Source: Luteimonas sp. ANT-B3E (GTDB taxonomy: Bacteria > Pseudomonadota > Gammaproteobacteria > Xanthomonadales > Xanthomonadaceae). Taken from it: a stretch of 64,000 nt of DNA. The notes beneath the pieces were generated by a model, which saw only the letters and a program-made list of their open reading frames with translations, searched no databases and was not told where the DNA came from. Every line of letters starts with the position of its first letter. The first letter of the stretch is position 1. The translations under genes and the position numbers were made by a program. Below, one piece after another: positions 1 to 64,000 of this stretch. Where the stretch lies: assembly GCA_001683895.1 (NCBI GenBank), contig LXQJ01000037.1, positions 4,633-68,632 on the forward strand, in the 5' to 3' direction.

Positions 1-1016
1 CGCAGGACGCGCTGGAGCGCTACCTGCAGGCGCACCTCCCCGGCTATGCCGGCCCGCTGTCGGTCACACGCTTCCCGGGCGGCCAGTCCAATCCCACGTT
101 CCTGCTCGCCACGCCGGAGGCGCGCTACGTGCTGCGCTGCAAGCCCGGCCCCGCCGCGAAGCTGCTGCCGTCGGCGCACGCGGTGGAGCGCGAATACCGC
201 GTGCAGGCCGCGCTCGCCGGCGGCGCGGTGCCGGTGGCGCGCGTGCACTGCCTGTGCGAGGACGAGTCGGTGCTCGGCCGTGCGTTCTATGTCATGGACC
301 ATGTCGAGGGCCGCATCTTCTGGCAGCAGGCGCTGCCCGACAGCGCACCGGCGGACCGCGCCGCGCTGTACGACGCAATGAACGCGGTGATCGCATCGCT
401 GCACGGCGTCGATGTCGCCGCCGCCGGGCTGGCCGACTACGGCCGCGGCGAGCACTACGTCGCGCGCCAGGTCGCGCGCTGGAGCAAGCAGTACGCCGCC
501 AGCGCCGGCGAGCCGATCCCGGCGATGGACCGGCTGATCGCCTGGCTGCCGGCGCACGTGCCCGCCGACGATGCGCCGCCGGTGGCGCTGGTGCACGGCG
601 ACTACCGCATCGACAACCTGATCTACGCACCCGATGCGCCGCGCGTGGCCGCGGTGATCGACTGGGAGCTGTCGACGTTGGGCCATCCGCTGGCCGACTT
701 CGCGTACCACCTGATGAGCTGGCACCTGCCGCCGGGGCCGTTGCGCGGGCTGGCCGGCCTCGACCTCGCCGCGCTCGGCATCCCCGACGAGGCCGCCTAC
801 ATCGCCGCCTACGAGCGCCGCAGCGGGCGTACCGTCGCAGGCGACATGGACTACTACCTCGCCTACAACCTGTTCAGGCTGGCGGCGATCCTGCAGGGCG
901 TCGCGGCGCGCGCGCGCGCCGGTATCGCCAGCAGCGCGCAGGCGGTGGAGGTCGGCCGCCAGGCGGCGCCGCTGGCCGAGCTGGGCTGGCGTTTCGCGCA
1001 GCGGGCGGGCGCCTGA
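1..1016 (+). CDS. APH-like phosphotransferase family protein, 5' end outside window
   Basis: Kinase-like protein of the aminoglycoside phosphotransferase (APH/choline kinase) fold. The frame is open from base 3, so the N-terminus lies upstream and 337 residues are visible. The Brenner-type catalytic motif HGDYRIDNL lies near visible residue 198. It is followed about 20 residues later by VIDWELSTLGHP, where the Asp takes the metal-binding DFG position. This subfamily resembles the kinase half of eukaryotic ACAD10/ACAD11 and bacterial LvaA, which phosphorylate 4-hydroxyacyl-CoA. Real antibiotic phosphorylation is unlikely. The stop TGA overlaps the ATG of the next gene (TGATG), so the two are translationally coupled. 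Family assignment is firm; substrate is inferred from context only. Confidence 0.85.
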   Translation, partial: QDALERYLQAHLPGYAGPLSVTRFPGGQSNPTFLLATPEARYVLRCKPGPAAKLLPSAHAVEREYRVQAALAGGAVPVARVHCLCEDESVLGRAFYVMDHVEGRIFWQQALPDSAPADRAALYDAMNAVIASLHGVDVAAAGLADYGRGEHYVARQVARWSKQYAASAGEPIPAMDRLIAWLPAHVPADDAPPVALVHGDYRIDNLIYAPDAPRVAAVIDWELSTLGHPLADFAYHLMSWHLPPGPLRGLAGLDLAALGIPDEAAYIAAYERRSGRTVAGDMDYYLAYNLFRLAAILQGVAARARAGIASSAQAVEVGRQAAPLAELGWRFAQRAGA

Positions 1017-2879
1017 TGTCCAGTGGCCTGCTGCTGTCGCGCCGCGACCTCGACTTCCAGCTGCATGACTGGCTCGACGTCGGCGCACTCACCGCCGCGC
1101 CGCGCTTCGCCGCGCTTCGCCGCGCACGACCGCGCCACTTTCGACGCCGTGCTCGACAGCTGCGAGCGGCTGGCGGAGGCGCACTTCGCGCCGCACGCGC
1201 GCCGGTCCGACATCGAGGAGCCGCACATCGTCGACGGCTGCGTGCGGCTGCCGGATGCGGTGGCGCCGGCGCTGCGCGCGTTCGCCGACAGCGGCATGGC
1301 AGCCGCGACCGAGGACGAGGCGCTGGGCGGCATGCAGCTGCCGGCGGTGGTCGAGAAGGCGGCGCTGGCGTACCTGGCCGCGGCCAACGTGGCCACGGTG
1401 TCGTACGCGCTGCTGGCGATGGCCAACGCGCGGCTGCTGCTGGCGCACGGCACGCCGGCGCAGGTGGAGGCATTCGCACGGCCGCAGCTGGAGGGCCGCT
1501 GGCTGGGCACGATGTGCCTGTCCGAGACCCAGGCGGGGTCGTCGCTGGGCGACATCACGACGCGTGCAGAGCCCGATGACGCCGATGCCGGCGTGCCGTC
1601 CGCGCTCGGCGCGCGCTACCGGCTCACCGGCCGCAAGATGTGGATCTCCGGCGGCGAGCACGACCTCGCCGGCAACATCGTGCACCTGGTGCTGGCCAAG
1701 ATCCCCGGCGACGACGGCCGGCTGCTGGACGGCGCGCGCGGCGTGTCCCTGTTCGTGGTGCCGAAGTGCCTGCCCGATGCCGACGGCGCGCCGGGCGTGC
1801 GCAACGACATCGCGCTGGCCGGCCTCAACCACAAGCTGGGCTACCGCGGCACCGTCAACTGCGTGCTGCACTTCGGCGAGGGTGCGCACCCGGTCGACGG
1901 CCGCGCCGGCGCGGTCGGCTGGCTGGTGGGTGCGCCGGGACGCGGGCTCGCGGCGATGTTCCACATGATGAACGAGGCGCGCATCGGCGTCGGCCTCGGC
2001 GCGGTCGCGCTTGGCTACACCGGTTACCTGCACGCGCTGGACTACGCGCGCGGGCGCACCCAGGGCCGCGTCGATGGCGATGCCGCGACGCCGCAGGTGC
2101 CGCTGGTCGCGCATGCCGACGTGCGCCGCATGCTGCTGGCGCAGAAGGCCTATGTCGAAGGCGGGCTGGGACTGGTGCTGTACTGCGCGCGGCTGGTCGA
2201 CGAGGCGCGCATCGCCAGCGATGACGCGGCGCGCGCGGACACCACGCGCCTGCTCGACCTCCTCACCCCGGTGGCCAAGAGCTGGCCGGCGCAGTGGTGC
2301 CTGGCCGCCAACGACCTTGCGATCCAGGTCCACGGCGGCTACGGCTACGCGCGCGACTACCGCGTCGAGCAGCTGTGGCGCGACAACCGCCTCAACGCGA
2401 TCCACGAAGGCACCCACGGCATCCAGGCGATCGACCTGCTGGGGCGCAAGGTGGCGATGGACGACGGCGCGGCGTTCGCGGCGTGGACCGCGCGCGTGGC
2501 GCAGGACATCGCCGGCGCGCGCACGGCGGCGACCGGTGACGCCGCCGTCGATACCGCGCTGGCCGCCCACGCCGATGCGCTCGACGCACGCCTGCAGCGC
2601 CTGGCCGAGGTGACGGCCGCGCTGCGCCAGGCTGCAGACCCGAGGCTTGCGCTGGCCAACGCCAGCGTCTACCTGGAGGCCTTCGGCCACGTCGCGGTGG
2701 CGTGGATATGGCTGCAGCAGGCGCGCGTCGCCGGCGCCACGCCGGGCGACTTCCACGACGGCAAGCGCGCCGCGGCGCGATACTTCTTCGCCTGGGAGCT
2801 GCCGCGCATCGATCCCCAGCTCGACCTCCTCGCCAGCCTGGAGCGCACGCCGTATGACATGCGCGACGGCGGCTTCTGA
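1016..2879 (+). pseudogene. Acyl-CoA dehydrogenase, frameshifted near the N-terminus
   Basis: FAD-dependent acyl-CoA dehydrogenase of the long (about 600 aa) class with an extra C-terminal domain. The start ATG overlaps the upstream stop and encodes MSSGLLLSRRDLDFQLHDWL, a typical N-terminus for the family. A perfect 10-bp tandem duplication (1101-1110 and 1111-1120) then shifts the frame. Removing one copy gives a continuous join (PRFA to AHDRATFD) into the other frame, which stays open to the stop. Visible family motifs are MCLSETQAGSSLGD, VHGGYGYARDYRVEQLWRDN and IHEGTHGIQ, whose Glu is in the expected catalytic-base region. As written the gene cannot make a full-length enzyme, apart from a weak GTG start at 1023 in the second frame. 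A recent mutation or a sequencing error are both possible. Confidence 0.85.
1101..1120. repeat. Perfect 10-bp tandem duplication that breaks the acyl-CoA dehydrogenase frame
   Basis: Two adjacent identical copies of CGCGCTTCGC. The unit length is not a multiple of three, so having two copies instead of one shifts the reading frame of the enclosing gene by +1. Reading with a single copy restores a family-like N-terminus. Confidence 0.9.
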
Positions 2880-2901
2880 CCGACCCCACAGGGCCACGAC
2901 C

Positions 2902-3684
2902 ATGACCAGCACACGGGACCTCTTCGAACTCGGCGGCAAAACCGCGATCGTCACCGGCGGCTCGCGCGGGCTGGGCCTGCAGATCGCGCAGGCGCTCGGC
3001 GACTACGGCTGCCGCGTGCTGCTGACCGCGCGCAAGGCCAACGAGCTGCAGTCCGCGGTGGCGCAGCTGCAGGCGCAGGGCATCGACGCCGACTGGGTGG
3101 CGGCCGACGCGTCGCAGCCCGATGCGGTCACCGGCCTGGTCGACATCGCGATCGAGCGCATGGGCCACGTCGACATCCTGGTCAACAATGCCGGCGCCAG
3201 CTGGGGCGCGCCGGTGGAGGACTATCCGCTGGAGGCCTGGGACAAGGTGTTCGCGCTCAACGTGCGCGGGATGTTCCTGCTCAGCCAGCAGGTCGGCAGG
3301 CGCTCGATGCTGCCGCGCGGCAGCGGCCGCATCATCAACATCGCGTCCATCGCCGGACTGCGCGGCAACCCGCCGGGCGCGATGACGACCATCGCCTACA
3401 ACGCCGCCAAGGGCGCGGTGGTCAACTTCACCCGCGCGCTCGCCGGCGAGTGGGGTGGGCGCGGCATCAACGTCAACGCGCTGGCGCCCGGGTTCTTCCC
3501 GTCGAAGATGTCGGCCGGGCTGATGGCCGCATTCGGCGAGGAGGCGCTGATGGGCAACGCGCCGCGGCGCGTGCTCGGCGACGACGACGACCTCAAGGGC
3601 GCGGTGGTGCTGCTGGCATCGGCCGCCGGCAAGCACATCACCGGGCAGGTGCTGGCGATCGACGGCGGATATACCGCGGTCTGA
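2902..3684 (+). CDS. SDR family NAD(P)-dependent oxidoreductase
   Basis: Classical short-chain dehydrogenase/reductase of 260 residues, close to the usual 250. The cofactor glycine motif TGGSRGLG is at residues 18-25 and the NNAG structural motif at 95-98. The catalytic Ser149, Tyr166 and Lys170 are all present (YNAAK), and the C-terminus GQVLAIDGGYTAV is typical of fabG-like enzymes. ATG at 2902 is chosen because the Rossmann fold begins directly after it. It follows the acyl-CoA dehydrogenase by 22 bp and probably shares its transcript. It likely interconverts a hydroxyacyl and a ketoacyl substrate, but the substrate cannot be read from the sequence. Confidence 0.88.
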   Translation: MTSTRDLFELGGKTAIVTGGSRGLGLQIAQALGDYGCRVLLTARKANELQSAVAQLQAQGIDADWVAADASQPDAVTGLVDIAIERMGHVDILVNNAGASWGAPVEDYPLEAWDKVFALNVRGMFLLSQQVGRRSMLPRGSGRIINIASIAGLRGNPPGAMTTIAYNAAKGAVVNFTRALAGEWGGRGINVNALAPGFFPSKMSAGLMAAFGEEALMGNAPRRVLGDDDDLKGAVVLLASAAGKHITGQVLAIDGGYTAV

Positions 3685-3800
3685 GCGCGTGGCCGCAAGG
3701 ACACGCAACGGCGCCAGCTCCCCCAGCAAGCAGCACGCAGCACAAGACACGCAGCATGCCCACGCCACGACGCGATGACCATCGACAGGACCCCCATGCC

Positions 3801-4712
3801 ATGACCCACGACCTCACCGGCCGCACTGCGGTCATCACCGGCGCCGGCTCCGGCTTCGGCCGCGAGTTCGCGCGCGCCGGCGCCGCCGCCGGCATGCGGC
3901 TGGTGCTGGCCGACATCCAGCCCGATGCGCTGGAGGCGACCCGCGCTGAGCTCGCCGCCGCCGGCGCGCAGGTGCTGGCGCGCGTGGTCGACGTCGCCGA
4001 CGGCGCGCAGGTGGACGCACTCGCCGACGCCGCGGCGGCCGCGTTCGGCGACGTGCACCTGCTGTTCAACAACGCCGGCGTGGGCAGCGCCGGGCTGGTG
4101 TGGGAGAACAGCGTGCGCGACTGGGAGTGGACGCTGGGCGTCAACCTCTGGGGCGTGATCCACGGCATCCGCGCCTTCGTGCCCCGGATGCTGGCCGCGG
4201 CCGAGGCCACGCCGGGTTTCCGCGCGCACGTGGTCAACACCGCGTCGATGGCCGGCCTGCTCGCGCCGCCGTCGTCGGGCGTCTACAACGTGTCCAAGCA
4301 CGCGGTGGTGGCGCTGTCGGAGACGCTGTATCAGGACCTGTCGCTGGTCACCACGCAGGTGCGGTGCTCGGTGCTGTGCCCGTACTTCGTGCCCACCGGC
4401 ATCCACCGCTCGCACCGCAACCGCCCCGGCGCGCTGGCCAACGACGCGCCGCCGACGCGCTCGCAGCGCGCGGCGCAGGCGATGATGGACAAGGCGGTGA
4501 CATCGGGCAAGGTGACCGCGGAGGAGATCGCGCGGCTCACGTTCGCCGCGATCGCCGACGACCGCTTCTACGTGCTGTCGCATCCGCAGGCGATGGCCGC
4601 GGTGCGCACCCGCGCCGACGACCTGCTGGCCGGGCGCAACCCCTCGGATCCGTTCGCCGACCGCCCCGACGTGCGCGCGGCGCTGGTGGAGGCGCTGCGA
4701 GAAGCTGGCTGA
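3801..4712 (+). CDS. SDR family oxidoreductase (second in cluster)
   Basis: Second short-chain dehydrogenase, 303 residues, somewhat longer at the C-terminus than the classical form. The nucleotide motif TGAGSGFG is at residues 13-20, NNAG at 90-93, and the catalytic Ser149, Tyr162 and Lys166 (YNVSK) are in place. The helical C-terminal extension after residue 250 lacks the usual IDGG end, which puts it in a different SDR subgroup from its neighbour. ATG at 3801 is used; the ATG five bases earlier is out of frame. It lies 116 bp after the first SDR and converges on the fructokinase gene. It probably completes the fatty or hydroxy acid catabolic cluster. Specific substrate unknown. Confidence 0.87.
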   Translation: MTHDLTGRTAVITGAGSGFGREFARAGAAAGMRLVLADIQPDALEATRAELAAAGAQVLARVVDVADGAQVDALADAAAAAFGDVHLLFNNAGVGSAGLVWENSVRDWEWTLGVNLWGVIHGIRAFVPRMLAAAEATPGFRAHVVNTASMAGLLAPPSSGVYNVSKHAVVALSETLYQDLSLVTTQVRCSVLCPYFVPTGIHRSHRNRPGALANDAPPTRSQRAAQAMMDKAVTSGKVTAEEIARLTFAAIADDRFYVLSHPQAMAAVRTRADDLLAGRNPSDPFADRPDVRAALVEALREAG

Positions 4713-4743
4713 CCTGTCCGCCCGCGCCGCCGCCGGTGCGCCG

Positions 4744-5637
4744 CTACGCGCGCTCCGCCAGCAGCAGAGCACCGAGGATGCCGCTGCGCTGGCCGAGCGC
4801 GGGGGGCACCAGGTAGTCGTCCATCGCTGCTGCTGTCCGCAGCGGCGGCAGGTAGCCACCCAGCCAGTGCAGGGCGCGCGCGCGCAGCGCGGGCAACAGC
4901 TTCGCGTGCTGCATCACGCCGCCGCCGAGCACGATGCGCCGCGGCGACAGCGCAAGCGCAACCTGCGCGCACAGCTGCCCCAGATAGTCGGCCTCGATGG
5001 TCCACACCGGATGGTCGTCTGGCGCGTCGCCAAGCTCGTGACCCAGGCGCGCGACCAGCGCAGGCCCACTGGCGAGACCTTCGAAACAGTCGCCATGGAA
5101 CGGGCAGATGCCGGCGAAGCCGGTGTCACCGGCAGCGCGCCGCGGCGTCAGGTGCCCGGCCTCGGGATGCAGCAGGCCGTGGAGCATGCGACCGTGGACG
5201 ACCACGCCCAGGCCGATGCCGGTCCCGATGGTCAGGTAGGCCAGACTGTCGAGTCCGCGTCCGGCCCCCAGTGCCTGCTCGGAGAGCGCGGCCGCGTTGA
5301 CGTCGGTATCCAGCGCGATCGGTACGCCCGGCCAAGCGCGGAATGGCGCCAGCAGATCGGTCCCGCTCCATCCGCGCTTCGGCGTGTCGAGCAGGCAGCC
5401 GTAGTGCGGGGCTGCAGGGTCGAGCTCGACTGGCCCGAAGCTGGCGATGCCAAGCGCGCGCGGCGGACCGAACGTGTGCGCGGCTTGCTCAAGCCATCTG
5501 TGCGCGGCGGCCAGCGTCGACTGCGGGTCGACGGTAGGCAGTCGCGTGGAGGTGACGACTCCGTCGGCGCTGCTGCCGAGCGCGCAGACCCACTTGGTGC
5601 CACCGGCCTCGATCGCGGCGTAAAGCCCCCGAGTCAT
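4744..5637 (-). CDS. ROK family fructokinase
   Basis: Sugar kinase of the ROK family, 297 residues, predicted to phosphorylate fructose to fructose 6-phosphate with ATP. The phosphate loop IEAGGTK is at residues 9-15. The catalytic Asp is in TDVNAAAL (Asp112). The zinc site has the fructokinase form, with His162 in the GHL motif and Cys178, His181 and Cys184 in CPFHGDC followed by FEGLASGP. This layout matches Bacillus-type YdhR/ScrK fructokinases more than glucokinases. It is the last gene of a minus-strand sucrose operon, 49 bp after the GH13 enzyme, which releases fructose from sucrose. The start ATG at 5637 is set by the nucleotide-binding motif; in-frame sequence further upstream has no family similarity. 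Confidence 0.9.
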   Translation of the reverse strand: MTRGLYAAIEAGGTKWVCALGSSADGVVTSTRLPTVDPQSTLAAAHRWLEQAAHTFGPPRALGIASFGPVELDPAAPHYGCLLDTPKRGWSGTDLLAPFRAWPGVPIALDTDVNAAALSEQALGAGRGLDSLAYLTIGTGIGLGVVVHGRMLHGLLHPEAGHLTPRRAAGDTGFAGICPFHGDCFEGLASGPALVARLGHELGDAPDDHPVWTIEADYLGQLCAQVALALSPRRIVLGGGVMQHAKLLPALRARALHWLGGYLPPLRTAAAMDDYLVPPALGQRSGILGALLLAERA

Positions 5638-5686
5638 GCCCGTATCCCGACGGGTCGTCGCAGGTTGCGCCACGCTGCCATGGGCG

Positions 5687-7642
5687 TCATCGGACCGACC
5701 ACCAGCGCATGTCGTAGGGCGCCAGCGTCGTTGGCCACGTCGCAGTCGTGTCGGCGAGCAGGTCATGCGCGCTGCGCCCGGCGCAGCCCGGTAGTGCCGG
5801 CACAGCAACCGGCGTGGCGCCAAGGTTGAACAGCGCGACGAAGTCGTCGCCGCGGGCCAGGCTGAACAGTGCGCGTGAGTCGGCCTTGATCGCGCGCATC
5901 GGGACATCGGCGGCAAGCGCCGGGGTGGCGCGGCGCACGGTAATCAGGCGCCGCAGCCCCGCGAGCACGCGTGAAGCGACCGTCGCGTCTGCGGCTCCCC
6001 CGGTCTCGGACTCGGCTGAGGCCGCGAGCATCCAGTCCATCCTCGGGCGCTGCAGCCAGCGGCCTTCGGCAGTGTGCCCGGGATCATCGGCGAAGGCCAC
6101 GTCGTTACCCAGGGCAAGCTCGTCGCCCATGTAGATCAGCGGCATCCCCGCCGCTGCCATCGCGATGCCGTACAGCAGCAGCAGTCGGCGCTCCGCCAGA
6201 CGCAACGCCGGCGCATCGGCGTTCGCAAGCGCGGCGTCGATACCCGCAAGCGCTGCCGCCATCCCGTTGCTGCCGTATGCAACACCTGCGCTAAGGTGCT
6301 GGAAGTTGCGGCCACGCGCGTAGCTCCCCGGCTCTTCCCCGGCGTAGAAGCGTGCAATCCGGGCCAGCGAGAACGGCGCGGGCGGGTCATAGCCGGCGGC
6401 TTCCGTGGCGAGTACCTGCCAACCGATGTCGTCGTGGCAGCGGACGTAATTCACCCACGCGCAGTGTTGCGGAAGTGCCGGCGTCTGTCCCACGACGTGC
6501 GTGAGGATGTCGCCCCGCTGTTCGGCCAACGCCGCCCAGGTCGCTGCCATCAACGTGCTGTGGTAGGCAAGATGGCATTCTCGACCAGCCGCGGCTCCGT
6601 CGCCGAAGTACGGTGGCAGCTCGCGCGACGGAACGATGGCTTCGGCCTTCAGCAACACGGCAGGCGCCGCCAGCGCTACCAGTGCCCGCAGCATCTGCAG
6701 GATGGCGTGGGTCTCCGGCTGGTTGCGGCTGTCAGTGCCCTCGCGCTTCCACAGGTAGGCAGCCGAATCCAGCCGGAGGATTTCGATGCCGCGGTTGGCC
6801 ATGCGCAGGAGCGTCAGCGCCATCGCGCAGAACACGTCCGGGTTCGACCAGTCGAGGTCCCACTGATAGGGGTAGAACGTGGTCCAGACCCAGCCCAGAC
6901 CGTCGACGTGGGTAAAGTTGCCCGGCGCGGTCAGGGGGAACACCTCGCGCAGCGTGCGCGCGTGGCGATCGGGCAGCTCGCGGTCGGGGAACACGTGATA
7001 GAAGGCCCGGTAACAAGCGTCTCCCGACCGCGCCGCGAGTGCCCAGGCGTGGTCGTCGGCGGTGTGATTGAGCACCAGGTCCGCGCACAGGCTGATGTCG
7101 GCCGCGCGCAGGCGCGCAGTGAGTGCATCAAGGTCCGCGGCTGACCCCAGCGTGGGCTCCACCGCGTCGTAGTCGCGCACCGCGAAGCCACCGTCGTTGT
7201 CGCCTTGGCGCGCCGCCTGGAATGGCAGCAGGTGCAGATAACGCACCCCGAGGGACTGCAGATATGGCACGCGCGCCGCGACCCCGCGCAGGTCATCGGC
7301 GAAGCGGTCGACATAGGTGCTGTACCCGATCATGCCCTGCGTCTGGAACCAGCCGGGGGCAGCCGACCTCGCCCGATCGAGCGCGCGCAGATCCTCCGGT
7401 CGCGCCGCGGCGGCGGCGGCGACACCCTGCAGCAGCGCCACCAGCTGCCCTGTGTCGCTGCGGCCGGCGTACAGGCGGCGCCAGATTGATGCCAGCCGCG
7501 CACCATGCGTCGCCCAGCGCGCGCTTGCCTCGATGCGCATCGAGGCAGGCAGCGCGTCGATGAAGACGTCACGGTCCGTATCGGCCACCGCGACGCCAGC
7601 GCTGCCTGACGCGGTCGGCGGACCGCCGCCGGATGCGGACAT
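5687..7642 (-). CDS. Amylosucrase / sucrose hydrolase (GH13), SuxB-like
   Basis: Glycoside hydrolase family 13 enzyme of 651 residues, the size of Neisseria amylosucrase and of Xanthomonas sucrose hydrolase. It has an N-terminal helical domain (about 25-95), then the TIM barrel. Catalytic residues fall in the expected motifs: nucleophile Asp292 in EILRLDSAAYLWK, acid/base Glu334 in LKAEAIV and stabiliser Asp404 in YVRCHDDIGW. The C-terminal beta domain ends APYDMRWWS. It would cleave sucrose, giving fructose plus glucose or an alpha-glucan; polymerase and hydrolase forms cannot be separated by eye. There is no signal peptide, so it acts in the cytoplasm after sucrose uptake. It starts 5 bp after the TonB receptor stop and is surely co-transcribed with it. 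Confidence 0.9.
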   Translation of the reverse strand: MSASGGGPPTASGSAGVAVADTDRDVFIDALPASMRIEASARWATHGARLASIWRRLYAGRSDTGQLVALLQGVAAAAAARPEDLRALDRARSAAPGWFQTQGMIGYSTYVDRFADDLRGVAARVPYLQSLGVRYLHLLPFQAARQGDNDGGFAVRDYDAVEPTLGSAADLDALTARLRAADISLCADLVLNHTADDHAWALAARSGDACYRAFYHVFPDRELPDRHARTLREVFPLTAPGNFTHVDGLGWVWTTFYPYQWDLDWSNPDVFCAMALTLLRMANRGIEILRLDSAAYLWKREGTDSRNQPETHAILQMLRALVALAAPAVLLKAEAIVPSRELPPYFGDGAAAGRECHLAYHSTLMAATWAALAEQRGDILTHVVGQTPALPQHCAWVNYVRCHDDIGWQVLATEAAGYDPPAPFSLARIARFYAGEEPGSYARGRNFQHLSAGVAYGSNGMAAALAGIDAALANADAPALRLAERRLLLLYGIAMAAAGMPLIYMGDELALGNDVAFADDPGHTAEGRWLQRPRMDWMLAASAESETGGAADATVASRVLAGLRRLITVRRATPALAADVPMRAIKADSRALFSLARGDDFVALFNLGATPVAVPALPGCAGRSAHDLLADTTATWPTTLAPYDMRWWSVR

Positions 7643-7647
7643 GCGGG

Positions 7648-10146
7648 TCAGAACTCGTAGCGCAGGCTGAGCGACGCCGTGCGCCCCGCGATGCCGCGCG
7701 CGCGGATGATATTGTCGACGCCCTCGATGATCGCGCCTTCCTCGGACTCGGTGATGCCAAATTCGTTGAACAGGTTGTTGACGTTGAGTGACACCACCCA
7801 GTCACGTGCGAAGCGATAGTCGCCGAACAGGTTGACCTGGGTGAAGCCCGGCATCACGAGCTGATTGTTGTCCTGCGCGTAGGAGTCGGTGGTGCCGATG
7901 ACGTTGACGCCGACAGACCAGTCCAGCGTGCGATATGCCGGGGTCAGCTGGTAGATCCAGTCGGCCTGTCGGCGCGGTGTGTTGCCGACATTGGCGGGGC
8001 TGATCGCGTCCTTGCTGATCTCGGCGTCAGTCCACGTCAGGCCGCCGTTGAGCGCAAAGCCGCCCTGGCGCCACGCCGCTTCAAGCTCAATGCCGCGGGC
8101 CTTGTACACGCGGTCGAGGAAGCGCTGGTTGGTGGCCTCGAAGTTCTGCTCCTCGGTTTCGGCGTAGAAGGCGGTGGCGAACACGCTGAAAGCGTCTTGA
8201 CGCCATTTCAGGCCGGCTTCCACCTGATCGACTAGATCCACCGCGTCCTCGGCTCGCACCGAACCATCGGGCTGCACTACGCCGAAAAGGAGGCGATCAG
8301 CATTCGCGCGGCCGCCCCGGCTGATGCGCGCAAAGCCCGCCAGGTCGCCGGTAAAAAGGTAGTTGGCCCCCGCGGAATACGAGGTGTAGCCCCAGCCGTA
8401 GTCGATCGGAGAGATCGCGACGTTGTCGATCTGCGACACGCTGCGCTCGTTGGGGGTGATCACTCCGTTGCCATCGACATCGACGTTGGCTACCTGCACG
8501 CTGGCCGCGTAGTTACCGGTGGCGTCGCCGTCGTCGCGGCGCACGCTGGCGTCGAGGTCCCAGCGTCCCAGCGAAAGCGCCACCGACAGATACGGTGCGC
8601 CGATCTCGTACTTGGCGTTGTAGCTGCGCGTGCAGCAGTTGCCGAAGCTCGGTACGCCGTAAGCGTACAGGCCGTTCTGCGACAGATTGGCGCCGTCGCC
8701 ATCGATCACGTCGAGCAGCGCCGACCGTCCACCACCGCGCAGCTCCTGCACGTAGCCGTTCCACAGCCAGTCCATGTCGATGTTCTGTCGCGCGGCGTAG
8801 TAGCCCGCACTGACCTCGAAGGCACCGTCGCCGCCGAGCGCAAACGACTTCGTCAGCCGGAGGTCGTTGGCCCAGTTGCCGAAATCGTTGATCTCGACGT
8901 TGAACAGGTTGGTCTGCACGGCAGTACCGGTGAATGCCTGGCCCGCGCTTGGCCCGTTGGCGTAGCGCAACGTGCTGCCGCTCCCACCGATGGCTTCGGC
9001 GACCGCGGATCCGGTGTCGACGCTGGCCGGGAACGGCGACACGAATCGGCCGTCGGTGTCTGCATAGCGGAAGCGCTCGTTGAGCCGCCAGTCGTCGCCG
9101 AAGCGGTATTCGAGCTCGGCGCCGAACACGTTCGACACTGGGCGCATGCCGTCGCGAATGTCGGTTCGGCGCGGCTGGTTCTTGCCGTCCAAGCCCATAT
9201 CGCTGACGAAGTGGCGGCTTTGCAGGGTGTCTCTGGCAGGATCGAAGCCTGCGAGCGAGCCGAGACTGGGGTTGCTGTTGCTGCCGGATGCGCGCGTGGG
9301 TACTGGCAGGTAACCGATGGCGCGGTCGTCGAGGCGCTTGAGGGAAAGACGCGCAAAGCCGCCATCAAACTCCCGGGTCAGGTTGGCCTTGATCTGTCCG
9401 CCCTTTTCCGCGGTGTAGCCCGCGTCGCGTACGCCGTCGCCTTCCCGGTAGAAGCCGGCGACATGGAAGCGCCAGCCATCGCCGAACGGCGTGCCGTAGC
9501 GGAAGTCGACGCGGCTGCTGTCGTAGTCCAGCCCGGTCGTCAGCCCGATCGCGCCGCCGGCAATCTCGCCGGTGCTGCTGATGAAGTTGATCACGCCGCC
9601 CGGAGAGTTGCTGGCGAAGGTCGACGCCGATCCGCCGCGCACCGCTTCGATGCGGTCGATCGACCAGTCGCTGCGCAGGAAGATGTCGGCATTGCCAAAC
9701 GCGATGTCGCCGAACTCCAGCACCGGCAGCCCGTCCTCCTGCAGCTGCAGGAACTTGGCGCCGCCGGCGGCGACCGGCAGCCCGCGCACCGCGATGTTGG
9801 CGTTGCCGTCGCCACCGGTGGCCTCGGAGCGCACGCCGGGGATGTTGCGGAAGATCTCCGCGGTCGAACGCGGGGCGGACTGGGCGAGCTGCTCGACGCC
9901 AAGGGTGCTTGTGGACACGCCGGCGCGCAGTCGCGAGCGGTTGCCTGCGGCGGCCGTAACGACGATCGCATCTAGGTCCACCGCGGTCTGCGCGGTGGCG
10001 CCACTGGCGGGCGTGGACTGCCGATCGTCGGCGTTTTCGATCTGCTGGGCGACGGCAATGCCCGGAGTGAGGCAGGCGCTGACTGCCATGGCGAGCAGGA
10101 GACGGCGCGGCGGAGACATGGCTGGACGTGGCGCGTGGCTGTGCAT
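7648..10146 (-). CDS. TonB-dependent receptor for sucrose uptake, SuxA-like
   Basis: Outer-membrane TonB-dependent transporter of 832 residues. The start ATG at 10146 is followed by a second Met nine residues in and a clear signal peptide ending GIAVAQQ. Then come a TonB-box-like DLDAIVVTA, a plug domain with IFRNIPGVRSEATGGDGN and NSPGGVINF, and a long beta-barrel ending in LSLRYEF with the terminal Phe typical of outer-membrane proteins. It heads the minus-strand sucrose operon, so sucrose or a sucrose-containing oligosaccharide is the likely ligand, as for SuxA of Xanthomonas. Two LacI-type palindromes lie upstream of its start. The ligand assignment rests on neighbours; the family is certain. 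Confidence 0.9.
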   Translation of the reverse strand: MHSHAPRPAMSPPRRLLLAMAVSACLTPGIAVAQQIENADDRQSTPASGATAQTAVDLDAIVVTAAAGNRSRLRAGVSTSTLGVEQLAQSAPRSTAEIFRNIPGVRSEATGGDGNANIAVRGLPVAAGGAKFLQLQEDGLPVLEFGDIAFGNADIFLRSDWSIDRIEAVRGGSASTFASNSPGGVINFISSTGEIAGGAIGLTTGLDYDSSRVDFRYGTPFGDGWRFHVAGFYREGDGVRDAGYTAEKGGQIKANLTREFDGGFARLSLKRLDDRAIGYLPVPTRASGSNSNPSLGSLAGFDPARDTLQSRHFVSDMGLDGKNQPRRTDIRDGMRPVSNVFGAELEYRFGDDWRLNERFRYADTDGRFVSPFPASVDTGSAVAEAIGGSGSTLRYANGPSAGQAFTGTAVQTNLFNVEINDFGNWANDLRLTKSFALGGDGAFEVSAGYYAARQNIDMDWLWNGYVQELRGGGRSALLDVIDGDGANLSQNGLYAYGVPSFGNCCTRSYNAKYEIGAPYLSVALSLGRWDLDASVRRDDGDATGNYAASVQVANVDVDGNGVITPNERSVSQIDNVAISPIDYGWGYTSYSAGANYLFTGDLAGFARISRGGRANADRLLFGVVQPDGSVRAEDAVDLVDQVEAGLKWRQDAFSVFATAFYAETEEQNFEATNQRFLDRVYKARGIELEAAWRQGGFALNGGLTWTDAEISKDAISPANVGNTPRRQADWIYQLTPAYRTLDWSVGVNVIGTTDSYAQDNNQLVMPGFTQVNLFGDYRFARDWVVSLNVNNLFNEFGITESEEGAIIEGVDNIIRARGIAGRTASLSLRYEF

Positions 10147-10208
10147 GATCCCTCCCGGGGGTCGACAGGTCCTGGCGGGACCGCGGTGCTGCACGTGATA
10201 CGAGCGAA

Positions 10209-10222
10209 TGCAAACGATTGCA
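10209..10222. promoter_or_regulatory. LacI-type operator, copy 1, near the TonB-receptor promoter
   Basis: Near-perfect 14-bp palindrome TGCAAACGATTGCA with a central CG, the classic shape of LacI/GalR-family operators. One arm base deviates from symmetry. It sits 63 bp upstream of the receptor start codon. A second copy sharing CGATTGCA lies exactly 90 bp away centre to centre, and a LacI gene is next to the locus. Confidence 0.7.
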
Positions 10223-10298
10223 CGCTGCACTGCAGCGCGACCACCGGGCGCCGAAAGACAGACAAATCCAGCACCTGGGATTGCTGCGCAGCAGCATG

Positions 10299-10312
10299 CA
10301 CAATCGATTGCA
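10299..10312. promoter_or_regulatory. LacI-type operator, copy 2, near the SSS-transporter promoter
   Basis: CACAATCGATTGCA, with a perfect 10-bp palindromic core CAATCGATTG. It shares the CGATTGCA half with the other site and lies 67 bp upstream of the transporter ATG. With two sites in the divergent promoter, one repressor could control both directions. The exact boundaries of the site are a judgement. Confidence 0.65.
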
Positions 10313-10379
10313 CGAGCAGCACAATGCTCGCCCAGGCGCCGTCTCGAGACGGTCCAGCCCTTCCCGAGGAAGCGCGCGC

Positions 10380-11972
10380 ATGCAGGATCCCGTCGCCAGT
10401 CTGGGTACCGTCGACCTCGCACTGATTGCTGCATATGCGCTCGGGATCATTGCCCTCGGGCTGGTGGTGTCGCGGCGTCGCGCCTCCGCCGAGGACTACT
10501 TCCTGGCATCACGGGCGAGCAGCTGGCCGGTGATCGGCCTCTCGCTGCTGGCGTCCAACATCTCATCGACCACGCTCATCGGCCTGTCCGGCGCGGCGTA
10601 TGCCATTGGCATCTCGGTCTACAACTACGAGTGGATGGCGACTGTGGTGCTGGCGTTCTTCTGCGTGTTCTTCCTGCCGTTCCTGCTGCGCTCGCAGGTG
10701 TACACGCTGCCGGAATTCCTTGAGCGTCGCTACGATCGTCGCGCGCGGGTGTACTTCTCCGCGCTGACCATATTCCTGAATATCGTGGTCGACACGGCAG
10801 GCACGCTGTACGGCGGCGCGATCATGCTGAAGCTGATCCTGCCTCAGTGGCCGCTGTGGCAGATCGTCGGCGTTCTGGCGCTGTCAGCCGGGGTCTACAC
10901 CGTGGCTGGCGGGCTCAAGGCGGTGATCTATACCGAGACGGTGCAGGCGGTGATCCTGCTGGGAGCATCGGTGTTCGTCACATGGTTCGCATTCGACAAG
11001 GCAGGCGGCTGGGATGCGGTGATGGCTGCGGTGGACCCGGGCCGGCTGTCGTTGATCCGGCCGCTCGACGACCCCGGCGTACCGTGGCTGGGGCTCGTGC
11101 TCGGCGTCCCGCTGCTGGGGTTCTATTTCTGGTGCACCAATCAGTTCATGGTGCAGCGCGTGCTGTCGGCAAGGAACGCGCACCACGGTCGCTGGGGCGC
11201 GCTGTTTGCCGGACTGCTCAAGCTGCCGGTGCTGTATGTGATGGTACTGCCGGGCACGGCTGCCATCGTGCTGTATCCCGGGCTATCGCGCCCCGACATG
11301 GTGTATCCGACGCTGGTGTTCGACCTGCTGCCGGCTGGGCTGGTGGGGCTGGTCGTTGCCGGGTTTTTCGCCGCGATCATGTCCTCGATTGCCAGTACCT
11401 TCAATTCCGCCGCAACCCTGGTGACCATGGATTTCGTGCGGGTCCTGCGGCCCGGGACAGACAGCGCGGCACTGGTGCGCAGCGGTCGCATCACGACGCT
11501 TGTGTTCATGGTGCTCGCCGTCGCGTGGGCGCCGCAAATCGAGCGTTTTGCCTCGCTGTGGCAGTACCTGCAGGCGGTGCTGGCCTATGCGGTGCCCCCC
11601 GTGTGCGCGCTGTTCCTGGTTGGCATGTTCTGGAAAGGCGCCAATGCCCGCGGTGCGCTGGCGGCAATTGTCACCGGGCTAGTGGGCGGTGGCGTGCTGT
11701 TCTGGTGGAACGTGCTGGCGCCGGTTCCGCTGGGCCTGCACTTCCTGCTTGCGGCGCCCATCCTGTTTGCACTGTGCACGGTGGCGCTGGTCGCAGGCAG
11801 CCTCATGCTTCCTTCGCAGGCCAAGAGCGGCGTCGACGAACTCCTCTGGACGCCCGCGTTCTTCCGTGACGAAAGCAGCGCTCTGGCGACGCTGCCCTGG
11901 TGGCAGAACTATCGCCTGCAGGCGGCGGCGCTGCTGCTGCTGACGGCATCGATCGTCTGGACCTTCCGCTGA
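10380..11972 (+). CDS. Sodium:solute symporter (SSS family), probable sugar transporter
   Basis: Inner-membrane transporter of 530 residues with about 13-14 hydrophobic segments. Family motifs are SAEDYFLASR near residue 37, the unwound first core helix LSLLASNISSTTLIGLSG near 55, and GGLKAVIYTETVQ. The C-terminal sodium-site segment IMSSIASTFNSAATL is SGLT-like. It would couple Na+ entry to sugar uptake. It is divergent from the TonB receptor and shares a promoter region with two LacI-type palindromes, so it is the likely inner-membrane partner of the sucrose locus. Xanthomonas sux loci use an MFS-type SuxC instead, so this is a change of transporter family. ATG at 10380 is the start that precedes the first membrane segment. 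Confidence 0.85.
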   Translation: MQDPVASLGTVDLALIAAYALGIIALGLVVSRRRASAEDYFLASRASSWPVIGLSLLASNISSTTLIGLSGAAYAIGISVYNYEWMATVVLAFFCVFFLPFLLRSQVYTLPEFLERRYDRRARVYFSALTIFLNIVVDTAGTLYGGAIMLKLILPQWPLWQIVGVLALSAGVYTVAGGLKAVIYTETVQAVILLGASVFVTWFAFDKAGGWDAVMAAVDPGRLSLIRPLDDPGVPWLGLVLGVPLLGFYFWCTNQFMVQRVLSARNAHHGRWGALFAGLLKLPVLYVMVLPGTAAIVLYPGLSRPDMVYPTLVFDLLPAGLVGLVVAGFFAAIMSSIASTFNSAATLVTMDFVRVLRPGTDSAALVRSGRITTLVFMVLAVAWAPQIERFASLWQYLQAVLAYAVPPVCALFLVGMFWKGANARGALAAIVTGLVGGGVLFWWNVLAPVPLGLHFLLAAPILFALCTVALVAGSLMLPSQAKSGVDELLWTPAFFRDESSALATLPWWQNYRLQAAALLLLTASIVWTFR

Positions 11973-12023
11973 GGCATCCGGCCGTCCCGCCGCGACGCGC
12001 CCAACGTCTCGCGGCGATTCCTG

Positions 12024-13043
12024 TCACGCAGAGGCCCGAACCACCAGCGTCGGCGCCAGCACCGTCGAAGCCGGTTTGTCGCCGCGGACCGCGGCGATCA
12101 CCGTGTCCGCCAGCGCGACTGCCCCGCGCGGCAGGTCCTGGCGTACCGTCGTCAATGCCGGCTGCGCGTAGGCGGCAAGCAGGATGTCGTCGAACCCGAC
12201 AACCGAGACGTCCTGGGGCACGCGCAGCCCCGCTTCGGTGATCGCACGCATGGCGTTCATCGCGATGACGTCCGACGCTGCGACCACGCCGTCGAACGGG
12301 CAGCTACCCTCCACCAGTCGGCGTGCCGCGCGAAACGCGTCCTCGGCGGCAAACGCACTTCGCACGTGCAGGTCCGCCAGCGGACGGAGGCCGCGCGCGC
12401 GCAGCGCGGCGCGGTATCCGTCGAACCGGTGCCTGATCTCCGGAAGCCGCTCATCGCCAATGAAGGCGAGGCGGCGACGGCCGTGGTCGAGCAGGTGGTT
12501 GGCGGAAAGCAGGCCGCCCAGACGGTTGTCGGTCCCGACGCTCGGGTACTTCTGCGCGCGGAGCTGCGTGCCCCAGGCGACCAGCGACATCCCCGCGCGC
12601 GCGGCGTCGTTGATGGACGGATGTTCGAAGCTCTGCCCCACAAGGATGACGCCGTCCGCGCGGCCCGGCTGCTGCAGCCGCTGTACCCAGCCGTCCTCGT
12701 GGGTGGCGACCTTCGACAGCAGCATGTTGTAGCCACGCTCGCTCAGGGCGTCGGCAAGCAGCGCCAGCATGGTCATCATGAAAGGGTCGGACAGGTGCGG
12801 ATCGAGCTCATGCACGAGCGGAATCGCCACCGCGATCACCCCGGTTTGCCGTGAGCGCAGGCTGCGCGCGACCGGGTTGACCGCGTAGCCGGCATCGGCC
12901 GCCAGCCGCTGGATGCGCGCCCGCGTCTGCACCGACACCAGCGGACTGTCGGCCAACGCGCGCGAGACGGTCGACGACGACACCCCCGCGATGCGCGCGA
13001 TGTCCTGCATCTGCAGGGAGCCCCTGCGCTTGGCGGTCGACAT
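12024..13043 (-). CDS. LacI-family transcriptional regulator, SuxR-like
   Basis: Repressor of 339 residues. A LacI-type helix-turn-helix lies at residues 12-35 (MQDIARIAGVSSSTVSRAL), followed by the hinge region (NPVARSLRSRQTGVIAV). The rest is a periplasmic-binding-protein-like sugar domain with DGVVAASDVIAMNAM and VSVVGFDDI. The start ATG at 13043 is fixed by the HTH. It converges on the SSS transporter gene 51 bp away and probably represses both arms of the divergent sucrose promoter through the two 14-bp palindromes. The inducer is presumably sucrose or a product of its cleavage. Family call is certain; target genes are inferred from proximity and operator type. Confidence 0.9.
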   Translation of the reverse strand: MSTAKRRGSLQMQDIARIAGVSSSTVSRALADSPLVSVQTRARIQRLAADAGYAVNPVARSLRSRQTGVIAVAIPLVHELDPHLSDPFMMTMLALLADALSERGYNMLLSKVATHEDGWVQRLQQPGRADGVILVGQSFEHPSINDAARAGMSLVAWGTQLRAQKYPSVGTDNRLGGLLSANHLLDHGRRRLAFIGDERLPEIRHRFDGYRAALRARGLRPLADLHVRSAFAAEDAFRAARRLVEGSCPFDGVVAASDVIAMNAMRAITEAGLRVPQDVSVVGFDDILLAAYAQPALTTVRQDLPRGAVALADTVIAAVRGDKPASTVLAPTLVVRASA

Positions 13044-13158
13044 GTGCCAAGGGTGTGCCCTTTGCAGACCGCGATCAAGCGACGGCGCCATCGCGCGGCG
13101 CCCACTGCGTCTGTGCGCGCTCGGGCACAATAGTGCGGCAACAACTCTGGACCAACCC

Positions 13159-13824
13159 ATGCTCGAGACCATCGAACACGCTACCGGACCCGCACCCCAA
13201 TGGAGCGTGGTCTGGCTGCACGGCCTCGGCGCAGACGGCCACGACTTCGCGCCGCTGGTGCCGCAGCTGGTGCCCCCGGGCTGGCCGCCGATCCGATTCG
13301 TGTTCCCGCACGCGCCGGTGCGCGCGATCACCATCAACGCCGGCACGCGCATGCGCGCCTGGTACGACATCGTCGACTTCGACCTCGCCAACCGCGCCGA
13401 CGAAGCCGGCGTGGAGCAGTCGATCGTGCAGGTTGAGGCGCTGGTCGCGGCCGAGGTCGCGCGCGGCGTGCCTCGGTCGCGCGTGTTCCTGGCCGGGTTC
13501 TCGCAGGGCGGTGCGGTGGCGCTGGCGGTGGCGCTGCGCAGCGCGACGCCGCTGGCCGGCGTGGTCGCGCTGTCGACCTACCTGCCCGCCGCGCGCACCG
13601 CGTCGACGCACCTGGTGCAGGGCGCGTCGGCGCAGCCGGTGTTCATGGCGCACGGCATGCAGGATCCGGTGGTGCCGTTTGCCGCCGGCCAGCAGAGCGC
13701 GGCGACGCTGCGCAGCTTCGGCTTCACGGTCGACTTCCACGCTTACCAGATGCCGCACTCGGTGTGCCCGGAGGAGGTGGCCGCACTGCGCGGATGGATG
13801 GGCGCGCAGCTGGGGGTCGCGTGA
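13159..13824 (+). CDS. Alpha/beta hydrolase, carboxylesterase/phospholipase family
   Basis: Cytoplasmic serine hydrolase of 221 residues, the size of bacterial carboxylesterase II and acyl-protein thioesterases. The catalytic triad is Ser115 in GFSQGG, Asp169 in HGMQDPVVP and His200 in YQMPHSV. VVWLHGLGADGHDF near residue 18 forms the oxyanion loop. No signal peptide. ATG at 13159 is chosen because the conserved core starts 15 residues later. It is divergent from the LacI gene (115 bp between starts) and 40 bp upstream of the sensor kinase gene, so the three may form one transcript. It hydrolyses short-chain carboxylic or acyl esters; the physiological substrate is not known. Confidence 0.9.
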   Translation: MLETIEHATGPAPQWSVVWLHGLGADGHDFAPLVPQLVPPGWPPIRFVFPHAPVRAITINAGTRMRAWYDIVDFDLANRADEAGVEQSIVQVEALVAAEVARGVPRSRVFLAGFSQGGAVALAVALRSATPLAGVVALSTYLPAARTASTHLVQGASAQPVFMAHGMQDPVVPFAAGQQSAATLRSFGFTVDFHAYQMPHSVCPEEVAALRGWMGAQLGVA

Positions 13825-13864
13825 CCCACGCCGGCCACGCCCACCGGCTGACGCCACGCCTGCG

Positions 13865-14917
13865 ATGAGCGATCCGCGCGTCGCCGAGCCCTGGCTGCCG
13901 GACCTGTGCCGGCTGCCGCGGCTGGGCGCGATGCTCGGGATCGCGCAGTTGGTGGTGGTGGTGGTGGCGCTGGTGCCCGATGCGCGTAGCGCCTGGGACC
14001 TGCCGCGCTTCGCGTCGACCAGCGGCTACGCGCTGTGGCTGGCGCTGTCGGTGTCGGTGCTGCTGTGCGTGTCGCGGCGGCCTCTGTCGCGGCTGCCGGC
14101 GCGAACCGGCGCGCTGGTCGCGGTGGCGGGCGCCACCCTCGGCGCGGCGGCCGCGGCGGCGGTGGTGCACACGCTGTTTGCCAGTGTCAGCGAGGCCGGC
14201 ACCTGGCCGGGTGCATTCCGCTTCGTCGGGGGCTCGGCGGCGATGGTGGCCATGATCACCACGCTGGCGCTGCGCTACTTCTACATCATCGACCGCTGGC
14301 AGGCGCAGGTCGGCGCGCATGCGCGCGCGGAGGTCGACGCGCTGCAGGCGCGGATCCGGCCGCACTTCCTGTTCAACAGCATGAACATGATCGCGACCCT
14401 GGTACGCCGCGACCCCGCGCTCGCCGAGCGCGCGGTGCTGGACCTGTCGGACCTGTTCCGCGCCGCGCTCGGCGCCGGCGACGGCAGCTCGACGCTGGCC
14501 GAGGAGGTGCGCCTGGCCGAGCACTACCTGTCGATCGAGCAGCTGCGCCTGGGCGACCGCCTGCGCGTGGAGTGGCATCGGCCGGAGCCGCTGCCGTGGA
14601 CGCTGCCGATGCCGCGCCTGCTGCTGCAGCCGCTGCTGGAGAACGCGGTGCTGCACGGCGTGTCGCGGCTGCCCGACGGCGGCACCGTGCACATCGAGCT
14701 GCTGGCCAACGCCGAGGTGCTGCTGCTGCGCGTGCGCAATCCATCGCTGCCGCCCGAGGCACCCGGCGTGCACGGAGCGGGCCACGCGCAGCGCAGCATC
14801 GGCCACCGGCTGGGTTACGCCTTCGGCCCGCGTGCGCGCATGACCTCGGGCTATGCCGCCGGCTACTATGACTGCGAACTCAGCCTGCCGCTGACGCCGG
14901 GGAGACGGACATCGTGA
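13865..14917 (+). CDS. algZ: Sensor histidine kinase, AlgZ/LytS type
   Basis: Membrane histidine kinase of 350 residues. Four hydrophobic segments fill residues 20-140, including a run of five valines coded by repeated GTG. The His_kinase (LytS-type) domain follows, with the phosphorylated His167 in RIRPHFLFNSMN. The ATPase part contains LLLQPLLENAVLHG as the N-box. The C-terminus is short and lacks a classical G-box, as in AlgZ/FimS of Pseudomonas. Its stop overlaps the GTG start of the LytTR regulator by 4 bp. algZ-algR-hemC order is conserved across gammaproteobacteria, where the system controls alginate, type IV pili and virulence in Pseudomonas. The signal here is unknown. Confidence 0.88.
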   Translation: MSDPRVAEPWLPDLCRLPRLGAMLGIAQLVVVVVALVPDARSAWDLPRFASTSGYALWLALSVSVLLCVSRRPLSRLPARTGALVAVAGATLGAAAAAAVVHTLFASVSEAGTWPGAFRFVGGSAAMVAMITTLALRYFYIIDRWQAQVGAHARAEVDALQARIRPHFLFNSMNMIATLVRRDPALAERAVLDLSDLFRAALGAGDGSSTLAEEVRLAEHYLSIEQLRLGDRLRVEWHRPEPLPWTLPMPRLLLQPLLENAVLHGVSRLPDGGTVHIELLANAEVLLLRVRNPSLPPEAPGVHGAGHAQRSIGHRLGYAFGPRARMTSGYAAGYYDCELSLPLTPGRRTS

Positions 14918-15654
14918 AGGTGGTCATCGCCGACGACGAACCGCTCGCCCGCGAGCGCCTGCGGCTGCTGCTGGCGGAGATCGGCGGCATCGAGCTGGCG
15001 GCCGAGGCCGGCGACGGACGCGAGGCGCTCCATGCCTGCGCGGAGCACGCGCCCGACGTGGTGCTGCTGGACATCGCGATGCCCGGCATCGACGGGCTGG
15101 AGGCCGCGCGCCACCTGGCCGCGTTCGAGCCGCGGCCGGCGATCGTGTTCTGCACTGCGTACGACGCGCACGCGCTGTCGGCGTTCGACGCCGACGCCGT
15201 CGACTACCTGGTCAAGCCGGTACGGCTGGAGCGGCTGCAGGCGGCGCTGGAGCGCGCCCGTACGTACACCCTTGGCCGCACGCGTGACGCCGCGCCGGAT
15301 ACGGCCGATGCCCCCGGTCAGCGCCGCACCCACCTGTGCGCGCGTCTGCGCGGCAGTCTGCGCCTGATCCCGCTCGACGACGTGCACTACCTGCAGGCCG
15401 ACGAGAAGTACGTGGTGGTGCACCACGCGCGCGGCGAGGACCTGATCGAGGAGTCGCTGCGCTCGCTGGAGGAGGAGTTCGGCGACCGCTTCCTGCGCAT
15501 CCACCGCAACTGCCTGGTGTCGCGCCACGAGATCCTGGAGCTGCGCCGCGGCGCCGACGGCCACGTGCACGCGGTGCTGCGCCACGGCGACCGCCCGCTG
15601 GAGGTCAGCCGCCGCTGCGTGGCCGGGCTCAAGGACACCGTGCGCCACCTGTAG
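14914..15654 (+). CDS. algR: LytTR-type response regulator, AlgR homologue
   Basis: Response regulator of 246 residues starting at a GTG that overlaps the kinase stop. The receiver domain covers about residues 1-120, with the acidic pocket ADDEP (7-8), phosphoacceptor Asp53 in VVLLDIAMPG, Thr in FCTAYD and Lys in YLVKPVRLE. After a linker, a LytTR DNA-binding domain runs from about 140 to the end, with LIPLDDVHYLQADEKYVVVH and FLRIHRNCLVSR. It is activated by the adjacent AlgZ-type kinase and binds DNA as a LytTR protein. hemC follows 57 bp downstream, the same order as in Pseudomonas and xanthomonads. Confidence 0.92.
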   Translation: MKVVIADDEPLARERLRLLLAEIGGIELAAEAGDGREALHACAEHAPDVVLLDIAMPGIDGLEAARHLAAFEPRPAIVFCTAYDAHALSAFDADAVDYLVKPVRLERLQAALERARTYTLGRTRDAAPDTADAPGQRRTHLCARLRGSLRLIPLDDVHYLQADEKYVVVHHARGEDLIEESLRSLEEEFGDRFLRIHRNCLVSRHEILELRRGADGHVHAVLRHGDRPLEVSRRCVAGLKDTVRHL

Positions 15655-15711
15655 CGGCGTCGTGCTCGGCCGCGGCGCACGCGCGACGCCCGCTGCCGCG
15701 ATAATGCCGCG

Positions 15712-16629
15712 ATGGACACGCTGCGCATCGCCACCCGCAAGAGCCCGCTCGCCCTGTGGCAGAGTCAACACGTCGCCGATGCGCTGCGCGCCGCCCACCC
15801 CGGCCTGTCGGTGTCGCTGGTGCCGATGAGCACGCGCGGCGACGAGGTCCTGGACCGCTCGCTGGCGGCGATCGGCGGCAAGGGGCTGTTCCTGAAGGAG
15901 CTGGAGCTGGCGATGCTGCGCGGCGACGCCGACTGTGCGGTGCATTCGCTGAAGGACGTGCCGATGGAACTCGACGGGCCGTTCGTGCTGGCGGCGATCC
16001 TTGCCCGCGCCGACCATGCCGATGCGTTCGTCAGCGTCGCGCACGCCACGCTGGTGCAGCTGCCGGCGGGCGCGCGGGTCGGCACCTCGTCGCTGCGCCG
16101 GCAGGCGCAGCTGCGCGCGCTGCGCCCCGATCTCGTCATCAGCGACCTGCGCGGCAACGTCAACACGCGCCTGGCGAAGCTCGACGCCGGCGAGTACGAC
16201 GCCATCGTTCTGGCGTGCGCCGGGCTGCAGCGGCTGGGGCTGGGCGCACGCATCGCCGAGCGGCTGGACGCGCCAGCGTGGTTGCCGGCCCCGGCGCAGG
16301 GCGCGATCGCGATCGAGTGCCGTGCCGACGCCGCGTCGGTGATCGCGCACTGCGCCGCGCTGGACCACCGCGCCACGCGCGACTGCGTGGAGGCCGAGCG
16401 CGCAATGAACCGCGCACTGCACGGCAGCTGCCACGTGCCGGTAGCGGCGCTGGCGCGGGCCCTGGCCGACGACGGCGGCTTCGTGCTCGAGGGGGCCGTT
16501 GGCTGTGCCGGCGACGGGCGCCAGGTGCGCGCTAGTGCCGAGGGCGTGGACCCGGACGCGCTGGGGCGCGAGGTCGCGCGACGGCTGCTGGAAGGTGGCG
16601 CCGGGGAGTTCCTGCCGCCGCTGCCGTGA
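15712..16629 (+). CDS. hemC: Porphobilinogen deaminase (hydroxymethylbilane synthase)
   Basis: Enzyme of tetrapyrrole biosynthesis that joins four porphobilinogens into hydroxymethylbilane; 305 residues, close to the usual 310. The N-terminus [14 protein letters not shown] and the substrate loop [18 protein letters not shown] are diagnostic. Cys240 in [14 protein letters not shown] is in the position that covalently carries the dipyrromethane cofactor. The Arg-rich pocket [11 protein letters not shown] and [14 protein letters not shown] is complete. It follows algR on the same strand; this linkage is old and conserved. It converges on the minus-strand DmsC-like gene with no obvious terminator hairpin in the 77 bp between them. 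Confidence 0.96.
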
Positions 16630-16706
16630 CGCGGGGCGCATCGCAATGCCCAAGCGCGCCTGGACCGCGCCTTGATGACGGGTCGGTTCATGCCTCTGGC
16701 CCGCGC

Positions 16707-17693
16707 TCAGCCGGGCGGCGCGACCGCCCGGCGGCCCTCGGCAAAGAACAGCCAGCGCGCGATGAACGCCGCCAGCCACAGCCCCGTGGTGGCCAGCGCC
16801 AGCGCCACCAGCGGGTTGCTGCGGGCACCCAGCAGCAGCGCGGCGGCCAGCGTCGGCAGGACGACCGCCGCCAGCGTCGCCAGGATCCGGAGTGCAGCTG
16901 CGTGCCGCCGCGCCAGCGCGAAGGCTGGCGCGCGGCTGAGGTAGTAGGCGCCGGACGCGCCGGGTGCCTCGGCGTTCACAGCGCCGAGGCCGGCTGCGAC
17001 GGACGACCGCGGCTGGGTACCCATGCTCGCCACGTCGCCCAAGGTGGCCTCGTCTCTCCCGCGCCCGTTCTCGTACCAGATGACCCACTGCAGCAGCGCC
17101 AGCAGCAGTCCCAGCACCGCCAGCGTCAGCGCCATCATCGCCGGGCCCTTCCCGCCCAGCAGCGCGGTCATCAGCACGAACTGCAGGCCCAGCCCGGTGA
17201 CCAGCGCCGACAGCAGCGTCACTGGCACCACCAGGGGGTGGCGCCACTCCCGCACCTGGCGCTGCGCGACGTGCACCATCATCGCCGCGGCCAAGGTGGC
17301 CAGCGCCAGCAGCGCCAGCACCAGGCCCAGGCACGCCAGCAGCGCGGCGCGTGTCGGTCCCGCCGGGGTCCACAGCAGCAGGCCGCCGATCATCAGAGCC
17401 GGCCATACCGTCAGCATCGCCAGCACGCCCTCGCGCGCCAGCCACGACGTGCGCCAGCGGGTGAGCTCGCGCCAGCTGCGCTGGGCCCGCAGCGCATGTG
17501 CCATCGACGAGAGTATCCCGATCGACGACAGCAGCAAGCCCAGCGCCAGGCTGGCAAGGTGCACGCCCTCCAGCGCGGGCAGCAGTTGCCCGCGCAGCGA
17601 CAGCAGCGCGATCGATACGCCGATCCAGGTCAGCAGGCCGAGGCCGGTCGCTGAAAGCGTGTTCAGGGCGATCACCGGGAGGGCGGGGTGCAT
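16707..17693 (-). CDS. DmsC-like dimethyl sulfoxide reductase anchor subunit, no partner subunits nearby
   Basis: Integral membrane protein of 328 residues with about eight hydrophobic segments, matching the DmsC/NrfD-like anchor of molybdopterin oxidoreductases. The best family mark is WRTSWLAREG near residue 80, after the first two helices. ATG at 17693 is preferred over an upstream GTG because an AGGA ribosome-binding site sits just before it. DmsC anchors DmsAB (molybdopterin and Fe-S subunits) and oxidises quinol, but no such genes are in this window. It stands alone between hemC and an SLC13 permease. The role is therefore uncertain; it may serve an enzyme encoded elsewhere or be a repurposed quinone protein. 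Confidence 0.7.
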   Translation of the reverse strand: MHPALPVIALNTLSATGLGLLTWIGVSIALLSLRGQLLPALEGVHLASLALGLLLSSIGILSSMAHALRAQRSWRELTRWRTSWLAREGVLAMLTVWPALMIGGLLLWTPAGPTRAALLACLGLVLALLALATLAAAMMVHVAQRQVREWRHPLVVPVTLLSALVTGLGLQFVLMTALLGGKGPAMMALTLAVLGLLLALLQWVIWYENGRGRDEATLGDVASMGTQPRSSVAAGLGAVNAEAPGASGAYYLSRAPAFALARRHAAALRILATLAAVVLPTLAAALLLGARSNPLVALALATTGLWLAAFIARWLFFAEGRRAVAPPG

Positions 17694-17801
17694 GACGGTC
17701 CTGGTGGCGGGAGGGCCGCGCGACTGTGCCACGCCATCGCTGCCGCCGGAAGGCGCCGGATGACCGATGCGCCGGCGCGCGGTCGCGTTGCCGGCACGCG
17801 G

Positions 17802-19562
17802 TCAGAACGGGAAATAGCGCGGGATCAGCACCACGGCCATGATCCAGAACAGCAGATTGAGCGGCACGCCGATGCGCAGGAAGTCGTTGAAGCGGTAGCC
17901 GCCGGCGGTGTAGACCATGGTGTTGGTCTGGTACCCCACGGGGGTCGCGAACGACGTCGACGCCGCGAACGCCACTGCGACGAGGAACGGCTTGGTGTCC
18001 ACGCCCATCGCCTCCGCGGTCGCAATCGCGATCGGCACCACCAGCACCGCGGCGGCGTTGTTGCTCATCACCTCGGTCATCACCGCGGTCAGCAGGTAGA
18101 TGGCCGCCAGCGTCGCCACCGGGCCGAACGGCCCGATCACCTGGATCGCCTGCCGGGCGACCCACGCCGCGCCGCCGGAGTTCTGCAGCGCGATGCCCAG
18201 CGGCAGCACGCCCGCCAGCAGCACGATGACGCGCCAGTCGATTGCGGCGTAGGCCTCGTCGGGTTCGAGGCAATTTGTCACGACCAGCGCCACGCCGCCG
18301 AGGATCGCCGCGGCGACGATCGGCATCCAGCCGATCGCGGCCATGCCGATCACCGCCAGCAGCACGGCGATCGACACCGTCGCGCGGCGTGCGTCCACGC
18401 GCATCTGCAGGCGCTTGCCCAGCACGATCATGCCGCGGTCGCTGCGCAGCTCGTCGATCGCGGCGTCGGGTGCGTCGATCAGCAGCACGTCGCCGACCGC
18501 CAGCGGCACCTGGTCCAGAGGCCGGCGGATCGCCAGCCGCTGCCGGTGCAGGCCATGCACGCGTGCGCGATAGGTATGGCCGAAGCGCATCGCCGCCAGG
18601 GTCTGGCCGACCAGATGCGACCCGGGCGCGACCATGACCTCGGCGTGCAGGCGCTCGGTCGCGGTGTCGCCGTCGAGGTCCGAGGCGACCCGGTCGTACG
18701 ACAGGCCGGCGCGCTTGCGCGCAGCCTCCACCGCCAGCCACTCGCCGCGCAGCAGCAGGCGATCCTGCGGCTCCAGCGTGGCGCTCGCGGGCGCCGGTAG
18801 CGCGCGCCGGTCGCGAAGCACCTCCATCACCTCCACCTCGCCCTGCAGCGCCTCAACCGCATCGACGCGCTTGCCGACGACCGACGACTTCGCGCCGACC
18901 ACCAGCTCCACCACGAAGCGCCCCATGTGGCCCTCGCTGTCGATCGCCGGCGTTCCGAGGTCGGGCAGCAGGATATGCCGGGCAAGCATCAGATAGGTCA
19001 CGCCGACGGCGACGAAGATGATCCCCAGCGGCGCGAACTCGAAGATGGTGAAACCCACCCCGCCCGACTGCCGCGCCAGCGAGTCGACCAGCAGGTTGGT
19101 CGAGGTGCCCATCAACGTGCAGACGCCGCCGAACTGGGCCGCGAACGACAGCGGGATCAGGAACTTCGACGGCGCCCAGCGGCGCGCCGTGGCGGCCGCG
19201 ATCACCAGCGGCAGGAACACGGCCACCGCGGCGGTGTTGTTGACGAATGCGGAGATGCCGCCGACCAGGGTCATCATCACCAGCGCGAACAGCCACGGCA
19301 GCTTGATCCGCGCCAGCAGCTCGCCCAGCGTGCGCAGCGCCCCGCTGCGCTGCAGCCCGGCGCTGAGCACGAACATCGCCGCCACCGTCAGCGTCGCCTG
19401 GTTGCTGAAGCCCGACAGCGCCTCGCGCGGCGACACCAGTCCAAGCACCAGCAGGCTGCACAGCACCAGCAGCGCCACCACGTCGACCGGGAGCTTCTCG
19501 GTGACGAACAGGTACAGCGCCCCGGCGAGGACGGCCAGTGTCAGCCACAGGTCCATGCCCAC
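17802..19562 (-). CDS. SLC13 family permease with paired RCK_C (TrkA-C) domains
   Basis: Divalent anion:sodium symporter-type membrane protein of 586 residues. The N-terminal transport half (about 1-190) carries FVNNTAAVAVFLP and GTSTNLLV. Two TrkA-C/RCK_C regulatory domains follow at about 205-380, each ending in phrases such as LEPQDRLLLRGE and LAVGDVLLIDAP. The C-terminal transport half has TEVMSNNAAAVL and SFATPVGYQTNTMVY. The repeated SNN/VNN-T motifs form the substrate and sodium sites. Members move sulfate, dicarboxylates or similar anions; the substrate is not clear here. A GTG at 19562 with GGAAG nine bases upstream is used; ATG at 19556 is an alternative. Confidence 0.88.
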   Translation of the reverse strand: MGMDLWLTLAVLAGALYLFVTEKLPVDVVALLVLCSLLVLGLVSPREALSGFSNQATLTVAAMFVLSAGLQRSGALRTLGELLARIKLPWLFALVMMTLVGGISAFVNNTAAVAVFLPLVIAAATARRWAPSKFLIPLSFAAQFGGVCTLMGTSTNLLVDSLARQSGGVGFTIFEFAPLGIIFVAVGVTYLMLARHILLPDLGTPAIDSEGHMGRFVVELVVGAKSSVVGKRVDAVEALQGEVEVMEVLRDRRALPAPASATLEPQDRLLLRGEWLAVEAARKRAGLSYDRVASDLDGDTATERLHAEVMVAPGSHLVGQTLAAMRFGHTYRARVHGLHRQRLAIRRPLDQVPLAVGDVLLIDAPDAAIDELRSDRGMIVLGKRLQMRVDARRATVSIAVLLAVIGMAAIGWMPIVAAAILGGVALVVTNCLEPDEAYAAIDWRVIVLLAGVLPLGIALQNSGGAAWVARQAIQVIGPFGPVATLAAIYLLTAVMTEVMSNNAAAVLVVPIAIATAEAMGVDTKPFLVAVAFAASTSFATPVGYQTNTMVYTAGGYRFNDFLRIGVPLNLLFWIMAVVLIPRYFPF

Positions 19563-19924
19563 GTCAGCCGGCTTCCGTCGGGGTCAACGGCACCATCCTG
19601 CGGCGCCCGGGCGCCGCGGGGCGCCGGGCGCGATGTCGGCGCGTCGCGCGGGGGCAACGGGCAGGTATGGCGATGGCGGTCAAGCGGAGTCCCAGGGTCG
19701 GTGCGGCGCGACCTTCGCGCCCGCGTGCACCCTAGCGCAGCGCCGTCGTCGTGGCATCAGCGCCCCGCGGCGGGCAGCCGCGCCTGCTTCCACGGAAGGG
19801 GCCGCGACGGCGCCCTCGCGTTCACGGATGTCGTGGCGGCCGCGCGGCAGACTGGCGGCCTGCGTCGCGGCGATGCGATGCTGGCCGCCGGTGCCACCGC
19901 CGACATCTTCCGCACAGGCCCTGC
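19563..19924. promoter_or_regulatory. Divergent intergenic region between SLC13 permease and WYL regulator
   Basis: This 362-bp gap holds the promoters for two divergent genes. A near-perfect inverted repeat with a one-base bulge spans 19603-19631 (arms GCGCCCGGGCGCC and GGCGCCGGGCGC) close to the permease start. No gene, tRNA or clear -35/-10 pair was recognised. Confidence 0.4.
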
Positions 19925-20893
19925 ATGGACCGCTACGAACGCATCCTTTCGCTTCACCGCATCCTCAAGACCGCGCGCTACCCGGTGACGGTCGCCCGGC
20001 TGCGCCAGGAGCTGGACTGTTCGCGGGCCACCGTGTACCGCGACCTGGCGTTCCTGCGCGACGCGCTGATGGCGCCGGTGACCGGCGACGGCGAGGCCGG
20101 GTTCCGCTACCAGCCCGAGGACGGCGGGCGCTTCGAGCTGCCCGGACTGTGGCTGAACTCGGGCGAGCTGCATGCGCTGCTGGCCGCACAGCAGCTGCTG
20201 TCGCGCAGCGGCGGCGGCGTGCTGTCGTCGGCGCTGGCGCCGCTGCAGTCGCGGATCGAGAAGCTGTTGACGGAGCACGCCGCGGGCAAGCGCTGGCCGG
20301 TCGAGCGCGTGCGCGTGATCCCGCACCGCACCCGGCGCATGGACGAGCACGCGTTCCGCATCGTGTGCTCGGCGGTGCTCGAGCGGCAGGTGCTGACGTT
20401 CGAATACCGCGCGCGCTCCACCGACGAGAAGACCCGGCGGATGGTGTCGCCGCAGCGCGTCACCCATTACCGCGACAACTGGTACCTCGACGCGTGGGAC
20501 CACGAGCGCGAGGCGCTGCGCAGTTTCTCCGTCGACCGCATCAACGCCGCCCGCATGCTCGACGAGGTCACGCGCGACATCGACGACCCGGAGCTCGACC
20601 GCCACCTGGCCGGCAGCTACGGCATCTTCTCCGGTCCGCCCAAGGGCGTGGCGACGATCGTGTTCAGCGCCAAGGCCGCGCGCTGGGTCGCCGACGAACA
20701 CTGGCATTCGCAGCAGGAGGGCCGCTACCTGCCCGATGGCCGCTTTGAGCTCAAGGTGCCCTACAGTGCCGCCCGCGAACTGCTGATGGACGTGCTGCAC
20801 TACGGCAGCGACGCCGAGATCCTCGAGCCGCAGTCGCTGCGCGAGCAGGCGCGGACGCTGCTGTCGCTGGCGCTTTCCAACTACGAGCGCTGA
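19925..20893 (+). CDS. HTH and WYL domain transcriptional regulator
   Basis: Transcription factor of 322 residues. An N-terminal winged helix (HTH_11) spans about residues 1-60 with LRQELDCSRATVYRDLAFL. The WYL domain spans about 140-215 and contains FEYRARSTDEKTRRMVSPQR and the WYL-equivalent NWYLDAWDH. A WCX-type C-terminal domain follows (FELKVPYSAARELLMDVLHY). WYL regulators sense nucleotides, DNA ends or other small ligands and often control stress or repair genes; here there is no defence neighbourhood. It is 3 bp upstream of the patatin gene and almost certainly co-transcribed with it. ATG at 19925 begins the HTH directly. Confidence 0.9.
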   Translation: MDRYERILSLHRILKTARYPVTVARLRQELDCSRATVYRDLAFLRDALMAPVTGDGEAGFRYQPEDGGRFELPGLWLNSGELHALLAAQQLLSRSGGGVLSSALAPLQSRIEKLLTEHAAGKRWPVERVRVIPHRTRRMDEHAFRIVCSAVLERQVLTFEYRARSTDEKTRRMVSPQRVTHYRDNWYLDAWDHEREALRSFSVDRINAARMLDEVTRDIDDPELDRHLAGSYGIFSGPPKGVATIVFSAKAARWVADEHWHSQQEGRYLPDGRFELKVPYSAARELLMDVLHYGSDAEILEPQSLREQARTLLSLALSNYER

Positions 20894-20896
20894 GCG

Positions 20897-21799
20897 GTGG
20901 ACCTGCAGGCAGGGCGCGCGCCCACCGCGCGCCGCCAAGTGGCGCTGGCGCTCGGTGCCGGCGGTGCCCGCGGCCTGGCGCAGATCGGCGCGATCCAGGC
21001 GATCGAGGCCCGCGGCATGGAGATCGTCACCATTTCCGGCGCGTCCAGCGGCGCGCTGGTCGGCGGCATCCACGCCGCGGGCCGGTTGCACGAATTCGCA
21101 GAGGTGCTGCAGGGGATGTCGCGCGGTGACTTCCTGCGCCTGCTGGATCCGGTGCTGGCACGCCCCGGCGTCATCGGCGGAAGCCGGCTGGTGGACGCGA
21201 TGCGCGAGGTGGTCGGCGACCCGCTGATCGAAACGCTGCCGATCGCGTTCACCGCGGTGGCGGTCGACATGGAGCGGCAGCGCGAGGTGTGGCTGCGCGA
21301 CGGCCCGCTGTGGGACGCGCTGCGTGCATCGTTCGCGATCCCGGGGCTGTTCACGCCGCACCCGGTGCACGGACGCGACCTCGTCGATGGCGGCCTGTTG
21401 GCGCCGCTGCCGATCACCGCCACCCGGCTGTCGCAGGCGCACTGCCTGATCGCGGTCGACATGCACGGCTGGCCGCGCCGCCCGCCGCGCCCGCACGGCG
21501 ACGCGTCGGGCCCGTCGATCGCCAGCGAGCTGCCCGCGGGCCGGCGTCGGCTGGCGCGCTGGCTGGACCGGCGGCTCGGCAACGATCCCGACGAGATGGG
21601 CTTTGCCGAGACGATGTCGCGCGCGATCGACACCATGCAGGCGCAGATCGCGCGCGTGCAGCTGGCGTTGGACCCGCCCGACATCGTGATCCGCATACCG
21701 CGCGACGTCTGCCAGTTCTATGAGTTCTGGCGCGCGCGCGACCTGATCGTGGTCGGCCGCGACGCCGCCGATCGGGCGCTGGACGAAGCCGGCTGCTAA
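20897..21799 (+). CDS. Patatin-like phospholipase, RssA-like
   Basis: Patatin-family lipid acyl hydrolase of 300 residues with no signal peptide. The oxyanion loop GAGGARGLAQIG is near residue 20. The nucleophile elbow GASSG is near 52, and the catalytic dyad Asp is in LVDGGLLAPLP near 163. All three elements are intact, so it is probably an active serine/aspartate phospholipase. The GTG start lies 3 bp after the WYL regulator stop, with no strong ribosome-binding site, which suggests translational coupling. It converges on the lipocalin gene 19 bp away, and a lipid-binding lipocalin next to a phospholipase suggests a shared theme in membrane-lipid turnover. That link is inference. Confidence 0.88.
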   Translation: MDLQAGRAPTARRQVALALGAGGARGLAQIGAIQAIEARGMEIVTISGASSGALVGGIHAAGRLHEFAEVLQGMSRGDFLRLLDPVLARPGVIGGSRLVDAMREVVGDPLIETLPIAFTAVAVDMERQREVWLRDGPLWDALRASFAIPGLFTPHPVHGRDLVDGGLLAPLPITATRLSQAHCLIAVDMHGWPRRPPRPHGDASGPSIASELPAGRRRLARWLDRRLGNDPDEMGFAETMSRAIDTMQAQIARVQLALDPPDIVIRIPRDVCQFYEFWRARDLIVVGRDAADRALDEAGC

Positions 21800-21818
21800 G
21801 CGCAGCGGACGGTGCGAC

Positions 21819-22418
21819 TCAGGGTTTCTTCGGGTCCGCGAATCCCAGCCGGCCCAGCTGGTCGCGCACCTGCGGTACGCGCCGCAGGTTGTCGGTATCG
21901 ACGCCGTGGCCGGCCATGCGTCGCTCCAGGTCGCGGTACTGCGCGTCGTCCATGACCGGCTCACGCGCGAACACCCACGCCAGCTCGCGGCCGGGATAGT
22001 TGATCAGCGCCCACGAGTAGTCCGGAGCGGTTTCGAGGATCTGGAACTTGGTCGGTATGACGCGGAAGAACCACGTCGTCCAGCGACGGTTGCCGGTGCC
22101 ATCGTTGACCGTGGCGCGTGACTCCAGCGACTTCGCCGGCTCGTCGAAGCCCTCCCGGTAGTCGTAGCGCACGCCGATGTCGCCATCGGGCTGCAGCGTG
22201 TAGGTGTCGGTGCTGGCGACGTGCCCGCGCTCGCCGAAGTACGGCACGTGGGCGATGACGTGCCAGGTTCCCATGAAGCGGGGCAGGTCGACCGGGGTGT
22301 CGGAAACGGATGCGGGCATGGGCTTGGTCGCGCAGGAGGAGAGGAGGGTGGCGGCGGCGGAGACCACGAGGAGCGCGACGAGGTGTCGCGGCCAGTGGCG
22401 GTTGGAGCGGACGGGCAT
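21819..22418 (-). CDS. blc: Lipocalin family lipoprotein (Blc-like)
   Basis: Outer-membrane lipocalin of 199 residues. A lipoprotein signal peptide ends in the lipobox LSSC, so the mature protein starts at a lipid-modified Cys near residue 29. The first conserved lipocalin motif is GTWHVIAHVPYFGERG and the later one is YSWALINYPGRELAWVFAR, as in E. coli Blc and the xanthomonad plant-lipocalin-like proteins. The fold binds fatty acids or lysophospholipids. ATG at 22418 is chosen because it gives a complete signal peptide. It converges on the patatin gene; both could act on lysophospholipid, though the strands differ and this is inference. Confidence 0.9.
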   Translation of the reverse strand: MPVRSNRHWPRHLVALLVVSAAATLLSSCATKPMPASVSDTPVDLPRFMGTWHVIAHVPYFGERGHVASTDTYTLQPDGDIGVRYDYREGFDEPAKSLESRATVNDGTGNRRWTTWFFRVIPTKFQILETAPDYSWALINYPGRELAWVFAREPVMDDAQYRDLERRMAGHGVDTDNLRRVPQVRDQLGRLGFADPKKP

Positions 22419-22586
22419 GCGGATTCCCCTATGGGTGCGGCGCCAGCGTGGTGCAGTGCGGGCGAAGGGCGCGTCAACGCAGGCGTGGGTCGGCGTCGGG
22501 ACCTGGCGTGGAACGCCTGCGTGCGGTGGTCGCATTCCGTGAGATGGCGACGGGAGAAGGCCAGCCCTTTCACCGGAGCCGCCGCC

Positions 22587-22991
22587 ATGCATCCGTCCCT
22601 CAAGCCGCCTGGCTTCCGCGACCCATCTGCGCGTTCCTTCCGCGGTGTGCGCACGCCAGCGCAAGGCGCAAGGTTCCCGCAGTGCGCGCCATCGCGGCAC
22701 GCCGGCGCGCTGCTGCCGCACGCGCTGCAGGCGGCACTGTTCGTTGCAGTGGTGGCGCTGGTGTCGCTACCGCAGGCGCGTTCGTTCAGCGAGACCTTCG
22801 GCTGGCTGCCGTTGTGGCTGCTCGCCATTCCTTCGACGGCGTGGCTGGCGCTGTGGGCGGCGTCGCGTTTCGGCGATGCGGAGGAGGCGCGCATGGCGCG
22901 CGCACCGCGGCGCCAGCGCATCGACGCGTCGCTGCCGCGGACCCGCGCCGCAGCCGGCGCACGGCGGTCGGGACACCGCGCCGCGGCCTGA
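22587..22991 (+). CDS. Small hypothetical membrane protein
   Basis: Predicted protein of 134 residues, not assigned to a named family. A GGAG ribosome-binding site precedes the ATG at a suitable distance. Two hydrophobic segments are visible, roughly residues 44-64 (ALQAALFVAVVALVSL) and 73-92 (GWLPLWLLAIPSTAWLALWA), joined by a short loop. An Arg-rich basic tail makes up the last 35 residues, predicted cytoplasmic. Codon position GC bias fits a real gene. Nothing in the neighbours (lipocalin on the other strand, S9 peptidase 72 bp downstream) suggests a job. Confidence 0.55.
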   Translation: MHPSLKPPGFRDPSARSFRGVRTPAQGARFPQCAPSRHAGALLPHALQAALFVAVVALVSLPQARSFSETFGWLPLWLLAIPSTAWLALWAASRFGDAEEARMARAPRRQRIDASLPRTRAAAGARRSGHRAAA

Positions 22992-23063
22992 CTTCCGGCC
23001 CGCGGAGCGATGCGAACCCTGTGCTAGCGTGGCCGCCCACGTCAAAAACACCGGATATCGTCC

Positions 23064-25235
23064 ATGCCGAAGCTGTCGCACGCCTTCCTGCTTGCCGGAC
23101 TCGCCGCCGGCATCGCCCTGGACACCCACGCGCAGACGCAGGAGACGACGATGCCGGACCCGTACCAGTGGCTCGAGGCGGTCGAGGACCCGAAGGCGCT
23201 GGACTGGGTGCGCGCGCAGAACGCGAAGGCCGAGGCGGAGCTGGCGTCGACCGACGCGTTCCGGCGTCTGGAGGCCCAGATCCTCGCGATCCTCGATTCC
23301 GACGCCAGGATCCCGGGTGTGGAGAAGATCGGCGACTACTACTACAACTTCTGGCGCGACAAGGACAACGAGCGCGGCCTGTGGCGGCGCACCACGCTCG
23401 AGGAGTACCGCAAGCCGCAGCCGCTCTGGGAGACGCTGCTCGACCTGGACGCGCTGAACGCCGCCGAGGGTGAGAACTGGGTCTGGCACGGCGCCAGCTG
23501 CCTGCGCCCCGCGACCGCGGCCGATCCCTATGAGCGATGCCTGCTCGCGCTGTCGCGCGGCGGCGCCGATGCCGACGTGACCCGCGAGTTTGACCTGTCG
23601 ACGAAAGACTGGGTCGAGGGCGGTTTCTTCCGCGACGAGGCCAAGGGCGCGCTGACCTGGATCGACCGCGACCGCGTCTACGCCTACACCGACTTCGGCG
23701 ATGGCACGATGACCGGGTCCGGCTATCCGCGCATCGTCAAGGAGTGGACGCGCGGCACGCCGATGGCCTCGGCGAAGGTGGTGTACGAGGGCGTCCCCGA
23801 CGATATGTACATCGCCGCCATGCACGACGACAGCCGGGGCTTCGAGCGCGACTTCGTCAGCCGCACGCTCGCGTTCTACAACGACGAGCTGTACCTGCGT
23901 GGCACCGACGGACGGCTGGCCAAGGTCGACGTGCCCAACTCGGTCAACAAGGGCGTGGTGCGCGACTGGCTGACGCTGGAGCTGCGCGAGCCGTGGACCG
24001 TGGCTGGCCGCGAATATGCTGCCGGCTCGCTGCTGGTGGCGAAGTTCGACGAGTTCATGGCCGGTGGCCGCGAGCTGCAGGTGCTGTTCGAGCCGACCGA
24101 CACGACCTCGCTGGTCGGCGCCACCTGGACGCGCAACCACGTCGTGCTGAATGTCCTCGACGACGTCAAGAGCCGGCTCACCGTGCTCACGCCGGGTGCC
24201 GACGGCTGGAGCACCGGCGACTTCGCCGGCGCGCCGACCATCGGCACGCTGTCGGTGTCAGCGGTCGACGGCGACGACAGCGACGCGGTGTGGCTGGTGG
24301 CGACTGACTACCTGACGCCAAGCACGCTCGCGATCGCCGAGGTTGGCTCCGGCCGCCCGCCGGAGGTGCTGAAGACGATGCCGACCTTCTTCGACGCGTC
24401 GAAGCACGCGATCGAGCAGCACTTCGCGACTTCGAAGGACGGCACCCGGGTGCCGTACTTCCTCGTGCGGCCCAAGGACATGGCCAGCGATGGCAGCAAC
24501 CCGACGCTGCTGTACGGCTACGGCGGCTTCGAGATCTCGCTGACGCCGGGCTACTCCGGCGGCGTCGGCAAGGGCTGGCTCGAGCAGGGGGGTGCGTATG
24601 CGGTCGCCAACATCCGCGGTGGCGGCGAGTACGGCCCGCGCTGGCACCAGGCCGCGCTCAAGGCCAACCGCGGCCGCGCCTACGAGGATTTCGCCGCGGT
24701 CGCGCAGGACCTGGTCGCGCGCAAGGTCACCTCGCCGGCGCACCTCGGCATCCAGGGCGGCAGCAACGGCGGCCTGCTCACCGGCAACATGCTGGCGCAA
24801 TACCCGGCGCTGTTCGGTGCGGTGATCGTGCAGGTACCGCTGCTGGACATGCAGCGCTACCACAAGCTGCTCGCGGGCGCGTCGTGGATGGCCGAGTACG
24901 GCAACCCCGACAAGCCCGAGGAGTGGGCGTACATCCGTACGTTCTCTCCGTACCACCTGGTCGAGGCCGATGGCACGTATCCGCCGACGCTGTTCATGAC
25001 GTCGACCCGCGACGACCGCGTGCACCCCGGCCACGCGCGCAAGATGATGGCGAAGATGTCGGAGATGGGGCACGACGTGCGCTACTACGAGAACATCGAG
25101 GGCGGCCACGGCGGCGCCGCCAACAACCGCCAGTCGGCGCACATGAACGCGCTGGCCTACACCTTCCTATGGCAGCAGCTTCGCGGGGACGCCGCCCCTG
25201 CATCCGCGACCGCTGCCGACGCTTCCGCGGACTGA
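23064..25235 (+). CDS. Exported prolyl oligopeptidase (S9A family)
   Basis: Serine peptidase of 723 residues with a signal peptide ending THAQTQ, so probably periplasmic. The N-terminal beta-propeller begins at PDPYQWLEAVEDP and covers about 30-430. The alpha/beta hydrolase domain carries the nucleophile Ser567 in GGSNGG, the Asp pair 650-651 in TRDDRVHP and His682 in GGHGG. It would cleave after proline in short peptides. A second S9 peptidase follows 90 bp downstream on the same strand, giving a tandem pair of exported oligopeptidases that is common in xanthomonads living on peptides. Family and catalytic residues are clear. Confidence 0.93.
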   Translation: MPKLSHAFLLAGLAAGIALDTHAQTQETTMPDPYQWLEAVEDPKALDWVRAQNAKAEAELASTDAFRRLEAQILAILDSDARIPGVEKIGDYYYNFWRDKDNERGLWRRTTLEEYRKPQPLWETLLDLDALNAAEGENWVWHGASCLRPATAADPYERCLLALSRGGADADVTREFDLSTKDWVEGGFFRDEAKGALTWIDRDRVYAYTDFGDGTMTGSGYPRIVKEWTRGTPMASAKVVYEGVPDDMYIAAMHDDSRGFERDFVSRTLAFYNDELYLRGTDGRLAKVDVPNSVNKGVVRDWLTLELREPWTVAGREYAAGSLLVAKFDEFMAGGRELQVLFEPTDTTSLVGATWTRNHVVLNVLDDVKSRLTVLTPGADGWSTGDFAGAPTIGTLSVSAVDGDDSDAVWLVATDYLTPSTLAIAEVGSGRPPEVLKTMPTFFDASKHAIEQHFATSKDGTRVPYFLVRPKDMASDGSNPTLLYGYGGFEISLTPGYSGGVGKGWLEQGGAYAVANIRGGGEYGPRWHQAALKANRGRAYEDFAAVAQDLVARKVTSPAHLGIQGGSNGGLLTGNMLAQYPALFGAVIVQVPLLDMQRYHKLLAGASWMAEYGNPDKPEEWAYIRTFSPYHLVEADGTYPPTLFMTSTRDDRVHPGHARKMMAKMSEMGHDVRYYENIEGGHGGAANNRQSAHMNALAYTFLWQQLRGDAAPASATAADASAD

Positions 25236-25325
25236 CGTCCACGCATGCGTGCCCGCGCGGCGCTGTAGCCGCGCGCGCGGAGCGCGCACCACCGCACACC
25301 CCCGCAGCCGCGCCACGCATCCCGG

Positions 25326-27500
25326 ATGCCGTCGATGAATCCCCTCCCGCTCGCAGCCCTCCTCCTGATGACCACCAGCCTCCACGCCGCCGACCTGCCC
25401 ACGCCACCCGACGCGGAGCAGCGCCCGCACGAAGTGCGCGCCCCGCACGGCGCGGTGCGCAGCGACCCCTACTACTGGCTGCGCGACGACAGGCGCGAGG
25501 CGCCCGACATGCTGGCGTACCTTGAGGCGGAAAACGCCTACGTCGACGCGGTGATGGCGCCGCTGAAGCCGCTGCAGGACGGGCTGTACGAGGAGATCGT
25601 CGCGCGCATCAAGCAGGACGACAGCAGCGTGCCAGCGCGCGAGCGCGGCTACTGGTACTACAGCCGCTACGAGACCGGGAAGGACTACCCGATCCATGCG
25701 CGTCGCCGTGATGCCGCGGGACTCGACGCGCCGGCGGTGCTGGCCGCAACCCAGGCCACGTCGCCGGAAGGCGAGGAGGTGCTGCTCGACGTCAATCTCC
25801 TGGCTGACGGCAAGGACTACTACAGCGTCGGCGACTACGAGGTCAGCCCCGACAACCGCTGGCTTGCCTACGCCGACGACGCCGTCGGCCGGCGCCAGTA
25901 CACGATCCGCTTCCGCGACCTGTCGACCGGCCGGGTGCTCGATGACGCGATCCCCGGCGTGTCGGCCAACGTCGTCTGGGCTGACGACAATCGCACGCTG
26001 TTCTACGTCGAGAACGACCCCGAGACGCTGCTGACCGTGCGCGTGAAGAAGCACGTGGTCGGCACGTCCGTGGCCGACGACGTCGCCGTGTACGAGGAAG
26101 ACGACGACAGCTTCTACATGGGCATCGGCCGCACCCGCGACGACCGCTACATCTGCATCTCGGTCGAGAGCACGGTGTCCAGCGAGATGCGCTGCGCGCC
26201 CGCGGCGGATCCCGCGACCTTCACGGTGCTGGCGCCGCGCGAGCGCGACGTCGAGTACGACGCCGACCACCACGGTGGGCGCTGGGTGATCCGCACCAAC
26301 GCCGACGGCGCGCCCAACTTCCGCATCGCCACCGCGCCCAGCGATGCGACCTCGCGCGCGCAGTGGCGTGAGTGGATCGCGCACCGCGACGACGTCTTCA
26401 TCGAGGGCTTCGAGCTGTTCGACAGCTTCACCGCGATCGCCGAGCGCTCCGACGCGCTGGAGCGGCTGCGCGTGGTGCCGGCCGACGACGCCGACGGCGC
26501 CGGCACGCCGGTCGCCGCCGACGAGGCGGTGTACGCGATGGGCCTCGACAGCAATCCGGAGCCCGACACCCTGTGGCTGCGCTACGGCTACACTTCGATG
26601 ACCACGCCGGCGACCACCTACGAGCTCAATGTCGCCACCGGTGAGCGCCGCACGCTGAAACAGCAGCCGGTGATCGGCTACGACCCGTCGCTGTATGCCA
26701 CCGAGCGGGTGTGGGCGCCGGCGCGCGACGGCACCCGCATCCCGGTGTCGCTGGTGTACCGCAAGGGCTTCCAGCGCGACGGCACCGCGCCGCTGCTGCA
26801 GTACGGCTACGGCAGCTATGGCGCGTCGATGGACCCGGCCTTCAGCCTGACCACGGTGAGCCTGCTAGACCGCGGCGTCGTCTACGCCATCGCCCACATC
26901 CGCGGCGGCCAGGAGATGGGCCGGCAGTGGTACGACGACGGCAAGCTCTACAACAAGGTCACCACGTTCACCGACTTCATCGACGTGACCGACCACCTGG
27001 TGGCGGAAGGCTACGCGGCGAAGGACCGCGTCGCCGCGTACGGCGGCAGCGCCGGCGGCCTGCTGATGGGGGCGATCTCCAACATGGCGCCGGAGCGCTA
27101 CCGTGCGATTCTGTCGCAGGTGCCGTTCGTCGACGTGGTCACCACGATGCTCGACCCGAGCATCCCGCTGACCACCAACGAGTACGACGAGTGGGGCAAC
27201 CCGGAGGAGAAGGCGTACTACGACTACATGCTGTCGTACTCGCCGTACGACAACCTGCGCGCGCAGGCGTACCCGGCGATGTTCGTCGGCACCGGACTGT
27301 GGGATTCGCAGGTGCAGTACTGGGAGCCGGCCAAGTACGTCGCGCGGCTGCGCGACGTCAACACCTCCGAGGCGCCGGTGCTGTTCCGGACCAATATGGA
27401 TGCCGGGCACGGCGGCAAGTCCGGCCGCTTCCGGCGCTACCGCGAGCTCGCGGAGATGTATGCGTTCGTCCTCGACCGGCTGGGCGTCGCCACGCGCTGA
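25326..27500 (+). CDS. Exported oligopeptidase B-like S9 peptidase
   Basis: S9 family serine peptidase of 724 residues with a short signal peptide ending SLHAAD. The propeller begins with GAVRSDPYYWLRDD, the typical start of oligopeptidase B (PtrB). The catalytic domain has Ser575 in GGSAGG, Asp660 in GLWDSQVQYW and His695 in AGHGGKSG. PtrB enzymes cleave after Arg or Lys in short peptides, which would complement the proline-directed enzyme upstream. An export signal is unusual for PtrB of enterics, which is cytoplasmic, but is seen in xanthomonad homologues. ATG at 25326 is used; ATG at 25335 would give a shorter signal peptide and cannot be excluded. Confidence 0.9.
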   Translation: MPSMNPLPLAALLLMTTSLHAADLPTPPDAEQRPHEVRAPHGAVRSDPYYWLRDDRREAPDMLAYLEAENAYVDAVMAPLKPLQDGLYEEIVARIKQDDSSVPARERGYWYYSRYETGKDYPIHARRRDAAGLDAPAVLAATQATSPEGEEVLLDVNLLADGKDYYSVGDYEVSPDNRWLAYADDAVGRRQYTIRFRDLSTGRVLDDAIPGVSANVVWADDNRTLFYVENDPETLLTVRVKKHVVGTSVADDVAVYEEDDDSFYMGIGRTRDDRYICISVESTVSSEMRCAPAADPATFTVLAPRERDVEYDADHHGGRWVIRTNADGAPNFRIATAPSDATSRAQWREWIAHRDDVFIEGFELFDSFTAIAERSDALERLRVVPADDADGAGTPVAADEAVYAMGLDSNPEPDTLWLRYGYTSMTTPATTYELNVATGERRTLKQQPVIGYDPSLYATERVWAPARDGTRIPVSLVYRKGFQRDGTAPLLQYGYGSYGASMDPAFSLTTVSLLDRGVVYAIAHIRGGQEMGRQWYDDGKLYNKVTTFTDFIDVTDHLVAEGYAAKDRVAAYGGSAGGLLMGAISNMAPERYRAILSQVPFVDVVTTMLDPSIPLTTNEYDEWGNPEEKAYYDYMLSYSPYDNLRAQAYPAMFVGTGLWDSQVQYWEPAKYVARLRDVNTSEAPVLFRTNMDAGHGGKSGRFRRYRELAEMYAFVLDRLGVATR

Positions 27501-27605
27501 CCTCGACACGGCGCTGCACGCGCGTTGCCGCAGCCTCCGGCGCCGGGTCGTGCATGGACCCGATGCTAGACTCGAGGCCTCACCCGCACTCCCGGAGCGA
27601 CGCCG

Positions 27606-27899
27606 ATGTCCATGCTGTCCCGCACGGGATTCCTGATCGCGGTCCTGTCGACGTCGGCGCTCACCGCGTGCGGCAACAAGGGGCCGCTGGTGCAGGCACC
27701 GCAGATCATCGACGAGGATGCGGCGCTGATGCAGGTCCCCGCCGTGCAGGCGGCGGGCGCGGGCGCCGATCCGCTTCCCGCCGACCAGACCCAGTCGCCG
27801 CTGCCGCCGTTCACCCGGCCCACCGAGACCGTCACGACGCCGGTGCAGCAGACCACGGATCCCGTGCCCGCGCCGGTGCCGCCCACCGGCGACGATTGA
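27606..27899 (+). CDS. lptM: LptM (YifL)-like lipoprotein
   Basis: Small lipoprotein of 97 residues. The lipobox LTAC near residue 22 is followed at once by GNKGPLVQAP, the hallmark of the LptM/YifL family (CGxKGPL). The remainder is a Pro/Thr/Gln-rich disordered tail. In E. coli LptM helps mature the LptD-LptE lipopolysaccharide translocon. It lies 3 bp upstream of dapF, its conserved partner; lysA, often between them in other gammaproteobacteria, is absent here. The tail is longer than in E. coli, where the protein is 67 residues. Confidence 0.88.
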   Translation: MSMLSRTGFLIAVLSTSALTACGNKGPLVQAPQIIDEDAALMQVPAVQAAGAGADPLPADQTQSPLPPFTRPTETVTTPVQQTTDPVPAPVPPTGDD

Positions 27900-27902
27900 G
27901 CC

Positions 27903-28787
27903 ATGGCCGCAGCGGACACCGCCGCGGCCCGGCTGCCTTTCAGCAAGATGCACGGCGCCGGCAACGACTTCGTCGTGCTGGACCTGCGGGGCGATGGCGT
28001 TGCGGTGCGGCGGATGCGCGACGACGCGCCCGGCCTGTGCCGTGCGCTCGCCGACCGCCACACCGGCGTCGGCTGCGACCAGGTGCTGGCGATTCATGCC
28101 CCGCGCGATGCCGGAGCGATCGCGTCATACGCCATCCATAACGCCGACGGCTCGTCGTCGCAGCAGTGCGGCAACGGTGCGCGCTGCGTCGCCGCGTGGC
28201 TGGTGCGCGACGGCACAGCACCCGCAGCGGACTTCCTGCTCGACAGCCCGGGCCGCCGCCACGGCGTACGCCGGCTTCACGACGGCCGCTTCGAAATCGC
28301 GATGGGGCGCGCGGAGTTCGCGCCGGCATCGCTGCCGATGGCCGGCGTCGACGCGGCGTGCGACGCCTACGACCTTGCGCTCGACGATGCCGGAGGCACG
28401 CGCGTGCGCTTCGGCGCGGTGTCGATGGGCAATCCGCATGCGGTGGTCGAGGTCGACGGGGTGTCGTCGGCGCCGGTCGCCGCTGTCGGGCGCGCGCTGC
28501 AGCGCCACGCGGCGTTCCCGGAGTCGGTCAACGTCGGATTCGCGGAGGTGCGTGCGCGCGACGCCATCGCGCTGCGCGTTTACGAGCGCGGCGTCGGCGA
28601 GACGCGGGCCTGCGGCAGCGGCGCCTGCGCCGCGGTCGCGGTGCTGGCGCGCCAGGGACGCGTGGACGGCGACGTCGAGGTGCACCTGCCCGGCGGCACG
28701 CTGCGCATCCACTATGATCCCGCCGACGGTAGCGTCCGCATGTCCGGACCGGCCACGTTCGTCTACGAAGGACTCTGGTTGACATGA
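27903..28787 (+). CDS. dapF: Diaminopimelate epimerase
   Basis: Cofactor-independent racemase of 294 residues that converts LL- to meso-diaminopimelate for lysine and peptidoglycan. Its N-terminus [13 protein letters not shown] is diagnostic. The two catalytic cysteines are present: Cys89 in QQCGNGARC and Cys237 in ACGSGAC. It is slightly longer than the usual 275 residues because of an alanine-rich start before the conserved core. It overlaps the DUF484 start by 4 bp (ATGA) and lies 3 bp after lptM, so lptM-dapF-DUF484-xerC reads as one operon. Confidence 0.96.
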
Positions 28788-29458
28788 GCGACACGTCGGA
28801 AAAACTTGGCGCCCACGAGGTCGCGGCCTGGCTGCGGCGGCACCCGAAGTTCCTGCAGCAGTTCCCCGACCTGGCGCTTAGCCTGGTGGTGCCGCGCGAA
28901 GACGGCCCGGCCGCGTCGCTTGCCAGCTACCAGCTCGACGTGCTGCGCGACAAGAACCGCGAGCTGTCGCGGCGGCTGCACGATCTCTACGCGGTGGCGC
29001 AGGACAACGAGCGCCTCGCCGTGCGCACCCACCAGCTGACGTTGGCGCTCATGCGGCAGGACAACGCCGCGTCGACCGTGCGTGCGATGGCGGCGGCGCT
29101 CGCCGCGGACTTCGACGGCGACCTGGTGCGCGTGGTGCTGTTCGCGCCCGTCGACGGGTTGGCGGACGAGGACTGGCTGCAGGTGGTCGCGCGCGACGAC
29201 GGCGCGCTGCGCGCGTTCGGCGACTTTCTGCGCGACGGCGAGCCGCTGTGCGGCCGGCTGCATCCCGACAAGCAGGCGCTGTTGTACGGCATGCGCGTGG
29301 AAGAAGTGCAGTCGAGCGCGCTGCTCCCGGTGCCGGGCATCGGCCTGGTCGCGGTCGGCAGCGTCGACCCCAACCGGTTCTATCCGGGCATGGGGACGCT
29401 GTTCCTTCGCATGATGGGCGAGGCGCTGGCGGTGGCGCTGGCGCGTTTCGATGCCTGA
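28784..29458 (+). CDS. DUF484 family protein
   Basis: Protein of 224 residues of the DUF484 (YigA) family, which always neighbours dapF and xerC in gammaproteobacteria. The N-terminus reads [19 protein letters not shown], the family signature. A coiled-coil-like region follows at about 45-90 ([17 protein letters not shown]). A GAF-like fold then extends to the end, with [18 protein letters not shown]. No enzymatic residues are recognised. Function is unknown; its conserved linkage suggests a role connected with XerC or chromosome dimer resolution, but this is unproven. Confidence 0.92.
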
Positions 29459-29490
29459 GCCGGGCGTGGCATCGCGCCGGTGGTCGGCTC

Positions 29491-30390
29491 GTGGCTAAGC
29501 CGCTGCCGGTGCGCGCGGACGCCGCGATCGACGGCTTCCTGTCGCACCTGCAGGTCGAGCGCCGCGCGTCGCCGCACACACTCGATGCCTATCGCCGCGA
29601 CCTGGCCGCGCTGCGCGCGTGGCTGGATGCCCAGGGGGTCGACGACAGCGCCGGCACCGATGCCGACGCGCTGCGCGCCTTCGTCGCCGCCGAGCACCGC
29701 CGCGGGCTGTCGCCCAAGAGCCTGCAGCGGCGCCTGTCGGCATGCCGCAGCTTCTTCCAGTGGCAGCTGCGCCACGGGCGCATGGCCGCCAATCCGGCCA
29801 CCGGCATCCGCGCACCCAAGGCACCCCGGCGGCTGCCGCAGGTGCTCGACGTCGACGAGGCGATGCAGCTGGTCGAGGTCGACACCGGTGCGCCGCTGGG
29901 CCTGCGCGACCGCGCGCTGCTCGAACTGTTCTACTCATCCGGACTGCGCCTCGCGGAGCTCTGCGCACTGCGCTGGCGCGACCTCGGCGACGGGCTGGTA
30001 ACGGTGCTCGGCAAGGGTGGCAAGCAGCGTCGCGTGCCGGTCGGCTCGCACGCGCGCGGTGCGCTGGATGCTTGGCGCGCTGCGTCGCTCGGTGCCGACG
30101 ACACGCCGGTGTTCCCCGGCCGCGGCGGCGGGCCGATCACGCCGCGCGCGGTGCAGCTGCGGCTGCGGCTGCTGGCGCAGCGGCAGGGGTTGTTCAAGCG
30201 CGTGCACCCGCACCTGCTGCGGCATTCGTTCGCCAGCCATGTGCTGGAGTCGTCCGGCGACCTGCGCGGCGTGCAGGAGCTGCTGGGCCACGCCGACATC
30301 GCGACCACGCAGATCTACACCCACCTCGACTTCCAGCACCTGGCAAAGATCTACGACGCCGCGCACCCGCGCGCAAAGCGGCGCTCCTGA
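29491..30390 (+). CDS. xerC: Site-specific tyrosine recombinase XerC
   Basis: Tyrosine recombinase of 299 residues that, with XerD, resolves chromosome dimers at dif. The SAM-like core-binding domain is at about residues 10-95. The catalytic set is complete: Arg153 in SGLRLAEL, Lys175 in LGKGGKQR, His241 and Arg244 in [10 protein letters not shown], His267 in LLGHADI, and nucleophile Tyr276 in [13 protein letters not shown] at 29491 gives a start (MAKPLPV) that fits the family and sits 32 bp after DUF484. Position after dapF and DUF484 is the conserved xerC location, which separates it from XerD and phage integrases. Confidence 0.95.
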
Positions 30391-30523
30391 CGCACCATCG
30401 TCGTCTGCACCCCGGCGCTCGCCGCGTGGCCGCATGCCCATCTGGCCGTGGGCTACTACGCTGTCGCGACCCTTGCATGCGCGGCGCACGGCCCCACTCA
30501 ACGGGTTCAGCCCCGGAGCCCGC

Positions 30524-31075
30524 ATGGACCCCAGCCAGAACCCCAATATCTTCCACGCCACCACCATCCTGTCGGTGCGCCGCAATGGCCGCGTCGCCGT
30601 CGCCGGCGACGGCCAGGTGACGCTGGGCCACACCGTGATGAAGGGCAACGCGCGCAAGGTGCGCCGGCTCGGCCGGGACGGCCAGGTGCTGGCCGGTTTC
30701 GCCGGCGCCGCGGCGGATGCGTTCACGCTGTTCGAGCTGTTCGAGGCCAAGCTGGAGAAGCACGGCCAGCTGACGCGCGCGGCCGTGGAGCTGGCCAAGG
30801 ACTGGCGCACCGAGCGTCGCCTCGGCAAGCTCGAGGCGCTGCTGGCGGTGGCCGACAAGGACACCTCGCTGATCATCGGCGGCACCGGCGACGTCATCGA
30901 GCCCGGGGACGGGCTGATCGCGATTGGCTCCGGCGGCGCGTACGCGCTGTCCGCGGCACGCGCGCTGATGGCGCACACCGAGCTCGATGCCCGCGCCATC
31001 GCCACCGAGGCGCTGCTGATCGCCGGCGACATCTGCATCTACACCAACCGTAACGTCGTGGTCGAGGAGCTCTGA
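30524..31075 (+). CDS. hslV: ATP-dependent protease peptidase subunit HslV
   Basis: Threonine peptidase of 183 residues that forms the proteolytic core of the HslUV (ClpQY) complex. The active-site Thr-Thr of TTILSVRR is at residues 13-14, not directly after Met as in E. coli. The protein therefore has a 12-residue N-terminal extension that must be removed to expose the catalytic Thr, a feature shared with xanthomonads. Conserved blocks include [20 protein letters not shown] and [17 protein letters not shown]. It ends 1 bp before hslU, so the two are co-translated. It degrades regulators and misfolded proteins in the cytoplasm. Confidence 0.95.
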
Positions 31076-31076
31076 C

Positions 31077-32474
31077 ATGGCGATGAAGCCGGACACCTCC
31101 AGCAGCACCATGACCCCGCGCGAGATCGTGCAGGAGCTCGACCGCCACATCGTCGGCCAGCAGGCGGCGAAGCGGGCGGTCGCGATTGCGCTGCGCAACC
31201 GCTGGCGCCGCGCGCAGCTGCCCAACGAGCTGCGCAACGAGGTGATGCCGAAGAACATCCTGATGATCGGCCCGACCGGCGTCGGCAAGACCGAGATCGC
31301 GCGCCGGCTGGCGACGCTGGCCAACGCGCCGTTCGTCAAGGTCGAGGCCACGCGCTTCACCGAGGTGGGCTACGTCGGCAAGGATGTCGAGCAGATCATC
31401 CGCGACCTCGCCGACACTGCGGTCAAGCTCTACCGCGGGCAGGCCAAGGCGCGCGTGCGCACCCAGGCCGATGAGCGTGCCGAGGACCGGATCCTCGACG
31501 CGCTGCTGCCGCGCCGCGAATCGGCGCCGCAGCCGGGCTTCGGCTTCGGCGCGGCAGCGACGACCACCGTCGACATCGGTGCCGAGCCGCGCGAGAGCGA
31601 GACCCGCGCCAAGCTGCGCCGGCAGCTGCGCGCCGGCGAGCTCGACGACCGCGAGGTCGAGCTGGAGCTCGGCAGCAGCGCCGCCGGTGTCGACATCATG
31701 ACCCCGCCCGGCATGGAGGAGATGGGCCAGCAGCTGCGGCAGATGTTCTCCAGCATCGGCGGCGGCAAGACCCAGAAGCGCACGCTCGCGATCCGCGTCG
31801 CGCGGCCGCAGCTGGTGGAGGACGAGGCCGGCAAGCTGGTCAACGAGGACGAGGTGCGCGAGGCCGCGATCGAGGCCTGCGAGCAGCACGGCATCGTGTT
31901 CATCGACGAGATCGACAAGGTCGCGCGGCGCAGTGACGCCGGCATGTCCGGCGGCGACGTCAGTCGCGAGGGCGTGCAGCGCGACCTGCTGCCGCTGGTG
32001 GAAGGCTCAACGGTCAGCACCAAGTACGGATCGGTGAAGACCGACCACATCCTCTTCATCGCCTCGGGCGCGTTCCACCTCGCCAAGCCGTCCGACCTGA
32101 TCCCGGAGATGCAGGGCCGCTTCCCGATCCGCGTCGAGCTGTCGGCGCTGGACAAGGGCGACTTCGTCCGCATCCTGACTGAACCGAAGGCGTCGCTGAC
32201 GCGCCAGTACGTCGCGCTGCTGCAGACCGAGGGTGTGGCGCTGACGTTCGCCGACGACGCCGTCGAGCGGCTGGCGGAGATCGCCGCGCAGGTCAACGAG
32301 CGCCAGGAGAACATCGGTGCGCGCCGTTTGCACACGGTGCTCGAGCGGCTGCTCGACACGCTGAGCTTCGAGGCGCCCGACCGCAGCGCGCCCGTGGTCA
32401 TCGACCGCGCCTACGTCGATGCGCACCTCGGCGAGCTGGTGCAGGACCAGGACCTCAGCCGCTATATCCTCTGA
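31077..32474 (+). CDS. hslU: ATP-dependent protease ATPase subunit HslU
   Basis: AAA+ unfoldase of 465 residues that recognises and unfolds substrates for HslV. The N-terminus [16 protein letters not shown] is diagnostic. Walker A GPTGVGKT lies at residues 65-72 and Walker [10 protein letters not shown] near 275. The inserted I-domain (about 110-240) contains the MTPPGMEEM stretch. The sensor and C-terminal region ends with [11 protein letters not shown], whose tail docks into HslV. The length is slightly above the 443 of E. coli. It ends the operon; the next 1.1 kb holds only gene remnants. Confidence 0.96.
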
Positions 32475-32571
32475 CCAACTCGCGCTGCGCAGCTTCCGCG
32501 CGAAGGCCGACCCCTGGACGCATCGCGGGATCCACTCGGCGTGATCGCTATTGCATGGGACCGGGGTGCCG

Positions 32572-33298
32572 CGTCTGGCGTTCGCCATGGCGTTCGCCAT
32601 GGCGACGGTGGTGGTCTGCGCCCCCGCCGGCAGCAATGTGTCCGGCATGTCTGTTGCCACCCCGAAGCAGGCGCCGCACTGAGCGGCAGCCAACGTCGTT
32701 GCAACCGACGCCGTGGGGCACGGCCTGCAGACGGATGCCGCGGGTCCCGGTGACCATGGCTCGGTCCTGCCGGTGTCGCGCGACTTCGGCCCCTTCGTGG
32801 TCGCCTGTGACAACGGCCCGCGCTGCGAGGTCGTCGGCATCGACGATGGCGGCTTCCGGCTGTTGCTGCGGCTGTCGCGGGATGCCGGCGCACGCGGTGC
32901 GCAGGCGCTGGCGCTGGTGCGGCCCGAAGGCGCCATCGATCCCCACCGGCCTGCGCCTTGACGGCAGGCCGGTGGCGTCGCTGGTGGCGCGACCCGGCCG
33001 CGGTCGCCGGTGCCATCCATCTGCTGCGCAATGGCAACCGGCTGGCGAACGGGGACGGCGAGCGTGCGCTCGACATATCGCTTGCGAGGCTAAGCGCGGC
33101 GCTGCTGTCCGTCGACGAGCATCAGGGCTGCCTCGACACCCGCGGCGCCTGGCGACAGCGTGGCGACCACGATCGCGCTTGCCGTCCGGGCGCGTGCAGC
33201 GCAGGCCACCGTCCTGCATGCCGCGGAGTGCGATGCAGACGATGCGGCGCACGGCCGGGACGATGCCGCATTCGCGCTCGACGCGAGTCGCGTACTGG
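32572..33298 (+). pseudogene. Decayed DUF1176-like gene
   Basis: Remnant most like the DUF1176 family of secreted proteins. A signal-peptide-like start (MAFAMATVVVCAPAG) is followed in the same frame by a TGA at 32680. The frame then resumes with RDFGPFVVACDNGPRCEVVG and LLLRLSRDAGARGAQALALV. The similarity then jumps to a second frame near 32935 (TGLRLDGRPVASLV) and a third near 32990 (AIHLLRNGNRLANGDGE, SLARLSAALLSVDEHQG). Further decayed sequence runs to about 33298, where it stops at the junction with a deaminase fragment. One nonsense codon plus at least two frameshifts make it non-functional. The family call is by eye and moderate. Confidence 0.55.
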
Positions 33299-33480
33299 CC
33301 AGTCGCCGAGCAGCGCGATGCAGCGGTCGTCCTGCAGTACCAGCACGGCGCCAGCGTGATCACCATGATCGTGTCGCGGTAGCGGGTCTGGCAGCCGGCA
33401 TTGCGGAAGGCGTCGGTCTCGCCGTGAACCGAGGGGTCGTCCTCCTCCACCCGGCGGTTATGGCCGCGGCCGAGGAGGGC
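33299..33480 (-). pseudogene. Truncated second copy of the cytosine deaminase gene
   Basis: Partial duplicate of the intact deaminase at 36151-36606, same strand, about 90 percent identical by eye. It keeps sequence for HGETDAF and LAPCWYC and the segment LQDDRCIALLGDW, but lacks both ends. Internally, 112 bp matching 36238-36349 are missing. The deletion endpoints fall at two CTGCAG hexamers of the intact copy (36232-36237 and 36344-36349), and one CTGCAG remains at 33332-33337. The deletion shifts the frame, so no functional product is possible. Confidence 0.85.
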
Positions 33481-33625
33481 ATGTACGCGGAGACCGCTTT
33501 GTTGCGTGACCGGTGTTGCAATTCGCGCCGACGTTGCGCGGCGATGTGTGCAGGCGCCTTGAGGGAATGATAAAGCTGTGGGCGGGGAGATCCGGCGCTT
33601 CTTCTACTTCTTCCGAGGATTCGCC
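33481..33625. promoter_or_regulatory. Upstream region of the beta-helix protein gene
   Basis: Non-coding 145 bp between the deaminase remnant and the beta-helix gene. It is less GC-rich than the surroundings, with AT-richer pieces such as GGAATGATAAAGC, and should hold the promoter. No convincing -35/-10 pair or regulator site was identified. Confidence 0.35.
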
Positions 33626-35950
33626 ATGTTGACACGCAATGCGCAGCTCGTTCGCTGCCGCGGACTGCTGCTCGCTTTATGCGCACTAGCCTGCACGACG
33701 CCGCAGCTGGCGTCGGCCACGACCGGCACCGGCGATACGACGCGCGATCGCCATACCATCGCATCCCATCCGCAGGGCCTGCGTATCGAATGGAATCTGA
33801 CCGCGCCGCACGACGGCCGCTACGTCTTCTCCGCCCCGCTGCACGCCGGCGACGAGGGGCTGTGGCTGTGGATCGACGACGGCGTCGCCATCGACGGCAC
33901 GCCGGACCCGCAGCATGGGCACTATCGCGGCGCATACGAGCTCGAGGCCGGCCGCAGCTACCGCATGCGCCTGGAGACTTACGGCCGGCAGCGCGATTCG
34001 GCGCCAGCGCTGCGATGGAGCGCATCGCGGCTGACGTCGCGGCCGGTGCCGCTGCACGATACCCGGATCACGACCATCGCCGACGCACCAAGCGCGCTGG
34101 CCTCGACCGCGACTGAAGTGCAGCCAGCCGCCGCGCGCACCTACTACGTCGCCACCACAGGCAGCGACGGCAATGCCGGCAGCTTGGACCGTCCGTTCCG
34201 CAGCATCCAGAAATGCGCCAGCGTCGCGTTTGCGGGCGATACCTGCAGCATTCGCGGCGGTACTTACCGCGAAGGCGTACGCCCGGTCAATTCCGGCACC
34301 TCCGGAGCGCCGATCCGCTTCCAGGCCTACGGTGGCGAAACCGTCACCGTCTCCGGCGCCGATACGGTGGGCAACTGGTCGCTGTACAAGGGCAACATCT
34401 ACGTCGCGAGCAAGACGCTGCGGATCAAGGACTTCGCCGACACGGAGTTCTTCGCCAACCAGGTCTTCGTCGCCGGCGCGATGCAGCCGCAGGCGCGCTG
34501 GCCGAACAACCCAGGCAGCAACCTGCTCAAGCCGGGCCTGGCCGGCGGCTACGTCAAACTGATCGACGGCGACCAGTACAAGGTGGAAGCGGTCAACAGC
34601 GGCATTCCGGCGCTGCCCGAGGGTTGGGCGGGCGCCACGCTGTGGGCCAACGAGTGGTACACCTCGCGCACCGGCACCGTCACCGACGGCGGCGCCGGGC
34701 GCCTGACCGCGACCATGAGCGCGCCGTACTGGCGCACCGCCTACTGGTTCTTCGTGACCGGCAAGCTCGGCCTGCTGGATGCCCCCGGCGAATGGCACTA
34801 CGACCACGTCGCCAGGAAGCTCTATCTGTGGGCTCCGCAAGGCGGCAAGCCCAGCGACGTCGAGGTCAAGATGCGCAGCCTCGCTTTCGACCTGCGCGAC
34901 CGTAGCCACATCGAGCTGCGTGACATCGAGTTGCTCGCGGCTACCGTGACCACCAGCGATGCCAGCCACGCAATCGTGCTCGACGGCCTGCGCGCCAAGT
35001 ACGTCTCGCACCACGTCACCCTGCCCCCGCTGCCAGAAAGCGAGCGCATGCCAGGGACCGACAACGCCCGCCTCTTGTCCTCGCACGCCCACGACACCGG
35101 CATCCAGCTGCGCGGCAGCGGCCACGTCCTGCGCAACAGCGAGATCGCGTACAGCTCCGGCAACGGCGTGCTACTGGAGGGCAGCGGCCACGAGATCTAC
35201 AACAACGTCGTCCGCGACGCCAACTATGCCTCGAGCTATGCCGCGCTGATCCGCGCCAACGGCAGTGGCCACAAGATCGTCCGCAACACGCTGAGCGGCG
35301 CCGGCCGTAGCGCCATCGATGTCGACTGGCGCACCAATGGGTTCCGCTTTGCCGACAACGAGATTGCCTACAACCGCATCACCCGCTTCGGTGCGCTCAG
35401 CTCCGATCTTGGCGGCATCTATATCTGCTGCAACATCGACCAGACCGGCACCCGCATCCACCATAACCGCGTCTACGACCCCTATGGCTACAGCTACCAC
35501 TGGGAGGTCGCCGGCATCTACACCGACAGCGGCAGCTACAGCGCTACCGTGCACCACAACCTGCTCTACGCATTCAACGTCAACAAGCCCAGCGCGCTGA
35601 AGATCGCCACCAAGGCCGGCAAGGGTCCGGAGCGGATCTACAACAACACCGTCGATGCCTGGGTGCGAGTGCCGTCCGCCGACAACTACTGGGTACGCAA
35701 CAACATCTTCGCGCGCGGCCAGACCGCCACCGGCACCTCGGTTTCGCACAACCTGTTCCAGGGCAGCGATGCGAAATTCGTCGATGCGGCCAACGGCGAC
35801 TACCGCCTGGGCGGCGGCTCGCTGGCGATCGACAGCGGCCGCGTGCTCTCGCCCTATACCGACGGCTACAAGGGCGCGAATCCGGATCGCGGCGCGTTCG
35901 AGTCCGGCGTCTCCGCGTGGACCGCGGGCGCGACGCTGCCGGCGCGCTGA
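33626..35950 (+). CDS. Secreted right-handed parallel beta-helix protein, possible polysaccharide-active enzyme
   Basis: Large exported protein of 774 residues with a signal peptide ending PQLASA. The N-terminal part (about 40-140) looks like a PA14-type carbohydrate-binding fold (YVFSAPLHAGDEGLWLWIDD). The phrase YYVATTGSDGNAGSLDRPF near residue 172 is the usual start of DUF1565/beta-helix proteins. From about 430 onward short repeats follow the pattern of beta-helix coils (SGHVLRNSEIAYSSGNGVLL, SGHEIYNNVVRDANY), and the C-terminus has DYRLGGGSLAIDSG. Such folds are found in pectate/alginate lyases and epimerases, but I could not identify a catalytic motif. It is bracketed by two copies of a deaminase gene and shows signs of insertion. 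ATG at 33626 fits the signal peptide. Confidence 0.75.
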   Translation: MLTRNAQLVRCRGLLLALCALACTTPQLASATTGTGDTTRDRHTIASHPQGLRIEWNLTAPHDGRYVFSAPLHAGDEGLWLWIDDGVAIDGTPDPQHGHYRGAYELEAGRSYRMRLETYGRQRDSAPALRWSASRLTSRPVPLHDTRITTIADAPSALASTATEVQPAAARTYYVATTGSDGNAGSLDRPFRSIQKCASVAFAGDTCSIRGGTYREGVRPVNSGTSGAPIRFQAYGGETVTVSGADTVGNWSLYKGNIYVASKTLRIKDFADTEFFANQVFVAGAMQPQARWPNNPGSNLLKPGLAGGYVKLIDGDQYKVEAVNSGIPALPEGWAGATLWANEWYTSRTGTVTDGGAGRLTATMSAPYWRTAYWFFVTGKLGLLDAPGEWHYDHVARKLYLWAPQGGKPSDVEVKMRSLAFDLRDRSHIELRDIELLAATVTTSDASHAIVLDGLRAKYVSHHVTLPPLPESERMPGTDNARLLSSHAHDTGIQLRGSGHVLRNSEIAYSSGNGVLLEGSGHEIYNNVVRDANYASSYAALIRANGSGHKIVRNTLSGAGRSAIDVDWRTNGFRFADNEIAYNRITRFGALSSDLGGIYICCNIDQTGTRIHHNRVYDPYGYSYHWEVAGIYTDSGSYSATVHHNLLYAFNVNKPSALKIATKAGKGPERIYNNTVDAWVRVPSADNYWVRNNIFARGQTATGTSVSHNLFQGSDAKFVDAANGDYRLGGGSLAIDSGRVLSPYTDGYKGANPDRGAFESGVSAWTAGATLPAR

Positions 35951-36150
35951 GGCCGACTCCCGTCCTGCCAAAATGTGGTGCGACTTCACGCGTGTGTGGG
36001 AGCGACGGCAACCACGACTGCCGCCGCTTCTGCAACTGCCGCCTCGCCGCGATGTATCGGGTTGATCGGGCCGTCAATATCCCGCCCGGTCGGGAAGAAT
36101 CACCCGCTTCGACTCTGCGGCGAACGCACGGGCCGTCCGCGCGTCCCGTT

Positions 36151-36606
36151 TCAATCCTCGCCGATATCCTCGTTCCACAGCACCGGGTTGGCCGCGATCC
36201 AGTCGCCGAGCATCGCGATGCAGCGTTCGTCCTGCAGGTCGACGACGCGCACGCCGGCGTCGCGCAGCCAGTCGAGGCCGCCGGCGAAATTGACCGACTC
36301 GCCGACCACCACCGTGCCGATGTTGAACTGCCGCACCAGCCCGCTGCAGTACCAGCACGGCGCTAGCGTGGTGACCATGATGGTGTCGCGGTAGCGGGTC
36401 TGGCGGCCGGCCTTGCGGAAGGCGTCGGTCTCGCCGTGCACCGAGGGGTCGTCCTCCTGCACGCGGCGGTTGTGGCCGCAGCCGAGCAGGCGGCCGTCGT
36501 CGTGATACAGCGCCGCGCCGATCGGAATGCCGCCCTCGGCCAGCCCGGTGCGCGCCTCGGCGAGCGCGGTGTCGAGCAGGGCGCGGTAGTCGGGGGTGGC
36601 GATCAT
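36151..36606 (-). CDS. Cytosine deaminase-like nucleoside/base deaminase
   Basis: Zinc-dependent deaminase of 151 residues resembling the fungal Fcy1-type cytosine deaminase in size and in its C-terminus (VVDLQDERC and WNEDIGE). Zinc ligands are His57 in the HGETDAF motif, where Glu59 is the proton shuttle, and Cys84 and Cys87 in PCWYC. Other shared features are EGGIPIGAAL at the N-terminus and VVGESVNF before the final helices. It probably converts cytosine to uracil in pyrimidine salvage, although related members act on other bases. A truncated relic of the same gene lies 2.8 kb away on the other side of the beta-helix gene. Confidence 0.88.
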   Translation of the reverse strand: MIATPDYRALLDTALAEARTGLAEGGIPIGAALYHDDGRLLGCGHNRRVQEDDPSVHGETDAFRKAGRQTRYRDTIMVTTLAPCWYCSGLVRQFNIGTVVVGESVNFAGGLDWLRDAGVRVVDLQDERCIAMLGDWIAANPVLWNEDIGED

Positions 36607-36736
36607 GCGGGTCTCCGGAAGCAGGGAGCCGGGGACCGGCCGATGACGCAGTGTGCCCGCGTCGCGCGACCTGCGTCCGCGCTAGCCGTGTCGACGGCCG
36701 ACGGCCGACCGCGGGCGCGGTGCGATACTGGCGGCC

Positions 36737-37633
36737 ATGAACACGACCCCCGACCCGTCCGCCGACCCATCAGCCGACCCGTCAGCCGACCCGTCAGCCG
36801 ACCCGTCAGCCAATCCGTCAGCCAATCCGTCCGCCAATCCGCCGCGCGCCGACGACGCGCAGGGCACCGGCGCCGCCCGGACTGCCGGCGCCGCCGACAC
36901 CACCCATTTCGGCTTCCGCGACGTGCCGGTGGGCGACAAGCAAAAGCTGGTGGGCGAGGTGTTCTCGTCGGTGGCCGCGCGCTACGACCTGATGAACGAC
37001 CTGATGAGCCTCGGCATCCACCGGGCGTGGAAGCGGTATTTCGTGGCCACCGCGCAGGTCAAGCCGGGTGACCGCGTGCTCGACCTGGCCGGCGGCACCG
37101 GCGACATCGCCGCGCTGCTGCGCGACCGCGTTGGCGACGCCGGCGAACTGGTGCTGGGCGACATCAACGGGCCGATGCTGCGCGTCGGGCGCGACCGGAT
37201 GGTCGACCGCGGGCAGGTGCGGGGCTTCCGCTACGTGCAGTGCAACGCGCAGACGCTGCCGTTCCCCGACGCCAGCTTCGACCTGGTCACCATCGCCTTC
37301 GGCCTGCGCAACGTCACCGACAAGCCGGCGGCGCTGGCGGAGATGCTGCGCGTGCTGCGCGTTGGCGGGCAGGCGCGGGTGCTGGAGTTCTCGCGGGTCA
37401 AGGCCGACTGGTTCCGCCCGCTGTACGACTTCCATTCGTTCCAGGTGCTGCCGAGGCTGGGCAGGTTGTTCGCCGGCGACAGCGACAGCTACCGCTACCT
37501 CGCGGAGTCGATCCGCAAGCATCCGCCGCAGGCGGAGCTGCAGGCGATGATGGAGGCGGCGGGCTTCGCGCGCTGCAGCCATCGCAGCCTCAGCGGCGGC
37601 ATCGTCGCGGTGCACACCGGCTACCGCGTCTGA
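36737..37633 (+). CDS. ubiE: Ubiquinone biosynthesis C-methyltransferase UbiE
   Basis: SAM-dependent methyltransferase of 298 residues, about 45 longer than E. coli UbiE. The extra length is an N-terminal low-complexity leader holding seven tandem Pro-Ser-Ala-Asp/Asn tetrapeptides (residues 7-34). The conserved enzyme then begins at THFGFRDVPVGDKQKLVGEV. UbiE signatures include YDLMNDLMSLGIHRAWKR, the SAM motif LDLAGGTGDIA, and FGLRNVTDKPAALAEMLRVL. It adds the ring C-methyl group in ubiquinone synthesis. The leader is unlikely to matter for catalysis; a downstream start cannot be ruled out but no better candidate is seen. Confidence 0.93.
   Translation: MNTTPDPSADPSADPSADPSADPSANPSANPSANPPRADDAQGTGAARTAGAADTTHFGFRDVPVGDKQKLVGEVFSSVAARYDLMNDLMSLGIHRAWKRYFVATAQVKPGDRVLDLAGGTGDIAALLRDRVGDAGELVLGDINGPMLRVGRDRMVDRGQVRGFRYVQCNAQTLPFPDASFDLVTIAFGLRNVTDKPAALAEMLRVLRVGGQARVLEFSRVKADWFRPLYDFHSFQVLPRLGRLFAGDSDSYRYLAESIRKHPPQAELQAMMEAAGFARCSHRSLSGGIVAVHTGYRV
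36755..36838 (+). repeat. 12-bp tandem repeat, seven copies, in the 5' end of ubiE
   Basis: Seven head-to-tail 12-bp units encode four PSAD then three PSAN tetrapeptides. Units differ by one or two bases (CCGTCAGCCGAC, CCATCAGCCGAC, CCGTCCGCCAAT). A 12-bp unit keeps the reading frame, so copy number could change between strains without inactivating UbiE. Confidence 0.9.
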
Positions 37634-37746
37634 CAGGGTCGGCGGCCCGACGACGCGCCGGCCGCCGTGCGGCAGCGGGGCGTGCGCCAAGGCCGCGGAG
37701 CAGCGCACGCTAGAATCGCGGTCCCGACCCCCGACGGACCCTGCCG

Positions 37747-39810
37747 ATGCGCACGACCCTGATCAAGGCCTCCCTGTGCCTGGCGTTGCTGGCGCTGGCC
37801 GGCGGCTGCTCGCGCGACGAGGCGCCGGCGCCGACCGCCACCGGCGCCAGCAACGCGCGACCAGCGGTGGACGATGCCGCCGAGCGCGACGAGCATTCCT
37901 ACGCCGAGCCCGAGAAGGTGGTCATCGACGACCTCGCCCTGGCCCTGGCGCTGGACTTCGACAGCCGCACCCTCGCCGGCACCGCCACCTACACGCTGGA
38001 CTGGAAGGACGCCGCCGCCGACGCACTGGTGCTCGACACCCGGGACCTCGTCATCGAGCGGGTCGAAGGCCAGGCCGACGGCGGCGCCTGGCAGCCGCTG
38101 CAGCATGTGCTGGCGGCGCGCGACGCGCTGCTGGGCAGCCGCATGACCATCGAGGCGCCGGCGCGCCCGGCCCGCATCCGCGTCACCTACCGCACGTCGC
38201 CGGAGGCGTCGGGCCTGCAGTGGCTGCAGCCGGCGATGACCGCGGGCGGGCAGACGCCCTTCATGTTCAGCCAGTCGCAGGCGATCCACGCGCGCTCGTG
38301 GGTGCCGCTGCAGGACACCCCACGCGTGCGCTACAGCTACACCGCGCGCGTCACCGCACCGCAGGACGTGATGGTGCTGATGAGCGCCGACAACGACCCG
38401 GCCGCCGCGCGCGACGGCGACTACCGCTTCTCGATGCCGCAGAAGATCCCGTCGTACCTGATGGCGATCGCCGCCGGCGACCTGGTGTTCCGGCCGATCT
38501 CCGCGCGCGCCGGGGTGTGGGCCGAGCCGTCCGCGGTCGACGGCGCAGTGGCCGAGTTCGCCGACACCGAGAAGATGATCGCCGCCACCGAGCAGCTCTA
38601 TGGCCCCTACCGCTGGGAGCGCTACGACCTGCTGGTGCTGCCGCCGTCGTTCCCGTTCGGCGGCATGGAGAACCCGCGGCTGTCGTTCATCACCCCGACC
38701 GTGATCGTCGGCGACCAGTCGCTGGTGTCGCTGATCGCGCACGAGCTCGCGCACAGCTGGTCCGGAAACCTGGTCACCAACTCGAGCGCCAGGGACGGCT
38801 GGTTGAACGAGGGTTTCACCAGCTACGTCGAGAACCGCATCGTCGAGGCGCTGTATGGCAAGGAGCGCGCCGACATGGAGTTCGTGATCTCGCGCAACGG
38901 CCTGCGCGAGGAGATGAAGACGATGCCGCCGGACATGCAGGTGCTGGCGGTGAAGCCCGGGGTGCTCAAGGACCCTGACGACGCGCTGAGCGCGGTGAGC
39001 TACGACAAGGGCGCGTGGTTCCTGCAGTTCCTCGAGCTGCGCTTCGGGCGCAGCGAGTTCGACGCCTTCCTGCGCGGCTACTTCGACCATTTCGCATTCC
39101 AGAGCATCTCCACCGCCACCTTCGCCGACTACGCGCGCGAGAATCTGCTCGGCAAGTATCCCGGCAAGCTCAGCGACGCCGAGTTCCAGGCCTGGCTGTA
39201 CGAGCCGGGGATCCCGGCCGATGCCCCGCGCACGCTGTCGCCGCGCTTCGGCGTGGTCGATTCGGCGCGGCTGGCGTGGCTGGGCAGCGCGCAGCTGCCG
39301 CCGCCGGTGATCACCGACGCGTGGACGACGCAGGAGTGGGTGCACTTCCTCGAGGGCCTGCCGCAGACGCTGACCATCGTGCAGCTGTCGCAGCTCGACA
39401 CCGCGTACGCATTCACGCGCACGCCCAACGGCGAGCTGGCGCAGCGCTGGTATCCGCTGGCGGTGCGCAGCGGCTATGTGCAGGCCAACCCGGCGATCGA
39501 GCAGTTCCTGCAGCGCATCGGCCGCCGCAAGCTGATCATGCCGACCTACGAGGCGCTGGCGCGCACCGAGCCGGGATTGGCGATGGCGCGCGATGTGTTC
39601 GCGCGTGCGCGCCCTGGCTACCACCCCATTACGACCGCGTCGGTCGAGCAGCTGCTGGCCGCCGCGAAGCCGGTGCCGGGCGCCGCGCCCGCGACCGTCG
39701 CGCCGCCGCCGGAGGCGGCCGATCCGGCCGACGACGACGTGCGCGCGATGCCCGCCTCCGACGGCGATGCCACCCGCCCGGCGCCGCGGCAGGCGCCGAC
39801 CGGCAACTGA
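37747..39810 (+). CDS. M1 family aminopeptidase lipoprotein
   Basis: Zinc metallopeptidase of 687 residues with a lipoprotein signal (lipobox LAGGC near residue 18-22), so attached to a cell-envelope membrane. The substrate motif GGMEN lies about 25 residues before the zinc site HELAH at 332-336 in HELAHSWSGN, with the third ligand Glu355 in NEGFTSYVE. This arrangement matches leukotriene A4 hydrolase-type M1 enzymes, including the C-terminal helical domain from about 480. A Pro/Ala-rich tail ends the protein. It would remove N-terminal residues from peptides in the periplasm. It is 12 bp upstream of the hydrolase gene and probably begins an operon. Confidence 0.92.
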   Translation: MRTTLIKASLCLALLALAGGCSRDEAPAPTATGASNARPAVDDAAERDEHSYAEPEKVVIDDLALALALDFDSRTLAGTATYTLDWKDAAADALVLDTRDLVIERVEGQADGGAWQPLQHVLAARDALLGSRMTIEAPARPARIRVTYRTSPEASGLQWLQPAMTAGGQTPFMFSQSQAIHARSWVPLQDTPRVRYSYTARVTAPQDVMVLMSADNDPAAARDGDYRFSMPQKIPSYLMAIAAGDLVFRPISARAGVWAEPSAVDGAVAEFADTEKMIAATEQLYGPYRWERYDLLVLPPSFPFGGMENPRLSFITPTVIVGDQSLVSLIAHELAHSWSGNLVTNSSARDGWLNEGFTSYVENRIVEALYGKERADMEFVISRNGLREEMKTMPPDMQVLAVKPGVLKDPDDALSAVSYDKGAWFLQFLELRFGRSEFDAFLRGYFDHFAFQSISTATFADYARENLLGKYPGKLSDAEFQAWLYEPGIPADAPRTLSPRFGVVDSARLAWLGSAQLPPPVITDAWTTQEWVHFLEGLPQTLTIVQLSQLDTAYAFTRTPNGELAQRWYPLAVRSGYVQANPAIEQFLQRIGRRKLIMPTYEALARTEPGLAMARDVFARARPGYHPITTASVEQLLAAAKPVPGAAPATVAPPPEAADPADDDVRAMPASDGDATRPAPRQAPTGN

Positions 39811-39822
39811 GGGGCGCGTCCG

Positions 39823-40791
39823 GTGTCTTCGGCGCAGGCATGGGGGTGGCTTGCCGCGCTGCTGCTGGCGGTCCCGGCGGCGTTGGCGGCCGCGCTGTGG
39901 CGCGACCCCTACCTGCTGGTGCGCGCCGAATACGCACGCCAGCGCCGCGCCGGCGGCTGGCGGCGCCACGTCGCCACTGTCGACGGCGAGCGCTGGGTAT
40001 ACGTGGAACGCGCGGCCGCGCGCGCCGCTTCGCCGACGCTCGTGCTGCTGCACGGCTACACCGGCGGCAAGGAGAACTGGTTCCGGCTGGCGACCGCGCT
40101 GGGGCGCGACTACCGCCTGGTCGCCCCGGATCTCCCCGGCTGGGGCGACAGCGCGCGCGACGCCGACGCCGACTACGGCTACGAGGGCGAGGCGGCGCGG
40201 GTGGCCGCGTTCCTGCGCCATGTCTCGGGCGTACAGGTGGTCCTTGTCGGCCACTCGATGGGTGGCGGCATCGCGGCGGTGGTCGCTGCACGGTACCCGC
40301 AGCTCGTCGCGCGCGTCGCGTTGCTCAACGCGTCGGGCGTCGAGTTCGCCGACAACGCGTTTGGCCAGGCGGTGCTGGACGGCGCCAACCCTTTCGGCGT
40401 CCGCGACACCGCGTCGCTCGAAAGCTACCTCGGCATCCTGTTCCACGACCGGGCGTCGCGGCCACCGATCCCGTGGCCGGCGACGCATGCGGTGATCGCG
40501 CACCGCCGCCGCGAGGGCGACTTCGAGCAGTCGGTGCTCGACAGCATCGGCCGCGGCGACGGGCGCTTCCTGCCGGGCGAAGAGGCCAGCCGCATCCCCC
40601 AGCCGGCGCTGCTGCTGTGGGGCGCGGAGGATCGCGTGATCGATCCGAGCGCGCTCGACCTGTATGCCGCGCGGATGCCGCACGCGCGCCGCGTGCGGCT
40701 GCCCGGCTGCGGCCACATGTCGCTGATGGAGTGCCCGGGCGCGGTGGCCGATGCGGTAAGGTCGCTGGTCGAAGAGGGGAGGCCCGCATGA
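39823..40791 (+). CDS. Membrane-anchored alpha/beta hydrolase
   Basis: Alpha/beta hydrolase of 322 residues with a GTG start. A hydrophobic N-terminal segment (about 8-26) probably anchors it in the inner membrane. The oxyanion region LVLLHGYTGGKENW is near residue 67. The triad is Ser145 in GHSMGG, Asp270 in GAEDRVID and His298 in GCGHMSLME. It resembles lipase 1 of Moraxella/Psychrobacter in layout. Substrate unknown; a lipid ester is plausible given the anchor. Its stop overlaps the following lipoprotein gene by 4 bp, so the two are co-translated. Confidence 0.86.
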   Translation: MSSAQAWGWLAALLLAVPAALAAALWRDPYLLVRAEYARQRRAGGWRRHVATVDGERWVYVERAAARAASPTLVLLHGYTGGKENWFRLATALGRDYRLVAPDLPGWGDSARDADADYGYEGEAARVAAFLRHVSGVQVVLVGHSMGGGIAAVVAARYPQLVARVALLNASGVEFADNAFGQAVLDGANPFGVRDTASLESYLGILFHDRASRPPIPWPATHAVIAHRRREGDFEQSVLDSIGRGDGRFLPGEEASRIPQPALLLWGAEDRVIDPSALDLYAARMPHARRVRLPGCGHMSLMECPGAVADAVRSLVEEGRPA

Positions 40792-41543
40792 GCACCACCG
40801 ACACCGCGTCCCGTCGCCGGCTGCTGCTGGCGCTGGCCACCTGCGCGGCGATGGCGCTGGTCGCCACCGGCTGCCAGGACCGCGCCGAGCAGGCGCGCGA
40901 GCAGGCCGCTGCCAAACGCGCCGCCGACAACGTCGCCGCAGACCAGGCCGCGACCGCATTCGACGACGCCATCGCCAAGGAGAACTGGGCGCTGGCCAAG
41001 GCCCAGGGCGACGTGCTGCTGGCGCAGTACCCCGGCACGCCGGCCGCGGTACGCATCCGCGCCCAGCACGCCGAGGCCAAGGTGCGCACCGAGGTGTCGC
41101 GGGAGGCGATGCGGCTGGCGGCGCTGTGGGCGTACAACGTCGAGTCGGTCACTGGCGGCCAGCAGCTGTCGGCGGCGATCTACTCGCGCGACCGCGTCGA
41201 CACCGACGGCGGCGGCGCGCGCCCGGTGCGGCTGATCTTCCGCGACCACCCCACGTGGGGCCGCAGCAGCTACCTCGTGCTCGAGGCCGGTGATTTCGAC
41301 TGCTACGGCCGCTGCCGCGTGCAGGTCAAGATCGACGACAAGTCCGCTACGTCGATGGCGGCCAACCGCCCGAAGACCGACGAGGCGATCGCGATGTTCA
41401 TCGACGACCAGCGCGCGCTGTGGCGGATGACGCGGGGTGCGCGGCTGATGCGGATCGAGTTTCCGGTCACGGCAGGCGGCAGGCGGACCGCCGTGTTCGA
41501 GGTCGGTGGGCTGGAACGGGGCCGCCTGCAATCGTGGAACTAG
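40788..41543 (+). CDS. Hypothetical lipoprotein
   Basis: Predicted lipoprotein of 251 residues with lipobox VATGC near residue 25-29. After it comes a helical, Ala/Glu-rich region (about 30-115; EQAREQAAAKRAADNVAADQ) that could be coiled coil or TPR-like. From about 125 the sequence becomes beta-rich (RPVRLIFRDHPTWGRSSYLV, DFDCYGRCRVQVKIDD) with two nearby cysteines. I do not recognise a named family. Start ATG overlaps the hydrolase stop by 4 bp and DUF998 follows 38 bp downstream, so it belongs to that operon. It may act in the periplasm with the anchored hydrolase. Confidence 0.8.
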   Translation: MSTTDTASRRRLLLALATCAAMALVATGCQDRAEQAREQAAAKRAADNVAADQAATAFDDAIAKENWALAKAQGDVLLAQYPGTPAAVRIRAQHAEAKVRTEVSREAMRLAALWAYNVESVTGGQQLSAAIYSRDRVDTDGGGARPVRLIFRDHPTWGRSSYLVLEAGDFDCYGRCRVQVKIDDKSATSMAANRPKTDEAIAMFIDDQRALWRMTRGARLMRIEFPVTAGGRRTAVFEVGGLERGRLQSWN

Positions 41544-41581
41544 GGCGCCGGTCACGGGTCGTGGGACAGGGGAGAGGCGGG

Positions 41582-42201
41582 ATGGACGACAGCGACCGCC
41601 TGCGGCTCGCGCGCCGGCTCGCGCTGGCGGTGGTGGCCTGGGACGTGGCGATGCTCACGGTCGGTGGCGCGCTGAAACCCGGCTACTCGCACGTGTCGCA
41701 GTACATCAGCGAGCTCAACGCCACCGGCACGCCGTGGGCAACCGCGATCGGCTGGATCGGCTTCGTGCCGCTGGGCCTGCTGCTGGCCTGGTTCCTGGTG
41801 GTGGCGGCACCGCTGGCGCCTTTGCGAGGCGCCAGCCGCGTTGGTTGGTGGCTGCTGATGAGCCAGCCGCTGGCCTACGTCGGCGCCGCGCTGGCGCCCT
41901 GCGACGCTGGCTGCCCGGCCACCGGGTCGGTCAGCCAGGACCTGCACAACCTGCTCGGCGCGTTGACCTATCCCGCCGCGGGACTCGGCCTGCTGCTGCT
42001 GGCCTTCGCCCCGCGGCTGTCGCCGGCGCTGCGCGCCAGCCTGGCCGTGGCGTCGGCGGTGTGGATGGCCGGATTCGTTGCGATGGTGGTGCCGGAGCTC
42101 GGCGACATCCGCGGCGCGCTGCAGCGCGCGACCGAGGCGGTGCTGTACCTGGTGGTCGTGCTGATCGCGTACCGGGTGCTGCAGCCTGGGCCCGCGCGCG
42201 G

Positions 42202-42214
<13 letters not shown>
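41582..42214 (+). CDS. DUF998 membrane protein
   Basis: Integral membrane protein of 210 residues with six hydrophobic segments, matching DUF998. The family signature is visible as YSHVSQYISELNATGTPWA after the first helix. It also has CDAGCPATGSVSQDLHNLLG in the loop before helix four, with two cysteines and conserved His and Asn. Function of the family is unknown. A GGGGAGAGGCGGG purine-rich stretch just upstream of the ATG serves as ribosome-binding site. Its 3' end overlaps the convergent PfkB kinase gene by 13 bp. Confidence 0.85.
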
Positions 42215-44417
<2,203 letters not shown>

Positions 44418-44541
44418 GCGGTCCCGGCGGCGCGCACCGGCCGCGATCACCCGCAGCCGCCGCGTCGCGTCCCACGCCACGGCCCCGGTCGTGGAAACCC
44501 CACATCCCCGCATCCCGATGCCCCTGCCGCGGCCCTGAGAC

Positions 44542-45450
44542 GTGCCTTCCTACGCCGGTCCCCCCGCCCCCCGTTCCGACGATGTTGCCGGCACGCTGCG
44601 GCTGCTGGCGTACCTGGCGCTGGCGACCGCGCTGATCATCCTCGACCACCGCGGCGACTGGCTGCGGCAGGCGCGCGCGCAGGCGGCAGTGGCAATCCAG
44701 CCGGTGTGGTGGCTGGCCGGGCTGCCGTCGCGAATGGGCGAGAGCGTGCGCGATGACGCCGGCACCCGCGCGCGGTTGGCCGAGGACAACCGCCGCCTGC
44801 GCAACGCGCTTCTGGTCAGCGGCGCGCGCCAGGCGCGGCTGCAGGTGGAGGCGACGGAGAACGCCCGCCTTCGCGGGCTGCTGGGCGCGGCCGAACGCGG
44901 CGGCCTGGACGTACAGCTGGCGCCGGTGCTCGACATTGACCTCGACCCCACGCGGCAGCGGCTGATGCTCAATGCCGGCCGCCGCAACGGCGTGCACGTC
45001 GGCCAGAGCGTGATCGACGCCGGCGGCCTGGTCGGGCAGATCATCGAGGTCACGCCAACCACATCCGTGGTGCTGCTGCTGACCGACCCCGACCACGCCA
45101 TTCCGGTGTCGGTGGCGCGCACCGGCGTGCGCCTGGTGGCCTACGGCACCGGCCGCAGCGACCACCTCGACCTGCCCAACGTGCCGCTGTCGAGCGACGT
45201 GCGCGAGGGCGATGCGCTGATCACCTCCGGGCTCGGCGGGCGCTTCCCGCCCGGGTTCCCGGTGGGCACCATCGAGGCGCTCGCGCCGGACGACAACCGT
45301 GCCTTCCTGGTCGGGCGTGTGCAGCCGGCAGCGCAGCTTGACCGCGGCCGCGACGTGCTGCTGCTGCGTGACCGGGTGGAAGCGCCGCCGCCGCCGCCTG
45401 GGGCAGCGCCACCACCGGAGCCGGCACTGGCACCGGAGCGTCAGCGATGA
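44542..45450 (+). CDS. mreC: Rod shape-determining protein MreC
   Basis: Bitopic membrane protein of 302 residues. One hydrophobic helix lies at about residues 18-35, then a coiled coil (RLAEDNRRLRNALLVSGARQ). The beta-rich periplasmic core contains LMLNAGRRNGVHVGQSVID, the usual MreC signature, and GDALITSGLGGRFPPGFPVG. A Pro/Ala tail ends the protein. It activates PBP2-RodA in cell elongation. The GTG start is chosen because the hydrophobic helix follows soon after; there are 124 bp after mreB. It overlaps mreD by 4 bp. Confidence 0.94.
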   Translation: MPSYAGPPAPRSDDVAGTLRLLAYLALATALIILDHRGDWLRQARAQAAVAIQPVWWLAGLPSRMGESVRDDAGTRARLAEDNRRLRNALLVSGARQARLQVEATENARLRGLLGAAERGGLDVQLAPVLDIDLDPTRQRLMLNAGRRNGVHVGQSVIDAGGLVGQIIEVTPTTSVVLLLTDPDHAIPVSVARTGVRLVAYGTGRSDHLDLPNVPLSSDVREGDALITSGLGGRFPPGFPVGTIEALAPDDNRAFLVGRVQPAAQLDRGRDVLLLRDRVEAPPPPPGAAPPPEPALAPERQR

Positions 45451-45947
45451 TCCGCGGTCGCCGCGCCTGGCTGCTGCCGGCCAGCATCGTGGTAGCCCTG
45501 CTGCTGGGGCTGCTGCCGCTGCCGGCACCGCTGCAGCCGTACCGGCCTTACTGGCTGGCGCTGGTGGTCGCGTACTGGGTGATCGAGGACAACGACCGCG
45601 TCGGGCTGGGCGCCGCGTTCGGCGTCGGGCTGCTGGCCGACCTCGCGTTCGGCGGGCTGCTGGGCGAGCAGGCGCTGCGGCTGGTGGTGATGACCTTCAT
45701 CCTGCAGCGCTTCCGGTCGCAGCTGCGGTTCTTCCCGATGGCGCAGCAGGTGCTGGCGATCGGCGGGCTGCTGCTCAACGATCGCGTGGTCGCCGCGGCG
45801 ATCCAGCTGGCGATCGGCGAGCCGCAGCTGCCGCTGGCGTTCTGGTGGTCGCCGCTGCCGGGAATGCTGCTCTGGGCACCGCTGTTCCTGCTGCTGGACG
45901 CGCTGCGCATGGCCGGGCGCCGCGGCGGCACCGGCCGGCCGCGATGA
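45447..45947 (+). CDS. mreD: Rod shape-determining protein MreD
   Basis: Small inner-membrane protein of 166 residues with five to six hydrophobic segments and little else. Typical MreD phrases are YRPYWLALVVAYWVIEDNDR and GLLADLAFGGLLGEQALRLV. It connects MreC with the elongation synthases. The start overlaps mreC (ATGA) and the stop overlaps the PBP2 start (ATGATG), so the three are tightly coupled. Confidence 0.92.
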   Translation: MIRGRRAWLLPASIVVALLLGLLPLPAPLQPYRPYWLALVVAYWVIEDNDRVGLGAAFGVGLLADLAFGGLLGEQALRLVVMTFILQRFRSQLRFFPMAQQVLAIGGLLLNDRVVAAAIQLAIGEPQLPLAFWWSPLPGMLLWAPLFLLLDALRMAGRRGGTGRPR

Positions 45948-48040
45948 TGGCCCACGACCCGGCGCGCACCCTGCGCAACGCTGCCGGCGAGGCGCGCGCG
46001 TTCCGCGTGCGTGCGCTGCTGGGGTTCGGCATCGTGGTCGCGTCGCTGTCGGGGCTGGCGGGCTGGTATTTCAAGCTGCAGGTGGTCGACCACGCCGACT
46101 ACGCCAAGCGCTCGGAGGCCAACCGCATCAAGCCGCGGCCCGTGGTGCCGGGCCGCGGGCTGATCTACGACCGCCGGGGCCGGATCCTGGCCGACAACGT
46201 GCCCGCCTACCGGCTGGACGTGACCCCGGAGGAAGCGGGCGACCCGAAGCAACTGGTCGCCGCGCTGTCGCGCATCATCGCGCTGACGCCGGAGGACATC
46301 GCGACCTTCGAGAGCACGCGCAAGGCCACGCGGAGCTTCCGCGCCACCACGCTCAAGCTGCGCATCAGCGACGAGGAGGCGGCGCGCTTCGCGGTCGACC
46401 GCTGGCGCTACCCGGGCGTGGAACTGGTGCCGTACCTCAACCGGCGCTATCCGCACGGCGACCTGCTCGCACACGTGATCGGCTACGTCGGGCGCACCGA
46501 CGAGGGCGACATCGCCCGTTCCGGGCCGCAGCAGGGGCTGTTTCCGCACAGCGGCCGCACCGGTATCGAGCGCTATTACGACGAGACCCTGCGCGGTCGC
46601 GTCGGCTACGAGCAGGTGGAGACCAATGTCGAGGGCCGCGCGCTCGGCCGCGTCGGCATGGTGCCGGCGGTGTCCGGCGCGGACCTGCGGCTGTCGGTCG
46701 ACCTCGACCTGCAGCGCGCGATGGCGATGGCCTTTGGCGAGATGCACGGCTCGGCGGTGGCGGTCGACCCCGCGACCGGCGAGGTGCTGGGCATGGTCAG
46801 CCTGCCGTCCTACGACCCCAACCTGTTCGTCAACGGCATCTCGACCGCCGACTACCGGCGGCTGATGGACGACCCGGCGCGGCCGCTGTTCAATCGCAAC
46901 GTGCTCGGCGGCGGGCCACCGGGGTCGACGATCAAGCCCTTCGTCGCGCTGGCCGGCGTCGACAGCGGGCTGCGCACGCCGGAGAGCCGGATCTTCTCGA
47001 CCGGCGAGTTCTTCATCCCCGGCCAGCGCCGCGGCTACCGCGACGCCAGCCGCGGCGGCGGCTGGGTCGACCTGCGCGATTCGATCTCACGTTCGATCAA
47101 CTACTACTACTACAAGCTCGCCTACGACATGGGCATCGCGCGCTTCGACCAGTACATGGCGCGATACGGGTTTGGCCAGCCCACCGGCATCGACCTGCTG
47201 GGCGAGACTAGCGGCATCGTGCCCTCGCCGGAGTGGAAGGCCGCCAACAGCCGCGAGCCGTGGTACGTCGGCGAGACCGTGATCGCCGGCATCGGCCAGG
47301 GCTATTGGGTAGCGAGTGCGCTGCAGCTGGCGCGCGGCACTGCGGCGATCGCCAACGGTGGCGACCTGCACCTGCTGCGGCTGGTGGCGCAGCGCCGCAT
47401 CGGCTACGACCAGCCGTGGACGACAGTGGCCGGCACGGCCTCGACCCGCATCAGCGACAACCTCACGCACCTGCGCGCGGTGCAGGAGGGCATGGAGGCG
47501 ACCATCCATGGCCGCGGCACGGCGACCGCGATGGCCCGTGGCGTCGATTACCGCATGGCCGGCAAGACCGGCACCGCGCAGAAGATCAGCCGCCGCGGCA
47601 GCGGCAGCACGGATCCGCGCTCGCTGCCATACCACCTGCGCCACCAGGCGCTGTTCGTCGGCTACGCGCCCGCGGACCGACCGACGATCGCGGTCGCCGT
47701 GGTGGTCGAGCACGGCGGCTACGGAGGCACCACCGCGGCGCCGATCGCGCGTCGCATCTTCGACGCCTGGCTGCTTGGCACGATGCCGGAGCCGATCCCG
47801 GTGCCGGGCGCGCCGCGGGTGCCGGAGGCGGAAGAGGCGCCTGGGCTGTTCGCGGCGGTGGTGTCGGTGGCGTCGTCGCGCAACGCCGTGGCGACGTCCG
47901 CGGACCCCAGCGCCGCCCGCGCGACAGAAGGCGCCAGCGTAAACGGGGATGCGTCCGATGCCGTTGGTGTGGCCGCCGAGCGCACCGGCACCGGCACCCG
48001 CACGCCCGGCAACACCGTCGACCGCGGCGGCCTGAGGTGA
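45944..48040 (+). CDS. mrdA: Penicillin-binding protein 2 (peptidoglycan D,D-transpeptidase)
   Basis: Elongation-specific transpeptidase of 698 residues. A single membrane helix at about 25-45 is followed by the pedestal domain (GRGLIYDRRGRILADN). In the catalytic domain, the SxxK box is Ser328 in GSTIKP, the SxN box is Ser384-Ile-Asn386 in SRSINYYYY, and the KTG box starts at Lys541 in AGKTGTAQ. The last 70 or so residues form a low-complexity Ala/Glu/Thr-rich tail not needed for catalysis and unusual in length. It works with RodA, encoded next with a 4-bp overlap. Two adjacent ATGs are possible starts. Confidence 0.96.
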   Translation: MMAHDPARTLRNAAGEARAFRVRALLGFGIVVASLSGLAGWYFKLQVVDHADYAKRSEANRIKPRPVVPGRGLIYDRRGRILADNVPAYRLDVTPEEAGDPKQLVAALSRIIALTPEDIATFESTRKATRSFRATTLKLRISDEEAARFAVDRWRYPGVELVPYLNRRYPHGDLLAHVIGYVGRTDEGDIARSGPQQGLFPHSGRTGIERYYDETLRGRVGYEQVETNVEGRALGRVGMVPAVSGADLRLSVDLDLQRAMAMAFGEMHGSAVAVDPATGEVLGMVSLPSYDPNLFVNGISTADYRRLMDDPARPLFNRNVLGGGPPGSTIKPFVALAGVDSGLRTPESRIFSTGEFFIPGQRRGYRDASRGGGWVDLRDSISRSINYYYYKLAYDMGIARFDQYMARYGFGQPTGIDLLGETSGIVPSPEWKAANSREPWYVGETVIAGIGQGYWVASALQLARGTAAIANGGDLHLLRLVAQRRIGYDQPWTTVAGTASTRISDNLTHLRAVQEGMEATIHGRGTATAMARGVDYRMAGKTGTAQKISRRGSGSTDPRSLPYHLRHQALFVGYAPADRPTIAVAVVVEHGGYGGTTAAPIARRIFDAWLLGTMPEPIPVPGAPRVPEAEEAPGLFAAVVSVASSRNAVATSADPSAARATEGASVNGDASDAVGVAAERTGTGTRTPGNTVDRGGLR

Positions 48041-49149
48041 ACGCGATCCTGCGCTGGCTGTTGGAGATGGCCGCGCGCTTCACGCGCACCGTCGACTGGA
48101 TCCTGCTGGCCGCGCTGCTGGGGCTGATGGGCCTGGGCCTGGCGGTGCTGTACAGCGCCAGCAACCAGAGCAGCGCGATGGTGACGTCACAGGGCGCGCG
48201 CTACCTGGTCGGGCTGGGCGTGATGTGGCTGCTGTCGCGGGTGTCGCCCGTGCGCCTGCGCAGCGTGACGCCGGTGGTTTACGTGCTGACGCTGTTGCCG
48301 CTGGTCGCGGTGCTGTTCGTCGGCACCGGGCGCAGCGGCCAGCACTGGATCGACCTGGGCGTGTTCTTCTTCCAGCCGGCGGAGCTGCTGAAGCTGAGCC
48401 TGCCGATGATGGCGGCGTGGTACCTCAACACCGGCCCGCTGCCGCCGCGGTTCGGACGGGTGCTGGTGACGGCCGCGATCATCGGGCTGCCGACCGGGCT
48501 GATTCTGCTGCAGCCGGATTTCGGCACCGCAATGCTGGTTGGCGCCAGCGGTGCGTTCGCGCTGTTCCTCGCCGGGCTGTCGTGGTGGTGGTTCGCGGCC
48601 GGCGCGGGGGCGGTCGCGGCGATCGCACCGGTGGCGTGGTTGTGGCTGCTGCGGCCGTACCAGAGGGACCGCATCCTGACCTTCCTCGACCCCGAGTCGG
48701 ACCCGCTGGGCACCGGCTGGAACATCATCCAGTCGAAGATCGCGATCGGCTCGGGCGGCTTCAGCGGTCAGGGTTGGGGGCAGGGTTCTCAGTCGCACCT
48801 CAACTACGTGCCCGAGCACACCACCGACTTCGTCTTCGCGGTGCTGTCGGAGGAGTTCGGCTGGCTGGGCGTGGCGTTCGCGCTGTCGCTGTACCTGGTC
48901 GTGGTCGGTCGCTGCCTGTGGATCGCCGCGGAGGCCCGCGACGGCTACTCGCGGCTGCTGGCCGGGAGCCTGGGGCTGGCGATGTTCGTCTACGTCGCGG
49001 TCAACGGCGGCATGATTTCGGGCCTGCTGCCCGTCGTCGGCGTGCCGATGCCGCTGCTGAGCTTTGGCGGCACCGCGGCGGTGTCGCTGCTCGCCGGGCT
49101 GGGCGTGGTGATGGCGGTCCACGCGCACCGCCCGATCCGCGGCCGCTGA
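48037..49149 (+). CDS. rodA: Peptidoglycan glycosyltransferase RodA (SEDS family)
   Basis: Polytopic SEDS glycosyltransferase of 370 residues with about ten membrane helices. Family motifs include YSASNQSSAMVTSQGARYL near the start, HWIDLGVFFFQPAELLKLSL, the catalytic loop region GSGGFSGQGWGQGSQSHLNY and VPEHTTDFVFAVLSEEFGW. It polymerises glycan strands with PBP2 during elongation. The start is a GTG overlapping the PBP2 stop by 4 bp. The association with MreBCD and PBP2 distinguishes it from FtsW. Confidence 0.95.
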   Translation: MNAILRWLLEMAARFTRTVDWILLAALLGLMGLGLAVLYSASNQSSAMVTSQGARYLVGLGVMWLLSRVSPVRLRSVTPVVYVLTLLPLVAVLFVGTGRSGQHWIDLGVFFFQPAELLKLSLPMMAAWYLNTGPLPPRFGRVLVTAAIIGLPTGLILLQPDFGTAMLVGASGAFALFLAGLSWWWFAAGAGAVAAIAPVAWLWLLRPYQRDRILTFLDPESDPLGTGWNIIQSKIAIGSGGFSGQGWGQGSQSHLNYVPEHTTDFVFAVLSEEFGWLGVAFALSLYLVVVGRCLWIAAEARDGYSRLLAGSLGLAMFVYVAVNGGMISGLLPVVGVPMPLLSFGGTAAVSLLAGLGVVMAVHAHRPIRGR

Positions 49150-49219
49150 GCGCGCGCGTGCACCGCGTCTGAACACGCGCGGTTCGCCGTGCCGGAGCCG
49201 CGTGCTAACCTCGCCGCCG

Positions 49220-50401
49220 ATGACGAAGACCCCCGATTCCCGCGGCGTTTCCCGCCGTTTTTCGCGTCGCGCCGGCAGCCTCGCGCTGCGCTCCGCGTGC
49301 CTCGGCGCCATTGCGCTGCTCGCCGCGGGCTGCGCCACGCAGGCCACGCCGCCCACGGGCGACGGTGCCGGCGCAGGCGCGCCCGTTGTCGCCGCTGCGG
49401 CACCCGCCGCCGCGCCCGGGCTGCTGCCACCGGTGCCGCAGCCGCCGGAGCGCCCGGTGGCGCCGTCGTCGGTGACCGATCCGGCGATCCCGCACGCGCA
49501 GCGCATCGAGGCCTTCGTCGATTACACGGTGGCAACGTACGGCGTCGACCCGGCGCTGGTGCGGCGCACGCTGGCGCAGGCCGAGCACAAGCAGGCGATC
49601 ATCGACGCGATGACGCGCCCCGCCGAAGCCGTGCGCCCGTGGAGCAGCTACCGCCCGATCTTCGTCAACGACGCCCGCATCAACGGCGGCCGCGCGTTCC
49701 TGGCGCAGCACCGCGCGGCGCTTGCGCAGGTGGAGGCCGACACCGGCGTCCCGGCGCAGTACATCGTCGCGATCATCGGCGTGGAAACCAGCTACGGCCG
49801 CATCACCGGCAACTACCGCGTGGTCGATGCCCTGTACACGTTGGCGTTCGGCTACCCCAAGCGCGCGCCGTTCTTCGCTGGCGAGCTGGCGCAGCTGTTC
49901 GGGCTGGTCAAGGCCGAGCCGCAGCTCGATCTGCTGGCGTTGAAGGGCAGCTACGCCGGCGCGATGGGCATGGGGCAGTTCATGCCGTCGAGCTACCGGC
50001 TGTGGGCGAAGGACGGCGATGGCGATGGCCGCCGCGACCTGCTGACGCATACGCCCGACGTGTTCGCGTCGATCGCCAATTACTTCGTTGTCCACGGGTG
50101 GCAGCGCGGGGGGGCAGTGGTGGCGCGCGCCACGCGCGATCCGGACGCCGCCGACTTCCGGCCGGACACGCTGGACCCGGTGCATCCGCTGCCGGCGCTG
50201 GCCGCGCGCGGCTACCGGCCGCAGGCCGGCGAGCCGGTCGCCGACGGCGCCACGCTGCTGTCGCTGGAGGGCACTGCCGGGCCCGAGTACTGGCTGGGCT
50301 ACCGCAACTTCTACGTGATCACCCGCTACAACCGGTCCCCGATGTATGCGCTGGCCGTACACCAGCTGGCGCAGGCGATCGGCGGCGGCACCGCGCGATG
50401 A
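49220..50401 (+). CDS. mltB: Membrane-bound lytic murein transglycosylase B
   Basis: Lipoprotein of 393 residues, with a long basic N-terminus and lipobox LAAGC near residue 43. A Pro/Ala linker leads to the SLT-like domain of the MltB family, with catalytic Glu189 in GVETSYGRITGNY. Other family marks are GSYAGAMGMGQFMPSSYR and KDGDGDGRRDL, an Asp-rich calcium-like loop. It cleaves peptidoglycan glycan strands to 1,6-anhydro ends at the outer membrane. Start ATG 49220 gives a complete signal peptide. The stop overlaps rlpA by 4 bp. Confidence 0.94.
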   Translation: MTKTPDSRGVSRRFSRRAGSLALRSACLGAIALLAAGCATQATPPTGDGAGAGAPVVAAAAPAAAPGLLPPVPQPPERPVAPSSVTDPAIPHAQRIEAFVDYTVATYGVDPALVRRTLAQAEHKQAIIDAMTRPAEAVRPWSSYRPIFVNDARINGGRAFLAQHRAALAQVEADTGVPAQYIVAIIGVETSYGRITGNYRVVDALYTLAFGYPKRAPFFAGELAQLFGLVKAEPQLDLLALKGSYAGAMGMGQFMPSSYRLWAKDGDGDGRRDLLTHTPDVFASIANYFVVHGWQRGGAVVARATRDPDAADFRPDTLDPVHPLPALAARGYRPQAGEPVADGATLLSLEGTAGPEYWLGYRNFYVITRYNRSPMYALAVHQLAQAIGGGTAR

Positions 50402-51813
50402 GGCGCGCGCTGGCGCTCGCTGGCGCGTTGCTGCTGGCCGGGTGTTCGGGCGCGCCCAAGAAGGCCGACCCGCCGTCGCCCCCCCCGGGCGCCGCCGGCG
50501 CGGCCACGCGCGCGCCAACCCCGGGCGCGCGCAAGGTGTCGCCCTATGCCCCGGCGCAGGAAGACCCGAGAACGCGCGGCGACTACGTTGCCGGAGGGCT
50601 CTACAAGCCCGGCGTCAGCGACAGTACGCCCACCTACATCCCGGACGTCGACGCGATTCCTGAGCCAGACGTGGTCGACGAGCCGCGCTCCCGCTACGGC
50701 AACCGTTCGCCGTATCAGGTGCTGGGCGCGTCGTACACCGTCCGCGACAGCGCCTTGGGGCACGTCGAAGAGGGGCTGGCGTCGTACTACGGCAACAAGT
50801 TCCACGGCCGCCGCACCTCCAACCAGGAGGTGTACGACATGTACGCCTTCACCGCCGCGCACAAATCGCTGCCGCTGCCGAGCTTCGCACGCGTTACCAA
50901 CCTCGAAAATGGCAGGTCGGTGGTGGTGCGCGTCAACGACCGCGGGCCGTTCCATGCCGGCCGCGTCGTCGACCTGAGCTATGCCGCGGCGGTCAAGATC
51001 GGCGTGCATCCGCGAGGGACCGCACGCGTGGAGGTGCGTGGCCTCACGCCGGATGGCGCCGACCGCGGCGGCACGCTGCTGGCGGCCGCGGCTGCGCCGC
51101 CGACGGTGTCCGCCGCCGCGCCGCGGCCGAGCACCGCGAACGTGCTCCCGCCTGGCGTGCGGATTGCCACCGGCAGGCCTCAGCGCATGCCGCCGAGCGC
51201 GATCGACACCCTGGTCGAGGCGCTGCCGATCGCGACCGTGGCCGCCGCCGAGCGCGCGCCGGGTGCCGTCGCGGCGCCCTCGGACTCGCCGCGCCCGTTC
51301 GTGCCGTCGACCGTGTCCGGGACGCCGGTCACACCGGCGCCGGCCGGCGAATGGCGCTTCGACATGGTCCAGGATGGCCGCGCGATGTCGGCCGACGAGT
51401 TCGACGCCTGGATGAAGGCGCGCCGTGCGCGAGTGGCCACCGGCAAGGCCGGGATCCCGGATACCTACGGCGCGGCCGCGCCGTCCGCGTCGCCGATGCC
51501 CGCACCCGAAACCTTGGTCGCAGCGCGGGAAGCCGATGCGGCGCCCGCGGCGACGCCGGCCACGCTGCCTGCGGTCGCGCCGGGCGGCGTGATGCTGCAG
51601 GTCGCCGCCTTCGGGGGCCGCGACAACGCCGAGCGCGCGCTCGGGATGCTCGAGCGCGCAGGTATCGACGGCGCCCGCCTGCTCGACGGCGCCGCGTCCG
51701 GCAAGCCGATCTGGCGCCTGCGCATCGGCCCGGTGGCCGCCGCCGGCGTCGCCGATCTCACCGCGCGCATCGCCGGGCTTGGCTTCGGCGCCCCGCATGT
51801 CGTGCGCGACTGA
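50398..51813 (+). CDS. rlpA: Septal ring lytic transglycosylase RlpA
   Basis: Lipoprotein of 471 residues with lipobox LLAGC near residue 12-16. The double-psi beta-barrel catalytic domain is at about 115-215, with GLASYYGNKFHGRRTSNQEV, MYAFTAAHKSLPLPS and VVRVNDRGPFHAGRVVDLS. The Asp of NDRGPF is the catalytic-acid region. A long Pro/Ala-rich linker follows (about 220-390) and then a C-terminal SPOR domain (MLQVAAFGGRDNAERALGML) that binds denuded glycan at division sites. It follows mltB with 4-bp overlap and precedes dacA. Confidence 0.94.
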   Translation: MRRALALAGALLLAGCSGAPKKADPPSPPPGAAGAATRAPTPGARKVSPYAPAQEDPRTRGDYVAGGLYKPGVSDSTPTYIPDVDAIPEPDVVDEPRSRYGNRSPYQVLGASYTVRDSALGHVEEGLASYYGNKFHGRRTSNQEVYDMYAFTAAHKSLPLPSFARVTNLENGRSVVVRVNDRGPFHAGRVVDLSYAAAVKIGVHPRGTARVEVRGLTPDGADRGGTLLAAAAAPPTVSAAAPRPSTANVLPPGVRIATGRPQRMPPSAIDTLVEALPIATVAAAERAPGAVAAPSDSPRPFVPSTVSGTPVTPAPAGEWRFDMVQDGRAMSADEFDAWMKARRARVATGKAGIPDTYGAAAPSASPMPAPETLVAAREADAAPAATPATLPAVAPGGVMLQVAAFGGRDNAERALGMLERAGIDGARLLDGAASGKPIWRLRIGPVAAAGVADLTARIAGLGFGAPHVVRD

Positions 51814-51877
51814 CCGCGCGCGCCATCCCTTCTTTTCCAGGCCAACGGATGGCCGTGTCCCCGGAGTCGTTTCCCCG

Positions 51878-53113
51878 ATGAAACCCGCTGCTTTCGCCCG
51901 CCTCGCGCTGCTGGCCGCCTGTTCGACCGCCGCGCTCGGCCTGGCGCTGGCGCAGACGCCTGCGCCTTCCCCACAGCCCACGCCGGCCCCTGCCGCAGCG
52001 CCCGCCGCGCTCAGCGACGCGCTGCCCGTGCCCGATGCCCCGGAGATCGTCGGCACCGCGTGGCTGCTGATGGACTACGCCACCGGGCAGGTGCTGGCCG
52101 GCGAGAACGTCGACGAGCGTGTGGAGCCCGCCAGCATCACCAAGGTCATGACCAGCTATGTGATCGCGGCCGAAATGCATGCCGGCAAGGTCAAGCCGGA
52201 CGACGCGGTGATGATGAGCGAGAACGCGTGGCGCTCCGGCGGCGCCGGCACCGACGGCAGCTACAGCGGCTTCGAGGTCAACCAGACCGCGCCGCTGCTC
52301 GCGATGGAAAAGGGCATGGTGGTGCAGTCGGGCAACGACGCCGCGATCGCGCTCGCCGAGCACGTTGCCGGCAGCGAGGGCGCGTTCGCGTCGCTGATGA
52401 ACGCCTACGCGGGGCGCATCGGCCTGAAGAACTCCAACTTCGTCAATTCGCACGGCCTGTCGGACCCGAACCACTATTCGACCGCGCGCGACCTGGCGCT
52501 GCTGGGGCGCGCGATGGTGCGCGACTTCCCCGAGGAGTACGCCTACAACAAGATCCGCGAGTTCACCGTCGGGCCGATCACCCAGCGCAATCGCAACCTG
52601 CTGCTGTGGCGGGACGACAGCGTGGATGGCATCAAGACCGGTCACCACTCTGGCGCCGGCTATTGCCTGATGGCGTCGGCCAAGCGCGGCGACCAGCGGC
52701 TGCTGTCGGTGGTGATGGGATCCACCAGCGAGGCGCAGCGCGCCACCGATTCACTGGCGCTCCTCAACTGGGGCTTCCGCTTCTACGAGACGCATAACCT
52801 GTACGACGCCGGCAAGCCGATCGCCGAGCAGAAGGTCTGGAAGGGCACCGGCGACGTGGTCCGGCTGGGCGTCGCCAGCCCGTTGCTGGTCAGCATGGCG
52901 CGCGGCAGGTACGCACAGCTCAAGCCGACGATGGACATCCCGAAGGTGCTGGTGGCGCCGATCGCCCAGGGCCAGGCGCTGGGCACGGTCCGCGTCAGCC
53001 TCGACGGCAAGGTGGTCGCCCAGGCGCCGCTGGTCGCGCTGGACGCGGTCGAGCAGGCTGGCTTTTTCAAGCGCCTGTGGCACGAATTCCTGCTGTGGTG
53101 GGATTCGGTCTAG
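51878..53113 (+). CDS. dacA: D-alanyl-D-alanine carboxypeptidase (PBP5/6 type)
   Basis: Penicillin-binding D,D-carboxypeptidase of 411 residues with a signal peptide ending LALAQT and a short Pro-rich spacer. Active-site boxes are Ser86-x-x-Lys89 in SITK, Ser151-Gly-Asn in SGNDAAIA and Lys253-Thr-Gly in IKTGHHSGAG. The C-terminal beta domain (PBP5_C) leads to an amphipathic tail, FFKRLWHEFLLWWDSV, which anchors it to the inner membrane. It trims terminal D-Ala from pentapeptides. A strong hairpin terminator follows 46 bp after the stop. Confidence 0.95.
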   Translation: MKPAAFARLALLAACSTAALGLALAQTPAPSPQPTPAPAAAPAALSDALPVPDAPEIVGTAWLLMDYATGQVLAGENVDERVEPASITKVMTSYVIAAEMHAGKVKPDDAVMMSENAWRSGGAGTDGSYSGFEVNQTAPLLAMEKGMVVQSGNDAAIALAEHVAGSEGAFASLMNAYAGRIGLKNSNFVNSHGLSDPNHYSTARDLALLGRAMVRDFPEEYAYNKIREFTVGPITQRNRNLLLWRDDSVDGIKTGHHSGAGYCLMASAKRGDQRLLSVVMGSTSEAQRATDSLALLNWGFRFYETHNLYDAGKPIAEQKVWKGTGDVVRLGVASPLLVSMARGRYAQLKPTMDIPKVLVAPIAQGQALGTVRVSLDGKVVAQAPLVALDAVEQAGFFKRLWHEFLLWWDSV

Positions 53114-53159
53114 CGGGGCCGCGGCTGTGGTGCTCCGCGATCCTGGCCGGAGCAGAAAC

Positions 53160-53189
53160 GGTAAGGGCCGGCATTTGCCGGCCCTTACC
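53160..53189. terminator. Bidirectional hairpin terminator after dacA
   Basis: Perfect 14-bp inverted repeat (GGTAAGGGCCGGCA and its complement) separated by TT, between the convergent dacA and small exported-protein genes. There is no long T-tract, but a symmetric GC-rich stem between convergent genes is the common form in this kind of genome. Confidence 0.8.
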
Positions 53190-53255
53190 ATGTGGTGTGT
53201 CGGGCGCCGTCGTCTATCCGGCGACGTCGCCCGTCTGCCCTTGTCGTGACGCTGT

Positions 53256-53729
53256 CTACTGCGGCACGATCTGCGCGGCACTGCCCGAGCCGAAGACCCT
53301 GACCCGGCCACCGGATTTCAGGTTGGACGCGTCGGCGATCTGGATGGCGGATTCCTGCCCGTCGTCGAACCTGATCATGACCATGTAGGCGGTGGTGGTC
53401 GCTCCACCAGCTGCCGGAGCGCGGGTGTTGGCGGAGGCCAGGGTGTCCTGCGTCGCGCCGCTCGCGATCGAAGCGGCGTCATAGGAATACTCACCGCCGA
53501 TGCGCGCGGCGGCGCGGCCGGCAAAACGCCCCATCGCACGTCCCAATGCGCCACCCGTCTGGCTGGGTGCCGAGTTGCTGCTGATCGTCTGACTGGCTGC
53601 GACCTGGACGGGCGCGATGCCGGTGACGACGCCACTGCGGAATGACATCTCCTGCGCTGCCGCGGTGGTGGTGGTTGCGATCGCCGCCATCATCAATGCG
53701 ACGGCAGCCGTGCTCAGCCATGACTTCAT
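53256..53729 (-). CDS. Small exported protein with a glycine-zipper-like segment, hypothetical
   Basis: Predicted periplasmic or outer-membrane protein of 157 residues. The signal peptide ends TTTTAAAQE. A Gly/Ala-rich stretch (GGALGRAMGRFAGRAAARIG, about 72-91) has the spacing of a glycine zipper. The C-terminal part AYMVMIRFDDGQESAIQIAD and GGRVRVFGSGSAAQIVPQ is beta-rich and resembles SlyB/YcfJ-like outer-membrane proteins. No firm family. It is inserted on the opposite strand between dacA and ybeD, which are usually adjacent. ATG at 53729 is preferred because it begins the signal peptide; upstream in-frame sequence is not protein-like. Confidence 0.75.
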   Translation of the reverse strand: MKSWLSTAAVALMMAAIATTTTAAAQEMSFRSGVVTGIAPVQVAASQTISSNSAPSQTGGALGRAMGRFAGRAAARIGGEYSYDAASIASGATQDTLASANTRAPAAGGATTTAYMVMIRFDDGQESAIQIADASNLKSGGRVRVFGSGSAAQIVPQ

Positions 53730-53955
53730 CTTCCTGATCTCCCTGTGTGCGTCCCTGCGGACATGCAATCGTTGAAGGGAGCGGAGGACCCGTCCCTGCC
53801 GCGACTGTATGTACGTTCATCTGCGGTTTCAACTTTCTCGTCGTTCAGTCGGACCTCTTTTCCAGGCGCACGTGCCGTGTCCTTCTGCGGGTGTGACCGA
53901 CACCACATTAGCGGGCCGGGCTTGCGATCCCTCCCGCGGGCCCGATACTCCCGCT

Positions 53956-54234
53956 ATGGACATCAGATCCGACAATCCCGAGCACGGCTTCCAGTTCCCT
54001 GGCGAGTTCGACATCACTGCGATGGGACCCGCCGGCGCCGGGCTGGAAAACGAGATTCCGCTGCTGCTGCGCGCCGCCGGGCTGACCATGGTCAGCGAAT
54101 CGGTGGCGACGCGCGAATCCCGCGGCGGTAAATACGTGTCGATCAGGCTGCGCTTCCGCGCAGGCTCGCGCGAGGAGTACGACACCGCCCACGCGGCGCT
54201 GCGCGAGCATCCCGAGGTGAAGTGGACGCTCTAG
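53956..54234 (+). CDS. ybeD: DUF493 family protein (YbeD)
   Basis: Small ACT-like protein of 92 residues. The family marks are [18 protein letters not shown] at the N-terminus and [20 protein letters not shown] with EHPEVKWTL at the end. Function is not settled; it almost always sits between dacA and lipB, suggesting a role in regulation of lipoate synthesis or cell-wall genes. It overlaps lipB by 13 bp, so the two are translationally coupled. The first of a ybeD-lipB-lipA transcript. Confidence 0.94.
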
Positions 54235-54929
54235 CGGAGACATCGACCGCGTCAGGCCCGCTGCGATGGTCCGACCTTGGCCGCCAGCCATACGAACCGG
54301 TGTGGCGCGCGATGCAGCGTCTGACCGATACCCGCGACGACGTCACTCCCGACGCGCTGTGGCTGGTGGAGCACGACCCGGTGTTCACGCTGGGACAGGC
54401 GGGCCGGCGCGCACACGTGCTCGACGTCGGCGACGTCCCGCTGCTGCACGTCGACCGCGGTGGCCAGGTGACGTATCACGGCCCCGGCCAGCTGGTGGCA
54501 TATCCGCTGCTCGACCTGCGGCGCCTGCGTATCGGCGTGCGCGACTACGTGCACCGCATCGAGCAGGCCGTGATCGAGACCCTGGCTCACTGGAACATCG
54601 CCGCCGCGCGCCGCGCCGGCGCGCCGGGTGTCTACGTGGACGACGCCAAGGTCGCCGCGCTCGGCATCCGCGTGCGTCGCGGCTGCGCGTTCCACGGGGT
54701 GGCGCTGAATGTCGACATGGATCTGGCGCCGTTCGGACGCATCGATCCGTGCGGCTACGCGGGGCTGCGGGTGGCGTCGATGCTAGACTTCGGCGGCCCG
54801 CCCGGCCTCGCCGCGGTGAAGCCGGTGCTGCTGGAAGCGCTGGCCGCGCAGTTCGCTTTGACGCTGCTGCCGGTGCCGCCACCGCGCCTGGCGCCGCCCG
54901 CCGACGCTTCCACCTCCCACGCCGCCTGA
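54222..54929 (+). CDS. lipB: Lipoyl(octanoyl) transferase LipB
   Basis: Octanoyl transferase of 235 residues that moves octanoate from acyl carrier protein to lipoate-dependent enzymes. It has a GTG start overlapping ybeD. Catalytic residues are Lys143 in [10 protein letters not shown] and Cys177 in DPCGYAGL. Other motifs are [11 protein letters not shown] and [20 protein letters not shown], all intact. The C-terminus is a short Pro/Ala tail. lipA follows 10 bp downstream, giving the complete endogenous lipoylation pathway. Confidence 0.96.
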
Positions 54930-54939
54930 GGCAAGCCCG

Positions 54940-56010
54940 ATGCCGCCTGACACCGTCCGTCGACCGATCCCGCTGCAGGTCGTGGCGCTGCAGGATGCCG
55001 CCGCAGCGCCCGTGGACGCTGCGGGCGTTTTGCGTCCGGCCGCCGCGTCGCTGGAGCCGGGTGTGCGCCAGGTCGCTGCGGACAAGATCGCGCGCTCGCC
55101 GGTGCAGTTCGCCGACGCACCGGTGCTGCGCAAGCCGTCGTGGATCCGCGTGCGCATCCCGTCCAACGGCGCGGTCGCCGCGCTCAAGGCCAAGCTGCGT
55201 GAGAACCGGCTGGTCACGGTGTGCGAGGAGGCCAGCTGCCCGAACATCCACGAGTGCTTCGGCCACGGCACGGCGACCTTCATGATCCTGGGCGAGGTCT
55301 GCACCCGCCGCTGCAGCTTCTGCGACGTTGCCCATGGCCGGCCCAAGCCGCCCGATGCATCCGAGCCGGCCAACCTGGCGCGCACCATCGCCGACATGGG
55401 CCTGAACTACGTCGTGGTCACCTCGGTCGACCGCGACGACCTGCGCGACGGCGGTGCCCAGCATTTCGTCGACTGCATCGCCGCGGTGCGCGCGTCGTCG
55501 CCGCGCACCCGGATCGAGATCCTGACCCCGGACTTCCGCGGCAAGGGTCGCATGGAGCGCGCGCTGGAGATCCTCGCGACCAGCCCGCCGGACGTGTTCA
55601 ACCACAACGTCGAGACCGTGCCCGACCTGTACCGCAACGTGCGCCCGGGCGCCGACTACCAGTGGTCGCTGACCCTGCTGCAGAAGTTCGGCCAGCAGCA
55701 CCCGGGGGTGCCGACCAAGTCCGGGATCATGCTCGGGCTGGGCGAGGACATGGACCAGGTGCAGGGCACGCTGCGCGACCTGCGCGCACACGGCGTACAG
55801 ATGGTCACCATCGGCCAGTACCTGCAGCCCAGCGCGCACCACCACCCGGTGCTGCGCTACTGGACGCCCGCGGAGTTCAAGGAGCTCGAGGCATATGGGC
55901 TCGAACTCGGCTTCACCCACGTCGCCTCCGGCCCGCTGGTGCGCTCGTCGTACCACGCCGACCAGCAGGCCGCCGACGCCAGCGCGCGGCAGGCGCGGTT
56001 GACCGCCTGA
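54940..56010 (+). CDS. lipA: Lipoyl synthase LipA
   Basis: Radical SAM enzyme of 356 residues that inserts two sulfurs into protein-bound octanoyl groups. The auxiliary cluster motif [12 protein letters not shown] has Cys95, Cys100 and Cys106. The radical SAM motif CTRRCSFC has Cys121, Cys125 and Cys128. The C-terminal VRSSYHAD supplies the Ser ligand of the auxiliary cluster. The N-terminal 60 residues before [11 protein letters not shown] are variable and slightly longer than in E. coli. It completes the ybeD-lipB-lipA transcript; 242 bp separate it from prc. Confidence 0.97.
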
Positions 56011-56252
56011 TCCGGGTTCCCGCGTCCTGCGGGCTGGAGACCCCGCGTCGTTGCACGCGCCGCAAGGGATGCACCGTTGCGCCGACGCCATTCACCTGCG
56101 GGCCATGGCCCACGGTTACAGTGGTTCGCGTCGCGGCGAGGCGACTTCGAGCACTGTCGGCGCCCCGCAACGCGAGCCATCATGGGTCGACCGGACGCTG
56201 CCGTCGGCAGCGGCTGCGCACCCTTCCCCGCTTCGCCAAGGCACGAGTACGC

Positions 56253-58454
56253 ATGAAAGCTTCCCAGGTCCTGTCCGTCTCCCTGATTGCGCTGGCGCTG
56301 GCTGCACCGCTTGGCCTGATGGCCCGGGCGGACGGTGCGCCGACGACGTCGAACGCGATCCCGAACGTCGCCACCACCGACCACGTGACGACCTCGAAGC
56401 TGGTCTACGGGCTGCTGTCCGACAGCCGCTACGCCTACCGCCCGCGCGCGCTGGACGCCGCGATGTCGGCCGACATCTTCAAGCGCTACCTCGAGTCGCT
56501 GGATGGCGGCAAGCTGTTCCTGACCGCGGGCGACGTGGCGCGCTTCGCGCCATACGAGACGCGGCTCGGCGATGCGATCAGGACCGGCGACATGGCGCCG
56601 GCGTTCGAGATGTTCTCGCTGTACAAGCAGCGCGTAGACCAGCGCGTGGGCTTCGCGCGCGGATTGCTCAAGCAGGACATCTTCGCCTTCGACGGCAACG
56701 ACCGCTGGGAGTACGACCGCGAGGACGCGCCGTGGGCCGCCGACGCCGGCGAACTCGACAACCTGTGGCGGCAGTCGGTGCGCAACGACTGGCTGCGCCT
56801 GCAGCTGGCCGGCAAGACCCCGGACGAGATCCGCAAGACGCTCGACCGCCGCTACGCCAACATTGCCACCAGCATCGGCCAGCTCAACGGCGAGGACGCG
56901 TTCCAGAGCTTCCTCAATGCCTACACCAGCGCCATCGACCCGCACACCGATTACTTCAATCCGCGCACCGCCGGGCTGTTCAATCAGAGCATGTCGCTGT
57001 CGCTGGAGGGCATCGGCGCGCAGCTGACCAAGCAGGACGACGTGGTGGTGATCCGCGAGGTCATCGCCGGCGGTCCGGCGGCGATGAGCAACCGCTTCAA
57101 GTCCGGCGACCGCATCGTCGCGGTCGGGCAGGGCGGCTCCGGCGAGATGGAGGACGTGGTCGGCTGGCGGATCGACGATGTGGTCGAGAAGATCAAGGGC
57201 AAGGCCGGCAGCCAGGTGCGGCTGGACGTGGTGCCCGGCGAGGCTGTGCTCGACAGCAAGCCGGTGCGCATCACGCTGACGCGCGCGCGCGTGCGGTTGG
57301 AGGAGCAGGCTGCGAAGTCCGAGATCATGGAGCTGCCTGCGGTGGGCGACGGGGCGATCAAGCGCATTGGCATCATCAAGTTGCCGGCGTTCTACCAGGA
57401 TTTCGAGGCGCGGCGGACGCGCAACGGCGACTACGCGTCGGCAACCCGCGACGTATCGCGCCTGCTGACGTCGTTCCGCGCCGAGAAGCTCGACGGTGTG
57501 GTGCTTGACCTGCGAAACAACGGCGGCGGCTCGCTCAACGAGGCGGTGGAGCTCACCGGGCTGTTCATCGATACCGGCCCGGTGGTGCAGGTACGCGAGT
57601 CGGGCGGCCGCGTGGCAGTCGAAAGCGACCGCACGCCCGGTGTGTCGTGGGAGGGCCCGCTGGCAGTGTTGATCAACCGTGGCTCCGCATCGGCGTCGGA
57701 GATCGTCGCCGGGGCGATCCAGGACTACGGCCGCGGTCTCGTCATCGGCGAGACCACGTTCGGCAAGGGCACGGTGCAGAACCTGGTCGACCTCGACCGC
57801 TGGCCTGCCAACGAGGGCAAGCGCTTCGGCCAGGTCAAGCTGACGATCGCGCAGTTCTTCCTGCCCGGCGGCAGCAGCACGCAGAACCGCGGCGTGGTGC
57901 CCGACATCCGTTTCCCGGTGACTGTCGATGCGACCGCGTTCGGCGAGAGCACCTATGACAACGCGCTGCCGTGGACCCGGATCGCGGCCGTCCCGCACAC
58001 GCAGTACGGCAACTTCGCCACGCTGCTGCCGCAGCTCGACGCGCTGCATGACGGGCGTGTGGCCAGCGATCGCGAGTTCCAGTGGTGGTCGCAGGACGTG
58101 GCCGAGTTCCGCGCCGAGCAGGAGAAGAAGTACGTGTCGCTCAACGAGGCCGAGCGCCGGGCCGATCGCGATCGGCAGGCCACGAAGCGCCAGCAGCGGC
58201 AGGAAGAGCGCAGCCGGCTCGGTCTTGCGCTGGATCCGCTGGCGGAACAGTCCAGTGACGACGGCCTGCAGGCCAGCGAGCGCAACGTCGCCCTGGACGC
58301 CGCGCGCGAGAAGGCCGCAGAGGCGCGTCCGGACCCGCTGCTGCGCGAGTCTGCCGCGATCCTGGCCGACGCGGTGCGCCTGCTCAACGGCGACCGCCAG
58401 ATGGCGGCACAGGTGCTTCCCGGGTCGACCTCGCCCGGGCAGTGGGCGCGCTGA
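56253..58454 (+). CDS. prc: Tail-specific (C-terminal processing) protease Prc
   Basis: Periplasmic serine protease of 733 residues with a signal peptide ending LMARADG. An N-terminal Prc domain (about 40-230) is followed by a PDZ domain near 240-330 (SLSLEGIGAQL, AMSNRFKSGDRIVAVG) that recruits hydrophobic C-termini. The S41 catalytic domain has the GSASASE motif at residues 477-483 and Lys505 in TFGKGTVQ as the Ser-Lys dyad. LDLRNNGGGSLNEAVELTGL is also typical. The C-terminal DUF3340-like region is Arg/Gln/Glu-rich. It degrades tagged or misfolded envelope proteins and processes murein hydrolases and PBP3 in E. coli. A terminator follows. Confidence 0.95.
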   Translation: MKASQVLSVSLIALALAAPLGLMARADGAPTTSNAIPNVATTDHVTTSKLVYGLLSDSRYAYRPRALDAAMSADIFKRYLESLDGGKLFLTAGDVARFAPYETRLGDAIRTGDMAPAFEMFSLYKQRVDQRVGFARGLLKQDIFAFDGNDRWEYDREDAPWAADAGELDNLWRQSVRNDWLRLQLAGKTPDEIRKTLDRRYANIATSIGQLNGEDAFQSFLNAYTSAIDPHTDYFNPRTAGLFNQSMSLSLEGIGAQLTKQDDVVVIREVIAGGPAAMSNRFKSGDRIVAVGQGGSGEMEDVVGWRIDDVVEKIKGKAGSQVRLDVVPGEAVLDSKPVRITLTRARVRLEEQAAKSEIMELPAVGDGAIKRIGIIKLPAFYQDFEARRTRNGDYASATRDVSRLLTSFRAEKLDGVVLDLRNNGGGSLNEAVELTGLFIDTGPVVQVRESGGRVAVESDRTPGVSWEGPLAVLINRGSASASEIVAGAIQDYGRGLVIGETTFGKGTVQNLVDLDRWPANEGKRFGQVKLTIAQFFLPGGSSTQNRGVVPDIRFPVTVDATAFGESTYDNALPWTRIAAVPHTQYGNFATLLPQLDALHDGRVASDREFQWWSQDVAEFRAEQEKKYVSLNEAERRADRDRQATKRQQRQEERSRLGLALDPLAEQSSDDGLQASERNVALDAAREKAAEARPDPLLRESAAILADAVRLLNGDRQMAAQVLPGSTSPGQWAR

Positions 58455-58480
58455 CCCGCGCGCAGGCCACGTGAGTCATC

Positions 58481-58512
58481 GTGCGGCCCGGTCGGTGACG
58501 ACCGGGCCGCAC
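58481..58512 (+). terminator. Rho-independent terminator after prc
   Basis: Perfect 14-bp stem (GTGCGGCCCGGTCG and its complement) with a GTGA tetraloop, followed by TGTTTC. It lies 26 bp after the prc stop. Confidence 0.85.
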
Positions 58513-58705
58513 TGTTTCGGCGCCCGGGAGGCGCCGACCGCCAGCCGGTGCCCCCACCACGGCTTGCGATCACGACGACCAGTCCCGACGTCTTGACCCA
58601 AGGCGATGCGGCGGCACATTTCCGACGGTCCCGGCGCGCGTAACATGCGCGCTGCCCGGAGCGCGCGCGCCGGCCCCGCACACCGCTGCACCGACTGGCC
58701 TCCCG

Positions 58706-59713
58706 ATGGGTACCGCATCGCGTTCCGACCTGACCGCCGACGCCGCCACCGAGGCCCGCACCGCGTTGCCGCTGCCGGCGACCACCGCGGCGATCGCGGT
58801 GGCGCTGTCGATCGTCTACGTCATCTGGGGCTCGACCTATCTCGGCATCCGCCTGGCGCTCGAAGGCGGCTTCCCGCCGCTGCTGATGGGCGGGCTGCGC
58901 TTTCTGGCCGCGGGCAGTCTGCTGTACGCGATGCTGCGGCTGCGCCGCGTGGTGGCGCCGACGCCCCGGCAGTGGCGCGACCTCGCCTTCATGGGCCTGC
59001 TGCTGCTCGGCCTTGGCAACGGCATGGTGTGCATCGCCCAGCAGTCGGTGTCGTCGGGGCTGGCCGCGGTGGCGGTGGCGTCGGCGCCGCTGTGGATGGG
59101 CCTGTTCGGCATGTTCCGCGGCGTGGTGCCGCGGCGGCTGGAGTGGTTCGGGCTCGGCATCGGTTTCGTCGGCGTGCTGTGGCTCAACGCCGGCAGCTCG
59201 CTGACCGCGACCCCGGTCGGCCTGGTCGCGCTGCTGGTGGCACCGATCGCCTGGTCGTTCGGCTCGGTGTGGAGCCGCGGCCACGACCTGCCGTCGCCGT
59301 TCATGGCGGCCGCCGCGCAGATGCTGTGCGGTGGCGCGCTGATGCTGGGCGCAGGGCTGGCGCTGGGCGAGCGCTTTGACGGCTGGCCCACGACCAGGGG
59401 CCTGGCGGCCGTCGGTTACCTCACCGCATTCGGCTCGGTGGTCGCGTTCTCGGCCTATGTCTGGCTGCTGCAGAACGTGCGCACCACGCTCGCCGGCAGC
59501 AATGCCTACGTCAATCCGCTGATCGCGGTGGCGCTTGGCGCGTGGCTGGTGGGCGAGCGCTTCACGGGTCACGACATCGGCGCGATGGCGGTGATCCTGC
59601 TTGGCGTGGTCGCGATCACGCTTGCGCGAGCGCGGGTGCCGGCGATGGTCGACGCACGCCCGGTGACGGCGACGGCGACGGCGCCGGCGCCGGGGCCGGC
59701 GGAGCGGCCATGA
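58706..59713 (+). CDS. EamA family drug/metabolite exporter (YedA-like)
   Basis: Inner-membrane protein of 335 residues with ten hydrophobic segments arranged as two EamA repeats. SIVYVIWGSTYLGIRLALEG opens the first repeat and VAPIAWSFGSVWSRG the second; the wording matches the YedA/PecM type. The tail after residue 310 is Ala/Pro/Thr-rich. It probably exports amino acids or metabolites; the substrate is not known. It overlaps rarD by 4 bp, giving a pair of EamA-type proteins in one operon. ATG 58706 follows a 251-bp gap after prc containing that gene's terminator. Confidence 0.88.
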   Translation: MGTASRSDLTADAATEARTALPLPATTAAIAVALSIVYVIWGSTYLGIRLALEGGFPPLLMGGLRFLAAGSLLYAMLRLRRVVAPTPRQWRDLAFMGLLLLGLGNGMVCIAQQSVSSGLAAVAVASAPLWMGLFGMFRGVVPRRLEWFGLGIGFVGVLWLNAGSSLTATPVGLVALLVAPIAWSFGSVWSRGHDLPSPFMAAAAQMLCGGALMLGAGLALGERFDGWPTTRGLAAVGYLTAFGSVVAFSAYVWLLQNVRTTLAGSNAYVNPLIAVALGAWLVGERFTGHDIGAMAVILLGVVAITLARARVPAMVDARPVTATATAPAPGPAERP

Positions 59714-60618
59714 GCCTGTCGGCGGAGGGCCGCGGGCTGTGGATCGCGATGGCGGCCTTCGTCATCTGGGGGTTGATGCCGCTCTACTGGCACCTGCTGA
59801 AGGCGGTGCCGTCGTTCCAGATCGTGCTCCACCGCGCGGTGTGGTGCGCGGTGCTGGTCGCGGCGTACCTCACGCTGACCAGGGGCCGCGGCTGGCTGGG
59901 CGCTGTGCTGCGGCAGCCGAGGCTGGCGGGGATGCTGGCGGTGTCGGGGGTGCTGATCGCATTCAACTGGAGCCTGTACGTGTGGGCGGTCAACGCCGGG
60001 CACGTGGTCGAGAGCAGCCTCGGGTACTTCATCAACCCGCTGCTCAACGTCGTCATCGGCGTGGTGTTCCTGCGCGAGAGGCTGCTGCCGGCGCAGTGGG
60101 TGGCGGTGGCGCTGGCCGCGGCCGGCGTGCTTTGGCTGACCTTCAACTACGGCAGCTTTCCGTGGATCGCGCTGTCGCTGGCGGCCTCGTTCGCGCTGTA
60201 CGGGCTGATCCGCAAGCTCGCGGCGGTCGACGCGGTGACCGGCCTCGGGGTCGAAAACCTCTACATCTTCCTGCCGGCCCTGGTGGCGCTGCTGTGGATC
60301 GAGGCGAGTGGCGACGGCGGCTTCGCATCGCTGCGCTGGGGCGGAATGACCGACGCGCTGCTGGTGCTGGGCGGGGCGCTGACCGCGCTGCCGCTGATCG
60401 GCTTCGCGTACGCGGTGCGGCGGGTCTCGCTGTCGGTGGTTGGCGTCATGCAGTACCTGGCGCCGACCCTGCAGCTGCTGTGCGGCGTGCTGGTGTTTGG
60501 CGAGCCGTTCGGCGCCGACCGCGCGATCGGGTTCGGCTTCATCTGGGTTGGGCTGGCGGTGTTTGCGGTCGACGGCGTGCTGCGCGCGCGGCGGCGCGTG
60601 GTCGCGCAGCAGGCGTGA
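59710..60618 (+). CDS. rarD: EamA family transporter RarD
   Basis: Ten-helix EamA membrane protein of 302 residues. The RarD signature AAFVIWGLMPLYWHLLKAVP starts the protein, followed by LHRAVWCAVL. FNWSLYVWAVNAGHVVESSL and GYFINPLLNVVIGVVFLRER are almost invariant in the family. RarD was first linked to chloramphenicol sensitivity, but its transported compound is not established. Start ATG overlaps the upstream EamA stop. The xdhC-type gene follows 32 bp later on the same strand. Confidence 0.93.
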   Translation: MSLSAEGRGLWIAMAAFVIWGLMPLYWHLLKAVPSFQIVLHRAVWCAVLVAAYLTLTRGRGWLGAVLRQPRLAGMLAVSGVLIAFNWSLYVWAVNAGHVVESSLGYFINPLLNVVIGVVFLRERLLPAQWVAVALAAAGVLWLTFNYGSFPWIALSLAASFALYGLIRKLAAVDAVTGLGVENLYIFLPALVALLWIEASGDGGFASLRWGGMTDALLVLGGALTALPLIGFAYAVRRVSLSVVGVMQYLAPTLQLLCGVLVFGEPFGADRAIGFGFIWVGLAVFAVDGVLRARRRVVAQQA

Positions 60619-60650
60619 CCTTCCGGCACCGTGCCCGGCGCGAGCCGCGC

Positions 60651-61853
60651 ATGGGCGTGTGGCCAGGTCGGGGGCGGTCATGCATCGCCGCGGCGTCCAC
60701 CGTTGCTCTGGCACAGTGGGTCGCCTCCGACCGCGCCGAGCCGCTCTTGCAGACCCACGCCCATCGCGATGTCGTCGCCGCCGCGCTGACGGCTGCGCAC
60801 CACCGCGATGCCACCCTTGCGGTCGTGGTCGACGCCGCCGGCTCCACCTACGTCCGCGCCGGTGCCTGCGCGCTGTTTGCCGGCGGTCTGCAGGTCGGAT
60901 GGCTGAGCGGCGGCTGTGTCGAACCCGGGATCGCCCGTCGCGCCGCACAGTGCGCGGAACGCGGTGGCATCGGCTGGATGGACATCGACACCCGGGACGA
61001 TGACGACCTTCTGTCTGGCGCGGCGCTGGGCTGTCGCGGGCGGCTGCACCTCGCACTGCTGCCCCTGCGCGCGCTGGACGGTGTCGACGAAGCGCTGACG
61101 GCATGGCTGGAGGGCGACGGCGCGCTGGCGATCTCGGTCGAGGTCGACGGCACCGTGGTGATGGCAACGCCGCAGCGATCCTGGCGCTGGACGCTGCCGA
61201 CGGCCGTGGAGGCCGGCGCACGCGCCGCTGGTGACCCGCGAGATCAGGGAGTACGCGTCGGCCACGGCCGCGGCGGCGGGCCGGCGCGCAGCGCGGTCGC
61301 AGGGGGGGGGCGCATCGGCGCCCCCGGCAGCGGGACGGATGCTGTCATCGACGGGTCGTCCCGTGGCGCCGGGGTGTGGCACGTGACGTGGCCGCCGCCG
61401 CCGCGCATCCTGCTGCTTGGTGCCGGCCCCGAGGCACCGGTGCTGCTGCCGCTGCTACGCGCAACCGGCTGGCGCACGGTGCTGGCCGAGGACCGCGCAC
61501 GCTGGCAGCCGTGCGCGGCGCTGGCCGACGTCCACCTGGGGCTTCCCCCGGCGGCCGCGGTGACCGCGGCGCCACCGGTGCTTGCGGCGCTGGTGATGCA
61601 CCACGCCTTCGAGCGTGACCGCGAGGCGCTGGCGGCACTGGCGCCGACGTCAGTCGCGTTCGTCGGGCTGCTGGGCCCGGTGCGCCGGCGCGAGGACCTT
61701 TTTCGCGTGCTCCCTGCCGGTGTGCGCACGGCGTTGGACGGTCGCCTGCGGTCGCCGGTCGGGCTGCCGCTGGGCGGGCAGGGCGGGGAGGCGATCGCGC
61801 TGTCGATCGCGGCGCAGCTGCAGGCGTGGCGGCACGGCGAGATCAAAGGGTGA
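60651..61853 (+). CDS. XdhC family protein (xanthine dehydrogenase maturation factor-like)
   Basis: Protein of 400 residues with the two XdhC domains. The N-terminal XdhC_CoxI domain (about 30-175) has VVDAAGSTYVRAGACALFAG and the signature WLSGGCVEPGIARRAAQC. The C-terminal Rossmann domain (about 245-400) has RILLLGAGPEAPVLLPLL and PLGGQGGEAIALSIAAQL. XdhC sulfurates and inserts molybdenum cofactor into xanthine dehydrogenase-type enzymes, but none is in this window. Between the domains is an unusual Gly/Ala-rich linker of about 50 residues containing a run of nine G bases (61302-61310). A MocA-like gene follows 100 bp downstream. The ATG is tentative; sequence before residue 15 is not conserved-looking. 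Confidence 0.82.
   Translation: MGVWPGRGRSCIAAASTVALAQWVASDRAEPLLQTHAHRDVVAAALTAAHHRDATLAVVVDAAGSTYVRAGACALFAGGLQVGWLSGGCVEPGIARRAAQCAERGGIGWMDIDTRDDDDLLSGAALGCRGRLHLALLPLRALDGVDEALTAWLEGDGALAISVEVDGTVVMATPQRSWRWTLPTAVEAGARAAGDPRDQGVRVGHGRGGGPARSAVAGGGRIGAPGSGTDAVIDGSSRGAGVWHVTWPPPPRILLLGAGPEAPVLLPLLRATGWRTVLAEDRARWQPCAALADVHLGLPPAAAVTAAPPVLAALVMHHAFERDREALAALAPTSVAFVGLLGPVRRREDLFRVLPAGVRTALDGRLRSPVGLPLGGQGGEAIALSIAAQLQAWRHGEIKG
61302..61310 (+). repeat. Homopolymer of nine G in the XdhC linker
   Basis: Nine consecutive G residues lie in the linker between the two XdhC domains. Both domains are in the same frame as written. A change of one G would remove the C-terminal Rossmann domain, so the tract is a candidate for slippage or for a sequencing length error. 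Confidence 0.85.
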
Positions 61854-61953
61854 TCCACACTGCGACTGGCGTGCAGCGCGCAGCGCGCATCACGTTGCGC
61901 CTGCGCGGCGTTGCGTCATGCCGGCATGCCATCGGGTGCGCGCGGTGTCAGGG

Positions 61954-62658
61954 ATGACCCTGCATGATGCGGTACTGCTGGCCGCGGGCGGCAGCCGCCG
62001 CCTGGGCCGGCCGAAGCAGCTGCTCATGCGTGAGGGCGAGCCGCTGGTGCGCCGCGCCGCGCGGCTGGCGCTGGCGACCGCGCCGCGCCGCCTGCTGGTG
62101 GTCACTGGCGGCGCCGGAGACGCGGTGGCGGCGGCGCTCGATGGCCTCGTTTGGCAGCGTGTGCATCACGCCGGCTGGGCCACGGGGCTGGCGGGATCAC
62201 TGCGCGCAGCGGGCGACGTGCTGGGTGCTGATGCGTCGCCGTCGGTACTCCTGGTCGGCTGCGACCAGCCGGCACTCGCGTCGGCGCACCTGCATGCGCT
62301 GCTTGCCGGCTCGGCTGCTGTGTCGTCTGGCTGCGCGGCGACTCGCCATGCCGAAGCGCGCCTCGCCGCTCGCGTCGGAATACCGGCGGTGGTGCCCGCG
62401 GACTGGCTGCGGGGCGGCAGCCGGCCAATGACGACCGGGCGTGCGCCGATGGCCCAGGCCGGGCCTGGCGGCGCCGCCGCCCGCGACAACGGCAGTCACC
62501 CCGACCGCGGCCTCGGCCAGCGCCTGCGCGCGCTGCCGCCGGCGTCGCTGTGGATGCTCGATGCTCCAGACCTGCGCTGCGACATCGACACGCGCGACGA
62601 CATGCGCGCGGCGATCGCCCGCGGATGGCTGGACGCCGACGCCACTGTGGAGGACTGA
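61954..62658 (+). CDS. MocA/MobA-like molybdenum cofactor nucleotidyltransferase
   Basis: NTP transferase of 234 residues. The N-terminal nucleotide-binding motif LAAGGSRRLGRPKQLL near residue 8 matches MocA, which makes the cytosine dinucleotide form of molybdenum cofactor. Metal and substrate motifs follow (VLLVGCDQPAL near 88, and the C-terminal DIDTRDD). An Ala/Gly-rich insert of about 30 residues sits near 150-180, before the usual final part. It lies after the XdhC-like gene, its normal functional partner. The alternative MobA role (guanine form) is less likely given that pairing. Confidence 0.83.
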   Translation: MTLHDAVLLAAGGSRRLGRPKQLLMREGEPLVRRAARLALATAPRRLLVVTGGAGDAVAAALDGLVWQRVHHAGWATGLAGSLRAAGDVLGADASPSVLLVGCDQPALASAHLHALLAGSAAVSSGCAATRHAEARLAARVGIPAVVPADWLRGGSRPMTTGRAPMAQAGPGGAAARDNGSHPDRGLGQRLRALPPASLWMLDAPDLRCDIDTRDDMRAAIARGWLDADATVED

Positions 62659-62763
62659 TCCCACCGGCAGCGATAACGAAGCCGCGCACGTGCGAACGGC
62701 CGATGCGGGCGACGCGTTCCGCCGCCTGCAGCGCGTGGAGGTCGCCGGACGCCCTGAGGACGC

Positions 62764-63873
62764 TCAGTGCAACGCGATCGATCGCGGATCGATGCCGCCG
62801 GCGCAGCCTTGGCCTTCGCCGGCCATCGCCAGCCAGTGCTCGACCGTCCCGCCGAGCCGGTCGAGCCGCATCGGCAGGCTGAGGTGGTCCTCGCCCGCGA
62901 GTTCGAGGTATCGCGCCTGTGGCGCCGCCGCGGCCAGTGCGCGGCCGTGCGCGACCGGGATATGGGCGTCGTCGCTGCCGTGCGCCAGCAGCACGCAGGC
63001 CTGCGTGCTCACGATGCGCGCGACGTCGCCGACGTCGATGTGGTCCAGGTCCAGTGCCAGGCGGCCGTTGGCGCTGCGGATCACCATGTCGAGATCCTGG
63101 CCGGCATAGCGCCACCGCCCCAGCCGTGCGGCCGCCTGCGCGGTGAAGCCTTCGGGCTGGAGCGCGAGCACGTGCGGCACCATGTCGCGGATCGCCCCGC
63201 CGGCATTGTCGAACGACTCGAGCGCGACCACGCCGGCGACCTGGTCGCCAAGCGCCTGCGCCGTGAACACCGCGGTGGCGGCACCATAGGACACGCCGAA
63301 CAGGTGCAGCGGCCCGGCGATCTCGCCGCGCGCGCGCAGCGCGTTGACCACATCGGCGACGTCGATCGCCTCGCGGGTACCGTAGCCGGTCGGGCCGTCG
63401 CCGGAGCGGCCGTGGTTGCGCAGGTCGATGGTGATCGTGCGATAGCCGGCCTGTGCCAGCCGCAGTGACCACGGCAGCAGCGAGTCGCCGTCCATCATCC
63501 AGCCGTGCAGCAGCACCACGGTGCCGCGCAGCGTGGCGACCGGCGCCGTCGGCGGTTCGAACGCCAGCGCGTAGTCGAGCCGCGCATGGCCATCGTCGCC
63601 GCGGCGCAGGCCGCGGTAGGCGTAGCGCATGCGGTAGTCGCCGGGATCCACCGCGCGCCAGAACAGCGGGATCCCCGCCGAGCCCGTCACCAGCCCGCTG
63701 CGGTGGGGCAGGGTGGCCAGTGCGGCGGCGATGTTCTCGTCGTCCATCAGCGGCGACACGCCGCCGGGCGCGACCAGCCGCTCGCTCAGCGCATCGCCGC
63801 TGGTGGCCCAGCCCAGCCCGGCGGCGCCGAGGCAGCAGGTGAGGACCAGCAGGAGCAATCGGATGTGCGGCAT
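62764..63873 (-). CDS. Exported alpha/beta hydrolase
   Basis: Serine hydrolase of 369 residues with an N-terminal hydrophobic segment (PHIRLLLLVLTCCLGAAGLG) that acts as signal peptide or anchor. The oxyanion motif GTVVLLHGWMMDGDS is followed by IDLRNHGRSGDGPTGYGTRE. The nucleophile is the Ser of FGVSYGAA. The later Asp is in LAHGSDDAHIP, and the His in GEDHLSLPM. Substrate unknown. ATG at 63873 is preferred over an upstream in-frame Met because the hydrophobic core follows directly. It converges with the MocA-like gene, with 105 bp between stops and no clear hairpin. Confidence 0.85.
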   Translation of the reverse strand: MPHIRLLLLVLTCCLGAAGLGWATSGDALSERLVAPGGVSPLMDDENIAAALATLPHRSGLVTGSAGIPLFWRAVDPGDYRMRYAYRGLRRGDDGHARLDYALAFEPPTAPVATLRGTVVLLHGWMMDGDSLLPWSLRLAQAGYRTITIDLRNHGRSGDGPTGYGTREAIDVADVVNALRARGEIAGPLHLFGVSYGAATAVFTAQALGDQVAGVVALESFDNAGGAIRDMVPHVLALQPEGFTAQAAARLGRWRYAGQDLDMVIRSANGRLALDLDHIDVGDVARIVSTQACVLLAHGSDDAHIPVAHGRALAAAAPQARYLELAGEDHLSLPMRLDRLGGTVEHWLAMAGEGQGCAGGIDPRSIALH

Positions 63874-63977
63874 CGTGGCGGGCGCGTCTGGCAGCAAAAG
63901 GACGCGCACCCTAGCGCGCCGCAGCGACCGCTGCTAGCGCAAAGACATGACCGGCTGATGACAGCCCGCAGTCGGCC

Positions 63978-64000
63978 TCAGACGCGCGCCATCAGCACCC
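63978..64000 (-). CDS. Possible 3' end of a minus-strand gene, cut by the window edge
   Basis: A minus-strand TGA stop at 63978-63980 is preceded by an open frame encoding VLMARV up to the window edge. This could be the end of a neighbouring gene, but six codons cannot establish it. Confidence 0.2.

Follow-up and report, generated by a model that had tools for sequence, protein, structure and literature searches.

A beta-helix gene beside a deaminase relic between hslU and ubiE in Luteimonas sp. ANT-B3E: a possible scar of one-sided homologous insertion

The window analysed here, a 64-kb stretch (64,000 nucleotides) of contig LXQJ01000037.1 of Luteimonas sp. ANT-B3E, contains no N. Downstream of hslU, it holds a DUF1176 pseudogene, a deaminase relic, a gene encoding a beta-helix protein (hereafter the cargo), an intact deaminase gene and ubiE, in this order (Table 1). 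Both deaminase copies are on the minus strand, and the cargo gene is on the plus strand. The name hslU comes from a preliminary description of this DNA and from the position of the gene after hslV; it has Pfam domains rather than an equivalog model behind it. The DUF1176 pseudogene is matched by tblastn with the DUF1176 protein of a relative (E 6e-19), while the Pfam DUF1176 match on positions 32713-32958 falls below the cut-off (E 7e-4), and its middle part shifts to another frame (ORF 32958-33359). A promoter scan of the region upstream of the cargo gene reports no sigma-70-like match, a terminator scan of the spacer between the 3′ ends of the cargo and deaminase genes reports no terminator-like match, and the frequency of a REP-like motif found at position 35995 is not above chance.

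Table 1. Features of the hslU-ubiE interval (positions in the window)
Feature	Positions	Strand	Description
hslU	31077..32474	+	Left slot anchor; Pfam AAA_2, ClpB_D2-small; syntenic across relatives
DUF1176 pseudogene	32566..33297	+	Stops and frameshift; last ~114 codons gone
Deaminase relic	33299..33478	-	nt ~117-263 and 370-408 of the complete deaminase retained; 112 nt lost internally; both ends missing
Left junction, with the region upstream of the beta-helix gene	33479..33625		147 bp
Beta-helix cargo gene	33626..35950	+	ATG at 33626; 774 aa; signal-peptide-like N-terminus, PA14, right-handed beta-helix
Spacer between the 3′ ends of the beta-helix and deaminase genes	35951..36150		200 bp
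Intact deaminase	36151..36606	-	Pfam dCMP_cyt_deam_1, 62.8 bits; resident right anchor
ubiE	36737..37633	+	Right-hand neighbour; Pfam Ubie_methyltran, E 5e-82

The preliminary description had noticed two same-strand deaminase copies bracketing the beta-helix gene, and this layout is confirmed, the left copy being degenerate. The two copies share two direct repeats, 33332-33478/36344-36490 (135 of 147 positions identical, 92%) and 33299-33337/36199-36237 (37 of 39 positions, 95%). BLASTN analysis of positions 31000-38000 against the whole window recovers both pairs (E 6e-56 and 6e-11) and returns only four further matches, of 26-41 nt (E 7e-4), and a nucleotide profile of the deaminase also matches the relic (E 5.8e-41). 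The offsets of the two repeats are 3012 and 2900 nt, respectively, and the left copy therefore lacks 112 nt internally. On reading the sequence, the joint of this deletion is a CTGCAG hexamer that the intact gene carries twice (36232-36237 and 36344-36349); two such hexamers bounding the lost segment form the pattern that slippage would be expected to leave. Because the loss shifts the frame after the PCWYC motif and the ends are missing, the relic is not an intact gene. Its 3′ side directly abuts the DUF1176 pseudogene (33297-33299), and it seems that a single deletion removed the tails of both. At the other side, homology to the deaminase ends near nt 117, with nothing similar beyond this point within the window. 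The same description had proposed a segmental duplication or a recombination-mediated insertion: a rearrangement at this site stands, but a plain segmental duplication is not indicated, since BLASTN within the window finds the two deaminase blocks to be the only duplicated sequence around the cargo.

Searching the rest of the genome with 33299-36606 returns a single DNA match of 27 bp, and the protein match on C57 (42% identical) is a distant deaminase relative. The DNA-uptake genes comEC and dprA are present as well, an observation of little weight, the same families also matching in the E. coli control. The genome being a 57-contig draft of 2.8 Mb, 89% complete, the arrangement might have been produced by assembly or binning, two strains having been joined. 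However, both ends of the interval are syntenic with relatives on a single contig, the copies have diverged and one has decayed, and the sequence at the left junction resembles nothing else in the window except for chance-level matches of 16 nt, which makes such an artefact very improbable.

The intact deaminase matches yeast cytosine deaminase (PDB 1uaq and 1ox7, E 4e-29), with an alignment that covers residues 11-150 out of 151 in total and includes HGE, PCxxC and the C-terminal EDIGE. We take the HxE and PCxxC motifs to be the zinc site and, together with the family C-terminus, to be the hallmarks of yeast-type cytosine deaminases. The gene is thereby predicted to encode a cytosine deaminase of the yeast type, assigned by sequence only and, unlike its structural references, bacterial. 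With the source genome counted, 50 of the 52 genomes of the genus have a match to the deaminase region, and the two others (G006 and G012) returned none. Near-universal in the genus and usually located, in the loci checked, between hslU and ubiE, the deaminase is thus a resident of this site in its intact copy. The protein also matches Pfam MafB19-deam (44 bits). A polymorphic-toxin reading, with the beta-helix and the deaminase as its parts, was rejected, the deaminase being a separate yeast-type gene with this genus-wide occurrence.

Pfam analysis of the cargo protein reports Beta_helix (41.1 bits) and PA14 (37.5 bits) over their cut-offs. A Pel9A-like helix model also exceeds its cut-off (28.1 bits) while spanning 53 residues only, GH141_M stays under its own (18.5 bits for a cut-off of 27), and no curated whole-enzyme score is reached. 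Two structures of the PDB are matched in part: the GH120 beta-xylosidase 3vst (E 1e-16), of which 88 residues align with the N-terminal part of the cargo helix, and the GH141 protein BT_1002 (5mqp, E 1.4e-5), with 39 aligned residues. Unlike these enzymes, to which its alignments are partial only, the cargo has a PA14 domain in front, and it is assignable to neither family. Its N-terminus was judged signal-peptide-like by eye, and the fold family, taken on its own, points to a probable role as an exported hydrolase or lyase of polysaccharides. An AlphaFold model of the protein (with four distant relatives) reached a mean pLDDT of 45.5 and was set aside. Regarding composition, scored on ORF 33578-35950 among the 39 genes of a simple gene caller, the comparison suggested by the preliminary description gives mixed signs of foreign origin and leaves the matter undecided. 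Codon use gives no such sign, its choice being ordinary (rank 29 of 39, where 1 is the most deviant; GC3 0.88 for a mean of 0.894), whereas the GC content of 0.67 lies ~2 sd below the mean (0.715, sd 0.023), mostly owing to first codon positions (0.61 for a mean of 0.72).

No full-length match to the cargo protein was found in the collections searched. Partial matches occur in 17 of 60 relatives (E ≤ 1e-3) and in 27 of 394 other genomes of the family (E ≤ 1e-6, all partial), the best reaching 51 bits over 123 of the 774 residues. In the class sample, three of 368 other genomes return a match (E ≤ 1e-15, all partial, 29-33% identity), none of the 397 other genomes of the phylum sample does, and a peptide-pattern search of genome contigs and viral contigs found no occurrence. 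The gene is likewise absent from the hslU-deaminase slots examined in relatives. These searches support a cargo gene that would be confined to this lineage among those compared, in keeping with its earlier designation as a candidate for acquisition.

The slot between hslU and the deaminase was compared in a set of 52 loci, of which 50, counting the window, come from the genus and two from other families, and in 80 named loci of the family that were picked by deaminase similarity, at least 12 of which also belong to genomes of the first set. Of the 80 named loci, 72 include hslU, 77 include ubiE and 71 include both genes. Alignment with relatives, as proposed beforehand, shows that these have the intact deaminase downstream of hslU with no beta-helix gene between, the two genes being nearly adjacent in some of them. 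In the 72 named loci with hslU, the deaminase is as close as 32 bp and as far as 8.7 kb from hslU, measured between alignment ends, and in the 41 loci of the 52-locus set where it is measurable, this distance ranges from 0.58 to 8.8 kb. The slots of this set contain 135 proteins according to a simple gene caller (a fixed 6-kb stretch being used in the 11 loci devoid of a usable hslU match), which fall into 50 clusters, 32 of them singletons. DUF1176 and the deaminase are convergent and at most 31 bp apart in four of the 52 loci; this vicinity is confined to one clade and absent from the nearest relatives of the window. Insertion into a slot bounded by core genes is well supported. At E < 1e-3, only two of the 52 loci have a second piece of the deaminase; none of the 80 named ones has one. 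Of 80 other genomes of the family, 45 return any deaminase DNA match at E ≤ 1e-6 and three return two, located on different contigs (a split gene in G089, short matches in G079 and G099) and never beside the intact gene. For hslV, hslU, ubiE and the peptidase gene, a search at E < 1e-3 found no genuine additional piece, and two apparent ones, of hslV and hslU, were dismissed as genes cut by the locus ends of L062 and L073.

G391 is the second genome with a similar scar. A 3′ fragment of the deaminase (85.5% identity over 83 nt) is separated there from the intact copy by 1.5 kb, within which lie a CMD-family gene and one for an AraC-family regulator, and the slots of L054 and L058, the sisters of G391 in the core-gene tree, contain no similar piece. 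The fragment scores best with the intact gene of the window (112) and then with that of G391 itself (103), so that neither a separate event nor a self-copy is established. Direct repeats on both sides of a cargo are also what site-specific integration of a mobile element would leave, with the end of the deaminase as attachment site and the relic as its duplication. However, no integrase or transposase family of Pfam is matched by the seven queries taken from the window or by the eight proteins from the slots of two relatives, and the repeats are partial and diverged, with extents that differ between the window and G391; we regard this origin as extremely improbable.

In a tree of 180 columns, the relic and the intact deaminase of the window are sisters (support 99/90), with end branches of 0.11 and 0.0063 substitutions per site, respectively. 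The relic has a unique base at six of the 14 positions that differ between them (nt 120, 148, 168, 195, 202 and 236), at four of which all 51 other rows agree, while at nt 225 and 243 it is the intact copy whose base is the rarer one. Sister copies with nearly all the change on the relic branch show a lineage-specific duplication, which arose once this lineage had separated from the relatives in the sample. The preliminary description had called the rearrangement recent, which is too strong in the strict sense. The duplication is not very recent, because the relic branch of 0.11 compares with a distance of ~0.32 to the nearest relatives at 4-fold sites (a rough clock in a GC-biased genome) and the adjacent DUF1176 gene has decayed too. 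Copies that are each other's nearest kin are also predicted by a duplication in place, through unequal exchange or slippage, the beta-helix gene having arrived independently between them. Such a history requires two events and a duplication of the deaminase sequence alone, and the deaminase fragment of G391 likewise adjoins cargo; we consider it unlikely.

Our preferred reading, to which we give a probability of about 0.5, is that hslU and the resident deaminase near ubiE are conserved anchors of a slot with changing content, of which the interval represents one state, and that a one-sided homologous insertion anchored in the deaminase left the relic behind. The slot would formerly have held DUF1176 facing the deaminase, and the incoming DNA would have carried the beta-helix gene together with deaminase sequence. 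On the right side, homologous pairing would have taken place in the deaminase (or ubiE), and on the left side, a non-homologous joint would have formed inside the resident deaminase near nt 117, the outcome being a complete deaminase beside ubiE and a 5′-truncated copy beside DUF1176. Later decay would comprise the slippage-type deletion of 112 nt in the truncated copy and one deletion fusing both pseudogenes. Since the two copies are sisters, the donor was presumably near kin; no donor for the insertion of the window was found. The same geometry, with a left copy that is 5′-truncated and joined to DUF1176 and a right copy that is complete near ubiE, also fits a single crossover of a circular molecule bearing the beta-helix gene and a 5′-truncated deaminase, in which case the two copies would be hybrid halves. 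Circularisation followed by a single crossover is described, in the cited part of a report on linear DNA in E. coli, as one possible fate of such DNA (PMC3240628). However, the 147 bp between relic and cargo and the 200 bp between cargo and deaminase leave no space for a plasmid backbone, and with one genome a circle is inseparable from the one-sided insertion; we hold it to be quite unlikely.

Tests bearing on this mechanism gave mixed results. Signs of recombination in the deaminase come from two other genomes, G024 and G023. Over its last 150 nt, the G024 deaminase is 92% similar to the window and 75-77% similar to four clade mates, and over its 3′-most 225 nt 92-94% and 75-84%, respectively, whereas from ~300 nt onward (the 5′ end) the gene, as well as ubiE, is nearer to the clade mates. 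The 3′ end is equally like L056 and the window. The clade of G024, in the version that includes L066, L073 and L127, appears in the ubiE tree (86/88), but the test on the deaminase rejects it (p 7e-4), and the same holds for G023 (p 4e-5; ubiE tree 100/99), both p-values being optimistic as the clades were named after the trees had been seen. The expected clade is not rejected for the deaminase of the window (p 0.128) or of G391 (p 0.388). A triplet scan, which scored the 4000 best-ranked candidates per gene and gives weak support, reports seven of 50 deaminase rows, three of 50 ubiE rows and two of 37 hslV rows, G024 being outside the seven; in 18 chosen triplets, p-values for G024 extend from 3.5e-6 to 0.36. 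The G024 deaminase looks mosaic, and the results for both genomes point to crossovers inside or at the deaminase. It is a doubtful extension of this that the deaminase might serve as a recurrent landing anchor in Lysobacteraceae, incoming fragments re-supplying a complete deaminase and truncating the resident one. If so, cargo would stack in the hslU-deaminase slot with the core gene kept, and the relics of the window and of G391 would be countable footprints.

The interval can be seen as what a single gene insertion left behind in a slot whose content varies among the Lysobacteraceae compared, and its decay allows a rough dating. If the proposed mechanism is right, a core gene can survive being the point of recombination. 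The practical gain is modest, consisting of a marked site for lineage-specific genes and of a possible new polysaccharide enzyme. No paper on the hslU-deaminase slot in Lysobacter was found in the literature searched. Both variable slots bounded by core genes and one-sided homologous insertion are already described or proposed in the cited sections of earlier reports, and the novelty lies in this instance. Oliveira et al. (2017, PMC5635113) reported hotspots in which genes turn over between core genes; many of these hotspots lack mobile elements. As presented in the sections cited, they resemble the present slot in their conserved flanking genes, variable content and signs of recombination in a flanking gene. 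They are defined within species, whereas the present comparison is between species, with weak support for an excess of recombination in the deaminase. Homology-facilitated illegitimate recombination (PMC3240628, PMC5361080) has been proposed for the orphan immunity arrays of Vibrio T6SS clusters (PMC5361080). Compared with the cases in the cited parts of these two reports, the relic of the window differs in deriving from the very gene proposed as anchor and in being known from its sequence alone, but on the preferred reading it would share with them one homologous anchor, one non-homologous joint and part of an old gene beside a new module.

The separation of a deaminase fragment from an intact deaminase by cargo genes, as seen in the window, is encountered a second time in L117, the deaminase locus of genome G391, where the cargo comprises an AraC-type regulator and a CMD-family gene. 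Type III restriction genes are also present in the L117 slot, the variable interval between hslU and the deaminase gene. Across loci, a recurrent occupant of the hslU-deaminase slot is a gene pair in which a Phd/YefM-type antitoxin comes first and a zeta-toxin-like gene second, as assigned by a Pfam run on one member per cluster, the protein clusters of the pair covering 14 and 12 loci. Another variable gap, of ~1.6-1.8 kb, separates the deaminase from ubiE in L117 and in three further compared loci, L118, L080, and L074. Inspection by eye suggests a secreted metalloprotease-like gene in three of these four gaps, and a TerC-like membrane gene in that of L074.

Features and their coordinates
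Feature	Locus	Coordinates	Remark
Deaminase fragment and intact deaminase	L117 (G391)	8367-8469 and 10007-10462	on the L117 reverse complement
Antitoxin/zeta-toxin-like pair	L119	10076-11349	example; similar loci elsewhere
12-nt tandem repeat	window	~36741-36848	where the ubiE reading frame begins

The tandem repeat encodes Asp-Pro-Ser-Ala and like units. In most relatives, similarity to the window UbiE protein starts only from residue 53-55, so the true ubiE start may lie further downstream.

Regarding L053, the deaminase locus of genome G024, the deaminase gene looks like a mosaic by sequence comparison: its 3' part is near the window and L056, another compared locus, while its 5' part, together with ubiE, is near G024's own clade.
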